A DNA stretch of 64,000 nt from Algorimicrobium algoritergicola (GTDB taxonomy: Bacteria > Bacteroidota > Bacteroidia > Flavobacteriales > Flavobacteriaceae): NCBI RefSeq assembly GCF_008086165.1, contig NZ_VSKL01000001.1:868001-932000 (forward strand), given 5' to 3'. This document shows, piece after piece, positions 1 to 64,000 of this stretch (the stretch's first letter is position 1; each line of letters begins with the position of its first letter). A program made the translations under genes and the position numbers. The notes below the pieces were generated by a model that had not been told where the DNA came from, ran no database searches, and saw only the letters and a program-made list of their open reading frames with translations.

Positions 1-638
1 TGGCGCCACAGGTTGTGAATGCCTATTTTAATCCAGCTTACAATGAAATTGTTTTTCCAGCAGCTATTTTACAACCACCTTTCTATAATTATAAAGCGGA
101 TGACGCTGTAAATTACGGTGGAATTGGTGCTGTTATAGGACATGAAATATCGCATAGTTTTGACGATTCTGGATCGCGTTACGATAAAGATGGTAACTTA
201 AATAACTGGTGGACAGATGCTGATTTAGAGCAGTTTGAAACTTTAGGGAACCAATTAGCAGATCAGTACAGTGCTATTGAAGTATTACCAGATGTAACTA
301 TTAATGGAAAATTCACTTTGGGTGAAAACATTGGTGATTTAGGTGGTGTTTTAGCAGCTTATGATGCCTTACAATTAAGTTTTAAAGATAATGGCAGGCC
401 AGAAGATATTGATGGCTTTACAGCAGAACAACGTTTCTTTATGAGTTGGGCAACTGTATGGAGAACTAAAATGCGTGACGATGCTTTAAAAACGCGTATT
501 AAAACAGATCCACATTCGCCAGGAATGAATCGTGCTGTGCAACCCTTATTAAATATAGATGCGTTTTATGAAGCATTTAATATTAAAGCAGGTGATAGTA
601 TGTATATTGCTCCAGAACAACGTGTAAGAATCTGGTAA
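1..638 (+). CDS. M13 family metallopeptidase (neprilysin/PepO-like), C-terminal part
   Basis: The reading frame is open from the left edge, so the start lies outside the window; the GTG at 15 is an internal Val codon. The fragment carries the zinc motif HEISH (bases 141-155) and, about 60 residues later, GENIGD, which supplies the third zinc ligand Glu. Both are signatures of gluzincin family M13. It ends in RVRIW, the usual M13 C-terminal pattern. Family members are usually secreted or periplasmic endopeptidases of about 670-700 aa that act on oligopeptides, so roughly the last 30% is visible. Signal peptide and N-terminal domain cannot be judged. Confidence 0.93.
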   Translation, partial: APQVVNAYFNPAYNEIVFPAAILQPPFYNYKADDAVNYGGIGAVIGHEISHSFDDSGSRYDKDGNLNNWWTDADLEQFETLGNQLADQYSAIEVLPDVTINGKFTLGENIGDLGGVLAAYDALQLSFKDNGRPEDIDGFTAEQRFFMSWATVWRTKMRDDALKTRIKTDPHSPGMNRAVQPLLNIDAFYEAFNIKAGDSMYIAPEQRVRIW

Positions 639-667
639 TTATTCTTAATTTTAGTATTTAAAATATA

Positions 668-697
668 AAAGCAGCTAAATTTTTAGCTGCTTTTTCT
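668..697 (+). terminator. Rho-independent terminator after the M13 peptidase
   Basis: AGCAGCTAA (670-678) pairs with TTAGCTGCT (683-691), followed by a T-rich run. It lies about 30 bp after the stop codon. I see no gene between this point and the next terminator near 848. Confidence 0.75.
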
Positions 698-847
698 TTG
701 TCAAAAAAATACATTTTTATTATTAAAACCAAAGGGTCCTAATGAGTTTTGACCGCGTGCATTGTTCGCAACAGATTATTCAAGATGTAATTTGATTATG
801 AGCAACTGGACATCATTATTTCGTTGATAATTAGTTGTTTTAAGACA

Positions 848-885
848 TAAAAAAACATCCATTTTTATTATAAAATTGGATGTTC
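848..885 (-). terminator. Rho-independent terminator of the minus-strand TPR gene
   Basis: AACATCCA (854-861) and TGGATGTT (877-884) form an inverted repeat. Read on the minus strand it is followed by a run of Ts (845-853), which places it just after the stop codon of the minus-strand gene at 917. Confidence 0.7.
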
Positions 886-916
886 TAAATGCTACTAGTT
901 GTTTAAAAAAAAGAAT

Positions 917-1621
917 CTATTCTTTTGGTTTAGCCTCTTTTTTCTGATTCATTAAAGCATTCTTACTTATTTGAACCAAATTGAAATTAGGTGCTATTTT
1001 TAAAGCTTCATCTAAAATAGCTACAGCAGCATCTATATTAGTTGCCTTGTTTTCGTTATATTTAGATAAGCCTTTTAAATATAAAAAGGCAGCTTTTAAA
1101 GGTACTTGATAGGGTTGTTGACTCTCATAAAATGTTTTACCCATATTTTCTTTTGAATTGGTTAAACCATATTCAATATAGGTGTTAGATTTTGTCAAAT
1201 TATTAGTCTGTAAATAGAGTTCAGCAAGCTCATAAGCTATAGAAGGGTCTGGTGTGCGCTTAAACAATTCTTCAAAATGAATAAGCGCTCGATTAGGTTC
1301 ATTAAGCGCTTTTAAAGAAACCGCTTTTACTTCAATTGCAATATCAGAATCTGTTGGGCTGGTATCAATACCTATGGTATTTAAAGCTTGTACATGGTTG
1401 CCTTCACTCATGTAAACCATAGCTAACGTATCCTTATGTGCCTGTGCTTCTGAAGGTGATAACAAAATTAAATGTGTTAACCCATTGATAATCCCTTGGG
1501 AGTCTCCTTGAATTTTCATTTGCTTGTAATATTCACGGTAGTGATTTAGCAATTCTTGACTGGTTTGTGCTTGCGCTTGAAATCCTAAAACACATAACAC
1601 AACAATAAGTAATTTCTTCAT
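917..1621 (-). CDS. Secreted tetratricopeptide-repeat protein
   Basis: Helical TPR-like repeats fill the mature protein (for example residues around SDIAIEVKAVSLKALNEPNR and PSIAYELAELYLQTN). TPR proteins are protein-protein interaction scaffolds; no enzymatic motif is seen. The frame is open to 1648, but the ATG at 1621 gives a clean signal peptide (MKKLLIVVLCVLGFQAQA, cleavage before Q), so I chose it; it yields 234 aa. It follows the M28 peptidase gene with 69 bp between them on the same strand and ends at a terminator, so co-transcription is likely. The specific role is unknown. Confidence 0.8.
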   Translation of the reverse strand: MKKLLIVVLCVLGFQAQAQTSQELLNHYREYYKQMKIQGDSQGIINGLTHLILLSPSEAQAHKDTLAMVYMSEGNHVQALNTIGIDTSPTDSDIAIEVKAVSLKALNEPNRALIHFEELFKRTPDPSIAYELAELYLQTNNLTKSNTYIEYGLTNSKENMGKTFYESQQPYQVPLKAAFLYLKGLSKYNENKATNIDAAVAILDEALKIAPNFNLVQISKNALMNQKKEAKPKE

Positions 1622-1690
1622 AATAAATAGTCGTTTAATAGGCTTCAAAGCTAAAAAAAATACTTAATGAATATCTTAAAACAATACTAA

Positions 1691-3991
1691 TTATTTAATT
1701 GTCACTGTACTTTTAATAATAACCGCATCATTTAGCACAAATGGCTTCGGTATCATGGCTTTTGTTCTGCCTGGAATTGTAAAATGACTATTAGTTAGTA
1801 AATTATAAGTAGCTTCATAAACCTGTAAAGTTGTTTTTTGGTTCTTCGGAACTATTAATTGCATGTCTAACGGTTCATTCTCCGAAACATAATAACTAAA
1901 TAATCTGTTATTGTAGCGATCTGCAAAAACATGACCGGATGCATCATCCTTTATTGCAGGAATACCATTAATCATTGCATCCTTAAAAATATTTGTACTA
2001 TCAGCAAATACTTCCACACGTTCAGCATGTCTATTGGATTTAAATTGAAGTGTGATATTTCGATTCTCACCAATAATGGTGTCAGATAAAATGGTGATTT
2101 CTGGATTTTCAAGTGCTTTAACAGGCGCTGTTTTAGTAAACGTAAAACCCGATTTATATTTACTTCCCATGGTGTTTTGATTTAATAGTGACGCATCATC
2201 AGGTGAATCCGTTAAATAAGGTTGCGTATAACTATCTAGAGCGTCGTCATAAGTTGCCCAAACGGCTGTATTGGTATTACTGTCCAAAACATAATTTAAA
2301 CTATTAGGTCTAGGTCTATCTTCTGAAAAATCAGATTTAAAATGGGCAATCACCAGACATAGTATGGAAGTTCCTAAAAACACATAAGACCATAGTTTTT
2401 TATGTTTGAAAAACCCGAAAACAGAAACCAACATACCAAAAATTAAAACCACCAAAATACAGGAAACAAATAGAATTTTTAGCCCGAGTCCCACAGGAAA
2501 CATTTTTATAAATGGCACCATAATAGTCAAGACTGGAAAACCTAAAAGTGCCAATAAAATCAAGTTTGGTTTTTTCTGTCTTATCAGAACAAACAAGGTT
2601 GTTAACCCGAAGAAAACAGGAATAATAAAAAAGCTTGCACCCGGCAGTAAAAAGGCTACAAGCGTACAAATTACCAACCAGAAAAATAAAGGAGCCACAA
2701 ATAAACTAGCCGTATTTTCTGGTTTATGAAATTTATGATAGACCCAAAAACAAATAGCTAAAGCCAAAAATGTAAACGCAAAAATATACACATGACCATT
2801 ATACGTAAAGCCATGAAGCATCTCGCCATATTGTGGGTATATTAGTTTTATGAGGAACCATAAACCAAAGCCAATTCCACCAGCTGAAAGGAGCGCCAAA
2901 AAGAAAGCTGCAAAACCACGACCGATTTCAGAACCTATAAATGCTTCGCGTTTAAAGCCATAAATTAAAAGCGCAATAAATCCTAAAAATCCTAAAATGA
3001 GCATTGGAAAAATCCATGAAAACGGGTAAATAACCGTCTTAAAAAGGGGTGCATTAAAATAGATATAATCTTCCGTACTTTTTACTGAAGATAAATTGGC
3101 GTCTGAAAAATAATGGAGTAGCGGCATTAAATAACTGCCTTGATGTTCCAAAGTATTTCTATCTAAACGTTCGTAAGTATCTAGAGCAGTATGGTAATCA
3201 AAATGATCGTCTATAAACGCAAAATTGAAACCATCAATATTTCCATCTTCACGAAAACGGGTTAAATCTGTGTCATTTGGTAACATTTTATAAATACTGT
3301 AGGCCAAAGAATTGGCTACCGGATACTCTGGGTTAGCAGCTACAAAATGCTTCATTAATTCTGCATTTCCTTGGTTGGTTTCAATAAGCATATAACTCGG
3401 TCCACCAGAACCACGTGCTTCAAAATTTAGAACCAAACCAACATCTTTTGCCCATGGATGTTTATTTACAAAAATATCAGCACCATTCAACCCTAATTCT
3501 TCAGCATCAGAAATAACGATAATAATATCGTTTTTAGGTTGTTTGTTTTCACTTAAAAAAGCCCGAAGACTTTCTAAAATTGTAACAACGCCAGATCCAG
3601 CATCACTGGCACCAAAAGAGGAATGCGGTTGACTGTCATAATGGGTGAGTAATAATAAAGCTTTGCCGTTTTCTTCACCTTTGTATCGTGCAATAATATT
3701 TTTTGGCTTCGATAAATTGCCCCATTTCGTTATTGAAAAAGCTTCCTGCACTTCTGTTTCTAATCCTAAAGCTTCTAATTGTTGAATGATGTAATTTCTA
3801 ACGCGTGTATGTTCAGCATGTCCTAGGTAATGTGGTGCTTTACTGATTTCTTTTAAGTGTGCCAGAGCACGTTCCGTAGAAAATTCATTTTCGGGAGCAT
3901 CTAATGTTGAAATGTTTTGCGGTAATAACACAGAAAAACTCCAGTATACGGCAAAAGCAATAAGAATTAAAGCGAGTAATTTTTTAAACAT
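1691..3991 (-). CDS. Membrane-anchored M28 family zinc peptidase
   Basis: An N-terminal membrane anchor (residues 4-22) precedes an M28 aminopeptidase domain (about 40-300). The expected two-zinc ligands are visible: H117 (THYDS), D130 (GASDAGSG), the Glu pair 164-165 (SDAEELG), a Glu near 191 (NFEARG) and a His near 267. The C-terminal half has about eight to nine hydrophobic membrane segments (about 315-560) and then a soluble tail. This order, peptidase then polytopic membrane domain, resembles the vacuolar M28 protease Pff1 of yeast and a common flavobacterial family. The likely role is hydrolysis of peptides outside the cytoplasm; the substrate is unknown. Confidence 0.9.
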   Translation of the reverse strand: MFKKLLALILIAFAVYWSFSVLLPQNISTLDAPENEFSTERALAHLKEISKAPHYLGHAEHTRVRNYIIQQLEALGLETEVQEAFSITKWGNLSKPKNIIARYKGEENGKALLLLTHYDSQPHSSFGASDAGSGVVTILESLRAFLSENKQPKNDIIIVISDAEELGLNGADIFVNKHPWAKDVGLVLNFEARGSGGPSYMLIETNQGNAELMKHFVAANPEYPVANSLAYSIYKMLPNDTDLTRFREDGNIDGFNFAFIDDHFDYHTALDTYERLDRNTLEHQGSYLMPLLHYFSDANLSSVKSTEDYIYFNAPLFKTVIYPFSWIFPMLILGFLGFIALLIYGFKREAFIGSEIGRGFAAFFLALLSAGGIGFGLWFLIKLIYPQYGEMLHGFTYNGHVYIFAFTFLALAICFWVYHKFHKPENTASLFVAPLFFWLVICTLVAFLLPGASFFIIPVFFGLTTLFVLIRQKKPNLILLALLGFPVLTIMVPFIKMFPVGLGLKILFVSCILVVLIFGMLVSVFGFFKHKKLWSYVFLGTSILCLVIAHFKSDFSEDRPRPNSLNYVLDSNTNTAVWATYDDALDSYTQPYLTDSPDDASLLNQNTMGSKYKSGFTFTKTAPVKALENPEITILSDTIIGENRNITLQFKSNRHAERVEVFADSTNIFKDAMINGIPAIKDDASGHVFADRYNNRLFSYYVSENEPLDMQLIVPKNQKTTLQVYEATYNLLTNSHFTIPGRTKAMIPKPFVLNDAVIIKSTVTIK

Positions 3992-4103
3992 GAGGATGTG
4001 CGGTTAGTTTGAAAACATAAAAGTACATAAAATATGAGCAATCTTAAGCTTTAGGAAAATAGTATTAAATTTCCTATATTCAAGGTTCTAAAAATCTAAA
4101 AAT

Positions 4104-4571
4104 ATGGGCATTAAAAGTTTTCAAGGCGCGCGAAAGCAGCAAAATAACGCAACAGACAATCAGCAACTAAAAGTTAGCGATTATATGACACGCGATTTAA
4201 TTACGTTTAAACCCGAACAAACGGTTGATGAGGTAATCCACTCGTTGATTTCAAATAAAATTTCAGGTGGTCCTGTGGTAAATTCCCAAAATGAGTTAGT
4301 TGGCATTATATCGGAAGGTGATTGCTTAAAACAGATAAGCGAAAGCCATTATTATAATATGCCTATTGAACAAGATACCGTTGGAAATCGTATGATAAAA
4401 AATGTGGAAACTATAGATGGAAATATGGATGTGTTTGAAGCAGCCAAAAAATTTCTGGATTCTAAAATTAGGCGTTTTCCAATTGTTGAAGAAGGTAAAT
4501 TAGTGGGTCAAATTAGTCAGAAAGATATTTTAAAAGCAGCCATGAAACTCAAAGGTCATAATTGGAAATAA
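4104..4571 (+). CDS. CBS-domain pair protein
   Basis: Two CBS motifs (about residues 25-80 and 95-150) occupy nearly the whole 155-aa protein; typical signatures are SDYMTRDLITFKPEQTVDEV and RFPIVEEGKLVGQISQKDIL. Stand-alone CBS pairs bind adenine nucleotides and act as energy or ligand sensors for partner proteins. It is convergent with nadB and their stop codons abut (4571/4572), leaving no room for a separate terminator. No partner is identifiable from context. Confidence 0.88.
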   Translation: MGIKSFQGARKQQNNATDNQQLKVSDYMTRDLITFKPEQTVDEVIHSLISNKISGGPVVNSQNELVGIISEGDCLKQISESHYYNMPIEQDTVGNRMIKNVETIDGNMDVFEAAKKFLDSKIRRFPIVEEGKLVGQISQKDILKAAMKLKGHNWK

Positions 4572-6119
4572 TTACACATTGTCCTTATTATAAAAGCCAC
4601 CACGATTCTCTTTTCGTTCCAAAGATTGCCCGATAATTAAATGTGCCACATTTACCATGTTGCGCAATTCGCACAAAGTTGTGCTGATTTTTGATGTTCT
4701 ATAAAGTGCGTCCATATCGGTATAAATTGCATCTAATAAGGCAATGGCTTCTAGTAGCCGTTGATTACTCCTTACAATTCCTACATAGTCACGCATTACA
4801 GCCTGTAATTTTTTTAAATTGTCTTCTAATAAAACGGGGTCTTTTAGACTATTTGTACCGCCATCTTGCCAATCTGGAATTTCTTGTTTTTTGCCTGAAA
4901 CCGGAAAATCAACATGATATTTATAAATATTGTGGGCATATACCAATGCCTCTAAAAGTGAGTTTGATGCTAGTCTGTTAGCGCCATGAAGTCCGGTTCG
5001 GCTGCATTCACCACAAGCGAATAAATTAGTAATAGACGTTTTTCCATTTCGGTCTACTTCTATACCACCGCAAACATAATGGGAAGCAGGAACTACTGGA
5101 ATCCAATCCTTACTGATATCAATATTATTTTCTAAACAAGTATTATAAATATTGGGAAAATGATTCTTAAAACCATCTAAATCCAAATGTGTACAATCTA
5201 GATACACGCAAGAATCGTCCGTTTTTTTTAATTCAGTATCTATGCTTTGTGAAACGATATCTCTGGAAGCTAGTTCGGCACGATCATCATAATTTAACAT
5301 AAACCTAACGCCATTTTTAGTGCGTAAATAGGCGCCAAAACCTCTAACGGCTTCTGAAATTAAAAAAGCAGAACCTTCCTGTTTTGTATATAATGCCGTT
5401 GGGTGAAACTGCACAAACTCCATATCCTTTATCCGTGCTTTTGCTCGGTATGCCATGGCAATACCATCACCTGTGGCAATATTAGGATTGGTTGTGTGGC
5501 CATAAACGCGACCAATGCCACCTGCAGCCAAAACGGTGCTATCTGCTTGAATTGTTATAATTTCCCTGTTATTCTCATTCAATACATAGGCACCAAAACA
5601 GGTTGTATATGGCGCGTTTTGATTTAGTTGATGTTCGGTTATTAAATCAATAGCAAAATGATGTGGTAAAATTTGAATATTTTTAAGTTGATGCGCACGT
5701 GCCAATAACGCACGTTCAATTTCATAACCTGTAATATCTTTATAGTGAACCACCCGAAATTCACTATGACCACCTTCCTTGCCTAAATCTAGGTTTCCAG
5801 TTGGGTCTAAATCAAATTGTGCACCCCAAACCATCAATTCTTTTAAGCGTTTAGGACCTTCTGTAATAACCATATTTACAATGTCCTTATTGCATAACCC
5901 ATCGCCAGAAATTAGCGTGTCTTCAATGTGTTTTTGAAACGAATCCGTTTTGTCATCCAATACAACGGCAACACCACCTTGCGCGTATTTGGTGTTGGAT
6001 TCGTCTTCGGTTCCTTTGGTAACAATTGTGATGTTTTTCTTCGGAAACGTCTCGGCATATTTTACAGCTAAAGTTAAGCCAGCAACACCCGAACCAATAA
6101 TTAATAATTCGGTTTTCAT
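4572..6119 (-). CDS. nadB: L-aspartate oxidase NadB
   Basis: An FAD-dependent enzyme that oxidises L-aspartate to iminoaspartate, the first step of de novo NAD synthesis. Visible are the N-terminal dinucleotide motif (IIGSGVAGL), the KYAQGGVAVV segment, RGFGAYLRT, ELASRDIVSQ, HYVCGGI and the C-terminal CGECSRTGLHGANRLASNS flavin loop, all typical of the succinate dehydrogenase/fumarate reductase flavoprotein family and NadB in particular. The frame extends to 6152, but the ATG at 6119 begins the usual NadB N terminus (MKTELLIIG) and avoids overlap with nadA, 4 bp upstream, with which it forms an operon. Length from this start is about 515 aa, normal for the family. Confidence 0.95.
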   Translation of the reverse strand: MKTELLIIGSGVAGLTLAVKYAETFPKKNITIVTKGTEDESNTKYAQGGVAVVLDDKTDSFQKHIEDTLISGDGLCNKDIVNMVITEGPKRLKELMVWGAQFDLDPTGNLDLGKEGGHSEFRVVHYKDITGYEIERALLARAHQLKNIQILPHHFAIDLITEHQLNQNAPYTTCFGAYVLNENNREIITIQADSTVLAAGGIGRVYGHTTNPNIATGDGIAMAYRAKARIKDMEFVQFHPTALYTKQEGSAFLISEAVRGFGAYLRTKNGVRFMLNYDDRAELASRDIVSQSIDTELKKTDDSCVYLDCTHLDLDGFKNHFPNIYNTCLENNIDISKDWIPVVPASHYVCGGIEVDRNGKTSITNLFACGECSRTGLHGANRLASNSLLEALVYAHNIYKYHVDFPVSGKKQEIPDWQDGGTNSLKDPVLLEDNLKKLQAVMRDYVGIVRSNQRLLEAIALLDAIYTDMDALYRTSKISTTLCELRNMVNVAHLIIGQSLERKENRGGFYNKDNV

Positions 6120-6123
6120 GGTT

Positions 6124-7083
6124 TTATTTTGAAAGTTGCAGCATACGTTCAATTGGAATTAATGCTTGTTTTCTTATGGCTTCCGGAACGTCAATTTGTG
6201 GTGATTCATTCAATAAACAATCATATAATTTTTGAAGTGTATTTACTTTCATAAACGCACATTCGCTACAAGCGCAGGTATTATCTTCTACGGCAGGAGC
6301 TGGAATTAATAAGGCATCTGGCACTTCTTGTTGCATTTTATGCAGAATACCAGCTTCGGTTGCCACAATAAATTTTCCTTGTGGATGCGCCTTCACATAA
6401 TTAATCATTCCGGCTGTAGAACCAATATAATTGGCCGCATCTAAAATATGGGCTTCTGATTCTGGATGGGCAATAATTTTAGATCCTGGATTTTCTTGAT
6501 ATAACTTTAAAAGTTTATCTATTGAAAAGGCTTCATGAACAATACAAGCGCCATCCCAAAGCACTAAATCACGACCAGAAACTTTACTAATATAATGGCC
6601 TAAATTTTTATCTGGCGCAAAAATGATGGGTGTTTCTTTTGGAATAGATTCTACTATTTTTAGCGCATTGGATGAGGTACAAACAATATCGCTCATGGCT
6701 TTAATTTCTGCCGAACAATTAATGTAGGTAATAACTTTATGATTGGAATGTTGTTCTTTAAAAACTTTAAAAGCATCTGGCGGACAGGAATCTGCCAAAG
6801 AGCAACCAGCATTTAAATCTGGTAAAACAACCGTTTTATTTGGGTTTAAAATTTTTGCTGTTTCTGCCATAAAGTGCACACCAGCAAAAACAATAATATC
6901 GGCATCCGTTTCAGCAGCTTTTTGGGATAACCCTAGACTATCACCAACATAATCAGCTATATCCTGAATTTCTGGTATCTGATAATAATGTGCTAAAATA
7001 ACCGCATTTTTCTCCTTTTTTAAACGTAGAATGTTTTCTTTTAAGCTCAAGGTTTTTAATTGTTTACAGGTTATACAAGACAC
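6124..7083 (-). CDS. nadA: Quinolinate synthase NadA
   Basis: Condenses iminoaspartate (from NadB) with dihydroxyacetone phosphate to quinolinate, using a [4Fe-4S] cluster. Three cysteines at the family positions are visible: C93 (AGCSLAD), C180 (DGACIVHEA) and the Cys of SECAFM near 275. The AHYYQ and GDSLGLSQ motifs near the N terminus are also typical. The start is uncertain. GTG at 7083 gives the longest frame, and no in-frame ATG lies upstream. TTG at 7050 (MSLKENIL) would match homologue N termini better and would leave room for a TAAATTTG promoter-like box at 7083-7090. nadC is not in the window. Confidence 0.93.
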
Positions 7084-7089
7084 AAATTT

Positions 7090-7140
7090 ATGGGTAATGA
7101 GGTTTATAAATCATGACATAAATCATAAATCCATACCCAT
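7090..7140. promoter_or_regulatory. Divergent nadA / Rrf2-regulator control region with dyad and direct repeats
   Basis: Between the divergent nadA and Rrf2-family genes, ATGGGTA (7090-7096) is inverted as TACCCAT (7134-7140), and inside it ATAAATCAT occurs twice (7106-7114, 7118-7126), 12 bp apart. A TAnnTTTG-type box (TATCTTTG, 7173-7180) lies shortly before the regulator start. The symmetry suggests an operator, possibly for the adjacent Rrf2 protein; this is inference. Confidence 0.4.
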
Positions 7141-7191
7141 TTGTAAAAATTAGGACTAAAATATCTTTTTTATATCTTTGAAAAAAAATCT

Positions 7192-7653
7192 GTGTTATCA
7201 AATGCTTGTCAATACGCTATTAGATCCATTCTTTATTTAGGAATGTGTTCTGATAAAGACCATAAAATTGGTGTCAAAACTATTTCGGAGGAACTAGAAG
7301 TACCACAGCCATTTTTGGCCAAACTGCTTCAACGATTAAATAAGAATAAATTGGTTACCTCTGTAAAAGGTCCTCATGGTGGTTTTTATTTAAGTGAAAC
7401 CAATAAGAAGCAGACGGTTTGGGATATTGTTCAGGTTATTGATGGGTATGATAAATTTAATCAATGTTTTTTAGGACTTTCTAAATGTGGGGATGATAAT
7501 CCATGTCCTGTGCATTTTACAGTGGCTGCCTTCAAACAAAAAATACTTAAAGATTTTGAAGAAAAAACATTGGCAGAATTTGTTGATGAGATAAAGCTGA
7601 AAGGACGTTATATTTCTTTAAAAGCCTTTGATATTTTAGAGGAACCAACTTAA
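7192..7653 (+). CDS. Rrf2-family transcriptional regulator with Fe-S cysteine triad (NsrR/IscR-like)
   Basis: An N-terminal winged helix (NACQYAIRSILYLG, then PQPFLAKLLQRLNKNKLVTSVKGPHGGF) is followed by three cysteines C92, C99 and C105. That spacing matches the cluster ligands of IscR (92/98/104) and NsrR, so the protein probably binds an Fe-S cluster and senses NO, oxygen or Fe-S status. It starts at a GTG; no better ATG is available and the N terminus fits the family. It overlaps the end of norF by 4 bp on the opposite strand and diverges from nadA, an Fe-S enzyme gene. Control of the nor operon, of nadAB, or of itself is plausible but not shown. Confidence 0.85.
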   Translation: MLSNACQYAIRSILYLGMCSDKDHKIGVKTISEELEVPQPFLAKLLQRLNKNKLVTSVKGPHGGFYLSETNKKQTVWDIVQVIDGYDKFNQCFLGLSKCGDDNPCPVHFTVAAFKQKILKDFEEKTLAEFVDEIKLKGRYISLKAFDILEEPT

Positions 7654-7886
7654 ATAATGATAACCAAGCCTGTAAATATGGTTAAACAGCCTATTAATAA
7701 AACTTTCCATAATGCATGAGCTTCGCGAAGCTCCATAAAATAAAAGGCAACAACTAAAAACTTAATAGCAGCTAAAATCATGATGATTTCAGTCGTATTT
7801 CCTATTTCCAGGTTTGATATAACAGCTGATAGAATGGTTAAAATAATTAATACCATTAGGACGTAAAAAAACGGTTTCTGTTTCAT
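7650..7886 (-). CDS. norF: NorF-like / cytochrome c oxidase subunit IV family small membrane protein
   Basis: A 78-aa protein with three hydrophobic segments and the motif KFLVVAFYFMELREAHALWK, characteristic of the COX4-prokaryotic/NorF family. In denitrifiers NorF accompanies NorE and is needed for full NO reductase activity. It is the last gene of the nor operon, separated from norE by 1 bp. It overlaps the convergent Rrf2 gene by 4 bp. The family call is firm; the exact function of NorF is poorly defined. Confidence 0.8.
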   Translation of the reverse strand: MKQKPFFYVLMVLIILTILSAVISNLEIGNTTEIIMILAAIKFLVVAFYFMELREAHALWKVLLIGCLTIFTGLVIII

Positions 7887-7887
7887 A

Positions 7888-8475
7888 TTAAAATACTAAA
7901 TATATTAATGGAAATAATAATAGCCAGATTAAGTCACACATGTGCCAAAACGTAGCACTAGCCTCTACATCTTCTAGAATAAGTGTTTCAGGTTTTTTTA
8001 TCATGGTGCGTAATACCGAAGCTAAAATTACCAATCCCACGAGAACGTGAATGACATGAAATAAGGTAAGCATCCAATAAAATGAGAAAAAGGTGTTATA
8101 ACCCATGGTTAAGCCTAAATCAATTTTCCCCATATATTCTATTGTTTTCAATCCTAAAAACAGCAAACCACCAAGCATGGTTAATTTTAAATATAATTTA
8201 GATTTTTGGATGTTTTGAGCTTTCAGCGCACTAACTGTAAGCGCCATAAAAAACCCACTAATCAGTAAAAACAAGGTGTTAATTGTACCAAAGCTGGTGT
8301 TTAAAAGTAATCTGGATTGATGGAATAGGTCTGGTTCGTCTTTGCTAAATAAAACCATAGCAATTAGTACGCCACCAAAGGTAATGAGCTCTAGGTAAAT
8401 AATGATCCACATTAAAATTCCTCCTGGCGGATATAGAATAATTTTAGTATGATGTTCTGGATTGATTGTTGACAT
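7888..8475 (-). CDS. norE: NorE-like heme-copper oxidase subunit III family protein
   Basis: 195 aa with five predicted membrane segments, similar to subunit III of cytochrome c oxidase (GGILMWIIIYLELITFGG near residue 18, FSFYWMLTLFHVIHVLVGL near 130, ATFWHMCDLIWLLLFPLIY at the end). Located between norD and norF in a nor operon, it is best read as NorE, an accessory subunit that supports NO reductase activity, and not as a subunit of an aerobic oxidase: no subunit II is present. It overlaps norD by one base. Confidence 0.85.
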   Translation of the reverse strand: MSTINPEHHTKIILYPPGGILMWIIIYLELITFGGVLIAMVLFSKDEPDLFHQSRLLLNTSFGTINTLFLLISGFFMALTVSALKAQNIQKSKLYLKLTMLGGLLFLGLKTIEYMGKIDLGLTMGYNTFFSFYWMLTLFHVIHVLVGLVILASVLRTMIKKPETLILEDVEASATFWHMCDLIWLLLFPLIYLVF

Positions 8476-10244
8476 TAACTTTGGTGTTTTATTTTTTCGT
8501 AGAGTTTGACTAACGATTCTAATAACTCGACAGGTGTTGTTAGTATCTGATAATGGTTTTGTCCAAACATTTGCGGTAAATAATATTTGGCTTCCGCTTC
8601 AATTGCTAATGCGTAGGAATTAATGTTACGCTGATTTAACTCGCGTAGGGCTTGTTTGACATCGTTAATACCATATTTGCCTTCGTATTTATCGTAGTCG
8701 TTTGGTTTGCCATCGGAAATTAAAATAACCCATTTATTTTTGGTGTCTCGAGAGTCCAGCAATGCTCCAGAATGTCTTAATGCTGCACCAATTCTGGTGT
8801 AACCACTAGGTTCCACTGCACCAATTTTATGTTTGGCGGTGTCCCAATTATCGTCAAATCCTTTTAGGGTAAGGTAGGTTGCGTAATTTCTGGTTTTTGA
8901 AAAGAAACAATCTATTGAGAAATCCACATTAAATTCGTTTAAAATTTCACCGAAAATTATGGAGACTTGTTTTTCAACATCAATGACTTTATTTCCTCCA
9001 GCATATCCATCACTAGATAAGCTGACATCTAATAAGATTGAAATAGATAAATCTTTGTCCTTTTTTCGTTTTGATACATATATTTTTTCCGAAGGTGTTC
9101 GTCCCGAATGCATATCTACATATAAATCTGTTATAGCATCTAAATCAAAATCGTCACCTTGCGTTTGTCTGCGTTGTTGCTGATATTTATTATTTACGGA
9201 TGTGAGCATTTTACGTAAACCTGTTAAGGTAGATGCGTTTTTTTGAAGTGTTTTCTTATAGTATGCTGAATCCGTTTCAATTTGCTTTTTAGGATATACT
9301 TTACAGAAATTAGGTTTATAGGCACGTTTGGAATAATCCCATTCGTCGTAGGCAATATGTGGCGCTTCGGTGTCTAATTCGGCACTTTCAGAAATGGTGG
9401 TGTTTTCAATAAATTCTGCTTGATAAATAGAATGTACCGGGTCGTCCACACGAACGGTATGTTTCATGTTGAGGTCTTCCAAGGCGTTTGCATGATCGTC
9501 TAAATCATCATCGCCATCAAAATCTCTCCAGCCGCCTTCCCATTCTTCGGCTGTTTCGGCTTTTTCAAAATTATGTAATAGGACATAATCTTCCTGTTGT
9601 TTTTTATCAATTTCCAAAGTGCTTATTTCTTCAACAGCATTGGCTTTCAAAATGGTATTTATTTCGTTGTCTATGGCTTTTTTTATGTGTTCTGAAATGT
9701 TTTTTAAAACCGATTTTTTCAAGGTTTCCGGATCATCTTTCATCCATTTTCCATAAATAAAACTTAAATCTTCTGGTGTTTTTTCGGTTGATTTGTTGAA
9801 GTATAAGGTGATTAATTCCTGATGAATTTTCTTGGTTATTGGAAATTGTTGAAACATGTCGATTAAGACCAAATTAGAAGTTTCAAGGGCTTTATTACGA
9901 GCTTCTTCCAAAGTAAATTCATTTTCAGAGGTGAAATTTAAATGCTGATTTTTTTGAATGGATAGATACACGATTCGGAAAATATAGAATTGGGTATTTT
10001 GTTCAAAAGTGGCAAATTCAGAAAATTGCGTCGGTAAAAAGAAGCTGTTGTTTTTATAACCACCTTCGCGTTCCGCTTCAAAAATCTCAATGGCTTGACC
10101 TGTGATAGCTCTGGAAAAAATAGTGAGTCGTTGCTTTATGTCTTTTAGTTTAACCGCATGTTCCAGCGTTTCTTGAGCGTTTTTTTTACGACGCTTTAAA
10201 AACTTGGCAACTTTGGAAAAGAGATATTCATCTGGTTCAAACAT
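8475..10244 (-). CDS. norD: NorD-like von Willebrand A domain protein
   Basis: 589 aa. The C-terminal third is a VWA domain with an intact MIDAS motif (LLDVSLSSDGYAGG, near residues 403-416) and the downstream WVILISDGKPNDYD strand. The N-terminal part is mostly helical. NorD partners the MoxR-type ATPase NorQ, and the pair acts as a chaperone that inserts the non-heme iron (FeB) into NorB. Gene order norQ-norD with an 11-bp gap supports this. Length agrees with NorD proteins (about 600 aa). Confidence 0.9.
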   Translation of the reverse strand: MFEPDEYLFSKVAKFLKRRKKNAQETLEHAVKLKDIKQRLTIFSRAITGQAIEIFEAEREGGYKNNSFFLPTQFSEFATFEQNTQFYIFRIVYLSIQKNQHLNFTSENEFTLEEARNKALETSNLVLIDMFQQFPITKKIHQELITLYFNKSTEKTPEDLSFIYGKWMKDDPETLKKSVLKNISEHIKKAIDNEINTILKANAVEEISTLEIDKKQQEDYVLLHNFEKAETAEEWEGGWRDFDGDDDLDDHANALEDLNMKHTVRVDDPVHSIYQAEFIENTTISESAELDTEAPHIAYDEWDYSKRAYKPNFCKVYPKKQIETDSAYYKKTLQKNASTLTGLRKMLTSVNNKYQQQRRQTQGDDFDLDAITDLYVDMHSGRTPSEKIYVSKRKKDKDLSISILLDVSLSSDGYAGGNKVIDVEKQVSIIFGEILNEFNVDFSIDCFFSKTRNYATYLTLKGFDDNWDTAKHKIGAVEPSGYTRIGAALRHSGALLDSRDTKNKWVILISDGKPNDYDKYEGKYGINDVKQALRELNQRNINSYALAIEAEAKYYLPQMFGQNHYQILTTPVELLESLVKLYEKIKHQS

Positions 10245-10255
10245 GATTCATTTTT

Positions 10256-11098
10256 TTAAATCATTAAATCACATAAATCCGATAAAGCTTCTGTAATTTC
10301 AAGATCGTCTGTTAAGGGTTCAACCACAGCCACACGAACTGCTAAACGTTTTCCTAAACCTGTGTGAATTAATTTGGCTGCATCAACCAATAAACGTGTT
10401 GAAACGGTTTCAGTTAATCCAAGTTCTGTTAGGTTTCTAATTTTAGTAGCAATAGATACTAGTTTTTTTGCTGTTGCCGCATCAATTTGGGTTTCATTGG
10501 TTAGGATTTCAGCTTCATCTTTTTCATTTGGATAATTAAAAGCCAAGGCAATAAAACGTTGCCTGGTAGACGGTTTTAATTCCTTAAAGCCTTTTTGATA
10601 ACCAGGATTAAAGGAAGCGACCAACATGAAATCTGGATGTGCTTTTATGGTTTTACCTAATTTATCAATATAGAGTTCTTTTCTATGATCTGTTAAGGAG
10701 TGAATGGCTACAATTACATCGGGTCTGGCTTCGGCAATTTCATCTAAATAAATAATGGCACCCGTTTTTACTGCTTTTGTAAGTGGACCATCAATCCAAA
10801 CCGTTTCGGAACCTTGAATAATATAGCGACCAATTAAATCGGTGGAGGACGTTTCCTCATGACAGGAAATAGTAATTAGTTTCTTGTTTAACTGATGCGT
10901 CATGAAATCTACAAAACGTGTTTTTCCTGTTCCTGTAGGTCCTTTTAATAATACCGGAATTTTGTTTTTGTAAGCGTGATCAAATACTTCTACCTCCTTT
11001 GCTATAGGCTTGTAAAAGGGAATTGTAGTTGCTGTATGTTGATTTTCTGTTTTCAAAATAGAAGGTTTTATCTCGGGTGTTATTAGCGCGTTGTTCAT
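10256..11098 (-). CDS. norQ: NorQ/CbbQ-type MoxR AAA+ ATPase
   Basis: AAA+ ATPase of 280 aa with Walker A GPTGTGKT (53-60), Walker B IIYLDEIAEARPD and sensor VASFNPGYQKG. The CbbQ/NirQ/NorQ C-terminal helical region follows. NorQ hydrolyses ATP to drive NorD-dependent maturation of nitric oxide reductase. It is separated from norB by 125 bp, longer than other gaps in the operon, with an imperfect hairpin in between. Confidence 0.92.
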   Translation of the reverse strand: MNNALITPEIKPSILKTENQHTATTIPFYKPIAKEVEVFDHAYKNKIPVLLKGPTGTGKTRFVDFMTHQLNKKLITISCHEETSSTDLIGRYIIQGSETVWIDGPLTKAVKTGAIIYLDEIAEARPDVIVAIHSLTDHRKELYIDKLGKTIKAHPDFMLVASFNPGYQKGFKELKPSTRQRFIALAFNYPNEKDEAEILTNETQIDAATAKKLVSIATKIRNLTELGLTETVSTRLLVDAAKLIHTGLGKRLAVRVAVVEPLTDDLEITEALSDLCDLMI

Positions 11099-11114
11099 GG
11101 TTTGTGAAAATTTA

Positions 11115-11213
11115 AAAAAGGCCCCTTAGTTAAAGTGTTTTGAAGCTATGGAATGTCAGGTATGAGCAAATGAAACTTCATTGTCTTTATATAGCTAAAA
11201 GGACCTTTTCTTG
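11115..11213 (-). other. norB-norQ intergenic segment with imperfect inverted repeats
   Basis: AAAAAGGCCCCTTAG near 11115 is imperfectly complementary to CTAAAAGGACCTTTT (11195-11209), and AAAGGACCTTT is itself nearly symmetric. This could fold in the nor transcript as a processing or attenuation element that lowers norQDEF relative to norCB. Mismatches and a long loop make it tentative. Confidence 0.25.
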
Positions 11214-11223
11214 CAATTAAGCG

Positions 11224-12567
11224 TTATAAGTCTGATTCTAAATCTAATGCATCATCTGTTGGTAATCCGTGTTTATAGAATTCCCAGATGTACATGCCAA
11301 TTCCGGTGGCAAATAAAGTTGCACATAAAATTAGTACTACAAAGTGAATGCTCACTTCGGCTTGTACCTCCATAAAGTCCATTTTAAATTTGCGTTCCAA
11401 ATATACTTGAGCTACACCTGCAACACCAAAGGCAACCGTCATACCTACCATACCAACATTGGACATCCAGAAAGCGGCACGACCAACAGGGCTGTCGTAA
11501 AACTTTCTACCTGTCATATTTGGTAAGGCGTAACTTATAATAGCTAAAACAATCATGGCGTAAGCTCCCCAAAATGCGAGGTGTGCATGCATGGCAGTTA
11601 CTAAAGTTCCATGTGTATATAAATTAGTTTGTGGTAGCGTATGTGCAAATCCTAATAGCCCAGCTCCAACAAAAGAGACAATGGCAGAACCTAAGGTCCA
11701 GAAGAGTGCTATTTTATTTGGGTGTTTCTTTTCACCTTTTCTGTACATATTTACAGCAAATAGGGCCATGGCCAAGAACGCTAATGGTTCAAGTGCAGAG
11801 AAAATACCTCCTACAATTAACCAGATTTTATTTACACCAATATAATAGTAGTGATGACCTGTACCTAGAATCCCTGATAAGAAGGTTAAACCAACAATAA
11901 CATATAGCCATTTTTCAATAACCTCTCTATCAACACCTGTTAGTTTTATTAATAAGAAAGATAAAATGCCGCCCATTATTAACTCCCAAACACCTTCAAC
12001 CCATAAATGAACAACCCACCATCTGAAAAATGAATCGGTTACTTGACTATCAAAAGGTAACATACCTGGAATATATAGTAAAGCAGCAAATACCAAGCCC
12101 ATAGTTAAAACGAGAGCTGTTGTGGTTTTACGTTTTCCTTTATAAAGTGTGGCTAAAATGATTCCTAAAAATAGCAATACGTTTGCTACAACTAGATAAT
12201 CTAATTGTCTTGGTATTTCTAAAAATTTACGACCTTCCCACCAGTTAAAATGATAGCCGATAATTGCAGCAACACCAACAACTGCAAGTGAAATTAATTG
12301 AACATAGGCCCATTTAACACTAACTAATTCGCGTTGTGCTTCTTCAGGTATAATATAATAGGCAGCTCCCATAAAACCAGAAAGCAACCAAACGACTAAA
12401 AGGTTGGTATGTACAGCTCTTGCTGTGTTAAAAGGGATAAATTCGTGGAGACCATCAAATCCAATACGAGCAAAACCCATAATGAACCCGTAGGTGATTT
12501 GTAAAACGAGGAGCAGCATGGAAAAGGCAAAAAACCAGTAGGCTACTTTTTGAGATTTATATTTCAT
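11224..12567 (-). CDS. norB: Nitric oxide reductase catalytic subunit NorB (cNOR)
   Basis: Heme-copper oxidase superfamily, 447 aa, about 12 membrane segments. All cNOR landmarks are visible: H53 (low-spin heme b), H187 with E191 and E195 (HLWVEGVWE), H238-H239 (GTGHHYYY; FeB ligands with H187), E260 (SALEP), H327 (heme b3) and H329 (low-spin heme b). The Glu residues at FeB and the absence of the oxidase Tyr-His signature distinguish it from cbb3 oxidase CcoN. With NorC it reduces 2 NO to N2O in the cytoplasmic membrane. It follows norC by 88 bp. Confidence 0.96.
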   Translation of the reverse strand: MKYKSQKVAYWFFAFSMLLLVLQITYGFIMGFARIGFDGLHEFIPFNTARAVHTNLLVVWLLSGFMGAAYYIIPEEAQRELVSVKWAYVQLISLAVVGVAAIIGYHFNWWEGRKFLEIPRQLDYLVVANVLLFLGIILATLYKGKRKTTTALVLTMGLVFAALLYIPGMLPFDSQVTDSFFRWWVVHLWVEGVWELIMGGILSFLLIKLTGVDREVIEKWLYVIVGLTFLSGILGTGHHYYYIGVNKIWLIVGGIFSALEPLAFLAMALFAVNMYRKGEKKHPNKIALFWTLGSAIVSFVGAGLLGFAHTLPQTNLYTHGTLVTAMHAHLAFWGAYAMIVLAIISYALPNMTGRKFYDSPVGRAAFWMSNVGMVGMTVAFGVAGVAQVYLERKFKMDFMEVQAEVSIHFVVLILCATLFATGIGMYIWEFYKHGLPTDDALDLESDL

Positions 12568-12655
12568 CTGTTTAGTTTTATTGTGTTAGAATTCAGAAGT
12601 AATACCTAGAAAACACGTCATGTATTTTGAACTTGTTTAATAGCGTAATTCCGGG

Positions 12656-13111
12656 TTAGTTATTTTTTTTCTTTCTTTCAATTCTGTCTTTAGCTAAAGG
12701 GGATACAACGGTATCAAATCCATTAAGGTCAATACCACCAATCCAATCAAAAAAGGCTATTAAATCTTCGGCTTCTTCGGTAGTAAAACCATAGGCAACC
12801 ATTTGTCTTCCGTTGGGATTCCATGGGTTTGGCGACATTAAAACAGCTTTAACATATCCTTCGCCTCTACGGTCTAGTACTTTTGTTAATTCGGGTGCGT
12901 AGTAGGCACCTTCACCTAAAATAGTATGGCAACCCATACAATTGTTTTCTTCCCATAAAACTTTGCCGCGAACCACTTGTTCGGTAATGCCTTCATGATT
13001 GGTTTGATCTTGCCCTTTGCTTAAGGAGAAAATGGTTAATCCTATAAATATTAAGAATGTTACCACAGTTCCTCCCAAGAAAAACGCGCGTGCTTGTTTT
13101 TTTGATAGCAT
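12656..13111 (-). CDS. norC: Nitric oxide reductase cytochrome c subunit NorC
   Basis: One N-terminal membrane anchor (about residues 11-31) and a periplasmic monoheme cytochrome c domain with CMGCH (58-62) and the NorC-typical stretch HTILGEGAYYAPELTKV; a Met in GRQMVAYGF is the likely distal heme ligand. It passes electrons to NorB. I place the start at 13111 (MLSKKQARAFFLGG). The frame is open to an ATG at 13159, but a -7 box at 13157-13164 would put the transcript start downstream of that codon. First gene of the nor operon. Confidence 0.93.
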   Translation of the reverse strand: MLSKKQARAFFLGGTVVTFLIFIGLTIFSLSKGQDQTNHEGITEQVVRGKVLWEENNCMGCHTILGEGAYYAPELTKVLDRRGEGYVKAVLMSPNPWNPNGRQMVAYGFTTEEAEDLIAFFDWIGGIDLNGFDTVVSPLAKDRIERKKKNN

Positions 13112-13156
13112 ATGATTATTAGTTAGTTGGTTAAAAAGACCTTTTAGTCTTCTATG

Positions 13157-13164
13157 CAAAAATA
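13157..13164 (-). promoter_or_regulatory. Predicted norC promoter, -7 box TATTTTTG
   Basis: On the minus strand TATTTTTG matches the Bacteroidota -7 consensus TAnnTTTG exactly. A transcript would start near 13150-13153, giving a leader of about 40 nt before the norC ATG at 13111. Confidence 0.6.
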
Positions 13165-13186
13165 AAAGAGTCGAATAACCTAAAAC

Positions 13187-13200
13187 ATGACATTCGTCAT
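13187..13200 (-). promoter_or_regulatory. CRP/FNR-type palindrome upstream of norC
   Basis: ATGAC-ATTC-GTCAT is a perfect 5-4-5 dyad. Its centre (13193.5) is about 41-42 bp upstream of the predicted norC start of transcription, the standard position for a class II CRP/FNR-family activator. Regulators of this family that respond to NO or low oxygen (NnrR, DNR, HcpR) commonly control nor operons. The regulator gene is not in the window. Confidence 0.6.
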
Positions 13201-13263
13201 ATAATGAGATAAAAGTTAAAAACTTCTTAAAATATTGAGAATTTGCTTGCTAGCGTTGGAAAG

Positions 13264-13614
13264 TTATCCTTCTCGTTTTACCAAAGCATAATAATCGCCT
13301 TCCAAAGGAAGATAGCCTTGATCATAAACAAAATAGTAAACGGTACCAGCTTTCGTCGTGTAGATGCTGGTGAAATAATTAAAATCGAAACCCTTCTCAA
13401 TGAGTTTAGCTCTGGATGATTTGGTTTTTTGTTCTGGATTCAGTTCTTCTAGAATACGGTAGTTTTTACGTAAGCGGTTATTGGTATTTCTAATCAGGTT
13501 TTTAGAGTCTTTATTAACGCGATTATTAAACGAATTTCTACAGGCATCGCTACAGAATTTTTTATCAATTCGGCCAACAATTTTATCACCACATTCTGGA
13601 CATTGTTTTTGCAT
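13264..13614 (-). CDS. DUF2116-type zinc-ribbon protein
   Basis: 116 aa. Four N-terminal cysteines C5, C8, C21 and C25 (CPECG, CSDACRNSFNN) form a treble-clef-like zinc ribbon that resembles DUF2116. The rest is charged and probably globular (KAGTVYYFVYDQGYLPLEGDYYALVKREG) with no motif I recognise. It lies upstream of the nor operon on the same strand but is separated by the nor promoter region, so it is probably not part of it. Function unknown; nucleic-acid or protein binding is possible. Confidence 0.7.
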   Translation of the reverse strand: MQKQCPECGDKIVGRIDKKFCSDACRNSFNNRVNKDSKNLIRNTNNRLRKNYRILEELNPEQKTKSSRAKLIEKGFDFNYFTSIYTTKAGTVYYFVYDQGYLPLEGDYYALVKREG

Positions 13615-13727
13615 ACTGCTGATTTTTGAAATTACTTTTAGGCTAAACTTTCAACTTATTATCTTTCTTTTGTGGAATGAATAGCCAAGTTATTGTTTAA
13701 ATATATAAATTATTCCTTAAGAAGCCA

Positions 13728-14372
13728 TTACAAAGCTTTTGCAATAACAACCGTATTTGTTTGATTTACTTTTTTGTGAACATCCACTTGATAGATATGC
13801 GATTTTAAATAACTGATAATATGCTCCAGTTTTTGAGAAAGCTCTTTTTCTAGCGAGGCATTAAATAAAATAGATCCACTGGCAGATTTGCGTTTCAGAA
13901 TTGTCTCCCAAAATGATAAATCTAGAAATTGTGCTGGAACCATGAGGTCTATAAACAAATCGATGATGATGAGGTCGAAAGTATCTGATGTGTTTTCAAT
14001 ATAATGCAGTGCATCATCACATATGATGTTTAAATTTTTAGAAGTTTCAATCTGAAATTCATTCTTCGCAATGGCTATTATTTGTGGATCAATATCTACG
14101 GCTGTAATTTGATTTTGGTATTTAAAATCTTTTCTAAGTGTTTCAATAACACTGCCACCACCAAGACCTAAAACAAGAATGGAATTTACATTTTTAAGGT
14201 CTAGTTTCTCCAAACCAAACTTTAAAATGCGCTGTAATGAACCATAAGAATAATTTGCGTTTTTGGAATTCAAATGTTTTTTTCCGTTGTACCAAGTAAT
14301 TTCTAACGTGCCGTTGATTTCCGATTTTATTTTTTTGGTAATAGGATATAAATAGCTTAAAAGTTTTGCCAT
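13728..14372 (-). CDS. Spermidine-synthase-like SAM-fold protein
   Basis: 214 aa Rossmann-fold protein with motif I VLGLGGGSVIETL (about 66-78), AVDIDPQIIAIA (about 93-104), a CDDALHYIEN loop and FDLIIIDLF. This is the pattern of spermidine synthases and their stand-alone relatives. The N-terminal beta domain of true spermidine synthase is only partly present and the protein is short, so polyamine synthesis is not certain; a methyltransferase role is possible. It is about 90 bp downstream of the polyketide operon on the same strand and could be read through from it. Confidence 0.7.
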   Translation of the reverse strand: MAKLLSYLYPITKKIKSEINGTLEITWYNGKKHLNSKNANYSYGSLQRILKFGLEKLDLKNVNSILVLGLGGGSVIETLRKDFKYQNQITAVDIDPQIIAIAKNEFQIETSKNLNIICDDALHYIENTSDTFDLIIIDLFIDLMVPAQFLDLSFWETILKRKSASGSILFNASLEKELSQKLEHIISYLKSHIYQVDVHKKVNQTNTVVIAKAL

Positions 14373-14462
14373 GGTTGTAAAGGTAGTGCTTTTACGTTGT
14401 TGATTACTGCTTTAATTTTTTGGGTGAAATAGTCTTTAAGTGTACAATCCGTTTCTAAAATT

Positions 14463-15035
14463 TCAATTTAAAATGGAATAACTGGCATATTTTCCATGAT
14501 GCGATAATGAAAATGAAATGTCTAAATCGATATCCTTGTCAAACAATCTTGGTACACCTGCACCTGATTTTCTAATGGAAAGAACTTCAACATTTAAACC
14601 GTTTTCAACTGAAAAGTCTTTTATAAACTCTTGTTTTAGTAAAGCACTCTGTTTTTCAGTAGTCATTCCAGCCAGATTAAAAACACCATTTTTTACTTCA
14701 TCATCTTGCTTTTTAGCGACACTAAAAATATAATCGGTATTACTAATCGTTTCTGTTTTTAAAATAATTGATTCTATTGAAACTTCACCATAACCTGACT
14801 TTAAACTACATTCTAATCTTCTCGGATTGTAAAATGGTTTGCCACCAGCTTGAATAAAAACTTTATAAGCACTTTCTTTCATACTCCATAATTGCCAAAC
14901 GATTAAAAATGAATTATCAGAAACTGCAATGATGTGTTGTTCTTTTTCAGTAAAAATCTTCTTCAAAAAACCGGATCTTTTCCAGTTTGTTGTGCGCATT
15001 GTTTCTTGAAGGTCTATGATATCATTTCCAATCAT
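14463..15035 (-). CDS. 4'-phosphopantetheinyl transferase
   Basis: Has the superfamily motifs GNDIIDL (3-9) and WSMKESAYK (50-58; catalytic/Mg-binding Glu and Lys). It transfers 4'-phosphopantetheine from CoA to the conserved Ser of a carrier protein. Its start codon overlaps the stop of the acyl carrier protein gene by one base, so the adjacent carrier is its likely substrate. It is the last gene of the eight-gene polyketide operon. 190 aa, somewhat shorter than Sfp-type enzymes. Confidence 0.88.
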   Translation of the reverse strand: MIGNDIIDLQETMRTTNWKRSGFLKKIFTEKEQHIIAVSDNSFLIVWQLWSMKESAYKVFIQAGGKPFYNPRRLECSLKSGYGEVSIESIILKTETISNTDYIFSVAKKQDDEVKNGVFNLAGMTTEKQSALLKQEFIKDFSVENGLNVEVLSIRKSGAGVPRLFDKDIDLDISFSLSHHGKYASYSILN

Positions 15036-15292
15036 TATTTTTCGGAAACTTTTTGGTTTATAATTTCTAAAGCAGCTTTTACATTCAGCATTTTATCCAT
15101 GGATTCATTATCGAATACAATGTCATATTTGTCTTCGATATCTAAAATTACATCAATAAGATTGGCCGAATTTATTTTTAAATCATTGATAAAATCCGTT
15201 CCTTCATGCATGTTTTCAAAACCTTTTTCGTCTTGAATGTAGGGTTTCACTATCAATTTTAGTTCTGCAATCATTTTATCTTTATCACGCAT
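15035..15292 (-). CDS. Acyl carrier protein of the polyketide operon
   Basis: 85-aa acidic helical protein of the phosphopantetheine-binding family. The attachment Ser is S42 in KINSANLIDVILDIEDKYDI; the usual Asp before this Ser is Asn, which marks it as a specialised carrier, distinct from the fatty-acid AcpP. It overlaps both neighbours by one base (ketosynthase upstream, phosphopantetheinyl transferase downstream), a sign of translational coupling. It probably carries the acyl chain made by the operon's ketosynthase, dehydratase and reductase. Confidence 0.87.
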   Translation of the reverse strand: MRDKDKMIAELKLIVKPYIQDEKGFENMHEGTDFINDLKINSANLIDVILDIEDKYDIVFDNESMDKMLNVKAALEIINQKVSEK

Positions 15293-16560
15293 TATTTTCT
15301 ATATTTTTTAAATATTAAACAGCCATTAACATCTCCAAAACCAAAACTTGCTTTGGCAACGATATTAATGTCTGTTTCAATTAATTTTTGAGGTATTTTT
15401 TCTGCTGAAATTAAACTGGTTATTTCTTCATTTAAATCTTCACAATTAATATTTGGAAAGATGAAATTATGGTGAATTTGTAAAACACTTGCCACACTTT
15501 CAATGGCTCCAGAAGCAGATAAACAATGACCAACCATAGATTTTAGCGAATTAATGTATGGAAAATCATGGCCTTTTAAGTTCAACGCTTCCGACCAGTT
15601 TTCTATCTCCGTAAAATCTTTAATCGTAGCGGTTAAATGACCATTAATGGCGTCAATTTCTTCTGCGCGGATTTTAGAATTTTCAAGGGCTTTTTTAATA
15701 CAACGTTGAACGGCTTCAGAATTAGGAGCCGTCATGGAACCGCCAGCTCTTTGTCCTCCAGAATTAACGTCTCCACCTAGAATTTCCGCATAAATGGTGG
15801 CATTCCGTTCCAAGGCACTTTCTAAAGATTCTAAAACCATAGCGCCAGCACCACTTCCAGGCACAAAACCCGAAGCCGAAGCACTCATGGGTCTTGAGCC
15901 GGATTCTGGCGATTCATTATGTTTGTACGTTAAGACACGCATGGCATCAAATCCGCCCCAAACATAAGGGCCTTCGTCGCTTGTTCCACCAACAATCATA
16001 CGTTTGGCGCGACCTGCTTTTATACGATCAAATCCCATTAAAATGGCTTCTGTTCCTGTAGTACATGCGGAAGAATTTGTGGTGACTTGATTTCCCAAAC
16101 CTAAAATTCCGCCTAGATATGCGCTGACTCCACTCACCATGGTTTGTGGAACAACAGTACTTCCTAAACGTCTAACTTGCTTATCGTCTAATTTATAAAT
16201 GGCTTCTCTAAATTTTTCAACTCCCGAAGTTCCGGCTCCAAAAATGGTTCCGCTGTCAAAATCTGTTTGGTCCAAAATTGAAAGTCCAGCGTCTTTCCAA
16301 GCATCCATTCCAGCCATGCAGCCATATAAAATTCCTGAACTATTAAAATCTCGGAGTTGTAATTCGGTTAAATATTCGCGTTTTAAGGCTTCTGAAACGT
16401 TTGGCTTTCCGCCAATACAACAGGAAAAACCAAGCGCTTTTAATTCGGGATAAAATGCAATTCCTGACGTTCCATTTTTTATGGCTTTTGTAAAGTCGGC
16501 CAGTCCAACTCCGTTGGGAGAAACAACACCAAGTCCAGTTATTACGACTCTATTTTCCAT
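15292..16560 (-). CDS. Beta-ketoacyl-ACP synthase (FabF-type)
   Basis: Thiolase-fold condensing enzyme of about 422 aa from the ATG at 16560 (MENRVVITGLG); the frame is open to 16584 but this start matches the family. The Cys-His-His triad is complete: Cys in NSSACTTG, His in NGHLTAT and His in MVGHCLSASG. It is thus an active decarboxylating elongating synthase, not a chain-length factor. With the neighbouring dehydratase, reductase and ACP it could build or extend the acyl starter used by the type III PKS. Confidence 0.9.
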   Translation of the reverse strand: MENRVVITGLGVVSPNGVGLADFTKAIKNGTSGIAFYPELKALGFSCCIGGKPNVSEALKREYLTELQLRDFNSSGILYGCMAGMDAWKDAGLSILDQTDFDSGTIFGAGTSGVEKFREAIYKLDDKQVRRLGSTVVPQTMVSGVSAYLGGILGLGNQVTTNSSACTTGTEAILMGFDRIKAGRAKRMIVGGTSDEGPYVWGGFDAMRVLTYKHNESPESGSRPMSASASGFVPGSGAGAMVLESLESALERNATIYAEILGGDVNSGGQRAGGSMTAPNSEAVQRCIKKALENSKIRAEEIDAINGHLTATIKDFTEIENWSEALNLKGHDFPYINSLKSMVGHCLSASGAIESVASVLQIHHNFIFPNINCEDLNEEITSLISAEKIPQKLIETDINIVAKASFGFGDVNGCLIFKKYRK

Positions 16561-16584
16561 ATTAATTATTATTTCAGATTTCAA

Positions 16585-17031
16585 TTAAGTCATTTTTCCT
16601 GCTATCATTCCGGCAATTTTACCTCTACAAACCAATTCATTTTTTATATTAAACATGTCGACTTTACATTTCAATTTATTGAATCGAAAGTATTCTTTTT
16701 CACTTTTTACAAAAACCTTTTCACCTGGAAAAACAGGTTTAAAAAAATCTATTTCTGATGATGTTAAGGCAATTTGAATATCATTCATTGTTTCTCCCGA
16801 TTTATTCATCAGGTAAATGCCGAATGAAACCAATCCAATTTGTGCCATAGTTTCCGTTAAAATGACGCCTGGTGTTACTGGGTTATTTATAAAATGGCCT
16901 TTATAAAAGTCACTTGAAGCATGAAACGTATAGGTTCCAGAAATTCCATTTTCGTCAATCTCCAAAAGTTCATCCACAAAAAGAAAAGGTTTTTGGTATG
17001 GGAGTTTTGCTATAATGTCTTCACCTGTCAT
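16585..17031 (-). CDS. FabZ-like 3-hydroxyacyl-ACP dehydratase
   Basis: 148-aa hotdog-fold protein with the FabZ active-site segment GHFINNPVTPGVILTETMAQ, which contains the catalytic His and Glu. It dehydrates 3-hydroxyacyl-ACP to enoyl-ACP. Located 10 bp after the SDR gene and 24 bp before the ketosynthase gene in the operon, it is a dedicated copy separate from the lipid-synthesis fabZ expected elsewhere. Confidence 0.87.
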   Translation of the reverse strand: MTGEDIIAKLPYQKPFLFVDELLEIDENGISGTYTFHASSDFYKGHFINNPVTPGVILTETMAQIGLVSFGIYLMNKSGETMNDIQIALTSSEIDFFKPVFPGEKVFVKSEKEYFRFNKLKCKVDMFNIKNELVCRGKIAGMIAGKMT

Positions 17032-17041
17032 AATATTATAA

Positions 17042-17842
17042 TTAGCTTAAATGTTCGCCACCATTCACTTGGATTGTAATGCCATTAATCCATTTGGATT
17101 CTTCTTTGATTAATAAATAAACCACATTGGCAACATCTTCGGGTTTGGTAAGTCTGTGGAATGGATTTCGTTTTATAGTGTATTCTGCTAGTTTTTCACT
17201 GCCAGGAATCATTCGGAAAGATGCCGTGTCTGTCACGCCAGCTTCAATGCAATTGGATTTAATTCCATATTCTGCAAATTCCAATGCTATATTTCTTGAA
17301 ATGGCCTCCAAGGCAACTTTAGCTGCGGAAACAGCGGCATAATTCTTCCAAGCTTTTTTGTTTCCTTCGCTTGTAAAACTGATAATTCTGGCGTCTTCTG
17401 CGAATAAGTTTTTACTAAAAACGTGCTTTGTCCAATCGTATAAACTAAACGCCATATTTTCGAGCGTAATATGAAAATCATCATTTTGAAGTTCTTTATT
17501 TCCGTCAGAAACCATGGGTTTTAAATTTCCTTTTGCAATACTGTGAACCAAGCATTTTACTTTTCCAGATTCTTGAAAATTTTCTTCTAATTTCGTAAGA
17601 ATAATTTCTCTGTTTTCTGGTTTAACAACGTCTTTATTAAAATGAATTAATTTGATGTTATGTAATGAGACGATGGCTTTAAATTCGGATTCAATGCTTT
17701 CCATATCGCTTCGTAAGGCGCGATAAACCAAACATAGATTCATGCCTTCTTTGGCGAGTTTTTTAGCGGTTGCTAATCCCATTCCACTGGAAGCACCCAA
17801 AATGATTGCCCATTCGTTTTTATTTTCAAATTCTCTTACCAT
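17042..17842 (-). CDS. FabI/FabL-like short-chain reductase (probable enoyl-ACP reductase)
   Basis: 266-aa SDR with an N-terminal GASSGMG nucleotide motif (16-22). The catalytic residues are spaced Y168-x6-K175 (NYAAVSAAK), the pattern of FabI/FabL enoyl reductases; ketoreductases have Y-x3-K. The LVHSIAKGN segment also resembles HSIGFAP of FabI. I therefore read it as an NAD(P)H-dependent enoyl-ACP reductase that completes an acyl cycle with the neighbouring ketosynthase and dehydratase. Its start overlaps the type III PKS stop by 7 bp. General annotation tools may call it a 3-oxoacyl reductase. Confidence 0.82.
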   Translation of the reverse strand: MVREFENKNEWAIILGASSGMGLATAKKLAKEGMNLCLVYRALRSDMESIESEFKAIVSLHNIKLIHFNKDVVKPENREIILTKLEENFQESGKVKCLVHSIAKGNLKPMVSDGNKELQNDDFHITLENMAFSLYDWTKHVFSKNLFAEDARIISFTSEGNKKAWKNYAAVSAAKVALEAISRNIALEFAEYGIKSNCIEAGVTDTASFRMIPGSEKLAEYTIKRNPFHRLTKPEDVANVVYLLIKEESKWINGITIQVNGGEHLS

Positions 17843-18888
17843 TTTATTAATAATCTTTGTGCTGTAAAACCAGGCCCAAAACTTAACATCAATCCTATAT
17901 CTCCTTTTTGGGGGTTTTGTTCCATAAACCGCTCAAGAACATAAAGAACTATAGCACTGGACATGTTTCCGTAGTCTTTTAAAACGCCTTTTGTGTTGTC
18001 TATATTTTTTCCTAAAGCACCAAATAATTCTTCAATAGTTTGCACAATTTTCTTGCCGCCTGGATGAAAAATTAGATGATCCACATTTTTAATATCTAAC
18101 CCATTTCGCTCTAAAAAAGGATGAACAATCATAGGGAAATGCGCAGCGATTTTTTCAGGAACTTCTTTATCTAAAACCATTTGAAGTCCGGTGTTTTTCA
18201 ATTCAAAACCCATCATATGTTCCGCATTGTAAAAGTGATACATGGCATCATCTATGATTTTTGGACCTTGTTCATTTTCGTATGACGATAGAATGGTACA
18301 AGCGCATCCATCTCCAAAAATAGCAGCGCTTACAATGTTGACCATTGAATAATCATCAATTTGAAATGTGGAAGTGGGCGATTCTACAGCAATTACCACA
18401 GCGCGTTTATTTGGATTGGCTTTAAGGAAATTATAGGCATAAATCATCCCGGAAATTCCAGCTACGCAACCCATTTCAGTTACTGGAAGTCTAACGATGT
18501 CCTGTTTCATATTCAATTTATTAATTAAATACGCATCTACAGATGGAATCATGATACCTGTGCAACTTACCGTAATAATATAATCAATATCTGTCGCTTT
18601 TAATTTCGCTTTATCTAACGCTTTGGTCAATGCACTTTCTGCGAGTTTTATAGTTTCACGCTTATAAATAGCATTTTTTTCTTCAAAGGATGTTTTCAGA
18701 AACACCTCTTCAGGCTCCATGATTGAGTAGCGTCTATCCACGCCTGCATTTTCGAAAAGCTTAATAACTTTCCGTTGATAGCGTTCCTCTTGACCGTTTA
18801 ACCAAACTTTTAGAAAAGGTATTATTTCTTCAGTAGTTCTGGTATATTTCGGGAGTTGTGTGGCTACAGATGTTATTTTTACGCTCAT
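17836..18888 (-). CDS. Type III polyketide synthase (chalcone/stilbene synthase family)
   Basis: 350 aa from the ATG at 18888, which overlaps the methyltransferase stop as ATGA. The catalytic triad is C141 (EMGCVAG), H275 (FHPGGKK) and N308 (GNMSSA), which separates it from FabH (KAS III). Type III enzymes condense an acyl starter with several malonyl units and cyclise the product to resorcinols, phloroglucinols or pyrones. The surrounding fatty-acyl genes suggest a long-chain starter, hence an alkylresorcinol or alkylpyrone. Product chemistry cannot be read from sequence. Confidence 0.92.
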   Translation of the reverse strand: MSVKITSVATQLPKYTRTTEEIIPFLKVWLNGQEERYQRKVIKLFENAGVDRRYSIMEPEEVFLKTSFEEKNAIYKRETIKLAESALTKALDKAKLKATDIDYIITVSCTGIMIPSVDAYLINKLNMKQDIVRLPVTEMGCVAGISGMIYAYNFLKANPNKRAVVIAVESPTSTFQIDDYSMVNIVSAAIFGDGCACTILSSYENEQGPKIIDDAMYHFYNAEHMMGFELKNTGLQMVLDKEVPEKIAAHFPMIVHPFLERNGLDIKNVDHLIFHPGGKKIVQTIEELFGALGKNIDNTKGVLKDYGNMSSAIVLYVLERFMEQNPQKGDIGLMLSFGPGFTAQRLLIKW

Positions 18889-19592
18889 GATTTTTGTATT
18901 ATCCATTGGTATCTAAATGCCCAATGCCAACTTATGGTACTTTTGTGTTTAATTTCTTTTGAAAATCGTTCTAAATCCTTCCTTTTAAATGCTCTTAAAA
19001 TGGATAACAAACCGTCATTTTTGGTCATATCATTTTTGATACCTAATGTGACTAATTTAAAGAGATAATAGGCTAATCTGTGACGGTGTAAGTCGTTAAC
19101 TAAAATACCCATTTTAGCATTTTTTAGAAGCGTTTGAAGTAAATTTAGTGCAACTTTATCATCAAAGTGATGTAAAAACAAGGTGCACATGGCAATATCA
19201 TAGGTATGTGTTTTAAATTCTTCGGTTAGAATATCTTCTTTTATAAATGCTATTTCTGGATAATTGGTAGCTAATTGGTTGGCATAATCAATGGTCGCTT
19301 GATTGGCATCAACGCCTATTAATTTGAAGGTATAACCATTTTCTCTGCCATAGTCAGCCACTTTTCGCAGCATATCACCACTACCGCAGCCTAAATCAAT
19401 AATGCTTATGGTTTTATCTTTTGGCTGATCTTCTAAAATTTTCTTGAGCCCATTGAGGGTTACCTGATTTCCACCTAATAATTTATTAATGGTCGCCAAT
19501 TGGTCTAGTGCATCAATCAAAACCTCGCCCGATAAATCGAGATCATCCATAATTTCAATGGTATGGCTTCTATATTTGGTGTCTACAAGCAT
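18885..19592 (-). CDS. Class I SAM-dependent methyltransferase of the polyketide operon
   Basis: 235 aa with SAM motif I IIDLGCGSGDML (about 82-93), acidic motif GVDANQATIDYA and LFLHHFDD. It overlaps the flavoprotein gene by 1 base and the type III PKS by 4. Type III PKS operons in other bacteria (for example srsABC of Streptomyces) also pair the synthase with a methyltransferase and a flavoprotein, so methylation of the polyketide is the likely job; O- versus C-methylation is not determinable here. Confidence 0.85.
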   Translation of the reverse strand: MLVDTKYRSHTIEIMDDLDLSGEVLIDALDQLATINKLLGGNQVTLNGLKKILEDQPKDKTISIIDLGCGSGDMLRKVADYGRENGYTFKLIGVDANQATIDYANQLATNYPEIAFIKEDILTEEFKTHTYDIAMCTLFLHHFDDKVALNLLQTLLKNAKMGILVNDLHRHRLAYYLFKLVTLGIKNDMTKNDGLLSILRAFKRKDLERFSKEIKHKSTISWHWAFRYQWIIQKS

Positions 19593-20719
19593 TATAATTC
19601 GGGTTTCATTGGTTTTCCGTGTGTGCTTTTTATGATGCTTGGCAACATAAAGCGGAAGGCTCTTAAAAATACCATAATTATTTCAGAAAAAACACCCTGT
19701 TTGAATAAGCTTGCTATTAAATGTCCAGATCGTAATCTGGCATTAAATTCTTTGTTCCAAATTTGTGTGTATTGTTTTTCTAATTCGGTTCGCGATTTTA
19801 TATTACCAGATTGATAGTTTAGAATTTTTAATGATACCATTTGAGCGGCTCGAATGGCCATACTCATGCCATTTCCTGCCAAAGGGTGAATCATGCCTGC
19901 GCTATCTCCACACATTAAAATATGATTTTCTACAGGTTGCTTGGATGAAAAGGATATTTGACTAATGGATAACGGATTATCAAAAGTCATTTCAAAACTT
20001 TCAAAAACGTTTTTCAAATACGTGTTTTTGCTTAATACGCTCTGCTGAAAATCGTTGATGTTTTTGTGTTTCTTAAACGATTTATAATCGGCTATATAAC
20101 ACACATTTACTAAATCGGTTTCCACTTTTGAAATCCCACAATAACCGCCTTTAAAATTATGCAACGCGACCATGTTTTCTGGAAAGTCACCCTTATAATG
20201 CGCTTTAACACCTAAAAATGGCGTTGGTTTTTGAATAAAGGCACGATTCATATTAATATCTAAATTGGATCGTTTTCCAAAGGCACCAATAACAAATTCT
20301 GCCTTTAATTGTTTTTCTTCATTGGTATAAACCGTAAACTGATTATCCTCAAACTGAATATCCACGACTTTTTCATGTAGAATTTCAGTGCCATATTTTT
20401 TGGCGAGTTTGGATAATTCCCAATCCATGCTGTAACGACTCATGCCAAATCCGCCAAAAGGTAATTTGGTACTGATGGATTGATTTTTAGGTGTACTTAA
20501 TGTAAACTGATTGATTTTTTTAGCGCCAAAAGCGAAAGGATTAAAACCTAAAGCTTGCAAATAGGGAAGGACTTCATTTGAAATATATTCACCACACACT
20601 TTGTGCTTTGGGTATTTATTCTTCTCTATTAGAAGCACCGAAAGTCCCTTTTTTGATAAATGCGCAGCACTCGTTAATCCGGCTAATCCACCACCAACTA
20701 TAATTACATTGTAGGTCAT
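19592..20719 (-). CDS. FAD-dependent oxidoreductase / hydroxylase of the polyketide operon
   Basis: 375 aa from the ATG at 20719 (MTYNVIIVGGGLAGL; GxGxxG FAD motif). A second FAD motif, CGDSAGMIHPLAGNGMSMAI, is typical of group A flavin monooxygenases and geranylgeranyl-reductase-like enzymes. First gene of the eight-gene operon. By analogy with SrsC-type flavoproteins it may hydroxylate the phenolic product, which could then oxidise to a quinone. The frame continues to 20770, but the N-terminal Rossmann strand fixes the start. Confidence 0.85.
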   Translation of the reverse strand: MTYNVIIVGGGLAGLTSAAHLSKKGLSVLLIEKNKYPKHKVCGEYISNEVLPYLQALGFNPFAFGAKKINQFTLSTPKNQSISTKLPFGGFGMSRYSMDWELSKLAKKYGTEILHEKVVDIQFEDNQFTVYTNEEKQLKAEFVIGAFGKRSNLDINMNRAFIQKPTPFLGVKAHYKGDFPENMVALHNFKGGYCGISKVETDLVNVCYIADYKSFKKHKNINDFQQSVLSKNTYLKNVFESFEMTFDNPLSISQISFSSKQPVENHILMCGDSAGMIHPLAGNGMSMAIRAAQMVSLKILNYQSGNIKSRTELEKQYTQIWNKEFNARLRSGHLIASLFKQGVFSEIIMVFLRAFRFMLPSIIKSTHGKPMKPEL

Positions 20720-20987
20720 TATTGGCTGTTTGTTTTTTGTATGCTTTTCTAAAATAGGACATAAATCCAAAAAGCCCTATTATTCTTACGGTAAGATAAA
20801 ATAATTTAAGATAGTGTTGCTTGGTTTTTGATTATTAAATAATCATTCCCATAAATCAGTTTTTTTATTATCTTCATAAATAAAGTTTGTATTTTATGTA
20901 AAGGTTGATGGCTGTTTTTCGTTAAGGTCCTAAAGTAGTTAAATTTGGGTGAAAGTAAAGATTCAGTAGTAAATCTAATTTTTTTCG

Positions 20988-20995
20988 TATATTTG
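20988..20995 (+). promoter_or_regulatory. Predicted promoter of the AbiF leader RNA, -7 box TATATTTG
   Basis: Exact match to TAnnTTTG, with GC directly after it as often seen. It places the transcript start near 21000, immediately before the leader hairpin. No clear -33 element was identified. Confidence 0.55.
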
Positions 20996-20998
20996 CAT

Positions 20999-21058
20999 TA
21001 ACATGCTTACCCCGCTTCCCGTTAAGATCAGCGCGCTCAGGGTAAGCTTTTTACTTTT
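20999..21058 (+). ncRNA. Structured leader RNA upstream of the AbiF-type gene (abiF RNA candidate)
   Basis: GCTTACCC (21005-21012) and GGGTAAGC (21040-21047) form a perfect 8-bp stem enclosing a GC-rich 27-nt interior, followed by TTTTTACTTTT and then the AbiF start codon at 21061. The interior (CGCTTCCCGTTAAGATCAGC and on) is far richer in G+C than the surroundings, as expected for a constrained RNA. A conserved 'abiF RNA' upstream of abiF genes has been described by comparative genomics; the position and size here fit. Whether this sequence matches that model was not tested. Alternatives are a terminator or attenuator in the abiF 5' leader. Confidence 0.55.
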
Positions 21059-21060
21059 CT

Positions 21061-21957
21061 ATGGCTAAAATTCCTTATAATAAGCCAGCTTTAACCTATG
21101 CTGAACAAGTTATTCAATTACAAGACAGAGGTCTTGAAATTCTTAATTTAGATAGGGCTTATCATTTATTAGAAAGTATTAGTTATTATAGACTTAGTGG
21201 TTATTGGTATCCCATGCTTATAGATAAATCAAATCATAAGTTTAAACCGAATTCTACTTTTCAAAGTGCATTCGATATTTATTGTTTTGATAGAAAATTT
21301 AGGATTTTAATTCTTCAAGAATTAGAGAAGATTGAAGTTTCTATAAGAGCCAAAATGATATATGTTCTGTCACATGAATATGGGGCTTTTTGGTATCAGG
21401 ACTCTTCATACTTCAAAAATCATATAAAACATAGTAAAAGTTTAGGAAGCTTACAAAGTGAGTTTAAAAGAAGTGATGAGGAATTCATAGAGGCTTATGC
21501 AGATAAATATTCCGATCCTTTGCCACCAAGTTGGATGATGCTAGAGATTACGTCGTTTGGAACGATGTCGTTTTTATATAGTAATTTAAAAGGAGGGAGA
21601 ACAAAAAGAGTTGTTGCAAATTATTTTGGACTTAATGATAAAACTTTCGTGTCTTGGATGCATAGTATTGTTTACTTAAGAAATGTTTGTGCACATCATT
21701 CTAGATTATGGAATAGAACCATGAGTATTCAGCCAATTAAGCCGCAATCAACATCAAAAAGATGGTTGGAGGATGACAGTGTCAGTAACAAAAAAGTTTA
21801 TTATATATTATCCATGATTTTGTTTTTAATGCAAACAATAAATCCAAAAAACACTATTGTTTCAAGGTTTAAAGCCTTACTTGATGAATATAAATGCATA
21901 GACGTTCGTGCTATGGGATTTCCAGAATCATGGGAGGATGAGCATTTATGGAAGTAA
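21061..21957 (+). CDS. AbiD/AbiF (Abi_2) family HEPN abortive-infection protein
   Basis: 298 aa, all-helical, with the Abi_2 signatures YHLLESISYYRLSGYWYP (about 34-51), FDIYCFDRKFRILILQELEKIE and the C-terminal YLRNVCAHHSRLWNR. The last contains R207-N-x3-H212, the RxxxxH motif of HEPN ribonucleases. Abi_2 proteins act in phage defence by abortive infection. The gene stands alone on the plus strand between two minus-strand housekeeping or biosynthetic genes, directly behind a structured leader RNA, and has no protein antitoxin beside it. That arrangement suggests an RNA-controlled toxin; the mechanism is inference. Confidence 0.88.
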   Translation: MAKIPYNKPALTYAEQVIQLQDRGLEILNLDRAYHLLESISYYRLSGYWYPMLIDKSNHKFKPNSTFQSAFDIYCFDRKFRILILQELEKIEVSIRAKMIYVLSHEYGAFWYQDSSYFKNHIKHSKSLGSLQSEFKRSDEEFIEAYADKYSDPLPPSWMMLEITSFGTMSFLYSNLKGGRTKRVVANYFGLNDKTFVSWMHSIVYLRNVCAHHSRLWNRTMSIQPIKPQSTSKRWLEDDSVSNKKVYYILSMILFLMQTINPKNTIVSRFKALLDEYKCIDVRAMGFPESWEDEHLWK

Positions 21958-21975
21958 TTAATTTGCTGCCAGAAA

Positions 21976-22004
21976 GAATTAATCTGATGTAAAAGTATTA
22001 ATTC
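21976..22004. terminator. AT-rich inverted repeat between abiF-like gene and lplA
   Basis: GAATTAAT (21976-21983) and ATTAATTC (21997-22004) lie between two convergent stop codons. It may serve as a weak bidirectional terminator; no strong T run follows. Confidence 0.35.
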
Positions 22005-22020
22005 GATTTATCATTAAAAT

Positions 22021-23019
22021 TTAATCATTCCCATAAATGAGATTTAAGAAATCAGTCGTTTCTAAATCGCCAAAATATTCTTTAACAGACAGATTTTTTA
22101 ATGCCTTTGTGATTTCAACTTTATCATAAGGCACACCAATAAGTAAGCTTTCAATGTCTGAAACGGGTTTTCTACCAAAGAAATCGCCAAAGACTTTAAA
22201 TTCCGAAATATGGCCCTTTTCAACAAAAATGCGCAAATCAATTTCACCAACAGGAAAACGTTTGTTTTTTTGAATATTAGATTTAGGCGATCGTCCAAAA
22301 TTCCAATCCCATAAATCATATTTCTCGGCTTTCAGTCTATGAACCGCTTGCCATTCCGCTTCCGTTAATTTGTAGGTTTCAAAAGGTTCACTGGCTTCAT
22401 ATAATCCAACGAGTAGCTGATTTTTAAAAGCTTCCATAGATAGGGGTGTTTTTAAAAATTCGCTAATATTAGCCACGCGACTTCTTACCGATTTATGACC
22501 TTTAGATTCTATTTTGCTCATTTTTACTTGAAGCGCTTTTGTCACTTCGCTCATATCTGTATCAAATAAAAGCGTACCATGACTAATCATCCGTTTTCCT
22601 GTAGAAAACTGCGCAGTTCCAGAAATTTTCTTCTCGTTTACCAAAATATCATTTCGGCCTTTTAGTTCAGCAGAAACGCCCATATCATTTAAAACCCGAA
22701 TAACTGGTGCTGTAAATTTTTTAAAGTTGCTAATACTTTTCCCATCATGATTGGTAATAAAACTAAAGTTTAAATTTCCTAAATCATGATAAACGGCTCC
22801 ACCTCCTGAAATACGACGAACCACATGAATGTTTTGTGCATCAATATATTCATGGTTAATTTCTTCCAAGGTATTTTGGTTTCTTCCAATAATAATGGAT
22901 GGCTCGTTGATGTAAAACAGCAAATAATCTGTGGAAGTATCAAAATGCCTTAAGGCATATTCTTCTAAAGCTAGGTTTAGTTTTGGATTGGTGTGGCCTT
23001 CATTGTCTATGAAAATCAT
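22021..23019 (-). CDS. lplA: Lipoate-protein ligase
   Basis: 332 aa. The biotin/lipoate ligase domain carries GRNQNTLEEIN and the lipoate-binding motif RRISGGGAVYHDLGNLNFSF, followed by ISGTAQ and RMISHGTLLF. The C-terminal accessory domain of LplA is present (about 245-332). It activates lipoate with ATP and attaches it to E2 and H proteins. It begins at an ATG 26 bp downstream of a good promoter and stands alone. Confidence 0.93.
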   Translation of the reverse strand: MIFIDNEGHTNPKLNLALEEYALRHFDTSTDYLLFYINEPSIIIGRNQNTLEEINHEYIDAQNIHVVRRISGGGAVYHDLGNLNFSFITNHDGKSISNFKKFTAPVIRVLNDMGVSAELKGRNDILVNEKKISGTAQFSTGKRMISHGTLLFDTDMSEVTKALQVKMSKIESKGHKSVRSRVANISEFLKTPLSMEAFKNQLLVGLYEASEPFETYKLTEAEWQAVHRLKAEKYDLWDWNFGRSPKSNIQKNKRFPVGEIDLRIFVEKGHISEFKVFGDFFGRKPVSDIESLLIGVPYDKVEITKALKNLSVKEYFGDLETTDFLNLIYGND

Positions 23020-23044
23020 AAGGGATGTCTTGTTTGGTAGATAA

Positions 23045-23052
23045 CAAAGATA
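23045..23052 (-). promoter_or_regulatory. Predicted lplA promoter, -7 box TATCTTTG
   Basis: Minus-strand TATCTTTG matches TAnnTTTG exactly and lies 26 bp upstream of the lplA ATG. Confidence 0.5.
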
Positions 23053-23181
23053 GCGAAATTTATAAACGCATAGTTGTTCTAGGAAAGAGCAAAATTTAGC
23101 AATTATTGCAGTATGTAATAAGCTGTTAAAACAGGCTTTTGCTATTGCAAAATCAGGGTTGATATATTAGGATACGTATAG

Positions 23182-23235
23182 AAGTACTTTGGTGAAAAGT
23201 TAATGCGTTTTTACTTTTTTTTTACCACAGTACTT
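23182..23235 (-). repeat. Inverted repeat downstream of the DUF4365 gene
   Basis: AAGTACT-t-TGGT (23182-23193) is inverted as ACCA-c-AGTACTT (23224-23235). It directly follows the DUF4365 gene and merges with the cassette-boundary repeat at 23234. It may be a terminator or a recombination-site arm. Confidence 0.4.
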
Positions 23236-23253
23236 TGTTATATGCTGTTCTAG
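23234..23253. repeat. Cassette-boundary-like repeat, copy 1
   Basis: TTTGTTATATGCTGTTCTAG lies at the 3' end of the DUF4365 gene and includes its TAG stop. It resembles the repeat at 24473-24499 (TGTTTTATATACGTTGTTG and on) in sequence and in position relative to the upstream gene. Confidence 0.4.
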
Positions 23254-24359
23254 GTTAACATTTCTTCCAAATTCTTCGAGAAGTTTTCAGATAAACTATT
23301 GGCTAATTTAAATTCCTCCATAATTTGATTTATTGAGTTTATCATTTTCAGTCTTGCTTTCTTTAAATGAAAATATTCTGTTGGTAATGAGGATACTTCA
23401 TTTCTAAAATGTATCATAGCATCAATTGAGTCTTGTAATTCTGGAATCAAAGAATTTATAGTATCCAAAGTTTCTTGTAATGATTTATAGTTTTGATTTA
23501 GCTCGAAATCTATAAGAGTAAGTTTTTCATAAGCTCTAAATCCTTCTGAAAAATAATCAGCGAAGTCATCAATTCTAACGTTTAGTTTAATTGCTACATT
23601 GTTTAAGTATTCTGCATATGTTTTTATCGTACGAACAAGTCTTTTATCTTTTTTAGTGACTTTCATTCTAGCAAATTCGTTTATTTTTTCAGTTAGCTGA
23701 TTAGTTTCTGTTCCAAGATTTTCTATTATTTCAGTCATGTCATTTAGAATAAATCCTGCTTCATCAATAGATTTAGATTCTTCAATTATTTCGTCAATTT
23801 GTGTTGTTGATATGTCTTGTTTTATAAAAGATTTTATGAAATCGTCTTGAACTTCATTTTTGAGGATTTTTGTGAGTTCTAATTTTGAATCTTTATTTAA
23901 CTCTTTGTCTTTTGGAATGTTTAATTTCCACTGTGTTCCAGTTTTAATTAAAGTATTTTCACTAATTAATTCCCATAATGTTTCTTCGCTTTCTGGCAAA
24001 TGTGCTATTAGTATAATTGGCAGATTTAAATTAGTCCAATAATGATAATGGATTTTAGAAACATAAAGAGTTAAATGAGTTTTGGCATCATGAAAATTCC
24101 CAAGACCAGTTTTAATTTGTGTAGCAAGGAACTGTCCTGTTGGATTACTTTCAATAACTTCTTCCGTAAGTGCATCAATTCCAACATCAACAATAGGTTG
24201 TTCTCGGAATATCCAATTTAATTCTTTTGTGAAAATTAAAGCGGAAACGTAAACTCCTGTTCTATCTGTATTGGTTACTCTCAATTTTTGAATTGCATAT
24301 AACGGTCTTGTATATGAAACGTAGTGCAGAAAATAAGCAGTTTCGTTTCGGTTAAACAC
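23250..24359 (-). CDS. DUF4365 domain protein with long C-terminal coiled-coil
   Basis: The N-terminal part (about 35-165) matches DUF4365, a PD-(D/E)xK-like fold: LNWIFREQPIVDVGIDALTEE supplies D58 and D62, and the core QxK is Q81-I-K83 (ATQIKTG), followed by YHYWTNLNLPIILIAH. The C-terminal 200 residues are charged, helical and probably coiled-coil. DUF4365 domains are frequent in defence islands and mobile genes; nuclease activity is plausible but unproven. It sits in an accessory stretch between repeat copies. No partner gene was recognised. Confidence 0.7.
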   Translation of the reverse strand: MFNRNETAYFLHYVSYTRPLYAIQKLRVTNTDRTGVYVSALIFTKELNWIFREQPIVDVGIDALTEEVIESNPTGQFLATQIKTGLGNFHDAKTHLTLYVSKIHYHYWTNLNLPIILIAHLPESEETLWELISENTLIKTGTQWKLNIPKDKELNKDSKLELTKILKNEVQDDFIKSFIKQDISTTQIDEIIEESKSIDEAGFILNDMTEIIENLGTETNQLTEKINEFARMKVTKKDKRLVRTIKTYAEYLNNVAIKLNVRIDDFADYFSEGFRAYEKLTLIDFELNQNYKSLQETLDTINSLIPELQDSIDAMIHFRNEVSSLPTEYFHLKKARLKMINSINQIMEEFKLANSLSENFSKNLEEMLT

Positions 24360-24472
24360 AAGCCAAATTTTTAAATTTTTCTAATTATCTTTCTTTTACC
24401 GATTAGCCAAATTTAAAAATTTGGCGAACTAGCAAAAATGCCCGAACCTTCGTGTTAGCAAAGTCTCGCACT

Positions 24473-24499
24473 ATGTTTTATATACGTTGTTGCCAGTAG
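24473..24499. repeat. Cassette-boundary-like repeat, copy 2
   Basis: Includes TATACGTTGTTGCCAGTAG (24481-24499). In reverse orientation it matches the repeat in front of the GIY-YIG-like gene (25380-25401), so the pair brackets that gene as imperfect inverted repeats; it also resembles the 23234-23253 copy. Confidence 0.5.
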
Positions 24500-24740
24500 T
24501 TTTTTTCGCGATATGCCAAAAAATGTTCTTTGAAAAGTGAGGTTGAGAACTATTTCTCTCAAATAGGGCAAACTAAAATCTATTCTCATTCAAAGTTAGA
24601 ATATGCCCTAATGAGTCATTAAATATTAGTTAAGAACTAACATAGCGAACTGTGTGGCGTAAATTAAAACTTTTACAAGTTGATACACCTTTTGCGATAC
24701 AGTCACTCGCAAGCTTATTTTTATTTCCATTTTTATATGA

Positions 24741-24794
24741 ATTTAAAAAGTTAACTCACAATTTCAAAGAACACACAAATTTAACTTTTTAAAT
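24741..24794 (-). terminator. Inverted repeat directly after the GIY-YIG-like gene
   Basis: ATTTAAAAAGTTAA (24741-24754) pairs perfectly with TTAACTTTTTAAAT (24781-24794), starting 2 bp after the stop codon of the minus-strand gene. Probably a terminator, although no strong T run follows on the minus strand. Confidence 0.45.
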
Positions 24795-24795
24795 C

Positions 24796-25371
24796 TTATT
24801 GTCCACTTTTCTTTCCGAAATTGGGTTTTAGTTTTTCCCAAAGTTGCTGTTCTATTAGCTCAACCAACACTTGGTCTATTCGTATTTTAGATTGATGCTC
24901 AACTTTATAAATATTCACAATCAAATCGTAGTTCATATTTTTGTCCCATTTAGATAAGTGCATACTATAAACTCTTGTTCCTCTTGTCCCGAAATGATTT
25001 TTTAGTCGAGAGTAAAAATCGGTTGTTGAACTACCAACATATAGAAATCTTGAATTGGTTTTATTATACCTTGAAACATTTACTCGGTCTTTATTCTTGA
25101 CCTTTAATTTATTGAGTTCACAAAAATCTTCGAATTTGCGAAGTAGTTCTGATAGCTTTTTTCTTTGTTTTAACTCAATAGTATAAATCAATGCTAATTT
25201 ACTTTTATCAACCTTTTTAATTTTGGAATTTAGTATTTCTCGATTTCTAAATTCTGATGAATTGAATTCAACCGTTTGTTTTTTTGATATTGTAATTTCC
25301 CCTAAAGCAGATTTTAAACTATCTAAATAATTGTCTGTTTCAAAAAGTATGTTAGGTAGATTGATGTTCAT
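24796..25371 (-). CDS. GIY-YIG-like domain protein, accessory
   Basis: 191 aa. The C-terminal half looks like a divergent GIY-YIG nuclease domain: ALIYTIEL (about 60-67), SRFLYVGSSTTDFYSRLKNHFG (about 107-128) with the expected Arg, and a late ELIEQQLWEKLKPNFGKKSG that could supply the Glu. The N-terminal 60 residues are unlike anything I know. It is flanked by the inverted boundary repeats at 24473 and 25380 and looks like a single-gene insert. The nuclease call is tentative. Confidence 0.55.
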   Translation of the reverse strand: MNINLPNILFETDNYLDSLKSALGEITISKKQTVEFNSSEFRNREILNSKIKKVDKSKLALIYTIELKQRKKLSELLRKFEDFCELNKLKVKNKDRVNVSRYNKTNSRFLYVGSSTTDFYSRLKNHFGTRGTRVYSMHLSKWDKNMNYDLIVNIYKVEHQSKIRIDQVLVELIEQQLWEKLKPNFGKKSGQ

Positions 25372-25379
25372 TTTAAAAT

Positions 25380-25401
25380 TACTGGCAACGTGTTATATAA
25401 G
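25380..25401. repeat. Cassette-boundary-like repeat, copy 3 (inverted)
   Basis: ACTGGCAACGTGTTATATAA (25381-25400) lies just upstream of the GIY-YIG-like start codon. Its reverse complement closely matches the 24473-24499 copy (TTATATA-CGTTG-TTGCCAGTA versus TTATATAACACGTTGCCAGTA). Confidence 0.5.
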
Positions 25402-25562
25402 TATAAATATACACTTAAATTCAAAATTACCCATTTCCAAACGACTACAAACATTTACAAACGAATTTAAATAGGTAACTACCGACTAATACTTGCAAGG
25501 GGTTGCATCTTTGCCGTGTTGATTTGACCTAATGATTTTCAACATAATTAAAACCTTATCTT

Positions 25563-25895
25563 ATGAATACGTTAAGAAACAAAGTACAGTTAATTGGAAG
25601 ACTTGGACAAGATCCAGAAATCATCAGTTTTGAAGATGGTAATAAAATGGCTAAATTTTCATTAGCTACAGACGATAGCTATAAAGACAAAAATGGCGAA
25701 AAAGTAGAACGCACCTACTGGCATAATGTGATAGTAAAAAATGGCTTGGTAAAAGTGGTTGAGGAGTATGTTACCAAAGGACAAGAAATTGCTATAGAAG
25801 GCAAATTAACCAACAGATCTTGGGATGATAAAGACGGAAAGAAGCATTACATTACCGAAGTGTTATGCAACGAATTGCTGATGTTTGGCAAGTAA
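25563..25895 (+). CDS. ssb: Single-stranded DNA-binding protein, short form
   Basis: An OB-fold SSB of 110 aa (MNTLRNKVQLIGRLGQDPEI, ERTYWHNVIVKNGLVKVVEEYVTKGQEIAIEGKL). It covers the DNA-binding domain only; the acidic C-terminal tail tip (DDxIPF-type) that recruits partner proteins in replicative SSBs is missing. Flavobacteria often have such a short paralogue in addition to a full-length SSB. It ends in a strong terminator. The role in repair, transfer or competence is undetermined. Confidence 0.9.
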   Translation: MNTLRNKVQLIGRLGQDPEIISFEDGNKMAKFSLATDDSYKDKNGEKVERTYWHNVIVKNGLVKVVEEYVTKGQEIAIEGKLTNRSWDDKDGKKHYITEVLCNELLMFGK

Positions 25896-25914
25896 TAATT
25901 GCAATAAAAAAAGA

Positions 25915-25945
25915 AAAGCCGCGAATGAACTTCGCGGCTTTTTTT
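25915..25945 (+). terminator. Strong bidirectional terminator after ssb
   Basis: AAAGCCGCGAA (25915-25925) pairs with TTCGCGGCTTT (25931-25941), with T runs on both sides. It ends ssb on the plus strand and the small Cys-rich gene on the minus strand. Confidence 0.9.
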
Positions 25946-26120
25946 ATGCAACTTTTTGAAGCAAATCAAAACACGGGCATTTGCCACATCGTTTTTTTTC
26001 ACTTTTTAAATATTTTTCACAGCATTTGCTTTTTACTTTCTTCTCCGCAGAAATGATACCTGCTTCGCGTAATGCTTTTAAAGCCTTTTTCTGTTTTTTC
26101 TTGTCTTTCTTTTTGCCCAC
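25944..26120 (-). CDS. Small Lys/Cys-rich conserved-type protein
   Basis: 58 aa from a GTG start (an ATT precedes it in frame; no ATG). The N terminus is very basic (GKKKDKKKQKKALKALREAG), then KSKCCEKYLKSEKKRCGKCPCF with five cysteines in a CC-x10-C-x2-C-x-C pattern, a possible metal site. Codon use is normal and the frame ends in the shared terminator with a T run on the minus strand, which supports a real gene. Function unknown; a short metal- or nucleic-acid-binding protein is possible. Confidence 0.55.
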   Translation of the reverse strand: MGKKKDKKKQKKALKALREAGIISAEKKVKSKCCEKYLKSEKKRCGKCPCFDLLQKVA

Positions 26121-26193
26121 AATGGTTTAGTTTGTAGATGATAAGACAAAAATAATTATTTTTATTGATTCTAAATAAAATTAATTGTTAAAA

Positions 26194-26712
26194 TTAAACA
26201 GTTCCCCTTGAGGCTGCTGAACTAATAGTTAATTGTTCAATATCACGATCAAATAAATACAATCCGCCTTTATCGTTTCCTATTAAATTTATTTTATCTA
26301 AAATGGTGCGTGCCATAGCTTCTTCTTCAATTTGCTCGGCTACATACCACTGTAAGAAATTATGAGTGGCGTAATCTTTTTCTTGTAAACTAATATGTAC
26401 CAATTCATTAATGCTTTCTGAAACATATACCTCATGCTCATATAGTTTTTCAAACATTTCTTGGAAGGATTTAAAGGTCACATTTGGTGCTTTTAATTCC
26501 GAAACATGCGCATGTCCACCTCGTTCATTGACAAATTTTATAAGTTTCAACATGTGGTCGCGCTCTTCTTGAGATTGGCTGTACATAAAATTTGCCACAC
26601 CTTCAAGGCCTTTTACTTCTGCCCAACAGGCCATTGCTAAATATATTTGAGACGATTCAGCTTCTACACGAATTTGTTCGTTTAATGCGTTTTCAATTTT
26701 TTTTGATACCAT
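26194..26712 (-). CDS. Ferritin
   Basis: 172-aa four-helix ferritin with the di-iron ferroxidase residues in RVEAESSQIYLAMACWAE, SQEERDHMLKL and QWYVAEQIEEEA. It is a non-heme bacterial ferritin (FtnA type) that oxidises and stores iron as a 24-mer; heme-binding Met of bacterioferritin is not evident. It stands alone on the minus strand with about 80 bp of upstream space. Confidence 0.94.
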   Translation of the reverse strand: MVSKKIENALNEQIRVEAESSQIYLAMACWAEVKGLEGVANFMYSQSQEERDHMLKLIKFVNERGGHAHVSELKAPNVTFKSFQEMFEKLYEHEVYVSESINELVHISLQEKDYATHNFLQWYVAEQIEEEAMARTILDKINLIGNDKGGLYLFDRDIEQLTISSAASRGTV

Positions 26713-26796
26713 AATTTATGCTTTTAGTAAAGTTACATAATTTCTCTAGGCTTTGTAGTTATAATAATCCTAAATAAGGAGCTATTGTTGTCCTTT

Positions 26797-27123
26797 TTAG
26801 TTGGAAACAAACTTTAATCCAACAATGGAAACTATTAAAGTGGTTATAAAGAATAAACGCCAGAAATCAGCGGGTTCTTTAAAAATAAAGATGCCGACTA
26901 AAACGGTTCCTACGGCTCCAATTCCTGTCCAAACGGCATAAGCTGTGCCAATAGGTAAACTTTGCGTGGCTTTTACCAAAAGCACCATGCTGATAGTTAA
27001 ACACACCAGAAAACCCATAAACCAATAGGTGGCAATGCTTCCAGAGGTTTCCTTAAATTTTCCTAAACAGGCAGCGAAAGCCACTTCAAATAAACCCGCG
27101 ATAAGTAATAAAATCCAATTCAT
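26797..27123 (-). CDS. Small multidrug resistance (SMR) family transporter
   Basis: 108 aa from the ATG at 27123 (a TTG at 27135 is the only longer choice). Four membrane segments and the essential membrane Glu in GLFEVAFAACLGKFK place it in the EmrE/SugE (Gdx) family. The sequence W-x-G-x-G-A (AVWTGIGAVGT) is typical. It exchanges protons for small cations, perhaps guanidinium or quaternary amines; the subtype cannot be fixed. 54 bp downstream of the EamA transporter gene end-to-start on the same strand. Confidence 0.88.
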   Translation of the reverse strand: MNWILLLIAGLFEVAFAACLGKFKETSGSIATYWFMGFLVCLTISMVLLVKATQSLPIGTAYAVWTGIGAVGTVLVGIFIFKEPADFWRLFFITTLIVSIVGLKFVSN

Positions 27124-27177
27124 ACGTTTTTCCAAAATAGTTAAAAACTGGCCCTAAAGTACTTATTTTCTATGACC

Positions 27178-28074
27178 TTATAAAGACTGTTTTGCGAAAC
27201 GTTTTGGAAGTAAATTTTTATGAATTTGTTTTTCGTAAAATGTCAATCGAATACCAAAAAGCAATACGAATCCACCTAATACCATTTGCAAGGTGATGGT
27301 TTCATCTAAAAACAACCAAGCCAAAATAGACGCCAAAATTCCTTGTCCTAATAAACTGACGGAAACACGCGTAGCACGCATCTTTTTAGTGGCAAAACTA
27401 ATTAATAACCAAGCAGCAAGCTGACAGACCACAGCTTGTATGAGGAGTACATACCAACCCATATTTGAGAATCCAGAAAACGGTTCGTTTAATCCATAGC
27501 TTAAAAAACCTAAAAACACGGATGAAGCGCCAAGGCTAATAGTCATAAAGGTTAATACGTTTAATTGTTTTAATACTTCTTTACTAATTAACATATAGAA
27601 CGCATACAAAACGCCCGAAAGAATACCGAAACTAAAGGCTAAATCGAAATCCAAGTTTCTAAACGTAGAGAAACCGACTAATAACATCATTCCAAAAACA
27701 GCAACCAATGTGCCAATCCAAAAATTGCCTCGTGGTTTATCTTTCAGAAAAAACAAGGCTAAAACACCAACCCAAACTGGCGATAAGTTCGTTAACAACG
27801 ATGCTTGTGTTGCTGTAGATTCTTGAATAGCAATATTCCAAACAGCTACATCGCTCCCAAAAACAATACCGCAGAGTACTGCTAAAAGTCCCACTTTTAA
27901 ATTGGGAAGTTTAAACTGCTTTTTCCATAAAACAAATGGTACTAATAACACAAACGAAAATGCCATGCGGTAAAATGCCGAAATAACACCTGGTGTTAAA
28001 TTTAATTTAACCAGAACAGGGAAAACAGAAATACAAATTATGCCTATAACAAGGGCGATTCTAGCTTTTTTCAT
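27178..28074 (-). CDS. EamA/DMT family transporter
   Basis: About 298 aa from the ATG at 28074 (MKKARIALVIGIICISVFPV); the open frame to 28116 adds a soluble prefix that does not fit the first membrane helix. Ten hydrophobic segments form two EamA repeats, the second ending VLGGFVLLFGIRLTF. DMT transporters export metabolites or amino acids; the substrate is unknown. Likely co-transcribed with the downstream SMR gene. Confidence 0.87.
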   Translation of the reverse strand: MKKARIALVIGIICISVFPVLVKLNLTPGVISAFYRMAFSFVLLVPFVLWKKQFKLPNLKVGLLAVLCGIVFGSDVAVWNIAIQESTATQASLLTNLSPVWVGVLALFFLKDKPRGNFWIGTLVAVFGMMLLVGFSTFRNLDFDLAFSFGILSGVLYAFYMLISKEVLKQLNVLTFMTISLGASSVFLGFLSYGLNEPFSGFSNMGWYVLLIQAVVCQLAAWLLISFATKKMRATRVSVSLLGQGILASILAWLFLDETITLQMVLGGFVLLFGIRLTFYEKQIHKNLLPKRFAKQSL

Positions 28075-28208
28075 AATCTTAAAATGATACGATTTAACAA
28101 GCTGCAAAAGTAGCACCTCATGTGCGATTATTATGATATTAAATAGGCTATTTCTTATACTATATTATCCCTTATTTGTATATCAAAGAAAAACAGGCGA
28201 ATTTTGTA

Positions 28209-29111
28209 TTAAAAATAAATATGTTGTGCCAAACGAAAAGTGTTGGCATGTGCTTCAATAATGGTTTTTATATCTGGCGAATAACCACCTCCCATACTAC
28301 ACATAACAGGAATGTTCAGGTCATGGCAAGTCTGCAATACAAACCGATCACGTTCTTTACAACCTGCAATAGTAAGGGCTAATTTTCCTAATTTATCAGA
28401 AGCTATTACATCAACACCACATAAATAATAGATGAAATCTGGTTTTTCTGAAGCTATTAACTTGGGGAGTGTTTCTTTTAGAATAGTCAGATAGGTGTCA
28501 TCTGTCGTATTCGTTTCTAAAGCAATATCCAAATCACTTGCTTCCTTTTTAAAGGGGTAATTACTTTTTCCGTGCATAGAAAATGTAAAAACGGAGGGAT
28601 CATTCTGAAAAATTTCGGCAGTTCCATTGCCTTGATGCACATCCAGATCTACGATTAGAATTTTAGTTGCTAACGTCCTTTCTTGAAGATAACGTGCGCC
28701 AATGGCTTGGTCATTTAACATGCAAAATCCTTCGCCTCGATTGGAATATGCATGATGCGTTCCGCCAGCAATATTCATGGCAATTCCATGTTTTAGAGCA
28801 AATTCACTTGCTTTTATGGTGCCATCGGCAATCATAACTTCGCGCTGTACTAATGCATCACTTAATGGAAATCCAATTTTTCGGATGGCTTTTGCATCTA
28901 ATGTCAGGTTCAATAAATCATGATAATATGCTTCGGTATGAACACGTAAAATATGAGAATCATCGGGAATTTCAGGTTCGAAGAAATTGGCATCCGTACA
29001 AGTTCCTTCGTAAAGTAATTGCTTGGGAAGCAACTCATACTTCAACATGGGAAACCGATGACCTTCTGGTAATGGATGTTTGTAAATAGGGTGGAAGGCA
29101 ATTTGAAGCAT
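28209..29111 (-). CDS. Histone-deacetylase-like (class IV type) amidohydrolase
   Basis: 300 aa of the HDAC superfamily. The zinc and charge-relay residues are visible in GGTHHAYSNRGEGFCMLND, LIVDLDVHQGNGTAEIF and CGVDVIASDKLGKL, then GGGYSPD. The arginase-deacetylase fold hydrolyses acetyl-lysine or acetylated small amines. In bacteria these enzymes act as acetoin-utilisation-type or polyamine deacetylases; no context identifies the substrate. Confidence 0.91.
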   Translation of the reverse strand: MLQIAFHPIYKHPLPEGHRFPMLKYELLPKQLLYEGTCTDANFFEPEIPDDSHILRVHTEAYYHDLLNLTLDAKAIRKIGFPLSDALVQREVMIADGTIKASEFALKHGIAMNIAGGTHHAYSNRGEGFCMLNDQAIGARYLQERTLATKILIVDLDVHQGNGTAEIFQNDPSVFTFSMHGKSNYPFKKEASDLDIALETNTTDDTYLTILKETLPKLIASEKPDFIYYLCGVDVIASDKLGKLALTIAGCKERDRFVLQTCHDLNIPVMCSMGGGYSPDIKTIIEAHANTFRLAQHIYF

Positions 29112-29283
29112 GCAATTATTTGATTAATTTGAAAGAAGCAATTTAATAGTTTTATGCGGCTTTTTGTAAGAATACCTGACCAAAAAAGCATTTCAGAAAC
29201 GTGTTGTTTTTTTGTGTATATTTAATAATTCCTGTTATAACATACTGATTGATAGCATATTTATTCATTATAAACAATACATT

Positions 29284-29955
29284 ATGTTAGGAGAAACATT
29301 AAAAATTGCCTTTGGTGAACTGGGTCAGAAAGAAATTAAAGGCGAAAAGGCCCACAACGAACGCATTTTAGAATATCAAGAAACAACGGGTTTAAAGTTT
29401 GGAAATGACGAAGTAGCTTGGTGTAGTATTTTTGCAAATTGGGTGGCGCTTCAAGCCAATTTACCAACGTCCAAAAGTGCTATGGCTAGAAGCTGGTTAA
29501 AAATTGGTAATAAAACCGATTGGCCACAACCTGGTGATATTGTCGTGTTTTGGCGAACGGATATTAATGGTATATTCGGTCATGTTGGCTTCTTTTTGGG
29601 CTATACCAAAAGTGGAAAATCTATTTACTGCTTGGGTGGAAATCAAAATGATGAAGTGAATATTCAAACGTTTCCATTGGATCGTATTTTGGAATTCAGA
29701 AGTCTCACGGATGCGGTTGATGAATCACTAACTATTCCAACAGGTTATTTACGAAAAGGTGATAGTAACGAAAACGTGAAACGCCTTCAGAAAATCCTAA
29801 TTAAATTGGATTTTTTAAGTGGTACTGCTGATGGTGTTTTCGGACCAAAAACCGAACAAGCACTTATTAAATTCCAAACCGATTCCCATATTTTTGTCGA
29901 TGGTATTTATGGTAGTGAATCCAGAAATGCCTTGCAAGATCAATTAAACGGCTAA
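29284..29955 (+). CDS. CHAP-like peptidase (TIGR02594 type) with peptidoglycan-binding domain
   Basis: 223 aa from the ATG at 29284; the frame is open to 29212 but the upstream residues are unlike the family. The N-terminal domain resembles the TIGR02594/CHAP amidase fold with catalytic Cys in EVAWCSIFANW and His in GHVGFFLGY. A C-terminal PG_binding_1 domain follows (LRKGDSNENVKRLQKILIKL ... FGPKTEQALIKFQ). No signal peptide is visible, a feature it shares with phage- or T6SS-related homologues. It probably cleaves peptidoglycan crosslinks. Confidence 0.83.
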   Translation: MLGETLKIAFGELGQKEIKGEKAHNERILEYQETTGLKFGNDEVAWCSIFANWVALQANLPTSKSAMARSWLKIGNKTDWPQPGDIVVFWRTDINGIFGHVGFFLGYTKSGKSIYCLGGNQNDEVNIQTFPLDRILEFRSLTDAVDESLTIPTGYLRKGDSNENVKRLQKILIKLDFLSGTADGVFGPKTEQALIKFQTDSHIFVDGIYGSESRNALQDQLNG

Positions 29956-29956
29956 T

Positions 29957-32080
29957 CTATTTATGTAGTTTTAATTGAATGCGTTTGCGTGGTACATCCA
30001 CTTCCAATACTTTAACAATAACTTGTTGATGCAAGCTAACATGTGCATTAACATCACTTACAAAACTATCCGATAAATTAGAAACATGGATTAATCCGCT
30101 TTCCTTGATGCCAACATCTACAAAAGCGCCGAAATTGGTAATGTTATTGACAATGCCTGGAAGAAGTTGCCCTTCCTGTAAGTCTGTAATGGATTTGATG
30201 TTTTGGTTGAATGTAAATACTTTGGCTTGCTCACGAATATCCAAACCTGGTTTTTCTAATTCCTTAATAATATCTTGAAGTGTTGGTAAACCAACAGAAT
30301 CTGAACAATAATCTGGTAAATTCAGTTTTTGAAGTACTGTAGAATTCCCAATTAATTCGGAAATAGGTTTGCCTAAATCTTTAGCCATTTTTTCCACAAT
30401 GGTATAACTTTCAGGATGCACTGCGGAATCGTCTAACGGGTTTTTAGATTCCTTTATTCTTAAGAAAGCAGCACCTTGTTCAAAAGCTTTATCACCTAAA
30501 CGTGGCACTTTTTTGATGGCATTTCGCGATTTAAAAACACCATGTTCTGTTCTGTAATTAAAAATATTTTCGGCTAATTTTGGGCCAATGCCAGACACGT
30601 AACTCAATAACGACGTACTAGCCGTATTGATATTTACACCAACCGAATTCACACAACTTTCCACAACCGTATCCAATTCACTTTGGAGTTTTGTTTGGTC
30701 TACATCATGCTGATATTGCCCAACGCCAATAGATTTGGCATCAATTTTCACGAGTTCGGCAAGTGGATCTTGCAAACGTCTTCCAATAGAAACAGAACCA
30801 CGAACGGTAACATCGTAATTTGGAAATTCCTCACGAGCAATTTTTGAAGCGGAATAAATACTCGCTCCAGCTTCACTCACCACAAATACTTGAATATCGT
30901 TTTTAAAATGGACTTTTCTAATGAGTGCTTCGGTTTCCCGAGATGCTGTTCCATTACCAATGGCAATGGCTTCAATTTTATAAGCTTCAGCAAGCGAGCT
31001 TATTTTTTTCATGGCACCAATCGCATCGCTTTTTGGCGGATGCGGATAAATAGTTTCGTTATGTTTTAAATTACCTTGTGCATCTAAACACACAATTTTA
31101 CAACCACTTCTAAAACCTGGATCGATGGCCAAAACTCGTTTTTCTCCTAAAGGCGAACCAAGTAATAATTGTTTTAAGTTTTTGGCAAATACAGTAATAG
31201 CGGAAGCATCGGCTTTTTCTTTGGCGTTTTGAAGGGCTTCATTACTTAATGACGGAAACAATAAACGTTTGTAGGCATCTTGGATGGCTAATTGAATTTG
31301 AGATGCACATGCGTTTCTGGATTTAATCATGCGATCTTCAATTTTAAATAACGCTTTTTCGTCATCAATGGAGATTTTTGCTTTTATAAATCCTTCCTTT
31401 TCGGCACGAAGAATGGCGAGTAATCTATGTGAAGGAATACGGCTTAAAGATTCTTCCCATTCAAAATAATCCCGAAATTTCTGTGCTGTTTCATCATCTT
31501 TTTTAGATTTTACCACCTTGGTAGAAATCATAGCAAAACGTTCTAATTGCTGTCGGATACTATTTCGAATATCGGTTCGTTCGTTAATCCATTCAGAAAT
31601 AATATGTCTGGCACCTTCTAAAGCGTCTTCACCAGAAGAAATATCGCCTTTTATATATTTATGAGCAATGGATTCAATATCAGAAGCATTCTGACTCATG
31701 ATTATTTTTGCCAAAGGTTCCAGTCCGTTTTTTCTGGCTGTTTCTGCTTTGGTTTTTCTACTTTTTTTAAATGGTAAATAGATGTCTTCTAATGTGGTAA
31801 TATCTTGAGTCGCTTCTATTTTTTGCTTCAATTCAGCGCTTAAAACATCTTGATCTTCTAACGCTTTTAAAATGGTAACTTTTCGTTTTTCTAGCGTTTC
31901 AAACTGCTCCTTGTATTTAACGATGTCACCAATTTGAACTTCATCTAAATTTCCTGTACGTTCTTTTCGGTAGCGCGAAATAAACGGAATGGTACAGGCT
32001 TCATTTAATAATTCAACCGTGTTTTTTACTGATGTTTCTGGTAATTGGGTATGGGAAATAATATAGGATACTAATTGCAT
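29957..32080 (-). CDS. Tex family RNA-binding transcriptional accessory protein
   Basis: 707 aa with the Tex order: N-terminal helical domain, YqgF-like RNase H fold (VLAIDPGFRSGCKIVCLDAQG; IAIGNGTASRE; FVVSEAGASIYSAS), helix-hairpin-helix region (SYVSGIGPKLAENIFNYR) and a C-terminal S1 domain (GQLLPGIVNNITNFGAFVDVGIKESGLIHVSNL). Tex binds nucleic acids and is linked to transcription fidelity. It overlaps the upstream methyltransferase gene by 10 bp, so both are translated from one mRNA. Confidence 0.95.
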   Translation of the reverse strand: MQLVSYIISHTQLPETSVKNTVELLNEACTIPFISRYRKERTGNLDEVQIGDIVKYKEQFETLEKRKVTILKALEDQDVLSAELKQKIEATQDITTLEDIYLPFKKSRKTKAETARKNGLEPLAKIIMSQNASDIESIAHKYIKGDISSGEDALEGARHIISEWINERTDIRNSIRQQLERFAMISTKVVKSKKDDETAQKFRDYFEWEESLSRIPSHRLLAILRAEKEGFIKAKISIDDEKALFKIEDRMIKSRNACASQIQLAIQDAYKRLLFPSLSNEALQNAKEKADASAITVFAKNLKQLLLGSPLGEKRVLAIDPGFRSGCKIVCLDAQGNLKHNETIYPHPPKSDAIGAMKKISSLAEAYKIEAIAIGNGTASRETEALIRKVHFKNDIQVFVVSEAGASIYSASKIAREEFPNYDVTVRGSVSIGRRLQDPLAELVKIDAKSIGVGQYQHDVDQTKLQSELDTVVESCVNSVGVNINTASTSLLSYVSGIGPKLAENIFNYRTEHGVFKSRNAIKKVPRLGDKAFEQGAAFLRIKESKNPLDDSAVHPESYTIVEKMAKDLGKPISELIGNSTVLQKLNLPDYCSDSVGLPTLQDIIKELEKPGLDIREQAKVFTFNQNIKSITDLQEGQLLPGIVNNITNFGAFVDVGIKESGLIHVSNLSDSFVSDVNAHVSLHQQVIVKVLEVDVPRKRIQLKLHK

Positions 32081-32706
32081 GTAAGTCGTTTAAATAAAGT
32101 GTAAATATAAGGACGTTCGCCACCAAACGGATTTATAAAGGTGTGATTGAAGCTGGAAATGAGTTTGAAATCAGTGCCTAATTTATCTTGAAGCATGCTT
32201 GTGTTATAGCGTTTCAAATCCAGTCCGCAGCATTTTTCAGCACCATCCGTTGCAAAAACGGCAATGAGTACAAACCCATTTTTAGCAACTATTTTTTTTA
32301 TGAGATTGAAATATGCTTGTTGGTCATTTTCGGTAAGAAAGAAATGTAACACAGCACGATCTATCCATAAATCTATGGGTTCTAATTGGTTTAATTTTTT
32401 AGGATTTGTTAAATCATCCACCACACAATTCAAATCATAATTATGTGAGTTTTTAATACGTGTTTGAAGTTTCTCAAGTGCTTGATTACTCAAGTCATTT
32501 GCAATAAGGTTTGTATAGTCGGCATCCAAAAGCGCATCTATTAAGGTGGTTGTTCCTGCGCCGACATTTAGAATTTTAGCATCTTTGGGTAATTGTGTTT
32601 GAGCAACCAGCGTCATCGTTTTTTCTGGATTTTCTTCAAACCAACCCAATTGGGCATCTTCTTTATTATAAGCGTTATTCCAATGCAATTTTAATTCAGA
32701 TGACAT
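32071..32706 (-). CDS. Class I SAM-dependent methyltransferase
   Basis: 211 aa with motif I ILNVGAGTTTLIDALL (about 45-60), IANDLSNQALEKL and a DLWIDRAVLHFFL segment, the pattern of thiopurine/nicotinamide-like small-molecule methyltransferases. The start HWNNAYNKEDAQLGWFE is shared with a group of bacterial methyltransferases of unknown substrate. It precedes tex with overlapping frames. Confidence 0.8.
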   Translation of the reverse strand: MSSELKLHWNNAYNKEDAQLGWFEENPEKTMTLVAQTQLPKDAKILNVGAGTTTLIDALLDADYTNLIANDLSNQALEKLQTRIKNSHNYDLNCVVDDLTNPKKLNQLEPIDLWIDRAVLHFFLTENDQQAYFNLIKKIVAKNGFVLIAVFATDGAEKCCGLDLKRYNTSMLQDKLGTDFKLISSFNHTFINPFGGERPYIYTLFKRLTCN

Positions 32707-32777
32707 AATGTATGGTATTAAAACGTTACAGATTCGTGATACGTAATGCTATTTTTTCAGTGCTGTAAATTACTAAA

Positions 32778-32811
32778 AAAACCTCGCAGTACATAGTCTG
32801 CGAGGTTTTTC
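32778..32811 (-). terminator. Terminator of the lipoprotein operon
   Basis: AACCTCGCAG (32780-32789) pairs with CTGCGAGGTT (32798-32807). T runs flank both sides, so it can stop transcription from either direction; it follows the META-domain gene on the minus strand. Confidence 0.85.
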
Positions 32812-32831
32812 ATTTATAATAATGTAATGGA

Positions 32832-33638
32832 CTATTCTACAGCTTCAAATACTGCTAAAGGCGCCATTTTTGCCTTGTTTAATGTCATGGTATTTCCACT
32901 TAAGGAGAAATTATCGGTTGTATTTAAAACCTCTAAAAATTTCTGCTCAATAGTCATATCTTCTTCTGGACACGATTTCATGGTGGTTGCCATTTTTGAA
33001 AGTTTCAGCTGTAATTTATTGGCTACTTCAAAAGTACCATTGAAATTATTACAACCTGAATGTCCAAAAACCCTGTTTTCATCTGTTCCAAAGGATATAA
33101 ATGCTTCCGAATCGGTAATATCTTGACCCATCAATTTTACTAATTTCCATTTGGTATCTGTAAATGCTATTTCACCAGCATTATTCATATCCTGTTTTTT
33201 CAGAACGTAAAATTCTGCTAATTCACCAGTCACAACTTCGCCAGATTTATCTAATTGAATCAGTCTGTTTTCACCAACTTTAAATTTGGTTTCGTTATCG
33301 TCAGACAGTAAAATGTTTTGCCCATTATCTTCCCATTTGTAGTAACCACGGGTTTCAAAGACACCATCTTTTTTACCTAAATAATCCATGACTGCTTCGT
33401 AAGACATGTCTTCATTTAATCGAATCGTCGTTTTTATACCTTCGCAATCGGCACAAGGTAGTGTTCCATCATACGTACCTATCCAATCCAAAGAATTTTG
33501 ACTGGTATGCATATCTGGTTTTGTTTCAGATTCGGTCATTTCAACTTCCGTTGATTCTGTATTTTCTTGTTTGTCTGATTTACAACTCACTGAAAAGATG
33601 AGCGCTAAAACAGCAAATGCTAAAATGTGTTTTTTCAT
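32832..33638 (-). CDS. NlpE-like / META domain lipoprotein
   Basis: A lipoprotein signal (MKKHILAFAVLALIFSVSC, Cys19) precedes an acidic linker, an NlpE N-terminal-like beta domain with the CxxC motif (GTLPCADCEGIKTTIRL, about 61-77) and a C-terminal META domain (GHSGCNNFNGTFEV). NlpE is an envelope-stress and copper-related lipoprotein; META domains occur in HslJ-type heat-shock lipoproteins. Third gene of a three-gene envelope operon with the OmpA-like and lipocalin-like genes, 11 bp after the former. Confidence 0.88.
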   Translation of the reverse strand: MKKHILAFAVLALIFSVSCKSDKQENTESTEVEMTESETKPDMHTSQNSLDWIGTYDGTLPCADCEGIKTTIRLNEDMSYEAVMDYLGKKDGVFETRGYYKWEDNGQNILLSDDNETKFKVGENRLIQLDKSGEVVTGELAEFYVLKKQDMNNAGEIAFTDTKWKLVKLMGQDITDSEAFISFGTDENRVFGHSGCNNFNGTFEVANKLQLKLSKMATTMKSCPEEDMTIEQKFLEVLNTTDNFSLSGNTMTLNKAKMAPLAVFEAVE

Positions 33639-33649
33639 AATAGGTGTTT

Positions 33650-34354
33650 TTAATTTCCTGACTGTTGTTGTGCTTGATTCACCATTTCGTCATTAGGAAC
33701 AATGGCAATGTTTACACGTCTGTTTTTGGCACGACCTTCTGGTGTTGAATTATCAACTATAGGTTGCTCTTCTCCAAACCAATGGGTTGTTAAACGTGAA
33801 CTACTAATACCTTTTACATTTTTTAAATAATCGGTAACGGCGTTTGCTCTATTTTTTGATAGCGTCATATTATACGCATCGTTTCCATTGCTATCTGTAT
33901 GACCAACAATTAAAAGATTAGTATCTGGATACTCCTTAAAGACACCAGCTAATTTATCTAAATTTTGTTGAGATTGCGCATTGATATTGTATTTTTCTGT
34001 TGCAAAATGAACGCCACTATTTTCATCAAACGTTACTACAATACCTTGATCTACACGTTCCACAGTTGCGCCAGGAACTTCTTCTTCAATACGTTGTGCT
34101 TGCTTATCCATTTGGTTTCCAATAATGACACCTGCGCCACCACCAACAACACCACCAATTACAGCACCTAATTCAGAACTGCCACCTTTAACATTGTTTC
34201 CAATGATGGCTCCTAAAATAGCACCTCCAGCGACACCAATGGCAGCACCTTTTTGTCTATTATTCGAATTTTCTACAGCCTTACAGTTGGTAAAACTAAT
34301 TACCAAAATACCTGCAAGTGCTACTAATGTTAATTTATTGATTACTTTTCTCAT
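33650..34354 (-). CDS. OmpA-family lipoprotein with glycine zipper
   Basis: Lipobox at NCK (Cys24), then a glycine-zipper segment (QKGAAIGVAGGAILGAIIGN, GAVIGGVVGGGAGVIIGNQ; about 35-80), then an OmpA C-terminal domain (about 105-225) with NLLIVGHTDSNGNDAYNMTL and GRAKNRRVNIAI, which bind peptidoglycan diaminopimelate. The architecture matches YiaD-like outer-membrane lipoproteins that tie the envelope to the wall. It is 4 bp downstream of the lipocalin-like gene. Confidence 0.92.
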   Translation of the reverse strand: MRKVINKLTLVALAGILVISFTNCKAVENSNNRQKGAAIGVAGGAILGAIIGNNVKGGSSELGAVIGGVVGGGAGVIIGNQMDKQAQRIEEEVPGATVERVDQGIVVTFDENSGVHFATEKYNINAQSQQNLDKLAGVFKEYPDTNLLIVGHTDSNGNDAYNMTLSKNRANAVTDYLKNVKGISSSRLTTHWFGEEQPIVDNSTPEGRAKNRRVNIAIVPNDEMVNQAQQQSGN

Positions 34355-34358
34355 TATT

Positions 34359-34829
34359 TTATTGTTTTGTAAAATTCATAAATATAGTGAATGGGCTTCC
34401 GTTTAAAGTTACGGTCTGGCGCCACTGCATCGTTGTTGCTGTAATACCAGCTAGTTTTAAGCGATAGCCTTGATTGGTTTCTGATTTACCTTTAGCATCT
34501 ACTGGTTTTAACATAAAGTCGTATAAACCTGTAGCAGGATCAATTTCTTGAATGCTAAATTTAAATTTTCGTGGACCTGTAGCACAATCACCACTGTTAA
34601 TTTCATAGGTTCCAGAATTATTATTTGGAACAAAATTCCAAGTACTGCCTTCAAAACAATCCGTTGATGTGTCGTTAAATAAATCGACCGCAAAAGATCC
34701 TGTTTTGCTATAATTAAAGGAGTTTAGGGTCCAGCTACCTTTCAAATCTTTCTCCGAGTCGCGCACAACTTTTGTTGTACCGCAGGATAATAAACTTAAG
34801 GTTAATACCAATACTATAATATGTCTCAT
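34359..34829 (-). CDS. Lipocalin-like lipoprotein
   Basis: 156 aa. Lipobox LLSC (Cys16) follows a short signal. The mature domain starts DLKGSWTLNSFNY, a lipocalin-like opening, and continues as predicted beta strands with three further cysteines. Homologues in Bacteroidota are annotated only as lipocalin family. First gene of the envelope operon; a good promoter box lies 22 bp upstream. Confidence 0.75.
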   Translation of the reverse strand: MRHIIVLVLTLSLLSCGTTKVVRDSEKDLKGSWTLNSFNYSKTGSFAVDLFNDTSTDCFEGSTWNFVPNNNSGTYEINSGDCATGPRKFKFSIQEIDPATGLYDFMLKPVDAKGKSETNQGYRLKLAGITATTMQWRQTVTLNGSPFTIFMNFTKQ

Positions 34830-34850
34830 AAATGTTAAATTTTAGTAATT

Positions 34851-34858
34851 CAAAAATA
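34851..34858 (-). promoter_or_regulatory. Predicted promoter of the lipoprotein operon, -7 box TATTTTTG
   Basis: Minus-strand TATTTTTG matches TAnnTTTG exactly and lies 22 bp upstream of the lipocalin-like ATG. Confidence 0.5.
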
Positions 34859-34964
34859 CGCTTTAAAACGAATGCATCTTAATTCAAACGAATAAAAACA
34901 GCGTGTTATTGATAGAAATGTGCTTTAATTTTTATGGAATTAAGGTTCAATTGGATTTTGATCT

Positions 34965-36413
34965 TCAATTTTCATCAGCGGAAAAGGTATAGAGTCTGTA
35001 ATGGCCAATTGTCCAGTTAAAAGAACCCCAAACATAGCTGTCCTTGAATTTAAAAACGGTCTGCTTTTCTAGGGTTTTAAAATTGTTGGAATCCACAAAT
35101 GCTTTAATTTGGTCAAATCCGTTTTTAGGAATAGAGCCTTGCAAATGATTAAATTCTGAATCGAAAAGACATTGAATTCTAGTCGATTTTGTTTCAGAAT
35201 AGGATTCAAATGCTGCAAATATAGCTGCGCCAACTACGCCACCAACCACGTACCCAATAATAATCATACTACTTGTATTAGAAGGTTCGCTGGCTCCCAA
35301 TGTTATAATATATTGGTTGTCCATTTCAAAAGCTGAAACCCCAATATTGGAATAGGAAATTTTTCTAATAAATTTGGAGGATTTTTCTACCTCACGAAGT
35401 TTGCTAAAATCACCATTTTCAATCATGATAGGTGAATTTTTAAATGAAATATCTTCGTCTTTAGAGATTGTAAATGTTTTGACTAGTTCCGAAGTATCCG
35501 CCTTATAAATATCTAGAAAAACCTGATCACCATTAGCATACGTCGTTAAAATATGGTTTTTAATTATAAAGGAATTGGCAGTTACTAATTTATCATCTTT
35601 CTTAAAATGAATATTTTCAATTTTGTCAAACGTATAGTTTTCTTCGTGAATGTTTATAGCAATTTTATAGGTGAATTTGGTATATAAATTATTGGTTATA
35701 ATTAACTGATCATCTAGAAAATAGATTTTTGTAATGGCAGATGCGGCTTCCAAAGAATTTGGCACGCTAACATCTACAAATTCAATGGCCTTATTGGTAA
35801 CATTGTTTTGGTAAATTAATGTACTTAAGTCGTATGTTAAACCATTGTCATTTTCAATTTTTTCGTTAGACAAATCGTAGCGCCTTGTCGTGACATGTCC
35901 TGCCATATTAAATGTGTACAGTTTTAATATAGAGGAAAATCGTTTTAAAGTTAGCAGGTAGAGTTTGTCATCTTGACTAATATATTTTAAAATTTTTTCT
36001 CCTGAAATTTTAAGATTTAAATCTTCTGTAATCTGGTATGAGCCGTCATCAAAATTTAACTGAACCATGCTAAATTGAGATTCCGATTTATTACTATAGA
36101 ATAACCGATAATCATTTCCCTGAATAGCATTTCCCACTAAAACATCAGACTTTGAAGGTAATTTTTTAATGCTAATATGATTAATGCGCTCTTTGTTGGC
36201 ATTGTATAAATAGCTTTCTAATCCTTTTTTTGTCTGAAGTATTAAGGCTAATGTTTCACTCTTGTTATCCATTATAGGAAAAACCTCCTGTAATTTTTCG
36301 TCTGGAAAATCTCTTTCTGTTTCAATTAATGCGAAGTGTTTTTGAGCAGAAACGGAAGATAATCCAATGAAAAAGACTAAAACTAGTCCTGAAAACCTAA
36401 TTTTCTGCCGCAT
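34965..36413 (-). CDS. Secreted protein of unknown function
   Basis: About 482 aa from the ATG at 36413, which gives a good signal peptide (MRQKIRFSGLVLVFFIGLSSVSAQ); an ATG at 36449 would add 12 residues. The mature part is rich in predicted beta strands with repeating KLYLLTLKRF / QLIITNNLYTK-type segments, suggestive of a beta-propeller. It is interrupted by one hydrophobic glycine-rich segment (SSMIIIGYVVGGVVGAAIFAAF, about 390) that could span or anchor to a membrane. I do not recognise a family. It follows metG by about 60 bp on the same strand. Confidence 0.6.
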   Translation of the reverse strand: MRQKIRFSGLVLVFFIGLSSVSAQKHFALIETERDFPDEKLQEVFPIMDNKSETLALILQTKKGLESYLYNANKERINHISIKKLPSKSDVLVGNAIQGNDYRLFYSNKSESQFSMVQLNFDDGSYQITEDLNLKISGEKILKYISQDDKLYLLTLKRFSSILKLYTFNMAGHVTTRRYDLSNEKIENDNGLTYDLSTLIYQNNVTNKAIEFVDVSVPNSLEAASAITKIYFLDDQLIITNNLYTKFTYKIAINIHEENYTFDKIENIHFKKDDKLVTANSFIIKNHILTTYANGDQVFLDIYKADTSELVKTFTISKDEDISFKNSPIMIENGDFSKLREVEKSSKFIRKISYSNIGVSAFEMDNQYIITLGASEPSNTSSMIIIGYVVGGVVGAAIFAAFESYSETKSTRIQCLFDSEFNHLQGSIPKNGFDQIKAFVDSNNFKTLEKQTVFKFKDSYVWGSFNWTIGHYRLYTFSADEN

Positions 36414-36473
36414 AGCATTTTTAAGAAATCGTGTTTTTAGGACTAGCATCGTGTTACTATATATACAATGAAT

Positions 36474-38558
36474 TTAAGAAATCTGTAAACCATTTGTTAC
36501 CGAAGCATCATCTGGATTTACAAATACTAATTTTCCATCTGGATTTTCCGTCATTAAAATCATGCCTTGACTTTCCACGCCTCGTAATTTTCTTGGAGCC
36601 AAGTTGACTAAAACGGTTACTTTTTTACCAATTATATCTTCCGGTTTAAAACTTTCAGCAATACCAGAAACAATAGTTCTTACATCAATTCCGGTGTCTA
36701 CTTTTAACACTAAAAGCTTATTGGCTTTTGGCATTTTTTCAGCTTCTAAAATAGTGCCAACACGTAAATCTAATTTTGAGAAATCCTCAAAACTAATGGT
36801 TTCCTTTTCAGGCTCTACTACTTTGTTGGCAGCTTCATTGGCTTTTTTACTGGCTTCTAATTTTTCTAATTGTAGTTGAATAGCTTCATCTTCAATTTTC
36901 GAAAATAATAATTTGGCTTGACCAATTTGGTGTCCTGCTGGAATTAGAATGTCTTTAGTTGAAATATCGTCCCATGAGTTCTCGATGCTATTCTCCTGCG
37001 TCGAATCACTCGAACTAATGTTTAGAATCGACTTCAGTTTCGCAGATGTAAACGGTAAAAATGGTTCGCCTAAAGTGGCTAAAGCGGAAGCAATTTGTAA
37101 AGCGACAAACATAATTGTTTTGGTTCGCGCTTCATCTGTTTTAACCAGTTTCCAAGGTTCTTCATCTGCTAGATATTTATTACCTAATCGCGCTAAATTC
37201 ATGAATTCTTGACTTGCTTCACGAAATCTATAGCGTTCTATAGAACTAGATATAACTGCTGGATAGGCTTTTATTGCTGCAAGCGTTTCTTCATCTACTG
37301 TTGAAAATTCAGATGCTTCTGGAATAAAACCATCATAATACTTGTTGGTTAAAACCACCACACGATTAATAAAGTTCCCGAAAATAGCAACGAGTTCATT
37401 GTTGTTTCTGGCTTGAAAATCTGCCCATGTAAAATCGTTATCCTTACTTTCTGGTGCGTTGGCTGTTAAGGCGTAACGCAACACATCTTGCTGATTTGGA
37501 AAATCTATCAAATAATCTGGTAACCAAACGGCCCAGTTTTTTGAGGTTGATAATTTCTGACCTTCTAAATTTAAAAATTCGTTAGCTGGCACATTATCTG
37601 GTAAAATATACGAACCTTCAGCTTTTAGCATGCTTGGAAAAATAATACAGTGAAACACAATATTGTCTTTACCAATAAAGTGTACCAATTTGGTGTCTTC
37701 ACTTTTCCAGTATGGTTCCCAATCTTTTCCTACACGTTCTGCCCATTCTTTAGTAGCAGAAATGTAACCGATAGGTGCGTCAAACCAAACGTAAAGCACT
37801 TTGCCTTCGCCGCCTTTAACAGGAACAGGAATTCCCCAATCCAAATCTCTGGTTACAGCTCTTGGACGTAAACCATCATCAATCCACGATTTTACTTGAC
37901 CGTAAACATTAGGTTTCCAATCTTTTTTATGGCCTTCTAAAATCCATTCTTTTAAAAAAGCTTCGTGTTTATCTAAGGGTAAAAACCAGTGTTTGGTTTC
38001 TTTCATTGTTGGAACATTTCCGGTAATGGCAGATTTCGGATTAATTAAATCTGTAGCATTTAAACTACTTCCGCATTTTTCACATTGATCGCCATAAGCT
38101 TCTTCATTACCACATTTTGGACAGGTTCCCGTTACAAAACGATCGGCTAAAAACTGATTGGCTTCTTCGTCGTATAATTGTTCGGTTACTTCTTCTATAA
38201 ATTCTCCTTTATCATACAAGGTTTTAAAAAATTCTTGAGCCGTATCATGATGAATTTTTGCAGACGTTCTGGAATAATTATCAAAGGTAATTCCGAAATC
38301 TTCAAACGATTTTTTAATAATCGCATGGTATTTATCAACAATGTCTTGAGGTGAAACGCCTTCTTTTTTAGCTTTAATAGTAATAGGAACACCGTGTTCA
38401 TCACTACCGCAAATAAAGGCAACATCGTTGTTTGTTAAACGTAAATAACGTGCGTAAATATCAGCAGGCACATACACGCCAGCCAAATGGCCAATATGGA
38501 TAGGACCGTTTGTGTACGGTAAAGCGGCTGTAATAGTATATCGTTTTGGTTGATTCAT
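36474..38558 (-). CDS. metG: Methionyl-tRNA synthetase
   Basis: 694 aa from the ATG at 38558 ([20 protein letters not shown]); the frame is open to 38597. Class I motif HIGH (21-24), a two-knuckle zinc domain ([18 protein letters not shown]), and KLSTS (KMSKS equivalent, near 330) are present. The C-terminal EMAP/Trbp111-like tRNA-binding domain ([20 protein letters not shown]) supports a homodimer. It charges tRNA-Met. Confidence 0.96.
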
Positions 38559-38630
38559 GGTATTGATACTTATTTCAAATTCAGTAAGCAACTGCATGCC
38601 TTCCCGTTTTTATTTATTATTTTGAAGTCA

Positions 38631-38638
38631 CAAAAGTA
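38631..38638 (-). promoter_or_regulatory. Predicted metG promoter, -7 box TACTTTTG
   Basis: Minus-strand TACTTTTG fits TAnnTTTG exactly, 72 bp upstream of the preferred metG ATG and 33 bp upstream of the longer frame's start. Confidence 0.45.
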
Positions 38639-38761
38639 CGCATTTTAAGGTCTATTTAGAAGTGTGGAATTATAAATTTTAGATCGCTTTTTTCAGATAC
38701 CTGTTTCCTATTTATGCTGGTTAAAATTTATAACATGTGAAAAAAAATGTACATTTACGCT

Positions 38762-39778
38762 ATGTCGAAAATCTCATTATTAATTGTGCTGTGTTGTTCG
38801 GTTTTGTTCTTTGGAACAGATACCGCAAAACAGGTAGAATCATCAACTCAAAAGCCACAAAAATTGATACAACCACCATATTTAAAAGCAGGTGATACGG
38901 TTGCTATTGTAGCACCTTCGGGAATTCTAAAAAACCGTCAAGCCGAAGTTCAACGTGCTGTAAAATTATTAGAAAGTTGGGGATTGCATGCTTTGGTTGG
39001 TAAGCATGTTTTTAGTCAAGACAATCATTTTGCTGGAACAGATTTGGAGCGTTGTGAAGATTTCCAAAAAGCGATGGATAATCCTACGGTTAGTGCTATT
39101 TGGGCTGCAAGAGGTGGTTATGGAACCGTACGAATTTTAGATAAATTAGATTACACACAACTTAAAAAAGATCCAAAATGGTTAATTGGTTATAGTGATA
39201 TTACAGCCTTACATAACGATTTTCATAATGAAGGATTTGAAACCATTCACGCCATGATGTGCACCAGTTTAACAGCTGATGAAGCCGGTTTAGACCAGAC
39301 GATTGCTACCTTTAAAAAAGCACTTTTTGGAGAGTCGCTTTCCTATACACTGGAGGGTTCTAATTACAATAAAATTGGTAAAGTAAACGCACCTATAGTT
39401 GGTGGTAATTTAACCATGCTTCATACCATGTTAGGTTCTAAAAGTAGCATAGATACATCAGGTAAAATTTTGTTTATTGAAGAAATTGGCGAATACAAAT
39501 ACCATGTGGATCGCATGTTGCAGAGCCTAAAACGCGCTGGTTATTTTGATAATTGTGCAGGCGTTTTAGTTGGTGATATGACTAAAATGCGAAAAAACAC
39601 AACGGTTTGGGGAAGTTCTATTGAACAATTAATTTTAGATGCTTTATCAGACTATGATTTTCCAATTGCCTTTAATATGCCTGCTGGTCATGAAGATGAT
39701 AATCGCGCCATGATTTTAGGGCAAGACGTGGAATTGGTGGTTGGTAAAGATCAATCTACCTTACAATTTTCAAAATAA
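38762..39778 (+). CDS. LD-carboxypeptidase (S66 family)
   Basis: About 338 aa from the ATG at 38762; an ATG at 38747 is overlapped by a promoter-like TACATTTA box. N-terminal signal sequence, then the S66 fold with nucleophile Ser in LIGYSDITALH, Glu in FIEEIGEYKYHVDRML and His in MPAGHEDDNRAM. It removes the terminal D-Ala from murein tetrapeptides during peptidoglycan recycling. The signal sequence points to a periplasmic form. Its 3' end overlaps the convergent membrane-protein gene by 9 bp. Confidence 0.9.
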   Translation: MSKISLLIVLCCSVLFFGTDTAKQVESSTQKPQKLIQPPYLKAGDTVAIVAPSGILKNRQAEVQRAVKLLESWGLHALVGKHVFSQDNHFAGTDLERCEDFQKAMDNPTVSAIWAARGGYGTVRILDKLDYTQLKKDPKWLIGYSDITALHNDFHNEGFETIHAMMCTSLTADEAGLDQTIATFKKALFGESLSYTLEGSNYNKIGKVNAPIVGGNLTMLHTMLGSKSSIDTSGKILFIEEIGEYKYHVDRMLQSLKRAGYFDNCAGVLVGDMTKMRKNTTVWGSSIEQLILDALSDYDFPIAFNMPAGHEDDNRAMILGQDVELVVGKDQSTLQFSK

Positions 39779-40123
39779 GCGTTTCTGAACATTGAAAAAC
39801 AACATGGCTCCTAAATAATATAAACCAACATCTATAATATCAGCTGTGTATCGTGTGCTGATTTGTGGCATAAACCATTCGAAATATACAACGAAATAGG
39901 TTGTTAATCCTAATACAACAAGCAGCGGAACGTAAAGGTTATTGGCTTTCTTTAGGCGTCTTATTATGGCTAAGCACAAGCTTAAAACAATAGGCATGCA
40001 TAAAAAATCATTCAGATAAAAGTATATCCAATTGGGAAGTGGCACTTGAAGTCTTTGTGAAATATACACGAAACTTGCTACTAAAATACTACTGAAGAAA
40101 ATGGGGTGTTTTAAAATTTTCAT
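39770..40123 (-). CDS. Small membrane protein of unknown function
   Basis: 117 aa from the ATG at 40123, which overlaps the stop of the zinc-ribbon gene as ATGA. Three to four hydrophobic segments (for example ILVASFVYISQRL, MPIVLSLCLAIIRR, YVPLLVVLGLTTYFVVYF) and conserved aromatic residues. Similar short proteins occur in Bacteroidota without assigned function. Translational coupling suggests a link with the upstream zinc-ribbon membrane protein. Confidence 0.6.
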   Translation of the reverse strand: MKILKHPIFFSSILVASFVYISQRLQVPLPNWIYFYLNDFLCMPIVLSLCLAIIRRLKKANNLYVPLLVVLGLTTYFVVYFEWFMPQISTRYTADIIDVGLYYLGAMLFFNVQKRLF

Positions 40124-40422
40124 GCCGCAATCGCCGTAATTAACCAAGCAATAAACATACCTATAGCCATAAATGCCATCCAGATAGAGTGGATGACTTT
40201 TGCAAAAACACGAACGACTAAAAAACGATGGTCTTTATTTTTTTCGTAGAAGGAAGGCGATTCTTCTTTTTGAATTCGCGCACGTTCTTTTCGGTCTTTT
40301 TCGTCTTGAGCAAACGCTAATTCTCTTCTCTTCTGGTAGGATAATAACGTGCCGCAGTTTGTACAATAATCTTGATTTGTATTGTAAACTCCACAATTCG
40401 GACATTTTATTTGACTTGCCAT
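40120..40422 (-). CDS. Zinc-ribbon protein with C-terminal membrane segment
   Basis: 100 aa from the ATG at 40422 (MASQIKCPNCG); the longer frame to 40443 adds residues not typical of the family. Two CxxC knuckles (CPNCG, CTNCG) form an N-terminal zinc ribbon; a charged helix (RRELAFAQDEKDRKERARIQ) follows, and the C-terminus is a membrane segment (IWMAFMAIGMFIAWLITAIAA). Function unknown. Confidence 0.7.
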   Translation of the reverse strand: MASQIKCPNCGVYNTNQDYCTNCGTLLSYQKRRELAFAQDEKDRKERARIQKEESPSFYEKNKDHRFLVVRVFAKVIHSIWMAFMAIGMFIAWLITAIAA

Positions 40423-40502
40423 ACCGCGTTTTAAAGTAAACACAAAGGTACGACTTAATCTAGCAATATTAAATTTCTGAAAATCTTATGTTTTAAGAAA
40501 CA

Positions 40503-41093
40503 TTACAGCTCAATAATCTGACAGCCTTGTAAAATTTGCACAGACATGTTTCCAGATTTATAGCTTATTGTATAGCCTATTTTTTCTAGTGAGCAACGTG
40601 GTTCAATGGTGAATTTTATTAAACCAGAAACCTCAAAATCTGAATTTGTATTAAGTTTTAAAGGTTGCTTATAGGTTGTGTTTTCCCGTACCCAATTTAC
40701 AGGGCCGTTTACAAATGGATGTGGATCTATTTCTTCAACAGAACGCGGTGTTTCTATAATGCTATTTATCATTTCTAGGTTTTCGTTTTTCTGTAAACCA
40801 GAACTAAACCTGCCTTTGTAGGCAATTTTTGAATGTGGAGACACAAAATAAGAATCATTTTTTAATATGATTTCGGTTACTAACTGATAACCGTTATTTT
40901 CGATTTTTTCAATTGATAATTCTATATCATAAGGATCGGAAATAAACAGGGGATTCCCGTTAAACTCCATATAATTTGAAGTTTCAGTTTCTGTTTTTAG
41001 TGCTAGATTTTGAACGGTTTCCGTTTCTGTAATTTTTGTTTGACCACAAGATGTGCCTAAAAAAATAAGACTGTAAATAATTGATTTATACAT
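40503..41093 (-). CDS. Lipoprotein of unknown function
   Basis: 196 aa from the ATG at 41093, which gives a compact lipoprotein signal (MYKSIIYSLIFLGTSC). The mature domain is beta-rich with conserved-looking GRFSSGLQKN and GPVNWVRENTTYKQPL segments and no recognised family. It diverges from the winged-helix regulator gene across a 120-bp region with a repeat array, so it is a likely regulatory target. Confidence 0.6.
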   Translation of the reverse strand: MYKSIIYSLIFLGTSCGQTKITETETVQNLALKTETETSNYMEFNGNPLFISDPYDIELSIEKIENNGYQLVTEIILKNDSYFVSPHSKIAYKGRFSSGLQKNENLEMINSIIETPRSVEEIDPHPFVNGPVNWVRENTTYKQPLKLNTNSDFEVSGLIKFTIEPRCSLEKIGYTISYKSGNMSVQILQGCQIIEL

Positions 41094-41144
41094 AATTGAT
41101 TCGTTTTGATTGTTTAGTAAAACTACCTGAAACACATTTAAAAA

Positions 41145-41183
41145 GTGTCAAAAAAATGTAAAAGAAGTGTGAACAGTTGTAAA
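41145..41183 (+). promoter_or_regulatory. Pho-box-like array of four phased heptamers (operator candidate)
   Basis: GTGTCAA (41145), ATGTAAA (41156), GTGTGAA (41167) and TTGTAAA (41177) are spaced 11, 11 and 10 bp. Direct heptamers with one-helix-turn phasing are the classic target of OmpR/PhoB-type winged helices. The array sits between a divergent lipoprotein gene and a gene for just such a regulator, 33 bp before its ATG. On the minus strand TAGTTTTA (41118-41125) is a near-match to a -7 box for the lipoprotein gene. Confidence 0.6.
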
Positions 41184-41216
41184 AAGTCATCAAAATGTTA
41201 GTTATTTACATCTGTT

Positions 41217-42080
41217 ATGGCAAAAAGATCTATTTTTAAAATTAGTGGCTTACTAATTGTCTTATTATCAGTTGTATTACTACTCACTACCAAAGATGAT
41301 TCGACCTTATTTTCTGAACGCGTTAAAGTGTCATTACGTGAAGTTGGCAACCAATTATTGCTTATAAACCAAGATTCTACATCCTTGGTTTTACCTGTAA
41401 AAGCGCTTAAAAATAATAATTTCCAATTAACTTTTGAAAAGCCCTTATCTTTCGAGCCTAGTCAGTTAGTGTCCATAATTGATGCCACATTTCATAAATC
41501 AGCACTTCCAAATAATTATATAGTTGAAACTATTGCTTGCGAAGCTCAAGAAGTGGCTTATAGTTTTCAAATTTTAAATAATGTAGAAAATAGCATTGTA
41601 CCTTGTAGTGGTCGATATTTACCAGAAAGTTGCTACGCCATCGAGGTGGTATTTACGGATTTAAAACCTCATGCATCCATAAAAAAAGTCGGGTTTTATA
41701 GCTTGTTATTAAGTGGTTTTGGCTTATTGTTTTTTGGTTTTTATAAACGAAAAGAAGTTGTTTTAAGCACTAAAGAAGTTGGGAATTATTCAGAAATTGG
41801 CAGCTTTCACTTTTATCCGGAACAGAACAAACTGGTCAAACATGCTGAAGAAATCAGTCTTTCTAAAAAGGAATGTGAGCTATTAGAAATATTTGCAGCC
41901 AACCCAAATCAAATAATAAAACGCGATGAACTCACTAAAAAAGTGTGGGAAGATCATGGTGTTTTTGTTGGCAGAAGTTTGGATACGTATATCTCCAAGT
42001 TACGTAAGAAACTCCAAGATGACACATCCATTAAAATCACCAATGTCCATGGAGTCGGTTATAAGCTTGAACTAACATAA
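41217..42080 (+). CDS. Membrane-anchored OmpR/PhoB-type winged-helix regulator
   Basis: 287 aa. An N-terminal membrane segment (about 9-24), an extracytoplasmic domain of about 130 residues with four cysteines, a second membrane segment (about 160-178) and a C-terminal trans_reg_C winged helix (about 198-287: ISLSKKECELLEIFAANPNQ ... VFVGRSLDTYISKLRKKL ... VHGVGYKLEL). It is a one-component sensor-regulator in the reverse order to ToxR/CadC, which have the DNA-binding domain first. It has no receiver domain. The repeat array upstream is its probable operator. Confidence 0.85.
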   Translation: MAKRSIFKISGLLIVLLSVVLLLTTKDDSTLFSERVKVSLREVGNQLLLINQDSTSLVLPVKALKNNNFQLTFEKPLSFEPSQLVSIIDATFHKSALPNNYIVETIACEAQEVAYSFQILNNVENSIVPCSGRYLPESCYAIEVVFTDLKPHASIKKVGFYSLLLSGFGLLFFGFYKRKEVVLSTKEVGNYSEIGSFHFYPEQNKLVKHAEEISLSKKECELLEIFAANPNQIIKRDELTKKVWEDHGVFVGRSLDTYISKLRKKLQDDTSIKITNVHGVGYKLELT

Positions 42081-42139
42081 ATTTAAATTCTGCTAATTCA
42101 CTATCTTGTAATTATTATGGGTTTATATGGGAAGTAGTC

Positions 42140-42499
42140 ATGGCAGATCATAACGAATTAGGTGAATTAGGAGAACAACTAGCAGCAGAATATTTGCAGG
42201 CTAAAGGCTACGTTATTCTAGAGCGAAACTACCGATTTCAAAAAGCCGAAATAGATATTATTGCCAACCACAATAATCAGATGATTTGCGTGGAAGTGAA
42301 AACCCGTAATTCTGATTTTTTTGGCGATCCACAAGAATTTGTTACACCAGGAAAAGTCAAATTACTCGTAAAAGCTATGGATGCTTATGTAACCGAAAAT
42401 GATATTGATTTAGATAGTCGGTTTGATATTATAGCCGTTCTAAAAAATAAAACCACCGAAACCATTACGCATTATGAAAATGCGTTTTATCATTTTTAA
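42140..42499 (+). CDS. YraN family (UPF0102) endonuclease-like protein
   Basis: 119 aa with the YraN signature: GELGEQLAAEYLQAKGYVIL, ERNYRFQKAEIDIIA and ICVEVKTRNSDFFG, i.e. the E-D-ExK residues of a Holliday-junction-resolvase-like PD-(D/E)xK fold. Activity and role are not established for the family. It lies 59 bp after the membrane regulator on the same strand. Confidence 0.9.
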   Translation: MADHNELGELGEQLAAEYLQAKGYVILERNYRFQKAEIDIIANHNNQMICVEVKTRNSDFFGDPQEFVTPGKVKLLVKAMDAYVTENDIDLDSRFDIIAVLKNKTTETITHYENAFYHF

Positions 42500-42519
42500 A
42501 TATTTTTAGCAAGCATTTA

Positions 42520-43059
42520 ATGAAAAGTGATATTGAAATTAAAAATTGGAAGGACTATTTAGAAATGAAATTTTCTGACCAAACAATTTATACAATTAAT
42601 GATGCAACAGATGTATTGTCAAATGGGACATATTCGATTATTGCAAAAGGAAGTGAAACGGAGATTTGTTTTATTTGGCCAGATAAGGATTGGTTAACAA
42701 TTGATGATATTCAATTTTATAATACTAAAGTCAGAGGCTGGTCAGGAGAATTATTAGGTGGAAACGGACCAAAAAATGGTGAGTTTAATCAAAAAAATAT
42801 TGAACATGTAAATCTTGTTCTTGAAACACCTCTAAAAAAAGGATGGACAAGTACTGATTATTTCTTATTTGGTAAAATCTTTAAGTCAGTTACCAAAGAA
42901 GGCATCAATCCAGATGCTGGTTTAGTAATATTGACAGATTATAATTTTGGTTGTATTGGAATGATACTGTTTCCTATTTCATTACTCATAGATTTTGGCG
43001 TGACCAAAGGTTTAATAGGAAAGAAAAAAATTAGTATTATAAAGCCGATGATTCAATAA
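42520..43059 (+). CDS. Hypothetical protein
   Basis: 179 aa, no signal peptide. The N-terminal 145 residues look globular (EICFIWPDKDWLTIDDIQFY, GEFNQKNIEHVNLVLETPLK), with one hydrophobic segment near 145-160 (FGCIGMILFPISLLIDFG). I do not recognise the family. It starts 20 bp after yraN and may be co-transcribed with it, although its lower G+C suggests an accessory gene. Confidence 0.55.
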   Translation: MKSDIEIKNWKDYLEMKFSDQTIYTINDATDVLSNGTYSIIAKGSETEICFIWPDKDWLTIDDIQFYNTKVRGWSGELLGGNGPKNGEFNQKNIEHVNLVLETPLKKGWTSTDYFLFGKIFKSVTKEGINPDAGLVILTDYNFGCIGMILFPISLLIDFGVTKGLIGKKKISIIKPMIQ

Positions 43060-43091
43060 AAAAATATAAACAAGCGCTATTATAAACTGTT

Positions 43092-44399
43092 TTACTCATT
43101 AAAATAAGTTTCCAAATCTTCAACATGTTCTGGCTTTGCTAAAATAACCTTATCGCTATCTAAAACGAAATAGGATGGCGTGGCAGAAACGCCGTAGGCC
43201 TTAATTAATGGACTATCCCATTTTTTTAAATCGTAAGTATGAATAAAACTTGGGAAATGCTCAATAGTTTGATTCCAGTTTCTAACACCATCTTCCAAAG
43301 CATACGCTAAAACGGTAATTTCGGGATGTTGCGCCATAAGGGTTTTTACTTTTGGCAATTCCTCTAAGCAATGACCACAGCCGCTACTCCAGAAAATAAG
43401 AAGTGTGCTTTTTTTTGTATTAAAACTGTGTAAATTGGTTTTTATAACCTTGCTATTTTCTAAATATGTAAAATTGAAATCCATGGCCTTTTTACCGATG
43501 GCAGATTTATTATAATCTTCCAAAGTTTCTAGTAAATAGGTTCTGTTAAACGTTTTAGCAAGGGGTAATAAGTAGGTGTCGCTAATGTAATTTGCCACGT
43601 CAGGTTGCTGTTTATCTATCATGATTTTCCACAGATTTTCTAGCACCATAATTTTGGCTTCATCGGTATCGTTTGTAGCTTTTACCACATCATCCACAGC
43701 CATTTTGTAATAGTTAGCATCTTCAGGCATAGCAAACACATAGGCAGTAACACGTTCATTTAAAAAATCAGAACTTTGCAATAAAGGATTGCTAAAATCC
43801 ATATAATCAAAATAATGCTTTTTTAAGTTTAAAGAATAGCTGCTTACATCTTCATAAGTGCTTGGAATATAGGTCTTATTCGATTTTACAAAAGGCGAAA
43901 TCATCATATCCGTTGATTCTTTTTCGTAAAAGTCTTGTGTGCTCTTTAGGTTTTTGAAAATGGCTGTTATTTCAGATGAATCCGTTTTTTGTGACATATA
44001 ATATCTGCCAATCGAACTGTTTATTTTTAAAATACTATCTGTATAAGTTTGCCATAATTTATTTTCTTCGGAAGCTGTAAAATGCAATCCTGTTTCTACA
44101 TCGAATAGCAATGAAATAGATTCTTTTCCGTTGTAAAACACATCAAAATTATTGTCTTCAACAGGTGTTGCATACACAATTTTATAAATTCCGATTTCAG
44201 AATCTGCATCTAAATCAATAGACCAATTTCCATCAGTATCTGTTTTTGCTTGCTCTACATAGTTTGTTCCAGTAGGTGTTACATGATAAAGTAAGGCGAA
44301 ATTGAAGGATTCTGCTGGTGAAAATTGACCTTGAATATGATGTTGCGCAAACGTTGCAAAAGATACAAACAGACACAGAAGAAAAAGAGGGTTTTTCAT
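43092..44399 (-). CDS. TlpA-like thioredoxin-fold protein, secreted
   Basis: 435 aa from the ATG at 44399 (signal MKNPLFLLCLFVSFATFAQ). The N-terminal domain resembles DUF4369-type beta domains of Bacteroidota, a helical middle region follows, and the C-terminal 130 residues are a thioredoxin fold with active site CGHC (LLIFWSSGCGHCLEELPKVK) and the cis-Pro loop GVSATPSYFVL. It probably reduces or isomerises disulfides in the envelope. It lies about 30 bp downstream of mfd. Confidence 0.87.
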   Translation of the reverse strand: MKNPLFLLCLFVSFATFAQHHIQGQFSPAESFNFALLYHVTPTGTNYVEQAKTDTDGNWSIDLDADSEIGIYKIVYATPVEDNNFDVFYNGKESISLLFDVETGLHFTASEENKLWQTYTDSILKINSSIGRYYMSQKTDSSEITAIFKNLKSTQDFYEKESTDMMISPFVKSNKTYIPSTYEDVSSYSLNLKKHYFDYMDFSNPLLQSSDFLNERVTAYVFAMPEDANYYKMAVDDVVKATNDTDEAKIMVLENLWKIMIDKQQPDVANYISDTYLLPLAKTFNRTYLLETLEDYNKSAIGKKAMDFNFTYLENSKVIKTNLHSFNTKKSTLLIFWSSGCGHCLEELPKVKTLMAQHPEITVLAYALEDGVRNWNQTIEHFPSFIHTYDLKKWDSPLIKAYGVSATPSYFVLDSDKVILAKPEHVEDLETYFNE

Positions 44400-44429
44400 G
44401 ATAATGAGTTTCATTTAAACTAACAAAGC

Positions 44430-47400
44430 TTATGCCACAATAGGTTTTAAAACCTGTAAAGCTTTGTCAACACTTTTAATGTTTTCGAAGGTTAATAATA
44501 GTCGCAAGCCATTTCTAGTTTGCTTTTCTTTCATTTTACAAGCCTGCGGATGTGATTGCACAAATTGTAAAACACGTGTAAAATTTGGGCTTTGATAAAA
44601 ACCACTTTTCTGATCGGTAATAAAATACCCAATCAGTTTATTTTGTTTCATCACTACTTTTTCAAGCCCTAGTTTGGTTGCTACCCATTTTATCCGAACA
44701 CTATTCATCAAATCCACTACTTGGGTTGGTAGTTCTCCAAAACGATCACGAATTTCGCTTTCTAATTTAAGAAGTTCGGCTTCTGTTTTAACCTCATTCA
44801 ATTTGGTGTATAGAATTAATCGTTCGGCAATATTGTTCACATAGTCATCTGGAAATAGCAATTCAAAATCACTGTCAATGGTGATGTCTTTAACATATTC
44901 TTTTTCTTTGCCATCATCTTCATATAAATCTGCAAATTCGGTTTCTTTCAGTTCGTCAATGGCTTCATTTAAAATTTTCTGATAGGTATCAAAACCAATA
45001 TCATTTATAAACCCACTTTGCTCACCACCTAATAAATCGCCTGCACCACGGATTTCTAAATCTTTCATGGCAATATTAAAACCGCTGCCTAATTCGCTAA
45101 ATTGCTCCAAGGCTGTAATCCGCTTTCTAGCATCTTCGGTCATGGCCGAATATTCAGGTGTAATAAAATAGCAAAAGGCTTTTTTATTACTTCGCCCAAC
45201 GCGTCCACGCATTTGGTGCAAATCACTTAAGCCAAAATTATTCGCGCTATTAATAAAAATAGTATTGGCATTCGGAACATCTAAACCACTTTCTACAATG
45301 GTGGTACTAACTAATACATCAAATTCACCATTAATAAAAGCTAACATCAATTGCTCTAGTTTTTTTCCTTCCATTTGGCCGTGACCAATGCCAATTTTAG
45401 CATCAGGAACTAGTCGTTGAATCATACCAGCTACTTCCTTGATGTTTTCAATTCGGTTGTGGATAAAAAATATCTGTCCACCACGTTGAATTTCATAGGT
45501 AACGGCATCGCGAATGCTTTCTTCAGAAAAACGAATCACATGACTTTCTATAGGATATCTATTGGGAGGAGGTGTTGTAATAACTGATAAATCACGAGCA
45601 GCCATCAAACTAAACTGCAAAGTTCGTGGTATGGGTGTAGCGGTTAATGTCAAGACATCTACATTATCCTTCAAGGTTTTTAATTTCTCTTTTACGGCAA
45701 CGCCAAATTTTTGTTCTTCATCTACAATTAGCAATCCTAAATCTTTAAACTTGACATTTTTATTCACCAATTGGTGTGTGCCAATAATAATATCCACGGC
45801 TCCAGATTCCAAATTAGCCAGTGTTTCGCGTTTTTCTTTTGCGGTTCTAAAACGATTTAAATAATCTACCGTAACAGGGAAATCTTTTAATCGTTCTCTA
45901 AATGTGCGAGAATGTTGGTAAGCCAAAATAGTTGTTGGCACTAAAATAGCAACCTGTTTGCCATTATCTACAGCTTTAAAGGCAGCACGAATAGCGACTT
46001 CCGTTTTACCAAAACCCACATCACCACAAACCAGTCTGTCCATAGGACGTTCACTTTCCATATCCGCTTTTACATCAGCCGTTGCGGTGCTTTGGTCTGG
46101 TGTGTCTTCATAAATAAAAGACGCTTCCAACTCATGTTGCATATGGCTGTCTGGCTGATATTGATAGCCTTTTTCTAATTTCCGCTTCGCATAAACCTGA
46201 ATTAAATTAAACGCAATTTCCTTAACGCGCGACTTCGTTTTTGCTTTAAGCGTTTTCCATGCTTTACTTCCTAATTTATAAACTTTTGGCGGCTTACCAT
46301 CTTTACCATTAAATTTGGTTATTTTATGAAGCGAATGAATACTTAAATATAGAATATCACGTTCGCCATAAATCAATTTTATAGCTTCTTGTTTATTGCC
46401 TTCAACATCTATTTTTTGAAGACCTCCAAAGCGACCAATTCCATGATCAATATGCGTTACATAATCGCCAATATCTAAATTGGTTAATTCTTTTAAAGTT
46501 ATAGCCTGCTTTTTAGCATAGCCATTCTTTAAATGAAATTTATGATAGCGCTCAAATATTTGGTGATCCGTATAACAGGTAATTTTATTATCATGATCTA
46601 CAAACCCTTGGTATAAGGACAGGACGATGGTTTTATAATGAACGGTTTGTTCAGTATCATCAAAAATATCATGGAACCGTTTGGCTTGCTGTTCACTGAC
46701 ACAGGCAATATAATTGGTGTAACCTCTATCATGATGCAAGTTTAAATCGTCAATCAATAAATTGAATTGCTTATTGAAAGCCGGTTGTGGTGTGGTGTTG
46801 AACGTAATTATATTGTCCTGTGAAGCAAAAACGGCTTTGCTACCAAATTCTACTAAATTGAAATCGAGTAATTGCTTTTTTAATTCGGTTGCATTGCAGA
46901 ATAATGCTTCGGGTTCAGCATGTTTCAGTTCAGAGGTTAGATTTTTAAAAGCCTCTTCGGCTTTGCTATAAAAATCGTCAATTCTATCGAAAACCAGATC
47001 GGCATTTTTTGTAAAAACAACTGTTTTCTGGGCAATGTATTTTAAGAAACTTTGTCTGCTTTCGTCAAGAAATTTATTAGCAACATTTGGAATGATGCTA
47101 ATTTTTTTAATCTGATCCGTGGATAATTGTGTTTCCACATCAAACGTTCGGATGCTATCAACATCATCACCAAAAAATTCAATTCGATACGGTTCATCAT
47201 GTGAAAATGAAAATACATCCACAATACCTCCACGCACGGAAAATTCGCCAGGTTCGGTAACAAAATCAACACGTTTAAATTTATATTCGAAAAGGACTTC
47301 GTTAACAAAATTGATTGATAAATTATCATTCACCGAAATTTTCAGCGTGTTTTTTTCCAACTCTCTACGCGTCACTACTTTTTCAAAAAGCGCATCTGGG

Positions 47401-47771
47401 TAGGTGATAATAATGGCTGGTTTTTTGCGGGAGTTGATTCGGTTTAAAACTTCAGAGCGTAGTAAAACATTGGCATTATCAGTTTCTTCAATTTGATATG
47501 GTCGTCTGTAGCTACCTGGATAAAAAAGCACATCTTTATCATTCAACATGGCTTCCAAATCGTTGAGGTGAAAAGCCGCTTCTTCTTTATCGTTAAAAAC
47601 AAGTAAAAATGGTTTATCTGCTTGTTTAAAAGTTTCACTAATAACGAGAGAAAATGCCGAGCCAACAAGACCTTTTACATGTGTGCGATTCTCAATTTGG
47701 GCAATAGCAGTTTGCAGATTTTGCGTTTGCAAAGCCCGTGCGTATGTTTGCGAGAGGATAGATTTACTCAA
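44430..47771 (-). CDS. mfd: Transcription-repair coupling factor Mfd
   Basis: About 1113 aa with the Mfd layout: UvrB-homology N-terminal modules (PGSYRRPYQIEETDNANVLL), RNA-polymerase-interacting CarD-like domain (LDIGDYVTHIDHGIGRFGGL), RecG-like translocase with Walker A GDVGFGKTEVA and DEEQ box, and a C-terminal TRCF domain. It displaces stalled RNA polymerase and recruits UvrA. The longest frame begins with TTG at 47792, but that codon lies inside a -7 box, so I place the start at TTG 47771 (MSKSILSQTY); no ATG is available. Confidence 0.95.
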   Translation of the reverse strand: MSKSILSQTYARALQTQNLQTAIAQIENRTHVKGLVGSAFSLVISETFKQADKPFLLVFNDKEEAAFHLNDLEAMLNDKDVLFYPGSYRRPYQIEETDNANVLLRSEVLNRINSRKKPAIIITYPDALFEKVVTRRELEKNTLKISVNDNLSINFVNEVLFEYKFKRVDFVTEPGEFSVRGGIVDVFSFSHDEPYRIEFFGDDVDSIRTFDVETQLSTDQIKKISIIPNVANKFLDESRQSFLKYIAQKTVVFTKNADLVFDRIDDFYSKAEEAFKNLTSELKHAEPEALFCNATELKKQLLDFNLVEFGSKAVFASQDNIITFNTTPQPAFNKQFNLLIDDLNLHHDRGYTNYIACVSEQQAKRFHDIFDDTEQTVHYKTIVLSLYQGFVDHDNKITCYTDHQIFERYHKFHLKNGYAKKQAITLKELTNLDIGDYVTHIDHGIGRFGGLQKIDVEGNKQEAIKLIYGERDILYLSIHSLHKITKFNGKDGKPPKVYKLGSKAWKTLKAKTKSRVKEIAFNLIQVYAKRKLEKGYQYQPDSHMQHELEASFIYEDTPDQSTATADVKADMESERPMDRLVCGDVGFGKTEVAIRAAFKAVDNGKQVAILVPTTILAYQHSRTFRERLKDFPVTVDYLNRFRTAKEKRETLANLESGAVDIIIGTHQLVNKNVKFKDLGLLIVDEEQKFGVAVKEKLKTLKDNVDVLTLTATPIPRTLQFSLMAARDLSVITTPPPNRYPIESHVIRFSEESIRDAVTYEIQRGGQIFFIHNRIENIKEVAGMIQRLVPDAKIGIGHGQMEGKKLEQLMLAFINGEFDVLVSTTIVESGLDVPNANTIFINSANNFGLSDLHQMRGRVGRSNKKAFCYFITPEYSAMTEDARKRITALEQFSELGSGFNIAMKDLEIRGAGDLLGGEQSGFINDIGFDTYQKILNEAIDELKETEFADLYEDDGKEKEYVKDITIDSDFELLFPDDYVNNIAERLILYTKLNEVKTEAELLKLESEIRDRFGELPTQVVDLMNSVRIKWVATKLGLEKVVMKQNKLIGYFITDQKSGFYQSPNFTRVLQFVQSHPQACKMKEKQTRNGLRLLLTFENIKSVDKALQVLKPIVA

Positions 47772-47789
47772 AAGCAATTTTATTTTGTG

Positions 47790-47797
47790 CAAATATA
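47790..47797 (-). promoter_or_regulatory. Predicted mfd promoter, -7 box TATATTTG
   Basis: Minus-strand TATATTTG matches TAnnTTTG exactly. The transcript would begin near 47784, which fits a start codon at 47777 or 47771. Confidence 0.55.
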
Positions 47798-47839
47798 AGT
47801 CTTTGATGCATTAAAATATACAAGCTGTTATTTTATCTT

Positions 47840-48436
47840 TTAGTCAGCAGTTTGGGTCATACTTAAATCTAAAATAGTTAATTGATTTAAATCCTTAATT
47901 TGAGTAATTGATAAACTTTTCTTTCGTAGTTTTTTACCTAGAAAAGTGCCTGAAACTAAATAAACATTCCACTTTTTTTGCGTGATTTCATTTTTCGTAA
48001 ACACGATTTCTGTGCCATTTTCAATAAATCGAGAAATGTCTTGAAGGTCTTTTTCATCAAGTTCCAATAAATCAGTATATATATTATTGTTAATATCTTC
48101 AATATATAAGTCTAAATCATCGTAACAATTAAGCTTGTATATCTTTTTTGTGGAGTTATTTTTAATTATAATGTTCGGGTAGTTTTTGAATGTATTAAAC
48201 CCATTTTGTAAGGTTTTAACATCTAAAAAGGAGTAAATAGCAACTTTAGCCTTTGTGGATTCAGTATAAGGTTGGTAGTAGTCTAACCTTTCTTGACTGC
48301 TAATTTCAATTTCAGGATTCTTTATTCCAGTGTAAGATTTTAATAAAGACTGACAGGATTGAAAGCCAAAAGATGTTACAATAAAAATGAGAGAAATAAT
48401 AGACCTATGAAATCTATTTTTGTAGGTTGAAATCAT
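47840..48436 (-). CDS. Lipoprotein of unknown function
   Basis: 198 aa with a lipoprotein signal (HRSIISLIFIVTSFGFQSC, Cys28). The mature domain is rich in Asn, Ile and Lys (NNSTKKIYKLNCYDDLDLY) with no recognised family. It is upstream of mfd on the same strand, separated by the mfd promoter, and stands alone. Confidence 0.55.
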   Translation of the reverse strand: MISTYKNRFHRSIISLIFIVTSFGFQSCQSLLKSYTGIKNPEIEISSQERLDYYQPYTESTKAKVAIYSFLDVKTLQNGFNTFKNYPNIIIKNNSTKKIYKLNCYDDLDLYIEDINNNIYTDLLELDEKDLQDISRFIENGTEIVFTKNEITQKKWNVYLVSGTFLGKKLRKKSLSITQIKDLNQLTILDLSMTQTAD

Positions 48437-48583
48437 TACTGTTTAAATTCAAGATATAAACAAAAGTATAAAATAAAGTTATTGATTTAATGAAAAATAA
48501 CAGGAAGTTATTACACTGGTTTTAAGTTGAAAATCGCATTTCAAAAAAGCGAAATTAATATTTTAAAGAGTGCTAACTTTATT

Positions 48584-48591
48584 TATATTTG
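48584..48591 (+). promoter_or_regulatory. Predicted promoter of the TerB gene, -7 box TATATTTG
   Basis: Exact TAnnTTTG match followed by GC, 36 bp upstream of the ATG at 48627. Confidence 0.55.
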
Positions 48592-48626
48592 CAGTCCCTA
48601 AATGTTGGGATTAAAAACAGAAAGAT

Positions 48627-49058
48627 ATGTCATTTTCAGATTTATTCGATAGCGGATTTAAAAAACGTAACGAAGATCATTTTGCATCCATTGTAAGAGT
48701 TGCCATGGATGATGGTATTATTACCGATGAAGAGAAAGCTTTTTTAGAACGTTTAGCAAGAAACTTGGATATAAGTGAAAGCGATTACGATACGATTTTG
48801 AAAAATTATCAATCGCATCCTATTAATCCACCAACATCTTACGATAGACGATTAGAGCGTTTATTTGATTTGGCACGTATGGTTTTTGTAGATCATATTA
48901 AAGGGGATCACGAAGAGATTGTTATGCGTAAAATAGCAATAGGTCTTGGGTTTTCATCTGAAAACGTAAAATACGTTGTAGACAAAGCGTTAACGCTTGT
49001 TGAGAATGGCGTAGATTTAGATACATTTACCGAGGAAATGAAAAACATGAATCGTTAA
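48627..49058 (+). CDS. TerB family protein
   Basis: 143-aa helical protein of the TerB/DjlA-like family: HFASIVRVAMDDGIITDEEKAFLERLARNL is the typical acidic metal-binding helix pair, and a second similar segment follows (KGDHEEIVMRKIAIGLGFS). TerB-like domains bind metal ions and occur in stress and tellurite-resistance contexts; no other ter genes are nearby, so a resistance role should not be assumed. Single gene with its own promoter and terminator. Confidence 0.85.
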   Translation: MSFSDLFDSGFKKRNEDHFASIVRVAMDDGIITDEEKAFLERLARNLDISESDYDTILKNYQSHPINPPTSYDRRLERLFDLARMVFVDHIKGDHEEIVMRKIAIGLGFSSENVKYVVDKALTLVENGVDLDTFTEEMKNMNR

Positions 49059-49080
49059 GATTTGAATTAAAATATAATAA

Positions 49081-49110
49081 AAAAAGCCACTTTTTAAGTG
49101 GCTTTTTTTA
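49081..49110 (+). terminator. Terminator after the TerB gene
   Basis: AGCCACTT (49085-49092) pairs with AAGTGGCT (49096-49103), followed by seven Ts. The A run before the stem makes it usable by fbp on the other strand too. Confidence 0.85.
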
Positions 49111-49172
49111 TTTCTTGTCTGACCTGTAATGTGTCAATTCAACAAATCTATTCACATGTCAAATAGCTTATT

Positions 49173-50180
49173 TTATTCGGCTAAACGCATAAATTCTTCT
49201 GCTTTTTCTACCATATTTTTACTGCCACAAATAAAAGGAACACGTTGGTGAAGTTCCGTTGGTTCAATATCTAAAATTCGGTTAAAGCCATCGCTTGCTT
49301 TACCTTTGGCTTGTTCTGCCAATAATGCCATTGGGTTACATTCATACAATAAACGTAATTTCCCGTTTGACGTTTTAGAACTTTTTGGATATAAATAAAT
49401 ACCGCCTTTTATCATGTTTCTATGAAAGTCAGAAACTAATGAGCCAATGTAACGAGACGTGTATGGTCTGTCTCCTTCTTCCATTTGGCAATATTTAATG
49501 TAATTTTTAATGCCTTGTGGAAAGTGAATGTAATTCCCTTCGTTTACGGAATAAATTTTACCGTCTTCAGAAAATGTCATATTAGGATGCGATAAGTAAA
49601 AGGTTCCAATAGCAGGATTTAGTGTAAACCCATTTACGCCAGCACCTGTAGTATAAACCAACATGGTCGATGTGCCGTAAACGACGTAACCTGCAGCTAC
49701 TTGCTGGTTTCCTTTTTGTAAGAAATCTTCTAATTGAACAGGTGTTCCAACGGGTGTTACACGTCTGTAAATAGAGAAAATAGTACCTACAGAAACATTC
49801 ACGTCAATATTGGACGAGCCATCCAACGGATCAATTAAAACAACATACTTATTATTGTTGTTTTCATCTTGACTGTTAATGGATATAAAATCGTCTTCTT
49901 CTTCACTTGCAATACCACAAACAATATTTCTATTTGTAAGCGTTTGAATGAATTTTTCATTGGCATAAACATCTAGCTTTTGTTGGTCTTCACCTTGAAT
50001 ATTGGTTTCTCCAACTGCGCCAATTATATCAACCAAACCGGCTTTATTCACTTCGTGATTTACCACTTTTGCGGCTAAACGAATGGAATTTATAAGTCTT
50101 GATAACTCGCCAGATGTGTATTTGAAGGACGATTGATTCTCAATAATAAATTCACCGAGTGTTTGATTTTTTCTAGACAT
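49173..50180 (-). CDS. fbp: Class I fructose-1,6-bisphosphatase
   Basis: 335 aa. The metal-binding core [25 protein letters not shown] and the sugar-phosphate region [29 protein letters not shown] are canonical. It hydrolyses fructose-1,6-bisphosphate in gluconeogenesis. A GATATTTG near-match to a -7 box lies upstream. Monocistronic. Confidence 0.96.
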
Positions 50181-50299
50181 GAAACTGTATGTATGGTTTA
50201 TGCAAATATCGTATTTTTTAGGAAACTACAACGTTTTCAATACGTTTAAATGTGGCTAAATACCCAAGTTTAAACTATATTTACGCCAAAATTAGGGTT

Positions 50300-50779
50300 A
50301 TGGATATTGTGGTTAGAGATGCCAAAAAAGCAGATATGGAATCGGTTTTAAAATTGATAAACGAATTAGCCGTTTATGAAAAAGAACCAGATGCCGTTGA
50401 GGTTACAGTTGCCGATTTAGAGCTTGGAGGTTTTGGTGAAAACCCCGTTTTTCATTGTTTTGTAGCCGAAACCCAAAATAATATTGTGGGCATTGCGTTA
50501 GTTTATATGCGTTTCTCTACTTGGAAAGGTTCCGTTTTACATTTAGAAGATTTAGTCGTCAGTCAAGAAATGCGTGGCCATGGCATTGGTACTATTTTAT
50601 TGGACGAGGTTGTTAAATATGGCAGCAATTTAGGTGTTAAACGTATTTGCTGGGAAGTTCTTGACTGGAACGAACCAGCTATTGCATTTTATGAACAAAA
50701 AGGAGCTAATGTTATGCGTGATTGGGATGTGGTACAACTAAACGAAGCAGCAATAAAAAAATATATTTCAAACATTTAA
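50300..50779 (+). CDS. GNAT family N-acetyltransferase
   Basis: 159 aa from the ATG at 50300 (MDIVVRDAKKADMESVLKLI); the frame opens at 50252 but these residues precede the GNAT fold. The acetyl-CoA loop LVVSQEMRGHGIGTILL and WEVLDWNEPAIAFYEQKGA are typical of the diamine acetyltransferase-like branch. The substrate may be a polyamine or thialysine, which remains open. It starts an operon with lysC, 1 bp apart. Confidence 0.9.
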   Translation: MDIVVRDAKKADMESVLKLINELAVYEKEPDAVEVTVADLELGGFGENPVFHCFVAETQNNIVGIALVYMRFSTWKGSVLHLEDLVVSQEMRGHGIGTILLDEVVKYGSNLGVKRICWEVLDWNEPAIAFYEQKGANVMRDWDVVQLNEAAIKKYISNI

Positions 50780-50780
50780 C

Positions 50781-52031
50781 ATGCAAGTATTTAAATTTGG
50801 TGGAGCATCTGTAAAAGATGCACAAGGCGTTAAAAATTTAGTAACCGTTTTGCGTGAAACTGAACATGATAACACGTTGATTGTTGTTTCAGCCATGGGT
50901 AAAATGACCAATGCCATGGAAGGTGTTATTGGTAATTATTTTGATAACAAAGCGGAATTGCAGAGCTCACTGCAAGAGGTTCGTAAATTCCATAATGCTA
51001 TTTTACTGGATTTATTTGAAAATGAAAACCATGCTATTTTTAAAAAAACATCTAAACTTTTTGATGAATTAGCCGCGTTTTTCGACCGTAATAAATCGCC
51101 AGATTATAATTTTGTTTACGATCAAGCTATTGGTTATGGTGAGTTAGCTTCGTCTGCCATTATTAGTGCTTATCTAAATGATGTAGGATTTGAGAACACC
51201 TGTTTAGATGTTCGTGAGTTTTTAAAAACCGATAGCTATTACAGACGTGCCAATGTGAATTGGTTGGATACACAAACCCAAATCAACAAACATTTTAATA
51301 AAAACAAACTGAACATCACCCAAGGCTTTTTAGGTAGTGATGCTAATAATTTTACCACCACTTTGGGTCGTGAAGGAAGTGATTATACAGCTGCTATTTT
51401 CGCTTATTGTTTAAATGCTCAAAGTGTGACTATCTGGAAAGATGTTCCAGGTGTTTTAAATGCGGACCCACGTTATTTTGAAAACGCCCAATTACTGAAT
51501 TCTATATCGTATCGTGAAGCTATTGAGTTGGCTTTTTATGGTGCGTCAGTAATTCACCCAAAGACCCTTCAGCCATTGCAACGTAAGGAAATTCCGTTGT
51601 ATGTTAAATCATTTTTGCATCCTAAAAATGCAGGAACGTGTGTTGGAAAAGGTAAAGGAATTGAACCTAAAATTCCTTGCTTTATTTTAAAGCGCAATCA
51701 GATTTTAATTTCGATATCATCTTTAGATTTCTCGTATATTGTTGAAGAAAACATCAGTGATATTTTCAATTTATTGCACCTATATAAAATGAAAGTGGAC
51801 GTCATTCAAAACTCTGCTATTAGTTTTTCGGTTTGTGTAGATGATATTTATCAGAATCTTGATAAATTACTGCAACATTTAAAAGCAAAATTTAAGGTAA
51901 CTTGCCATGAAAATGTATCTTTATACACTATTAGGCATTATAATTTAGAGGTGGTTGCGCAATTAGAGCAAGGTAAAACTGTTTTAATGAAGCAGTTAGC
52001 GCAAGAAACTATGCAAATGATAACCAAATAA
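50781..52031 (+). CDS. lysC: Aspartate kinase, monofunctional
   Basis: 416 aa. FKFGGASVKDAQGVKNL (ATP/aspartate site), GREGSDYTAAIFAYCLNAQ and VTIWKDVPGVLNADPRYF mark the kinase; a C-terminal ACT-like region (ILISISSLDFSYIVEENISDI) follows. It phosphorylates aspartate at the entry to Lys, Met and Thr synthesis. Flavobacteria usually also have a bifunctional ThrA, so this shorter enzyme may serve a specific branch. Confidence 0.9.
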   Translation: MQVFKFGGASVKDAQGVKNLVTVLRETEHDNTLIVVSAMGKMTNAMEGVIGNYFDNKAELQSSLQEVRKFHNAILLDLFENENHAIFKKTSKLFDELAAFFDRNKSPDYNFVYDQAIGYGELASSAIISAYLNDVGFENTCLDVREFLKTDSYYRRANVNWLDTQTQINKHFNKNKLNITQGFLGSDANNFTTTLGREGSDYTAAIFAYCLNAQSVTIWKDVPGVLNADPRYFENAQLLNSISYREAIELAFYGASVIHPKTLQPLQRKEIPLYVKSFLHPKNAGTCVGKGKGIEPKIPCFILKRNQILISISSLDFSYIVEENISDIFNLLHLYKMKVDVIQNSAISFSVCVDDIYQNLDKLLQHLKAKFKVTCHENVSLYTIRHYNLEVVAQLEQGKTVLMKQLAQETMQMITK

Positions 52032-52053
52032 ATTTTTAATTACATTTGTTTTA

Positions 52054-53883
52054 ATGAGTAATCAATCAGATAAAGGATTAGTAACAGCAAAGGAAGTCGC
52101 TAAAGCCATACAGCTGGATAAGTATGGTGTTATTGGTACTTTTGCAGGCTGGGGTCTAATGAAATTATTGAAAATTTCCACGCTTAACGCGATCTATAAT
52201 CGCAACAAGCATTTGTCTGATCTAGAGTTTTTAGATGCTATTTTAGATGAGTTTCAAATAAAGTTTGATATACCTGAAGAAGACTTCAAGCGCTTACCAA
52301 AAGAAGGACCTTTTATTACTGTTTCCAACCATCCTTTAGGAGGTATTGATGGTATTTTGCTTCTAAAATTAATGTTAGAACAGCGTAAGGATTTTAAAAT
52401 AATCGCTAATTTTTTGCTGAATAGAATTGAGCCTTTAAAGCCATACATCATGCCTGTAAATCCTTTCGAGGATAAAAAAGATGCGCAATCTAGCATTGCA
52501 GGATTTAAAAATGCCATTCTGCATTTACGCGAAGGTCATCCATTAGGTGTTTTTCCTGCAGGTGAAGTATCTACCTATCGCGATGGTAAATTGATGGTGG
52601 ATAAACCTTGGGAGCCAGCAGCTATTAAACTGATTCAAAAGGCCAATGTACCGGTTGTTCCTATTTATTTTCATGCAAAAAATAGCTCGCTATTTTATAA
52701 ATTATCTAAAATTAGCGATACATTTAGAACGGCCAAATTACCTTCAGAATTATTAACACAAAAGCGTCGAACCATTAAAGTTAGAATTGGTAGACCTATT
52801 TCGGTTGCCGATCAAAATGAACATCCAACATTAGAAGGTTTTTCAGAGTTTTTAAGACGAAAAACCTATATGTTATCCAATTCCTTTGATGAGAAGGATA
52901 ATTTATTAAGCAACTTTCCAAACAAGCTGAAATTACCAAAACCACCAAAGCGTATTGTTGGTCAGGTTGATAAAAAATTAATGACCGAAGAAGTGGATGC
53001 GCTTCGCGAGGACGATTTCCGATTACTTCAAAGTAAAAATTACGAGGTGTTTTTAGCTCCAGCCAATAAAGTTCCAAATATTTTACAGGAAATTGGTCGT
53101 CTGCGCGAAATAACCTTTCGTGAAGTAGGGGAAGGAACCAATGAAGCTATTGATTTAGATGCTTTTGATACCTATTACCACCATATGTTTCTTTGGGATT
53201 CTGAAGCGAATATTCTTGTAGGTGCGTATAGAATGGGTCTAGGCTCCGAGATATTTAAAAAATTTGGTATTAATGGTTTTTACTTGCAGGATCTGTTCCG
53301 TTTTGAGCCAGAATTACATAAAATGATGAGCCAATCCATTGAGATGGGTCGTGCCTTTATTATAAAAAGCTATCAGCAAAAACCAATGCCGTTATTCCTA
53401 CTTTGGAAAGGTATTGTGCATACCACGTTGCGTTATCCAGAGCATAAATATTTAATTGGAGGCGTTAGTATCAGTAATCAGTTTACTAATTTTTCTAAAT
53501 CGTTGATGATTGAGTTTATGAAATCTCATTATTACGATCCGTATGTGGCGCAATATGTACACCCTAAAAAAGAGTTTAAAGTTAAACTTAAAGATGCTGA
53601 TAAGGATTTTGTGTTTGATGAAACGGAAGCCGATTTGAATAAGTTTGATAAAATTATTGATGAGGTAGAGCCAGGAGCTTTACGTTTGCCTGTATTACTA
53701 AAAAAATACATCAAGCAAAATGCCAGATTAGTGGCCTTTAATGTGGATCCGTTATTTAATAATTCGGTTGATGGTTTAATGTATATTAAAATTGCCGATT
53801 TACCTGAAAGCACTGTAAAGCCGGTAATGGAAGAGTTTCAGGCGGAATTGGAACGTAAGCTTTCTGAACAAACTGACGATTAA
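52054..53883 (+). CDS. Bifunctional acyltransferase, OlsF-like (ornithine/amino-acid lipid synthesis)
   Basis: 609 aa. The N-terminal half is a PlsC-type acyltransferase with SNHPLGGIDGILLL (NH...D motif) and VFPAGEVSTYRDGKLMVDKPWEPA. The C-terminal half (about 330-609) is a GNAT-like hemolysin/OlsB-type N-acyltransferase domain (EIGRLREITFREVGEGTNEAIDLD; YLIGGVSISNQF). This fusion matches OlsF, which makes ornithine lipids by both N- and O-acylation, including in Flavobacterium relatives. Glycine or other amino-acid lipid products are alternatives. Third gene after GNAT and lysC. Confidence 0.82.
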   Translation: MSNQSDKGLVTAKEVAKAIQLDKYGVIGTFAGWGLMKLLKISTLNAIYNRNKHLSDLEFLDAILDEFQIKFDIPEEDFKRLPKEGPFITVSNHPLGGIDGILLLKLMLEQRKDFKIIANFLLNRIEPLKPYIMPVNPFEDKKDAQSSIAGFKNAILHLREGHPLGVFPAGEVSTYRDGKLMVDKPWEPAAIKLIQKANVPVVPIYFHAKNSSLFYKLSKISDTFRTAKLPSELLTQKRRTIKVRIGRPISVADQNEHPTLEGFSEFLRRKTYMLSNSFDEKDNLLSNFPNKLKLPKPPKRIVGQVDKKLMTEEVDALREDDFRLLQSKNYEVFLAPANKVPNILQEIGRLREITFREVGEGTNEAIDLDAFDTYYHHMFLWDSEANILVGAYRMGLGSEIFKKFGINGFYLQDLFRFEPELHKMMSQSIEMGRAFIIKSYQQKPMPLFLLWKGIVHTTLRYPEHKYLIGGVSISNQFTNFSKSLMIEFMKSHYYDPYVAQYVHPKKEFKVKLKDADKDFVFDETEADLNKFDKIIDEVEPGALRLPVLLKKYIKQNARLVAFNVDPLFNNSVDGLMYIKIADLPESTVKPVMEEFQAELERKLSEQTDD

Positions 53884-53902
53884 TATTGGTTTAATAATCT
53901 AA

Positions 53903-53917
53903 AACCTTGGCAAGGTT
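53903..53917. terminator. Short hairpin between convergent genes
   Basis: AACCTT (53903-53908) and AAGGTT (53912-53917) lie between the stop codons of the OlsF-like and VOC genes. No T run follows, so termination is uncertain. Confidence 0.35.
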
Positions 53918-53919
53918 AT

Positions 53920-54303
53920 TTATAATGCGCTGTCTATAGGTTCCCAGAGTTCAATTTTGTTTCCATCATTGTCTAAAATCCAGCCAAATTTACCGTATTC
54001 ATATTCTTCCATTTCGCCTACAATGGTTACCCCTTCTTCTTTTAAGGTCTTTAAAAGATCAACTAAATTTTCAACACGATAATTAAACATGAAGTCTTTT
54101 TTGGAGGGCTCATAATATGCTGTGTCTTCCGGAAATGGACTCCATTGTGTGGTGCAATCGTTACCTTCATTGTCTTTCCATTTAAAGGTGCTACCATAAT
54201 CATCTGTATTAAAACCTAAATGGGTTTTATACCAATCTTTTGAAGCTTTTGGGTCTTTTACTTTAAAGAAAATTCCACCAATTCCTGTGACGCGTTTTTT
54301 CAT
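53920..54303 (-). CDS. VOC family (glyoxalase-like) protein
   Basis: 127 aa with two beta-alpha-beta-beta-beta modules: TGIGGIFFKVKDPKASKDWY at the start and GEMEEYEYGKFGWILDNDGNKIELWEP at the end, which supplies a metal-binding Glu. Such proteins bind divalent metal and act on diverse small molecules; no specific reaction can be assigned. First of four same-strand genes with small gaps (53.9-55.3 kb). Confidence 0.85.
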   Translation of the reverse strand: MKKRVTGIGGIFFKVKDPKASKDWYKTHLGFNTDDYGSTFKWKDNEGNDCTTQWSPFPEDTAYYEPSKKDFMFNYRVENLVDLLKTLKEEGVTIVGEMEEYEYGKFGWILDNDGNKIELWEPIDSAL

Positions 54304-54305
54304 TA

Positions 54306-54764
54306 TTATGTTTTTTTTATGTTCGTTTCATAAATTGAAATCCACTCTTTTACGGATAGTTTTTTACAAAGTTCCGCAATTAGGTTAAATGGAATTTCAT
54401 TTATATTCTTAAATCGAATACAGCTTTTCCCCATATCTAGTTTTCGTTTGCAATGTTTAGGATACTCAGAAACAAACCAATCATGAATTTCGGGAACTGC
54501 GTATATGCCACTATGGTATAGATTTATTGAGTTTTTTTGTGAAGCGAAACTCATGAAAGGTAAGGGCTCCTTCGGGTTGCAATGGTAACCATCAGTATAT
54601 ACACTATGTGGTATGTAATAACCAATCATGCCATATTGAATACCCTCTTCAAAGTCTTTAGGCAAATTCGTAGTAATGGTTTTGCGTAACTGTTTTAAGA
54701 CCTCATGTCGTTCTTCTGGGGTTTGATTAATATAATCTTCAGGAGTTGATGCTTGATATTGCAT
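54306..54764 (-). CDS. DUF1801 domain protein
   Basis: 152 aa with the DUF1801/YdhG-like pattern TPEERHEVLKQLRKTITTNLP ... EGIQYGMIGYYIPHSVY ... MSFASQKNSINLYHSGIYAV ... CIRFKNINEIPFNLI. The family is iron-chaperone-like in fold (frataxin-like) but functionally uncharacterised. It is 2 bp upstream of the VOC gene. Confidence 0.85.
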   Translation of the reverse strand: MQYQASTPEDYINQTPEERHEVLKQLRKTITTNLPKDFEEGIQYGMIGYYIPHSVYTDGYHCNPKEPLPFMSFASQKNSINLYHSGIYAVPEIHDWFVSEYPKHCKRKLDMGKSCIRFKNINEIPFNLIAELCKKLSVKEWISIYETNIKKT

Positions 54765-54770
54765 GATTTT

Positions 54771-55280
54771 TTAGGCTTTACGTTTAAGGATTCCACTTGA
54801 AATTACTGATATTACAAATCCGATAATAAAAACAGTAAATGCCATAAGAAAAAAGTTAAAAAAAGGATTCCCGAAAATTTCGCGTTGCGATTCTAATTCA
54901 ATTAATTTAGCTTGAAAATCAGCGTCAGATAATGTTCCTCGGAAGGTTTCAATCGAGTGATTATAATACTCTGTTGTGAAATCTGGATTTATAAATGTGG
55001 TATAAACTACATTAATGAGTCCGAAAGTTAACGATGTAAAAACGGAGATGAGTAGACCAATTTTTAATCCTTTTGAAAATTTAAGAATTCCATTATTTAT
55101 GGTGTCACGATAATACTTAATTCCAAAATAAATAAATAAAAGCGATAATATAATACTGATATATCCGACTACTTCACTCATGGAATAATCCAAGGAACCT
55201 TCAAAAATAAATGATGTACTAAAAAGTAATATTAATAAGCCACTACTATATAATCCGTATTTATAAACTGTTTGTTTCAT
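54771..55280 (-). CDS. DUF4199 family membrane protein
   Basis: 169 aa with four membrane segments, one pair at the N terminus (about 8-24 and 38-54), one at about 72-92 and one at about 143-164. A soluble acidic loop (EYYNHSIETFRGTLSDADFQ) sits between the last two. This is the layout of DUF4199, widespread in Bacteroidota and of unknown function. It lies between the dehydrogenase and DUF1801 genes. Confidence 0.82.
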   Translation of the reverse strand: MKQTVYKYGLYSSGLLILLFSTSFIFEGSLDYSMSEVVGYISIILSLLFIYFGIKYYRDTINNGILKFSKGLKIGLLISVFTSLTFGLINVVYTTFINPDFTTEYYNHSIETFRGTLSDADFQAKLIELESQREIFGNPFFNFFLMAFTVFIIGFVISVISSGILKRKA

Positions 55281-55289
55281 GATTGTAAG

Positions 55290-56246
55290 TTAGCAAAATT
55301 TTATTTTAATTTTATCGACAATAGTTTGAGCCAATTTCTCCTTGCTCTCAACCGTCCAACCAGCAACATGTGGTGTTAAAAGCACGTTTTTAGCTTGAAT
55401 TAAATATTGAAAAGCCTGTGGCATCTCGACTGCGCTCGATGTGACATCTTTCTTGAATAAATTTTCAAACGATGCTTTTTCGTATTCTAAAACATCTAAT
55501 CCAGCACCTAAAATTTTACCAGATTTTAAGGCGGTTACTAAATTATCAGTTACAACACTTTTGCCTCGAGCCGTATTAATCAGCCAAAATGGTTTTTGGA
55601 AAGTGTTTATAAACTCGGTATTCACCATGTTGAGGGTTAGTAGTGTTTGTGGAGTGTGTAAACTTAAAACATCTGCTTGGGTTTGCAGTGTTTTTAAATC
55701 CACTTGCTTGGCATTTTCATCACCAACATGGGATTTAATGTCGTAACATAAAACAGTGACATCAAAACCACGTAATTTTTTAGCGAAGGCTTTTCCCATA
55801 TTCCCATAGCCAATAAGTCCAACGGTTTTTCCATCCAGTTCAACACCTCGATTTTCTTCACGTAACCAGTTTCCGTTTCTAACTTCTTGGTCTGCTTTGT
55901 TGAGTTTGTTGAATAGGGATAACAACATACCTAAAGTATGTTCGCCAACTGCATTTCTGTTTCCTTCTGGTGCGGAAATAAGCTGAACACCTTTTTGTTT
56001 TGCATAGTCACCATCAATATTTTCCACACCTGCACCTACGCGACCAATAAATTTTAGGTTAGTAGCCGCATCCAAGAATTCTTTGTCTATGGAAAAACGA
56101 CTACGAATTATAACGCCATCATACTCATGAATTTTAGCCTCAATGTCCGATTTGGAAGCCGTGTAATCTTCATCGTTTTGAAAGCCTAAAGCATGCAATT
56201 GCTCAAGCAATAATGGGTGATTGGTATCTAAGTGGAGTATTTTCAT
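55290..56246 (-). CDS. D-2-hydroxyacid dehydrogenase (phosphoglycerate-dehydrogenase-like) with an insert
   Basis: 318 aa. NAD-binding motif VGLIGYGNMGKAFA, catalytic Arg in NTARGKSVV, Glu in LEYEKAS region and His in LTPHVAGWTVES are present, as in D-3-phosphoglycerate dehydrogenase (SerA-like) short forms. It probably oxidises or reduces a 2-hydroxy/2-keto acid with NAD(H). Between FENLFKK and QAFQYLI lies an unusual DVTSSAVEMP segment encoded by a palindromic repeat (55420-55448); the frame is kept and the active-site His follows, so the enzyme may remain functional. Confidence 0.88.
   Translation of the reverse strand: MKILHLDTNHPLLLEQLHALGFQNDEDYTASKSDIEAKIHEYDGVIIRSRFSIDKEFLDAATNLKFIGRVGAGVENIDGDYAKQKGVQLISAPEGNRNAVGEHTLGMLLSLFNKLNKADQEVRNGNWLREENRGVELDGKTVGLIGYGNMGKAFAKKLRGFDVTVLCYDIKSHVGDENAKQVDLKTLQTQADVLSLHTPQTLLTLNMVNTEFINTFQKPFWLINTARGKSVVTDNLVTALKSGKILGAGLDVLEYEKASFENLFKKDVTSSAVEMPQAFQYLIQAKNVLLTPHVAGWTVESKEKLAQTIVDKIKIKFC
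55420..55448. repeat. REP-like palindromic repeat inside a coding region
   Basis: CATCTCGACTGCGCTCGATG (55422-55441) followed by TGACATC resembles the short dispersed palindromic element with a TCGACTGCGCTCGA-type core commonly found between genes in flavobacteria. Here it lies within the dehydrogenase gene and adds about ten in-frame codons. G+C is well above that of the flanks. Only one copy was noticed in this window. Confidence 0.6.
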
Positions 56247-56384
56247 GTATAAAAAAACAACGGATTAGTTTACATCAAATATATGAAACCTAAACATGAA
56301 CTCCAGGTTTTCAATTCAAGCAATTATGTGTGCCAGCGATTACGCGCCCATTCTTAATTTGATAAATAAGAACTCATGATTGCT

Positions 56385-56460
56385 TTGCAGTTGAAACGGC
56401 ATCCTTTTCTTTTTTTAGAAAAAAAGAAAAGATAAAGTGGATAGCGCGACCTTTATGGTA
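56385..56460. other. Candidate structured RNA or dispersed intergenic element
   Basis: CTTTTCTTTTTTT (56404-56416) and AAAAAAAGAAAAG (56419-56431) form a perfect 13-bp stem with a 2-nt loop, bracketed by non-AT-rich blocks GCAGTTGAAACGGCATCC and ATAAAGTGGATAGCGCGACC. I recall similar block-hairpin-block arrangements in other flavobacterial intergenic regions, possibly a described RNA motif such as Flavo-1; not tested. It lies between the dehydrogenase start and the mgtE stop. Confidence 0.4.
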
Positions 56461-56482
56461 GCGCAAAAAAATCATTTAAAAA

Positions 56483-57856
56483 TTAAAAACCTAAAATGAG
56501 TTTGGCAATGAGAAAGTACGTTAATATGCCAAATAAATCATTACTGGTTGTAATAAATGGTCCTGTTGCTACGGCTGGATCAATGCCGCGTTTGTCAAGA
56601 AAAATAGGAATAAACGTGCCAATAATTGCTGCCATAATAATCACGGCTACTAGCGCAATACTAATGGTTATAGAAACGATATAAGGTGTGCTAAAAACGA
56701 AATGTGTAATGACCAGACCAATGCAGGCAATAGCGATTCCGTTTACCAAACCGAGTAAGGCTTCCTTTAATAAGCGTTTAACAATGTTGCCATCTATGGT
56801 GTCATTTGCCAATCCTTGAACAACAATAGCTGACGATTGTACACCGACATTTCCAGCGGTTGCTTGGATTAAAGGAACAAAACTTAATAGCACGACGAAG
56901 GCTCCCATGTGATCGTTAAATTGCTCGATAATTCCAGCGGCTCCAAGGCCACCAAACATTCCAATTAATAACCATGGTAAACGCGCTTTGGTGAGTTTCC
57001 AGATACTATCATCGGCTTCTACATCTTGCGAAATACCTGCTGCTAATTGGTAATCTTTATCCGCTTCTTCACGAATAACATCTACAATATCATCAATGGT
57101 AATTCTGCCCAACAATGTATAATTTTTATCGACTACAGGAATGGCTTCTAAATCGTATTTCTGCATGATTTTGGCTACCTCCTCAACATCTTCGTCTACA
57201 AAAACATAATCCACACTGGTAATATAGATGTCGGCAATTTTTTGATCGCTTTTAGCAACAATTAAATCTTTTAAAGATAAGCGCCCTTTTAGTTTATTCT
57301 GTCTGTCTACTACGTAAATGGAATGTACGCGTCTCACATCTTTTGCTTGGCCACGAATTCTGCGTAAACAACCTGCAACGGTCCAAGTTTCGTAAACCTT
57401 GACGAGTTCTTTTGCCATGAGTCCACCAGCCGTGTCTTCATCATAGGCTAAAAGTTCGGTAATTTCATCACGATGTTCTGTGTCCTCAATATGAGAGATG
57501 ACTTCGGCTTGACGTTCTTCAGAAAGTTCCGCTATAATATCGGCTGCATCATCGGTGTCTAATTCTTCAATTTCTTCGGCAATTTCTTTAGCCGATAAGT
57601 TTTTAAGAATTTTTTCACGCGTGTCCTCATCTAACTCAATTAGAATATCCGAAGTGGTTTCTGAATCTAATAATTTAATAACGTAAACGGCTTCTTCCAG
57701 ATTGATTTCATCAAGAATCTCGGCTATATCGGCATGGTGAAAATCCATCAATAAGGTTTTAAGATCCTTATCGTTTTTAAATTCGATAAGATTCTCAACC
57801 TGTTCAATAAGTTCGTCTGTAAGCTGAAATTGGATATTCTCTTGTTCTTCGGACAT
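56483..57856 (-). CDS. mgtE: Magnesium transporter MgtE
   Basis: 457 aa: MgtE N-terminal helical domain (about 20-135), a CBS pair (about 135-260) and five C-terminal membrane helices with conserved PLIQATAGNVGVQSSAIVVQGLA and TGPFITTSNDLFGIL, which line the pore and Mg site. The cytosolic domains close the channel when Mg is abundant. It lies 38 bp after rsmA on the same strand. Confidence 0.95.
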   Translation of the reverse strand: MSEEQENIQFQLTDELIEQVENLIEFKNDKDLKTLLMDFHHADIAEILDEINLEEAVYVIKLLDSETTSDILIELDEDTREKILKNLSAKEIAEEIEELDTDDAADIIAELSEERQAEVISHIEDTEHRDEITELLAYDEDTAGGLMAKELVKVYETWTVAGCLRRIRGQAKDVRRVHSIYVVDRQNKLKGRLSLKDLIVAKSDQKIADIYITSVDYVFVDEDVEEVAKIMQKYDLEAIPVVDKNYTLLGRITIDDIVDVIREEADKDYQLAAGISQDVEADDSIWKLTKARLPWLLIGMFGGLGAAGIIEQFNDHMGAFVVLLSFVPLIQATAGNVGVQSSAIVVQGLANDTIDGNIVKRLLKEALLGLVNGIAIACIGLVITHFVFSTPYIVSITISIALVAVIIMAAIIGTFIPIFLDKRGIDPAVATGPFITTSNDLFGILTYFLIAKLILGF

Positions 57857-57894
57857 GCGTTTTTGTTAAGTTACTTTGTTAAGACAACAAAGAT

Positions 57895-58674
57895 TTAGTC
57901 ATTTTCATCGGTTTCTATCAATTGTGTAAGTTCTAGAAAAGCGGCTACAGATAATTGTTCTGGTCGCTTGTCAAAGATAACATTTGCTTTCAAATTATCA
58001 GACAGATTGAAGGTTTTTAAGCTGTTTCGCAATGTTTTTCTCCGTTGTTGAAATGCTTGTTTTACAACCTTGAAAAATAATTTCTCATCACATGGAAGCT
58101 CAAAATTTTCTTTTCGTTTTAGAACTAGTACGCCAGATTCAACCTTTGGTGGTGGATTAAAAACCGTAGGTGGAACGGTAAATAAATAGTCGGCTTCATA
58201 AAACGCTTGTGTTAAAACCGATAAAATACCATACACTTTGCTGCCTTCCTTGGAACAAATACGTTGGGCAACTTCTTTTTGAAACATGCCTGAAAACTCC
58301 GGAATCTGGTCGCGCATTTCTAAAGTTTTAAATACAATTTGCGTGGAAATATTATAAGGGAAATTTCCAATTATAGCGAAGGGCTCGTCATTGAAAACTT
58401 CTTTTAAATCGTATTTTAAAAAATCTTTCTCTATAACCCGATCGGCTAAATTGAGATAGTTGTTTTTAAGATATTCAACTGATTCGGGATCTATTTCTAT
58501 AACGTGCGTTGTGATATCTTTTTTAAGAAGATACTTGGTTAAAACGCCCATACCAGGACCAATTTCCAAAACGTGCTTGTAGCCTTTAAAAGACAAGGAA
58601 TCGGCAATTTTTTCTGCAATGGTTTCATCCGTTAAAAAATGCTGGCCTAAATATTTTTTTGCTTTTACAGACAT
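57895..58674 (-). CDS. rsmA: 16S rRNA dimethyladenosine transferase RsmA (KsgA)
   Basis: 259 aa. [12 protein letters not shown] at the N terminus, SAM motif [24 protein letters not shown] and the catalytic NFPYNIS (the family has NLPYNIS). It dimethylates A1518 and A1519 of 16S rRNA (E. coli numbering) in late 30S maturation. It is followed by mgtE and preceded by the DUF4286 gene with 37 bp. Confidence 0.95.
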
Positions 58675-58711
58675 GTTTGATTTTTTTGTTTTTTTGAAAA
58701 TGGGTTATTTT

Positions 58712-59038
58712 CTATTTTGTACTCATGGTAAATTCTTCTATAACTTCTAATTCGGTACAAAATGAGAGCATTTTGTCGCCAAACTTTTTAAGTCCATCTA
58801 ATCGAAATCCTTCATCATCGTCATCATAATAGCTATCTAATGTTTGTCGCGAATGAGCGCAAAACTGAACAGAATAGGTAACACCACCCATTTCTTCTTC
58901 AATTAACACACGCGTTAGTTTGGCATCTTTAAATTTTCCAGTAGCTAATACTTTTGGAATGTGGTCTGTTTTCATCCAATTTAACCAATCTTGTTGGAGG
59001 CTGTTTTCAATGTTTATGGTCACATTATATATAATCAT
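58712..59038 (-). CDS. DUF4286 family protein
   Basis: 108 aa. MIIYNVTINIENSLQQDWLNWMKTDHIPKVLATGKF is the typical DUF4286 opening; this ferredoxin-like fold family has no assigned function. It sits directly upstream of rsmA, an arrangement common in Bacteroidota. Confidence 0.85.
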   Translation of the reverse strand: MIIYNVTINIENSLQQDWLNWMKTDHIPKVLATGKFKDAKLTRVLIEEEMGGVTYSVQFCAHSRQTLDSYYDDDDEGFRLDGLKKFGDKMLSFCTELEVIEEFTMSTK

Positions 59039-59142
59039 GCGTGTAAGATTTGCTGTTTAAATACCTAGTTGTGCAAATTACAGGAGTTCGCGCTCATCAT
59101 CAAAAGGTTTTAGCCTTTTTTCGTGAATTAAGGTGATATTTT

Positions 59143-60912
59143 CTAATTTAAATCGTCTCCTCGTAAAACACGGTATCTTTTTCGTGCATCCACAAAGTAA
59201 ATACTGTCTTGGTAATTAAAAATAATTTGCTCGTAGTTTTCTTTGGCTTTTTGTGGATCTTGAAGCTGATATTCATGCAATTCGGCTATGGCAAAATAGG
59301 CATCATCCGCTAAAATATCATCTTTAAAATTAGCAATGATGATTTGATAGTTTACGACTGCTTTTTCAAATTGATTTTTAGACTCATAAAGTTTGCCTTG
59401 CTTATAAAGTGCTTGATCTTCTATGGATTGCCCTTTGTAATTTTCTAAAATGGTATTTAAAAGCGCAATGGCTTCATTGGGTTTGTTTTGAAAGGCCATT
59501 AAATCGGCTTTGGCGTAAAGTTTTAAAGCGGCTTGTGTGGAATCTTCAAATTTATTATCCGTTATCAGCAACATTAAATCCAAAGCATCATTAGCGATGA
59601 GTTGTGATGTGGATGATTTTAAGATTTTAAGTTGGGATTCTGCCCATTTAAAATCGCCTTTATAATAACTGGTTTGAGCTACTTTAAAGCGTGCTTCTTG
59701 AGCCAATGTGCTATTTTTTAAATTCCGTTGAATTTGAGTGAAATAAATTAAAGCTTCGTTGAATTTTTCCTGCAATACGAGAATATCACCTAATTCTAAT
59801 TTTACTGTTCCTTCATCTAAATCTGATAAGGGTAGTTTTAAACTTTCTTTTAACAAAACCGTTGCTGCTTGCGGATCATGCTTGTGAAATGCCAAAAAGT
59901 GTGCATAGGCAATTTGCAGATTTATGGTTTGATTAAATTTTCCGAAGGTTTCAAAAAGCTCTAAATAGGTGTTGTCAATAGTTTCTAAATCGGTTTCTGT
60001 TTTTAGATCAATTTGCAGTAAATTATAATGTGCGCCAATTTGAACATCTGGATTTTGAGCTGTTTCTGCCAAATAGGTGAAAATGTTTTTAGATACATCA
60101 AAATCATTGTCGTTCATAGCTACAAAGGCCAATTCTTCAATGCGCTCTAGACTTTCTGGTTGCCTATTAAAGATAGCTTTTTCTTGCGCAAATGCTTTAT
60201 TGTAATCCTTTTGTTGAATAAAAAGCCAACTCAATAATTCATTCCAAAGCAAGTTAGGTTCTTGTTGTATTTTTTTGAGCAATAAGCGTTTTAAAATGAG
60301 ATTGTTTTCGTTTTCTGGATCATCTGTTATGAAGTCGCTCATGGCACGTTTAATTGTATTTAAATAGGAACTATTAACGTCCACGAAATTTAAATAACTA
60401 CTAAACATTTTTTCTACATTGCCTTGTTCGCCATAAATTCGTGATAATTGAATGTTGAAATTCATGGCTGGTTTCAGAATCATGGCTTTCTCATAAGTGG
60501 TGATAGCTTGATCTAAAAGCGAGCGATTTTCGAAGAATTTACCCACAGAATACGCGAAATTTGGATTTTCGTCTAAAAAGGAAATGGCTTTTGTATAATT
60601 GGTATTGGCAGATTCTAAATCGTTTTTTAATTGATAATTATAACCCAATTCCACATATAGCGCGGGATATTTTACCCGTTCAATTTGCTGGATTAAAAGG
60701 GCTTCAGCTTCATCCAATTGCTCTAGCTGCTGATGCGTTTTGATAAGTTCCAAAAAATAGGCGTTATTATTAGCCGAATTTCTATGTAATTCTTGATAAG
60801 CCAAGAGTGCTTTTTCAAACTCTCCGTTTTTAGAATACTCTTTAGCGAGCAAGTCTTCTTGAGAAAACATACTGACTGATAATAGAAAAAAGAATAAAAG
60901 AAAAAGACGCAT
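59143..60912 (-). CDS. Large secreted TPR-repeat protein
   Basis: 589 aa with signal peptide (MRLFLLFFFLLSVSMFSQ) and TPR units along most of its length (ALLAYQELHRNSANN, SANTNYTKAISFLDE, EALIYFTQIQRNLKNSTLAQEA, and the C-terminal QFEKAVVNYQIIIANFKDDI ... PQKAKENYEQIIFNYQDSIY). The C-terminal repeats resemble YbgF/TolA-binding-type TPRs. It probably scaffolds envelope proteins. Located upstream of the DUF4286-rsmA-mgtE group on the same strand. Confidence 0.88.
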   Translation of the reverse strand: MRLFLLFFFLLSVSMFSQEDLLAKEYSKNGEFEKALLAYQELHRNSANNNAYFLELIKTHQQLEQLDEAEALLIQQIERVKYPALYVELGYNYQLKNDLESANTNYTKAISFLDENPNFAYSVGKFFENRSLLDQAITTYEKAMILKPAMNFNIQLSRIYGEQGNVEKMFSSYLNFVDVNSSYLNTIKRAMSDFITDDPENENNLILKRLLLKKIQQEPNLLWNELLSWLFIQQKDYNKAFAQEKAIFNRQPESLERIEELAFVAMNDNDFDVSKNIFTYLAETAQNPDVQIGAHYNLLQIDLKTETDLETIDNTYLELFETFGKFNQTINLQIAYAHFLAFHKHDPQAATVLLKESLKLPLSDLDEGTVKLELGDILVLQEKFNEALIYFTQIQRNLKNSTLAQEARFKVAQTSYYKGDFKWAESQLKILKSSTSQLIANDALDLMLLITDNKFEDSTQAALKLYAKADLMAFQNKPNEAIALLNTILENYKGQSIEDQALYKQGKLYESKNQFEKAVVNYQIIIANFKDDILADDAYFAIAELHEYQLQDPQKAKENYEQIIFNYQDSIYFVDARKRYRVLRGDDLN

Positions 60913-60970
60913 AATATTACTTTGTGTAAATATAGCAAAAGTGCGCTGTAGATGATGTGAATGTTTTTAT

Positions 60971-61001
60971 AAAAAAAATGCCTGAAGTGTTTTCAGGCAT
61001 T
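60971..61001 (-). terminator. Terminator of a minus-strand small gene
   Basis: ATGCCTGAA (60978-60986) pairs with TTCAGGCAT (60992-61000). The T run appears only on the minus-strand side (60971-60977), so it ends a minus-strand transcript coming from higher coordinates, where the only candidate is the small ORF at 61083-61211. Confidence 0.7.
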
Positions 61002-61082
61002 TACCAACCAAAATAAGTGTGCTATTAATCATTGTAAATTACAAAATGATTCAATTACCTGATTGGGGCAATTTTACTTATA

Positions 61083-61211
61083 TTATTCTGAAACAACGGA
61101 AACCGTTGTATTTGCATGTTCTTTTTGTGATAAATCGAAATCTGAAACAAGGACTTTACCAGCTATTACTGCTAAAACGATTAGGAGAAAAAGTCGTGTA
61201 AGATTTTTCAT
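61083..61211 (-). CDS. 42-aa hydrophobic small protein
   Basis: ATG at 61211; sequence begins MKNLTRLFLLIVLAVIAGKV, a single hydrophobic helix after a basic N-terminus, then a polar tail (DFDLSQKEHANTTVSVVSE). It may be an exported peptide or a membrane-anchored microprotein. Support is the plausible signal/anchor, and a terminator oriented for it about 85 bp downstream. It fills the 458-bp interval between the TPR gene and serS; nothing else coding is seen there. Confidence 0.5.
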   Translation of the reverse strand: MKNLTRLFLLIVLAVIAGKVLVSDFDLSQKEHANTTVSVVSE

Positions 61212-61281
61212 GATAAGTAGGTTTAAAACTTTAGGGTACACGAACTTCAACAATATTTATTAATTAACAAAATAAAACAGC

Positions 61282-61328
61282 AAAAAATCGTTAAACAGCA
61301 GGTGATTTTTGCTTTTTAACGATTTTTT
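61282..61328 (-). terminator. Terminator downstream of serS
   Basis: AAAAAATCGTTAAA (61282-61295) pairs perfectly with TTTAACGATTTTTT (61315-61328). Ends in T runs in both directions and follows the serS stop by about 40 bp. Confidence 0.8.
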
Positions 61329-61370
61329 GAGAAATTATATTGAAAATGAAGTAGGATACAACCTACATGT

Positions 61371-62642
61371 TTAATCAATTATAGAGAACCCTGTATAAGA
61401 TATTAATACTTCTGGAATAACAATACCTTCTGGTGTTTGGTAGTTTTCTAAAATGCCTGCCAATACGCGCGGTAATGCTAATGAACTTCCATTAAGTGTG
61501 TGTGCTAATTCATTTTTACCTTCGCTATTTCTGAAACGTAATTTTAAACGATTAGCCTGAAAGGTTTCAAAATTAGAAACAGATGAAATTTCTAGCCATC
61601 TGTCTTGAGCTGTTGAAAACACTTCAAAATCATAAGTCATAGCAGCCGTAAACCCTAAATCGCCTCCACAAAGGCGTAAAATACGGTATGGTAATTTAAG
61701 TTCCTGTAAAATTCCTTTTACATGTTCTACCATAGTATCTAAAGCTTTATACGAGTTTTCAGGATGCTCAACACGTAAAATTTCCACTTTATCAAATTGG
61801 TGTAAACGGTTTAAACCACGTACATGAGCACCATAACTCCCGGCTTCACGACGGAAACAAGGTGTGTAACCTGTAATGCCAATTGGTAATTCACTCTCGT
61901 TTAAAATAACATCGCGAAAAATATTGGTTCCAGGAACTTCGGCAGTTGGTATCAGGTATAAATTGTCTTCCGTTACATGATACATTTGTCCTTCTTTATC
62001 TGGTAACTGACCAGTTCCAAAACCAGACGCTTCATTTACTAAAAGCGGTAATTGGTATTCGGTATAACCAGCTTCGGTATTTTTATCCAAAAAATAAGCA
62101 ATTAATGCACGTTGTAATCTGGCGCCTTTTCCTTTGTAGACTGGAAAACCAGCACCTGTAATTTTGTTGCCTAATTCAAAATCGATTATATCATACTTTT
62201 TAGCTAATTCCCAATGAGGTATCGCATTTTCGTGAAGGGTTGGAATCGTTCCTTCTTTAAATATCTCTTCATTTTCGTCTTCAGAATTTCCAGTTGGAAC
62301 GAGTTCATTTGGAACATTCGGAATTTTATATAATAACTGATTTAAAGCTTCAGCAGTTTCATTTAACTTATCTGTTAACTCTTTCGATTGGTTTTTTAAA
62401 TCTGAAGTTCGGGCTTTAAGCGCATTTGCTTTTTCAGTTTGACCAGATTTGTATAGTGTACCAATTTCTTTAGAAAGCGTATTGGATTCTGACAACGTAT
62501 TATCAAGTAATGTTTGTTCCTGACGTCTTTGTTCGTCAAGTGCAATGACTTCATTAATCATTTTGGTGGCATCAATTTGGCGTTTTGCCAAACGTTCAAT
62601 AACCAAATCTTTATGCTCTCTAATAAAAGGTACTTGTAACAT
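61371..62642 (-). CDS. serS: Seryl-tRNA synthetase
   Basis: 423 aa. N-terminal long coiled-coil arm (about 30-105) that contacts tRNA-Ser, then a class II core: motif 1 region, TAEVPGTNIFRD, motif 2 GYTPCFRREAGSYG and motif 3 TLNGSSLALPRVLAGILENYQ. The usual length and intact motifs indicate an active enzyme. A promoter box lies 21 bp upstream; a terminator follows. Confidence 0.97.
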   Translation of the reverse strand: MLQVPFIREHKDLVIERLAKRQIDATKMINEVIALDEQRRQEQTLLDNTLSESNTLSKEIGTLYKSGQTEKANALKARTSDLKNQSKELTDKLNETAEALNQLLYKIPNVPNELVPTGNSEDENEEIFKEGTIPTLHENAIPHWELAKKYDIIDFELGNKITGAGFPVYKGKGARLQRALIAYFLDKNTEAGYTEYQLPLLVNEASGFGTGQLPDKEGQMYHVTEDNLYLIPTAEVPGTNIFRDVILNESELPIGITGYTPCFRREAGSYGAHVRGLNRLHQFDKVEILRVEHPENSYKALDTMVEHVKGILQELKLPYRILRLCGGDLGFTAAMTYDFEVFSTAQDRWLEISSVSNFETFQANRLKLRFRNSEGKNELAHTLNGSSLALPRVLAGILENYQTPEGIVIPEVLISYTGFSIID

Positions 62643-62662
62643 GGAATAAAAATTTTAAGCGG

Positions 62663-62670
62663 CAAATTTA
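62663..62670 (-). promoter_or_regulatory. Predicted serS promoter, -7 box TAAATTTG
   Basis: Minus-strand TAAATTTG matches TAnnTTTG exactly. The serS transcript would begin near 62656, giving a leader of about 14 nt. Confidence 0.5.
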
Positions 62671-62675
62671 CGTAA

Positions 62676-64000
62676 TTACCGTGTGAAATAATCTTGTTTT
62701 GGTGGTAAAATCCATTCGCTATGCTTAAATGCAGACCACTTGGTAGCGGCTATATCTACTTCTGGATTAATAAATTGAATATAACGGCGACCATTCACGC
62801 TTATTTTACAATCGACAAACACGGAAACGTCTTGTCCTTTTTTAGCAAAATCTTCTTTTAGTATTTGCGAAAACTGCCAAATAACATCTGCTTTAGCACT
62901 AGCTAAACGCTTTTGTTTAGGTGTTAAATAATGGTCTAAATTAATGGTGGTTTTAACTTGCGTTTTTTTATCGACAACATAATAAACCGTATGTCCGCTT
63001 TTTGAGCGCAACATCATGCGCCAGGACATTCTATGACCTTCTTCTGTCCATAAAACTGATTGTGGAAACACATACTGACGCAGTGGCAATAAGATTTGAA
63101 CTGAAAAATAGATGGCAAAAATGGCAAGCATTGGTTTCTTATAGGATGGAATAATTACGTCAGAGCCTTCATAAAAAGGTTTTCTTTTTAAAAATATGCG
63201 ATGGATTGTTTTTGGTTCAAAAAAGAATAAAGCGAAAGCAAGTGATAAGTATGGGAAAATTCCAACTTGAAAAACAAAGGAGTTAAAAAGATGAAAAAAT
63301 ATAGAGGCAAAAAACGCATATTTACGCGTTGGTTTGTATAGTAGTAATGGAATAATTAATCCATCGAATAAAATACCGCCATAAGCTAGAAAATAGTGCA
63401 TGGATTCATTTTGCAGGAACTCACCTATGAAATAATAATGTTCTTTACTTTTCATTAGAATAGCCATAACAGATGCGTCTAGCCAATCTGGATACAGTTT
63501 GGCAATGGAGCCGTAAGTGTAAACGATAAACATCTGTAAAATAAAAATATACCTGCACCAATTTGGCATAGCAATCTCCTTGATTTTTGGATTTAATTTG
63601 GCATCTATAGATACATTTTTATGTGCTGGCAAAATAATCATGATAGCACTTAAAAGCACCAATAAATAATAGTGGTTGTTATAAGATGATTTTTGCATTA
63701 AATACGTGCCTGTCCATAAAAGGGTAAACATAAAAGCGCTTACATGATACTTATATCCAAGCATAATAAATAGGCCAAAAAGCCCCATGATTATGTAGTA
63801 AATATACATGCCGTTACCCGGTAAAGGTTGCAGCCATTCAAAGCTAATAAAGGAAAATGTGAACTGTGGTTCTATTAAAGTGCGATTAATCCAACCCGTG
63901 AAAATAGCACCAATAGATTCTAAAAAACAAAGCAGGCCGAAAATAATCCGAAAGATTATTAAGGCCGAATTATCAACTTGCTTAAAAAGAAAATTAGTGA
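62676..64000 (-). CDS. HTTM-domain membrane protein, 5'-truncated by the window edge
   Basis: The frame stays open from 63809 to the right edge: the upstream codons translate as hydrophobic FRIIFGLLCFLESIGAIFTG followed by WINRTLIEP, the usual first HTTM helix. The true start is therefore at or beyond 64000 and the ATG at 63809 is internal. About eight membrane segments are followed by a soluble C-terminal domain (from about 260 of the visible part). The HTTM fold is shared with vitamin-K-dependent gamma-carboxylase, and homologues are common in Bacteroidota. Substrate unknown. Confidence 0.85.
   Translation of the reverse strand, partial: TNFLFKQVDNSALIIFRIIFGLLCFLESIGAIFTGWINRTLIEPQFTFSFISFEWLQPLPGNGMYIYYIIMGLFGLFIMLGYKYHVSAFMFTLLWTGTYLMQKSSYNNHYYLLVLLSAIMIILPAHKNVSIDAKLNPKIKEIAMPNWCRYIFILQMFIVYTYGSIAKLYPDWLDASVMAILMKSKEHYYFIGEFLQNESMHYFLAYGGILFDGLIIPLLLYKPTRKYAFFASIFFHLFNSFVFQVGIFPYLSLAFALFFFEPKTIHRIFLKRKPFYEGSDVIIPSYKKPMLAIFAIYFSVQILLPLRQYVFPQSVLWTEEGHRMSWRMMLRSKSGHTVYYVVDKKTQVKTTINLDHYLTPKQKRLASAKADVIWQFSQILKEDFAKKGQDVSVFVDCKISVNGRRYIQFINPEVDIAATKWSAFKHSEWILPPKQDYFTR

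Follow-up and report, generated by a model that had tools for sequence, protein, structure and literature searches.

We find that an abiF gene in the 64,000-nt stretch of Algorimicrobium algoritergicola DNA analyzed here (the window; contig NZ_VSKL01000001.1, positions 868,001 to 932,000 of the forward strand) is preceded by a conserved structured RNA (window positions 20998–21053) that is tied to this AbiF family, and that many phages carry this RNA in the absence of AbiF. The second observation goes beyond a preliminary description of the locus made from the sequence alone. In kind, the host locus is almost certainly AbiF with its cognate RNA, an RNA-controlled toxin similar to type III toxin-antitoxin systems; inhibition in trans rests on relatives. 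As the overall explanation we favor an RNA-controlled AbiF toxin with an added layer of phage decoys, which we consider likely. The locus contains the following features.

20840–20856, no strand: left-hand member of a pair of 17-bp direct repeats, TAATCATTCCCATAAAT (a repeat of this length arises in none of 200 shuffles)
20988–20995, plus strand: -7 box TATATTTG, read directly
20998–21053, plus strand: AbiF-associated RNA (AbiFr-like), the extent of the match to our RNA model R1 (79.6 bits)
21005–21012, plus strand: 5' arm of helix P1, GCTTACCC (direct read, folding, alignment)
21013–21016, plus strand: 5' arm of helix P2, CGCT (paired in 16 of 16 sequences, with one G-C to C-G swap)
21017–21029, plus strand: conserved single-stranded loop, TCCCGTTAAGATC (6 of the 18 invariant columns)
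21030–21033, plus strand: 3' arm of helix P2, AGCG (alignment)
21034–21039, plus strand: unpaired linker CGCTCA between P2 and P1 (alignment)
21040–21047, plus strand: 3' arm of helix P1, GGGTAAGC, pairing with GCTTACCC (direct read, folding, alignment)
21048–21052, plus strand: T run TTTTT directly 3' of P1, read directly
21061–21957, plus strand: abiF, encoding an Abi_2-family HEPN protein of 298 aa (ORF, PF07751, PADLOC and PDB match)
21679–21696, plus strand: codons of the RNxxxH motif in the abiF product, R207-N-V-C-A-H212 (RNVCAH)
22022–22038, no strand: right-hand member of the 17-bp repeat pair, located at the lplA 3' end (same shuffle test)

Judged on the window sequence alone, the evidence for the RNA is weak. 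The motif TAnnTTTG, which we take to be the Bacteroidota -7 box consensus, has 98 matches in the window with 108 expected, and the 60-nt stretch folds with a z-score of -2.2 (10 of 200 shuffles fold equally well). The 79.6-bit score is not independent, since the window RNA is one of the 16 sequences from which R1 was built. It is the comparison with homologues that decides. P1 and the T run, which ends 8 nt 5' of the abiF start codon (ATG at 21061, read directly from the window), may form an intrinsic terminator that sets the inferred end of the RNA; a consensus terminator scan, limited to loops of 3–8, does not list them. The preliminary description had placed a -7 box at 20988–20995 and a stem at 21005–21012/21040–21047 followed by a T run, all of which held, and it had overlooked the inner helix P2 (21013–21016 with 21030–21033). 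It had further predicted a discrete RNA of 55–60 nt; there are no RNA-seq data, and a separate RNA is only inferred at the window locus.

The abiF product matches Abi_2 (PF07751) with an E-value of 2.4e-58 (197.9 bits against a cut-off of 25.6, covering the whole 184-position profile) and the PADLOC model AbiD with an E-value of 2.2e-79. Arg-207, Asn-208, and His-212 of the RNVCAH motif are invariant across 18 aligned AbiF proteins, an alignment from which loci L010, L012, L014, and L016 were left out. The Abi_2 assignment and the RNxxxH motif at R207/H212 had been recognized before and are confirmed here. The absence of an adjacent protein antitoxin had been noted as well, and the ORF list contains no other sizeable ORF in the insert besides abiF. 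The sole strong PDB match is 8VZ6, deposited as ‘Abi family protein’ (E 1.4e-70, 296 of 298 residues aligned). This entry represents PbAbiF with the non-coding RNA AbiFr, which inhibits a single-strand-specific RNase with one RNA per monomer, as summarized in a review (PMC12737573). AbiF is considered an ancestor of Cas13 (PMC12737573, PMC12373285), and ancestral Cas13 is the subject of a Science paper (PMC12165695). We infer, mostly from characterized relatives, that the window protein is a HEPN RNase that is toxic and aborts infection.

A scan of 84,980 species genomes returned 16 loci encoding AbiF relatives. We excluded L016, which is truncated at a contig end and lacks the abiF start; the 15 loci used encode proteins of 37–85% identity. 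The same RNA is found directly 5' of abiF in all 15 homologous loci that include the gene start. In an alignment of 16 sequences including the window (A1), standard pairs fill 95.8% of the pair cells and 7 of the 12 pairs are altered on both sides, neither value being reached in any of 500 shuffles, and the number of further pair types is unremarkable (reached by 127 of 500 shuffles). P1 changes to TTACTC/GAGTAA in L006, to GGCCACCC/GGGTGGTC in L012, and to GTCCACCC/GGGTGGAC in L014, where P2 is also exchanged from CGCT/AGCG to CCCT/AGGG. The 18 invariant columns fall into the loop (6), P2 (6), the leader (3), the linker (1), P1 (1), and the T run (1), and we regard the loop as a candidate protein-contact region, the contact itself being an inference. 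A -7 box lies within 25 nt 5' of the RNA in 14 of the 18 host-linked copies examined, at an identical offset in 13 of them. We accept the RNA as real because the homologous loci share it with compensatory changes. The preliminary description had suggested looking for such changes in close homologues, and they are found exactly in the stem it named; its proposal that the hairpin is the cognate RNA of AbiF is likewise supported by the linkage in 15 of 15 loci, by the covariation, and by 8VZ6 (PMC12737573).

In two of the homologous loci, abiF is broken as assembled, by a stop at codon 16 in L010 and by an out-of-frame gene in L014, with the RNA intact; these are possibly decayed toxins or else assembly errors. 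A second RNA copy upstream of the AbiF-linked one is seen in L083 (844–898 and 1424–1478, the same places as L032:731–785 and 1311–1365) and in L007 (1100–1154), at distances of about 580 nt and 1.8 kb.

No Rfam family reaches its gathering score at the RNA, either in the window or in any of the 15 homologous loci. The abiF RNA model RF03085, which the preliminary description had put forward as a check, fails at its gathering score and finds nothing in 20780–21120 even at an E-value of 10. The Rfam matches that do appear in this interval at E ≤10 (a mycoplasma frameshift element, S414, and six others) are far under their gathering scores and were dismissed as chance. Elsewhere in the window, a Flavo-1 RNA (RF01705) exceeds its gathering score at 56377–56455. 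In 296 genomes of the phylum, RF03085 occurs in two, one of them over the cut-off and both before AbiF genes; R1, built from A1, is weak at one of these sites (L027, E 0.24) and absent from the other (L042). R1 itself finds 49 places in 35 of the 296 genomes, and PF07751 finds 42 places, fragments included, in 33. PF07751 lies no more than 450 nt downstream in the same orientation for 26 of the 49 RNAs; conversely, 26 of the 42 PF07751 places are preceded by an RNA in this way. We thus assign the window RNA to a class distinct from RF03085, because R1 precedes 26 of the 42 Abi_2 places and RF03085 only 2. The R1-type RNA is the commonest AbiF RNA in our phylum sample, a sister of RF03085, and missing from Rfam 15. 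The Cell 2025 study of AbiF had its own covariance models (PMC12804078), which possibly cover this class already.

Comparison with RF03085 itself shows that both of its hits in the phylum precede Abi_2 genes and that the two-helix layout is similar by eye, whereas the loop sequence differs. AbiF-Cd/RCd22 from Clostridioides difficile has, like the window locus, an Abi_2 toxin with an RNA gene directly upstream and structured hairpins (PMC12373285), but RCd22 comprises two RF03085 motifs and a separate terminator, whereas the window has a single RNA copy that RF03085 does not recognize. The AbiF/RNA family has been described largely from Bacillota and Pseudomonadota (PMC12373285). PbAbiF resembles the window protein across the 296 aligned residues noted above; among the loci compared it is closest to an AbiF carrying an RF03085-type RNA, and we therefore infer that AbiFr probably belongs to the sister class, the AbiFr sequence not having been compared. 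With type III toxin-antitoxin systems the locus shares a structured RNA directly upstream of the toxin gene, the separate RNA in the window being inferred; it differs from them in that their antitoxin is usually a tandem repeat, whereas the window genome has one R1 match under stricter filters.

A referee may object that the hairpin is purely a cis-acting attenuator or leader of the abiF mRNA and that no trans-acting RNA exists. Its position speaks for this, with P1 and the T run immediately 5' of the start codon and the leader arrangement kept in 15 of 15 homologous loci. We nevertheless regard a cis-only role as very improbable: the distribution of invariant columns, with one in P1 and most in the loop, P2, and leader, is the opposite of what a plain terminator would show; stand-alone copies exist without a gene to attenuate (see below); and the RNA of a relative works in trans, as RCd22 neutralizes AbiF-Cd in cis and in trans through direct binding (PMC12373285). 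That the window RNA inhibits AbiF by direct binding is an analogy drawn from relatives only (PMC12373285, PMC12737573).

RNA and abiF together form an insert bounded by the 17-bp direct repeat, which copies the 3' end of lplA. In three genus-mates (G001, G003, and G004), the FAD oxidoreductase gene and lplA are adjacent and the abiF cassette is missing; in two others (G002 and G005), at least one of the neighbor genes is not clearly present, so that they are uninformative. We conclude that RNA and abiF constitute a mobile cassette inserted at the lplA site. The ORF list contains no recombinase gene in the insert. A 45-bp repeat bounds the cassette in L007, and among the other 14 loci tested for direct repeats none is clearly above shuffles. 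Beyond lplA, a DUF4365 protein with a partial PADLOC match to the restriction-like Aga is encoded at 23250–24359, and a weak GIY-YIG match is found at 24796–25371; these are possibly further defense genes. The run of minus-strand genes at 13728–20770 is taken to resemble an aryl polyene or flexirubin pigment cluster, of which only the last gene was scanned.

The RNA is also found on its own in virus contigs. Four exact-pattern scans of IMG/VR, with the loop and P2 fixed, yielded at least 169 loci, and the counts given here are lower bounds. R1 accepted 143 of them, all with E ≤0.009 except L161 (E 0.022, partial, model positions 9–48). The remaining 26 have no accepted match, with L104 and L114 partial at E 0.017 and 0.088, and are excluded from all counts. 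L087 and L107, each with at most 4 bp of P1, are weak members. PF07751 searches of the whole virus records, run in four sets, matched 1 of 20, 0 of 43, 0 of 40, and 0 of 40, which leaves 142 of the 143 records without a match and L085 as the sole virus record carrying AbiF. The records range from 4 to 226 kb and many are fragments, so that the absence of Abi_2 is not proof.

By their proteins, the contigs have a viral appearance. PHROGs assigned six of ten proteins, taken from ten contigs, to terminase, portal, endolysin, or tail families, one to a helicase and two to families of unknown function, with no match for the last. The L091 terminase shares 43–44% identity with its best phage matches, which are mostly crAss-like. 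For the L178 terminase, phages of Bacteroides and Flavobacterium rank at the top, and Pseudomonas phages are the most numerous (171 of 223). The L135 chaperonin best matches an unassigned phage, with Flavobacterium phages ranking next; the most frequent among its 264 matches are phages of Vibrio (88) and Flavobacterium (73). We infer that the hosts of the RNA-bearing contigs are mainly Bacteroidota.

Since the scans fixed the loop and P2, the conservation of the viral loop and the closeness of the viral RNAs to host RNAs are partly built in; P1, the leader, and the placement are independent of the search. Complete flanks are available for 138 orphans, among which there are 97 unique RNAs and 61 distinct P1 arms; 84% of these arms form at least 7 bp, compared with a mean of 6.8% and a maximum of 19.7% when arms are swapped among loci (1000 trials). 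P1 has 6 bp or fewer in 10 of the 61, including L090 (3 bp), which lies within a tRNA array. In an alignment of 63 phage RNAs (A3), 92.6% of the cells pair, 11 of the 12 pairs are altered on both sides, and the covariation is 0.570 versus 0.165 after shuffling; this alignment was fitted to the model and therefore leans toward it. The top P1 pair is missing in 35 of 61 rows. The covariation in P1 indicates that the fold of the orphan RNAs is maintained by selection. A pseudoknot between the loop CCC and a P1 GGG, suggested by L006, was rejected as a family feature because the top of P1 varies in phage RNAs that keep the CCC, the retention of which is itself built in, as CCC belonged to the viral search pattern.

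For 98 unique phage RNAs, the nearest host-linked RNA is spread across 14 of the 22 compared, so that counterparts of several AbiF-linked subtypes exist in phages (median identity 82%, a value raised by the search pattern). An ORF follows on the same strand within 400 nt in 106 of the 142 orphans and is missing in 36. These 106 ORFs form 47 clusters without a common partner; the largest cluster holds 28, which shows that the virus records are redundant. In L191 and L123, the ORF that follows the RNA gives a weak AbiF-like hit (E 0.001, 67 aa), which was rejected: it aligns with the C-terminal part of AbiF past the HEPN motif, and neither record matches PF07751.

Many of the viral RNAs are located at tRNA genes. 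ARAGORN finds a tRNA in the examined DNA of 50 of the 143 viral loci. In 47 of these, the distance between RNA and tRNA is at most 200 nt, and the two share a strand in every case (47 of 47). Random positions fall that close to a tRNA in a mean of 9.3 and at most 15 of 143. The core lies 13–15 nt beyond the tRNA 3' end in 30 of the 47, and the leader thus starts at this end or within 1–2 bases of it. When identical RNAs are counted once, 35 of 99 have a tRNA, 33 within 200 nt and 33 on the same strand. A tRNA 3' end lies within 20 nt upstream of the core in 19 of these unique RNAs (always at 12–14 nt), a tRNA within 30 nt downstream in 6, and tRNAs on both sides in 3, such that 22 abut a tRNA. 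The partner tRNAs are varied (Thr, Met, Ser, Ile, Leu, Arg, Pro, Asn). A -7 box at the host position is found in 11 of the 99 (background, 67 of 7150 random positions); tRNA and -7 box never occur together (0 of 99), and 66 of 99 have neither. An AANA leader is present in 18 of 21 tRNA-linked, 7 of 8 boxed, and 49 of 72 other copies; group limits differ slightly in these counts and there is no background, so they are no more than a hint. Four contigs (L135, L156, L195, and L199) carry two RNAs close together. By eye, the paired RNAs differ in P2 and linker, and L135 and L156 seem related.

These data bear on the possibility that the orphans are relics of AbiF cassettes that have lost the toxin. 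Some bacterial copies do adjoin truncated Abi_2 matches, and abiF is disrupted in the assemblies of 2 of the 15 homologous loci. Against a relic stand the pairing of at least 7 bp kept in 84% of the 61 P1 arms, the placement at tRNA 3' ends, and neighboring RNAs of differing make-up, which do not look like debris, and we hold this explanation to be most improbable.

Stand-alone copies are found in bacterial genomes as well: 23 of the 49 R1 RNAs in the phylum sample have no Abi_2 downstream, and 13 of these 23 come from genomes in which Abi_2 has no match at all. AbiF is thus perhaps not the sole partner of the RNA. Five of ten such places inspected (L255, L257, L258, L259, and L260) have a restriction/PLD helicase, RloB, HipA, or AAA gene within a few kb by Pfam, and the L261 RNA appears by eye to lie in a type I restriction operon. 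It is possible that mobile elements use the bacterial orphans to protect themselves in the manner of the phages, or that the RNA has another partner.

An alternative view is that the phage and orphan RNAs serve a different purpose, for example in tRNA arrays, where they might be spacers or aid processing, or as ligands of a phage protein, and that AbiF adopted a pre-existing RNA. In its favor, orphans outnumber AbiF-linked copies by 142 to 1 among the virus records, many viral RNAs are within tRNA arrays, and bacterial orphans adjoin other defense genes (restriction helicase, RloB, HipA). Against it, 11 of the 99 unique orphans have a host-type promoter in place of a tRNA, the phage RNAs correspond to several AbiF-linked subtypes (14 of 22 host RNAs), and the 47 downstream ORF clusters reveal no common partner. 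We consider this explanation unlikely.

The reading we lean toward, with modest confidence, is that phages mainly of Bacteroidota carry these RNAs as decoy antitoxins in counter-defense; the hosts, the binding to AbiF, the release of the RNAs, and the counter-defense itself are inferred. The decoy reading accounts for the maintained fold, for the missing toxin, for placement at tRNAs as well as behind a promoter, and for the diversity of the RNAs, and it has a proven precedent in phage PhiTE and ToxIN. Pseudo-ToxI of PhiTE is a phage copy of a type III antitoxin RNA that neutralizes the toxin during infection (PMC3475682). It resembles our orphans as an antitoxin RNA copy on a phage and differs from them in that the PhiTE copies make up a single intergenic repeat locus, which grows when selected for, and in that their effect has been shown, whereas the orphans are solitary RNAs in tRNA arrays. 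ToxN is not known to belong to the AbiF family. The Racr RNA anti-CRISPRs are likewise solitary phage RNAs that mimic the RNA partner of the host, but they mimic CRISPR repeats, with all CRISPR types except type VI represented (PMC10651486). The criterion for a phage RNA decoy, an RNA without its protein partner on the phage genome, is met in 142 of 143 records, many of them fragments. The same RNAs might instead be signals sensed by AbiF, which would displace the host RNA and activate the toxin. For such a trigger it can be said that AbiF, by homology, binds RNAs of this kind and that the sign of the effect is without experimental data; selection would however remove a trigger, yet the phage RNAs keep their structure and are sometimes doubled, and we judge this rival highly implausible. 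Our literature search, which did not extend to most subscription journals or to the Cell 2025 paper, turned up no account of AbiF RNAs borne by phages that lack AbiF. To our knowledge, no phage answers to AbiF have been described.

Decoy candidates also occur in cultivated phages. A second model, R2, comprises 92 host and phage RNAs. Among nine named phages whose records are related to the contigs, it gave an accepted match in one, Cellulophaga phage Calle_1. Its RNA scores 40 bits (E 1.6e-9) and lies exactly between tRNA-Val and tRNA-Arg in a tRNA array. BLASTN with this RNA shows that it is 98–100% conserved in Calle_2, Calle_3, phi38:1, and phi40:1, and in phi38:1 it occupies an unannotated gap from the annotated tRNA-Val to tRNA-Arg. 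A second, weaker Calle_1 RNA (24.7 bits, L277:1788–1845) directly follows tRNA-Thr and resembles by eye the RF03085-like form of L254; Rfam gives no abiF match at this position. The assignment of the RNA between tRNA-Val and tRNA-Arg is weaker than that of the metagenomic ones because its loop differs from the common loop. An AbiF-like protein is encoded in 76 phage records, none of them from a Cellulophaga phage. When the RNAs of the window, L099, L178, and L160 were used as BLASTN queries against 50,697 phage records, the outcome was short chance matches or none. An R2 match in Flavobacterium phage immuto (23 bits) consists of an outer stem and a 4-base loop only and was rejected as a plain terminator.

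In the mechanism we propose, one promoter would drive a short RNA comprising P1, P2, the conserved loop, and the linker and ending at the T run (promoter use and RNA end are inferred), and read-through past the T run would yield the abiF mRNA. The RNA would bind the AbiF RNase and keep it inactive, a binding inferred mostly from relatives. Phage infection would disturb the balance of RNA and AbiF, and the released RNase would halt the cell. The stand-alone RNAs of phages would bind the AbiF of the host and hold it off; they would be expressed from their own promoter, or within tRNA arrays from which neighboring tRNA processing may cut them free, a release that is inferred.

A bolder reading, which the data in our view favor by a narrow margin, is that RNA-only counter-defense against AbiF is widespread in Bacteroidota phages, in several subtypes and expressed from tRNA arrays or a host-type promoter. 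If so, the trick of PhiTE against ToxIN would be widespread, with a new delivery route, and some of the unexplained short gaps in phage tRNA arrays would contain antitoxin mimics. A tRNA array would then be a joint anti-defense cassette, providing spare tRNAs together with an inhibitor of an RNase that possibly attacks tRNAs. The classical phages of Cellulophaga baltica would already carry such an RNA, and the RNA would serve as a search handle for AbiF counter-defense that can be tested in cultivated phage-host pairs.
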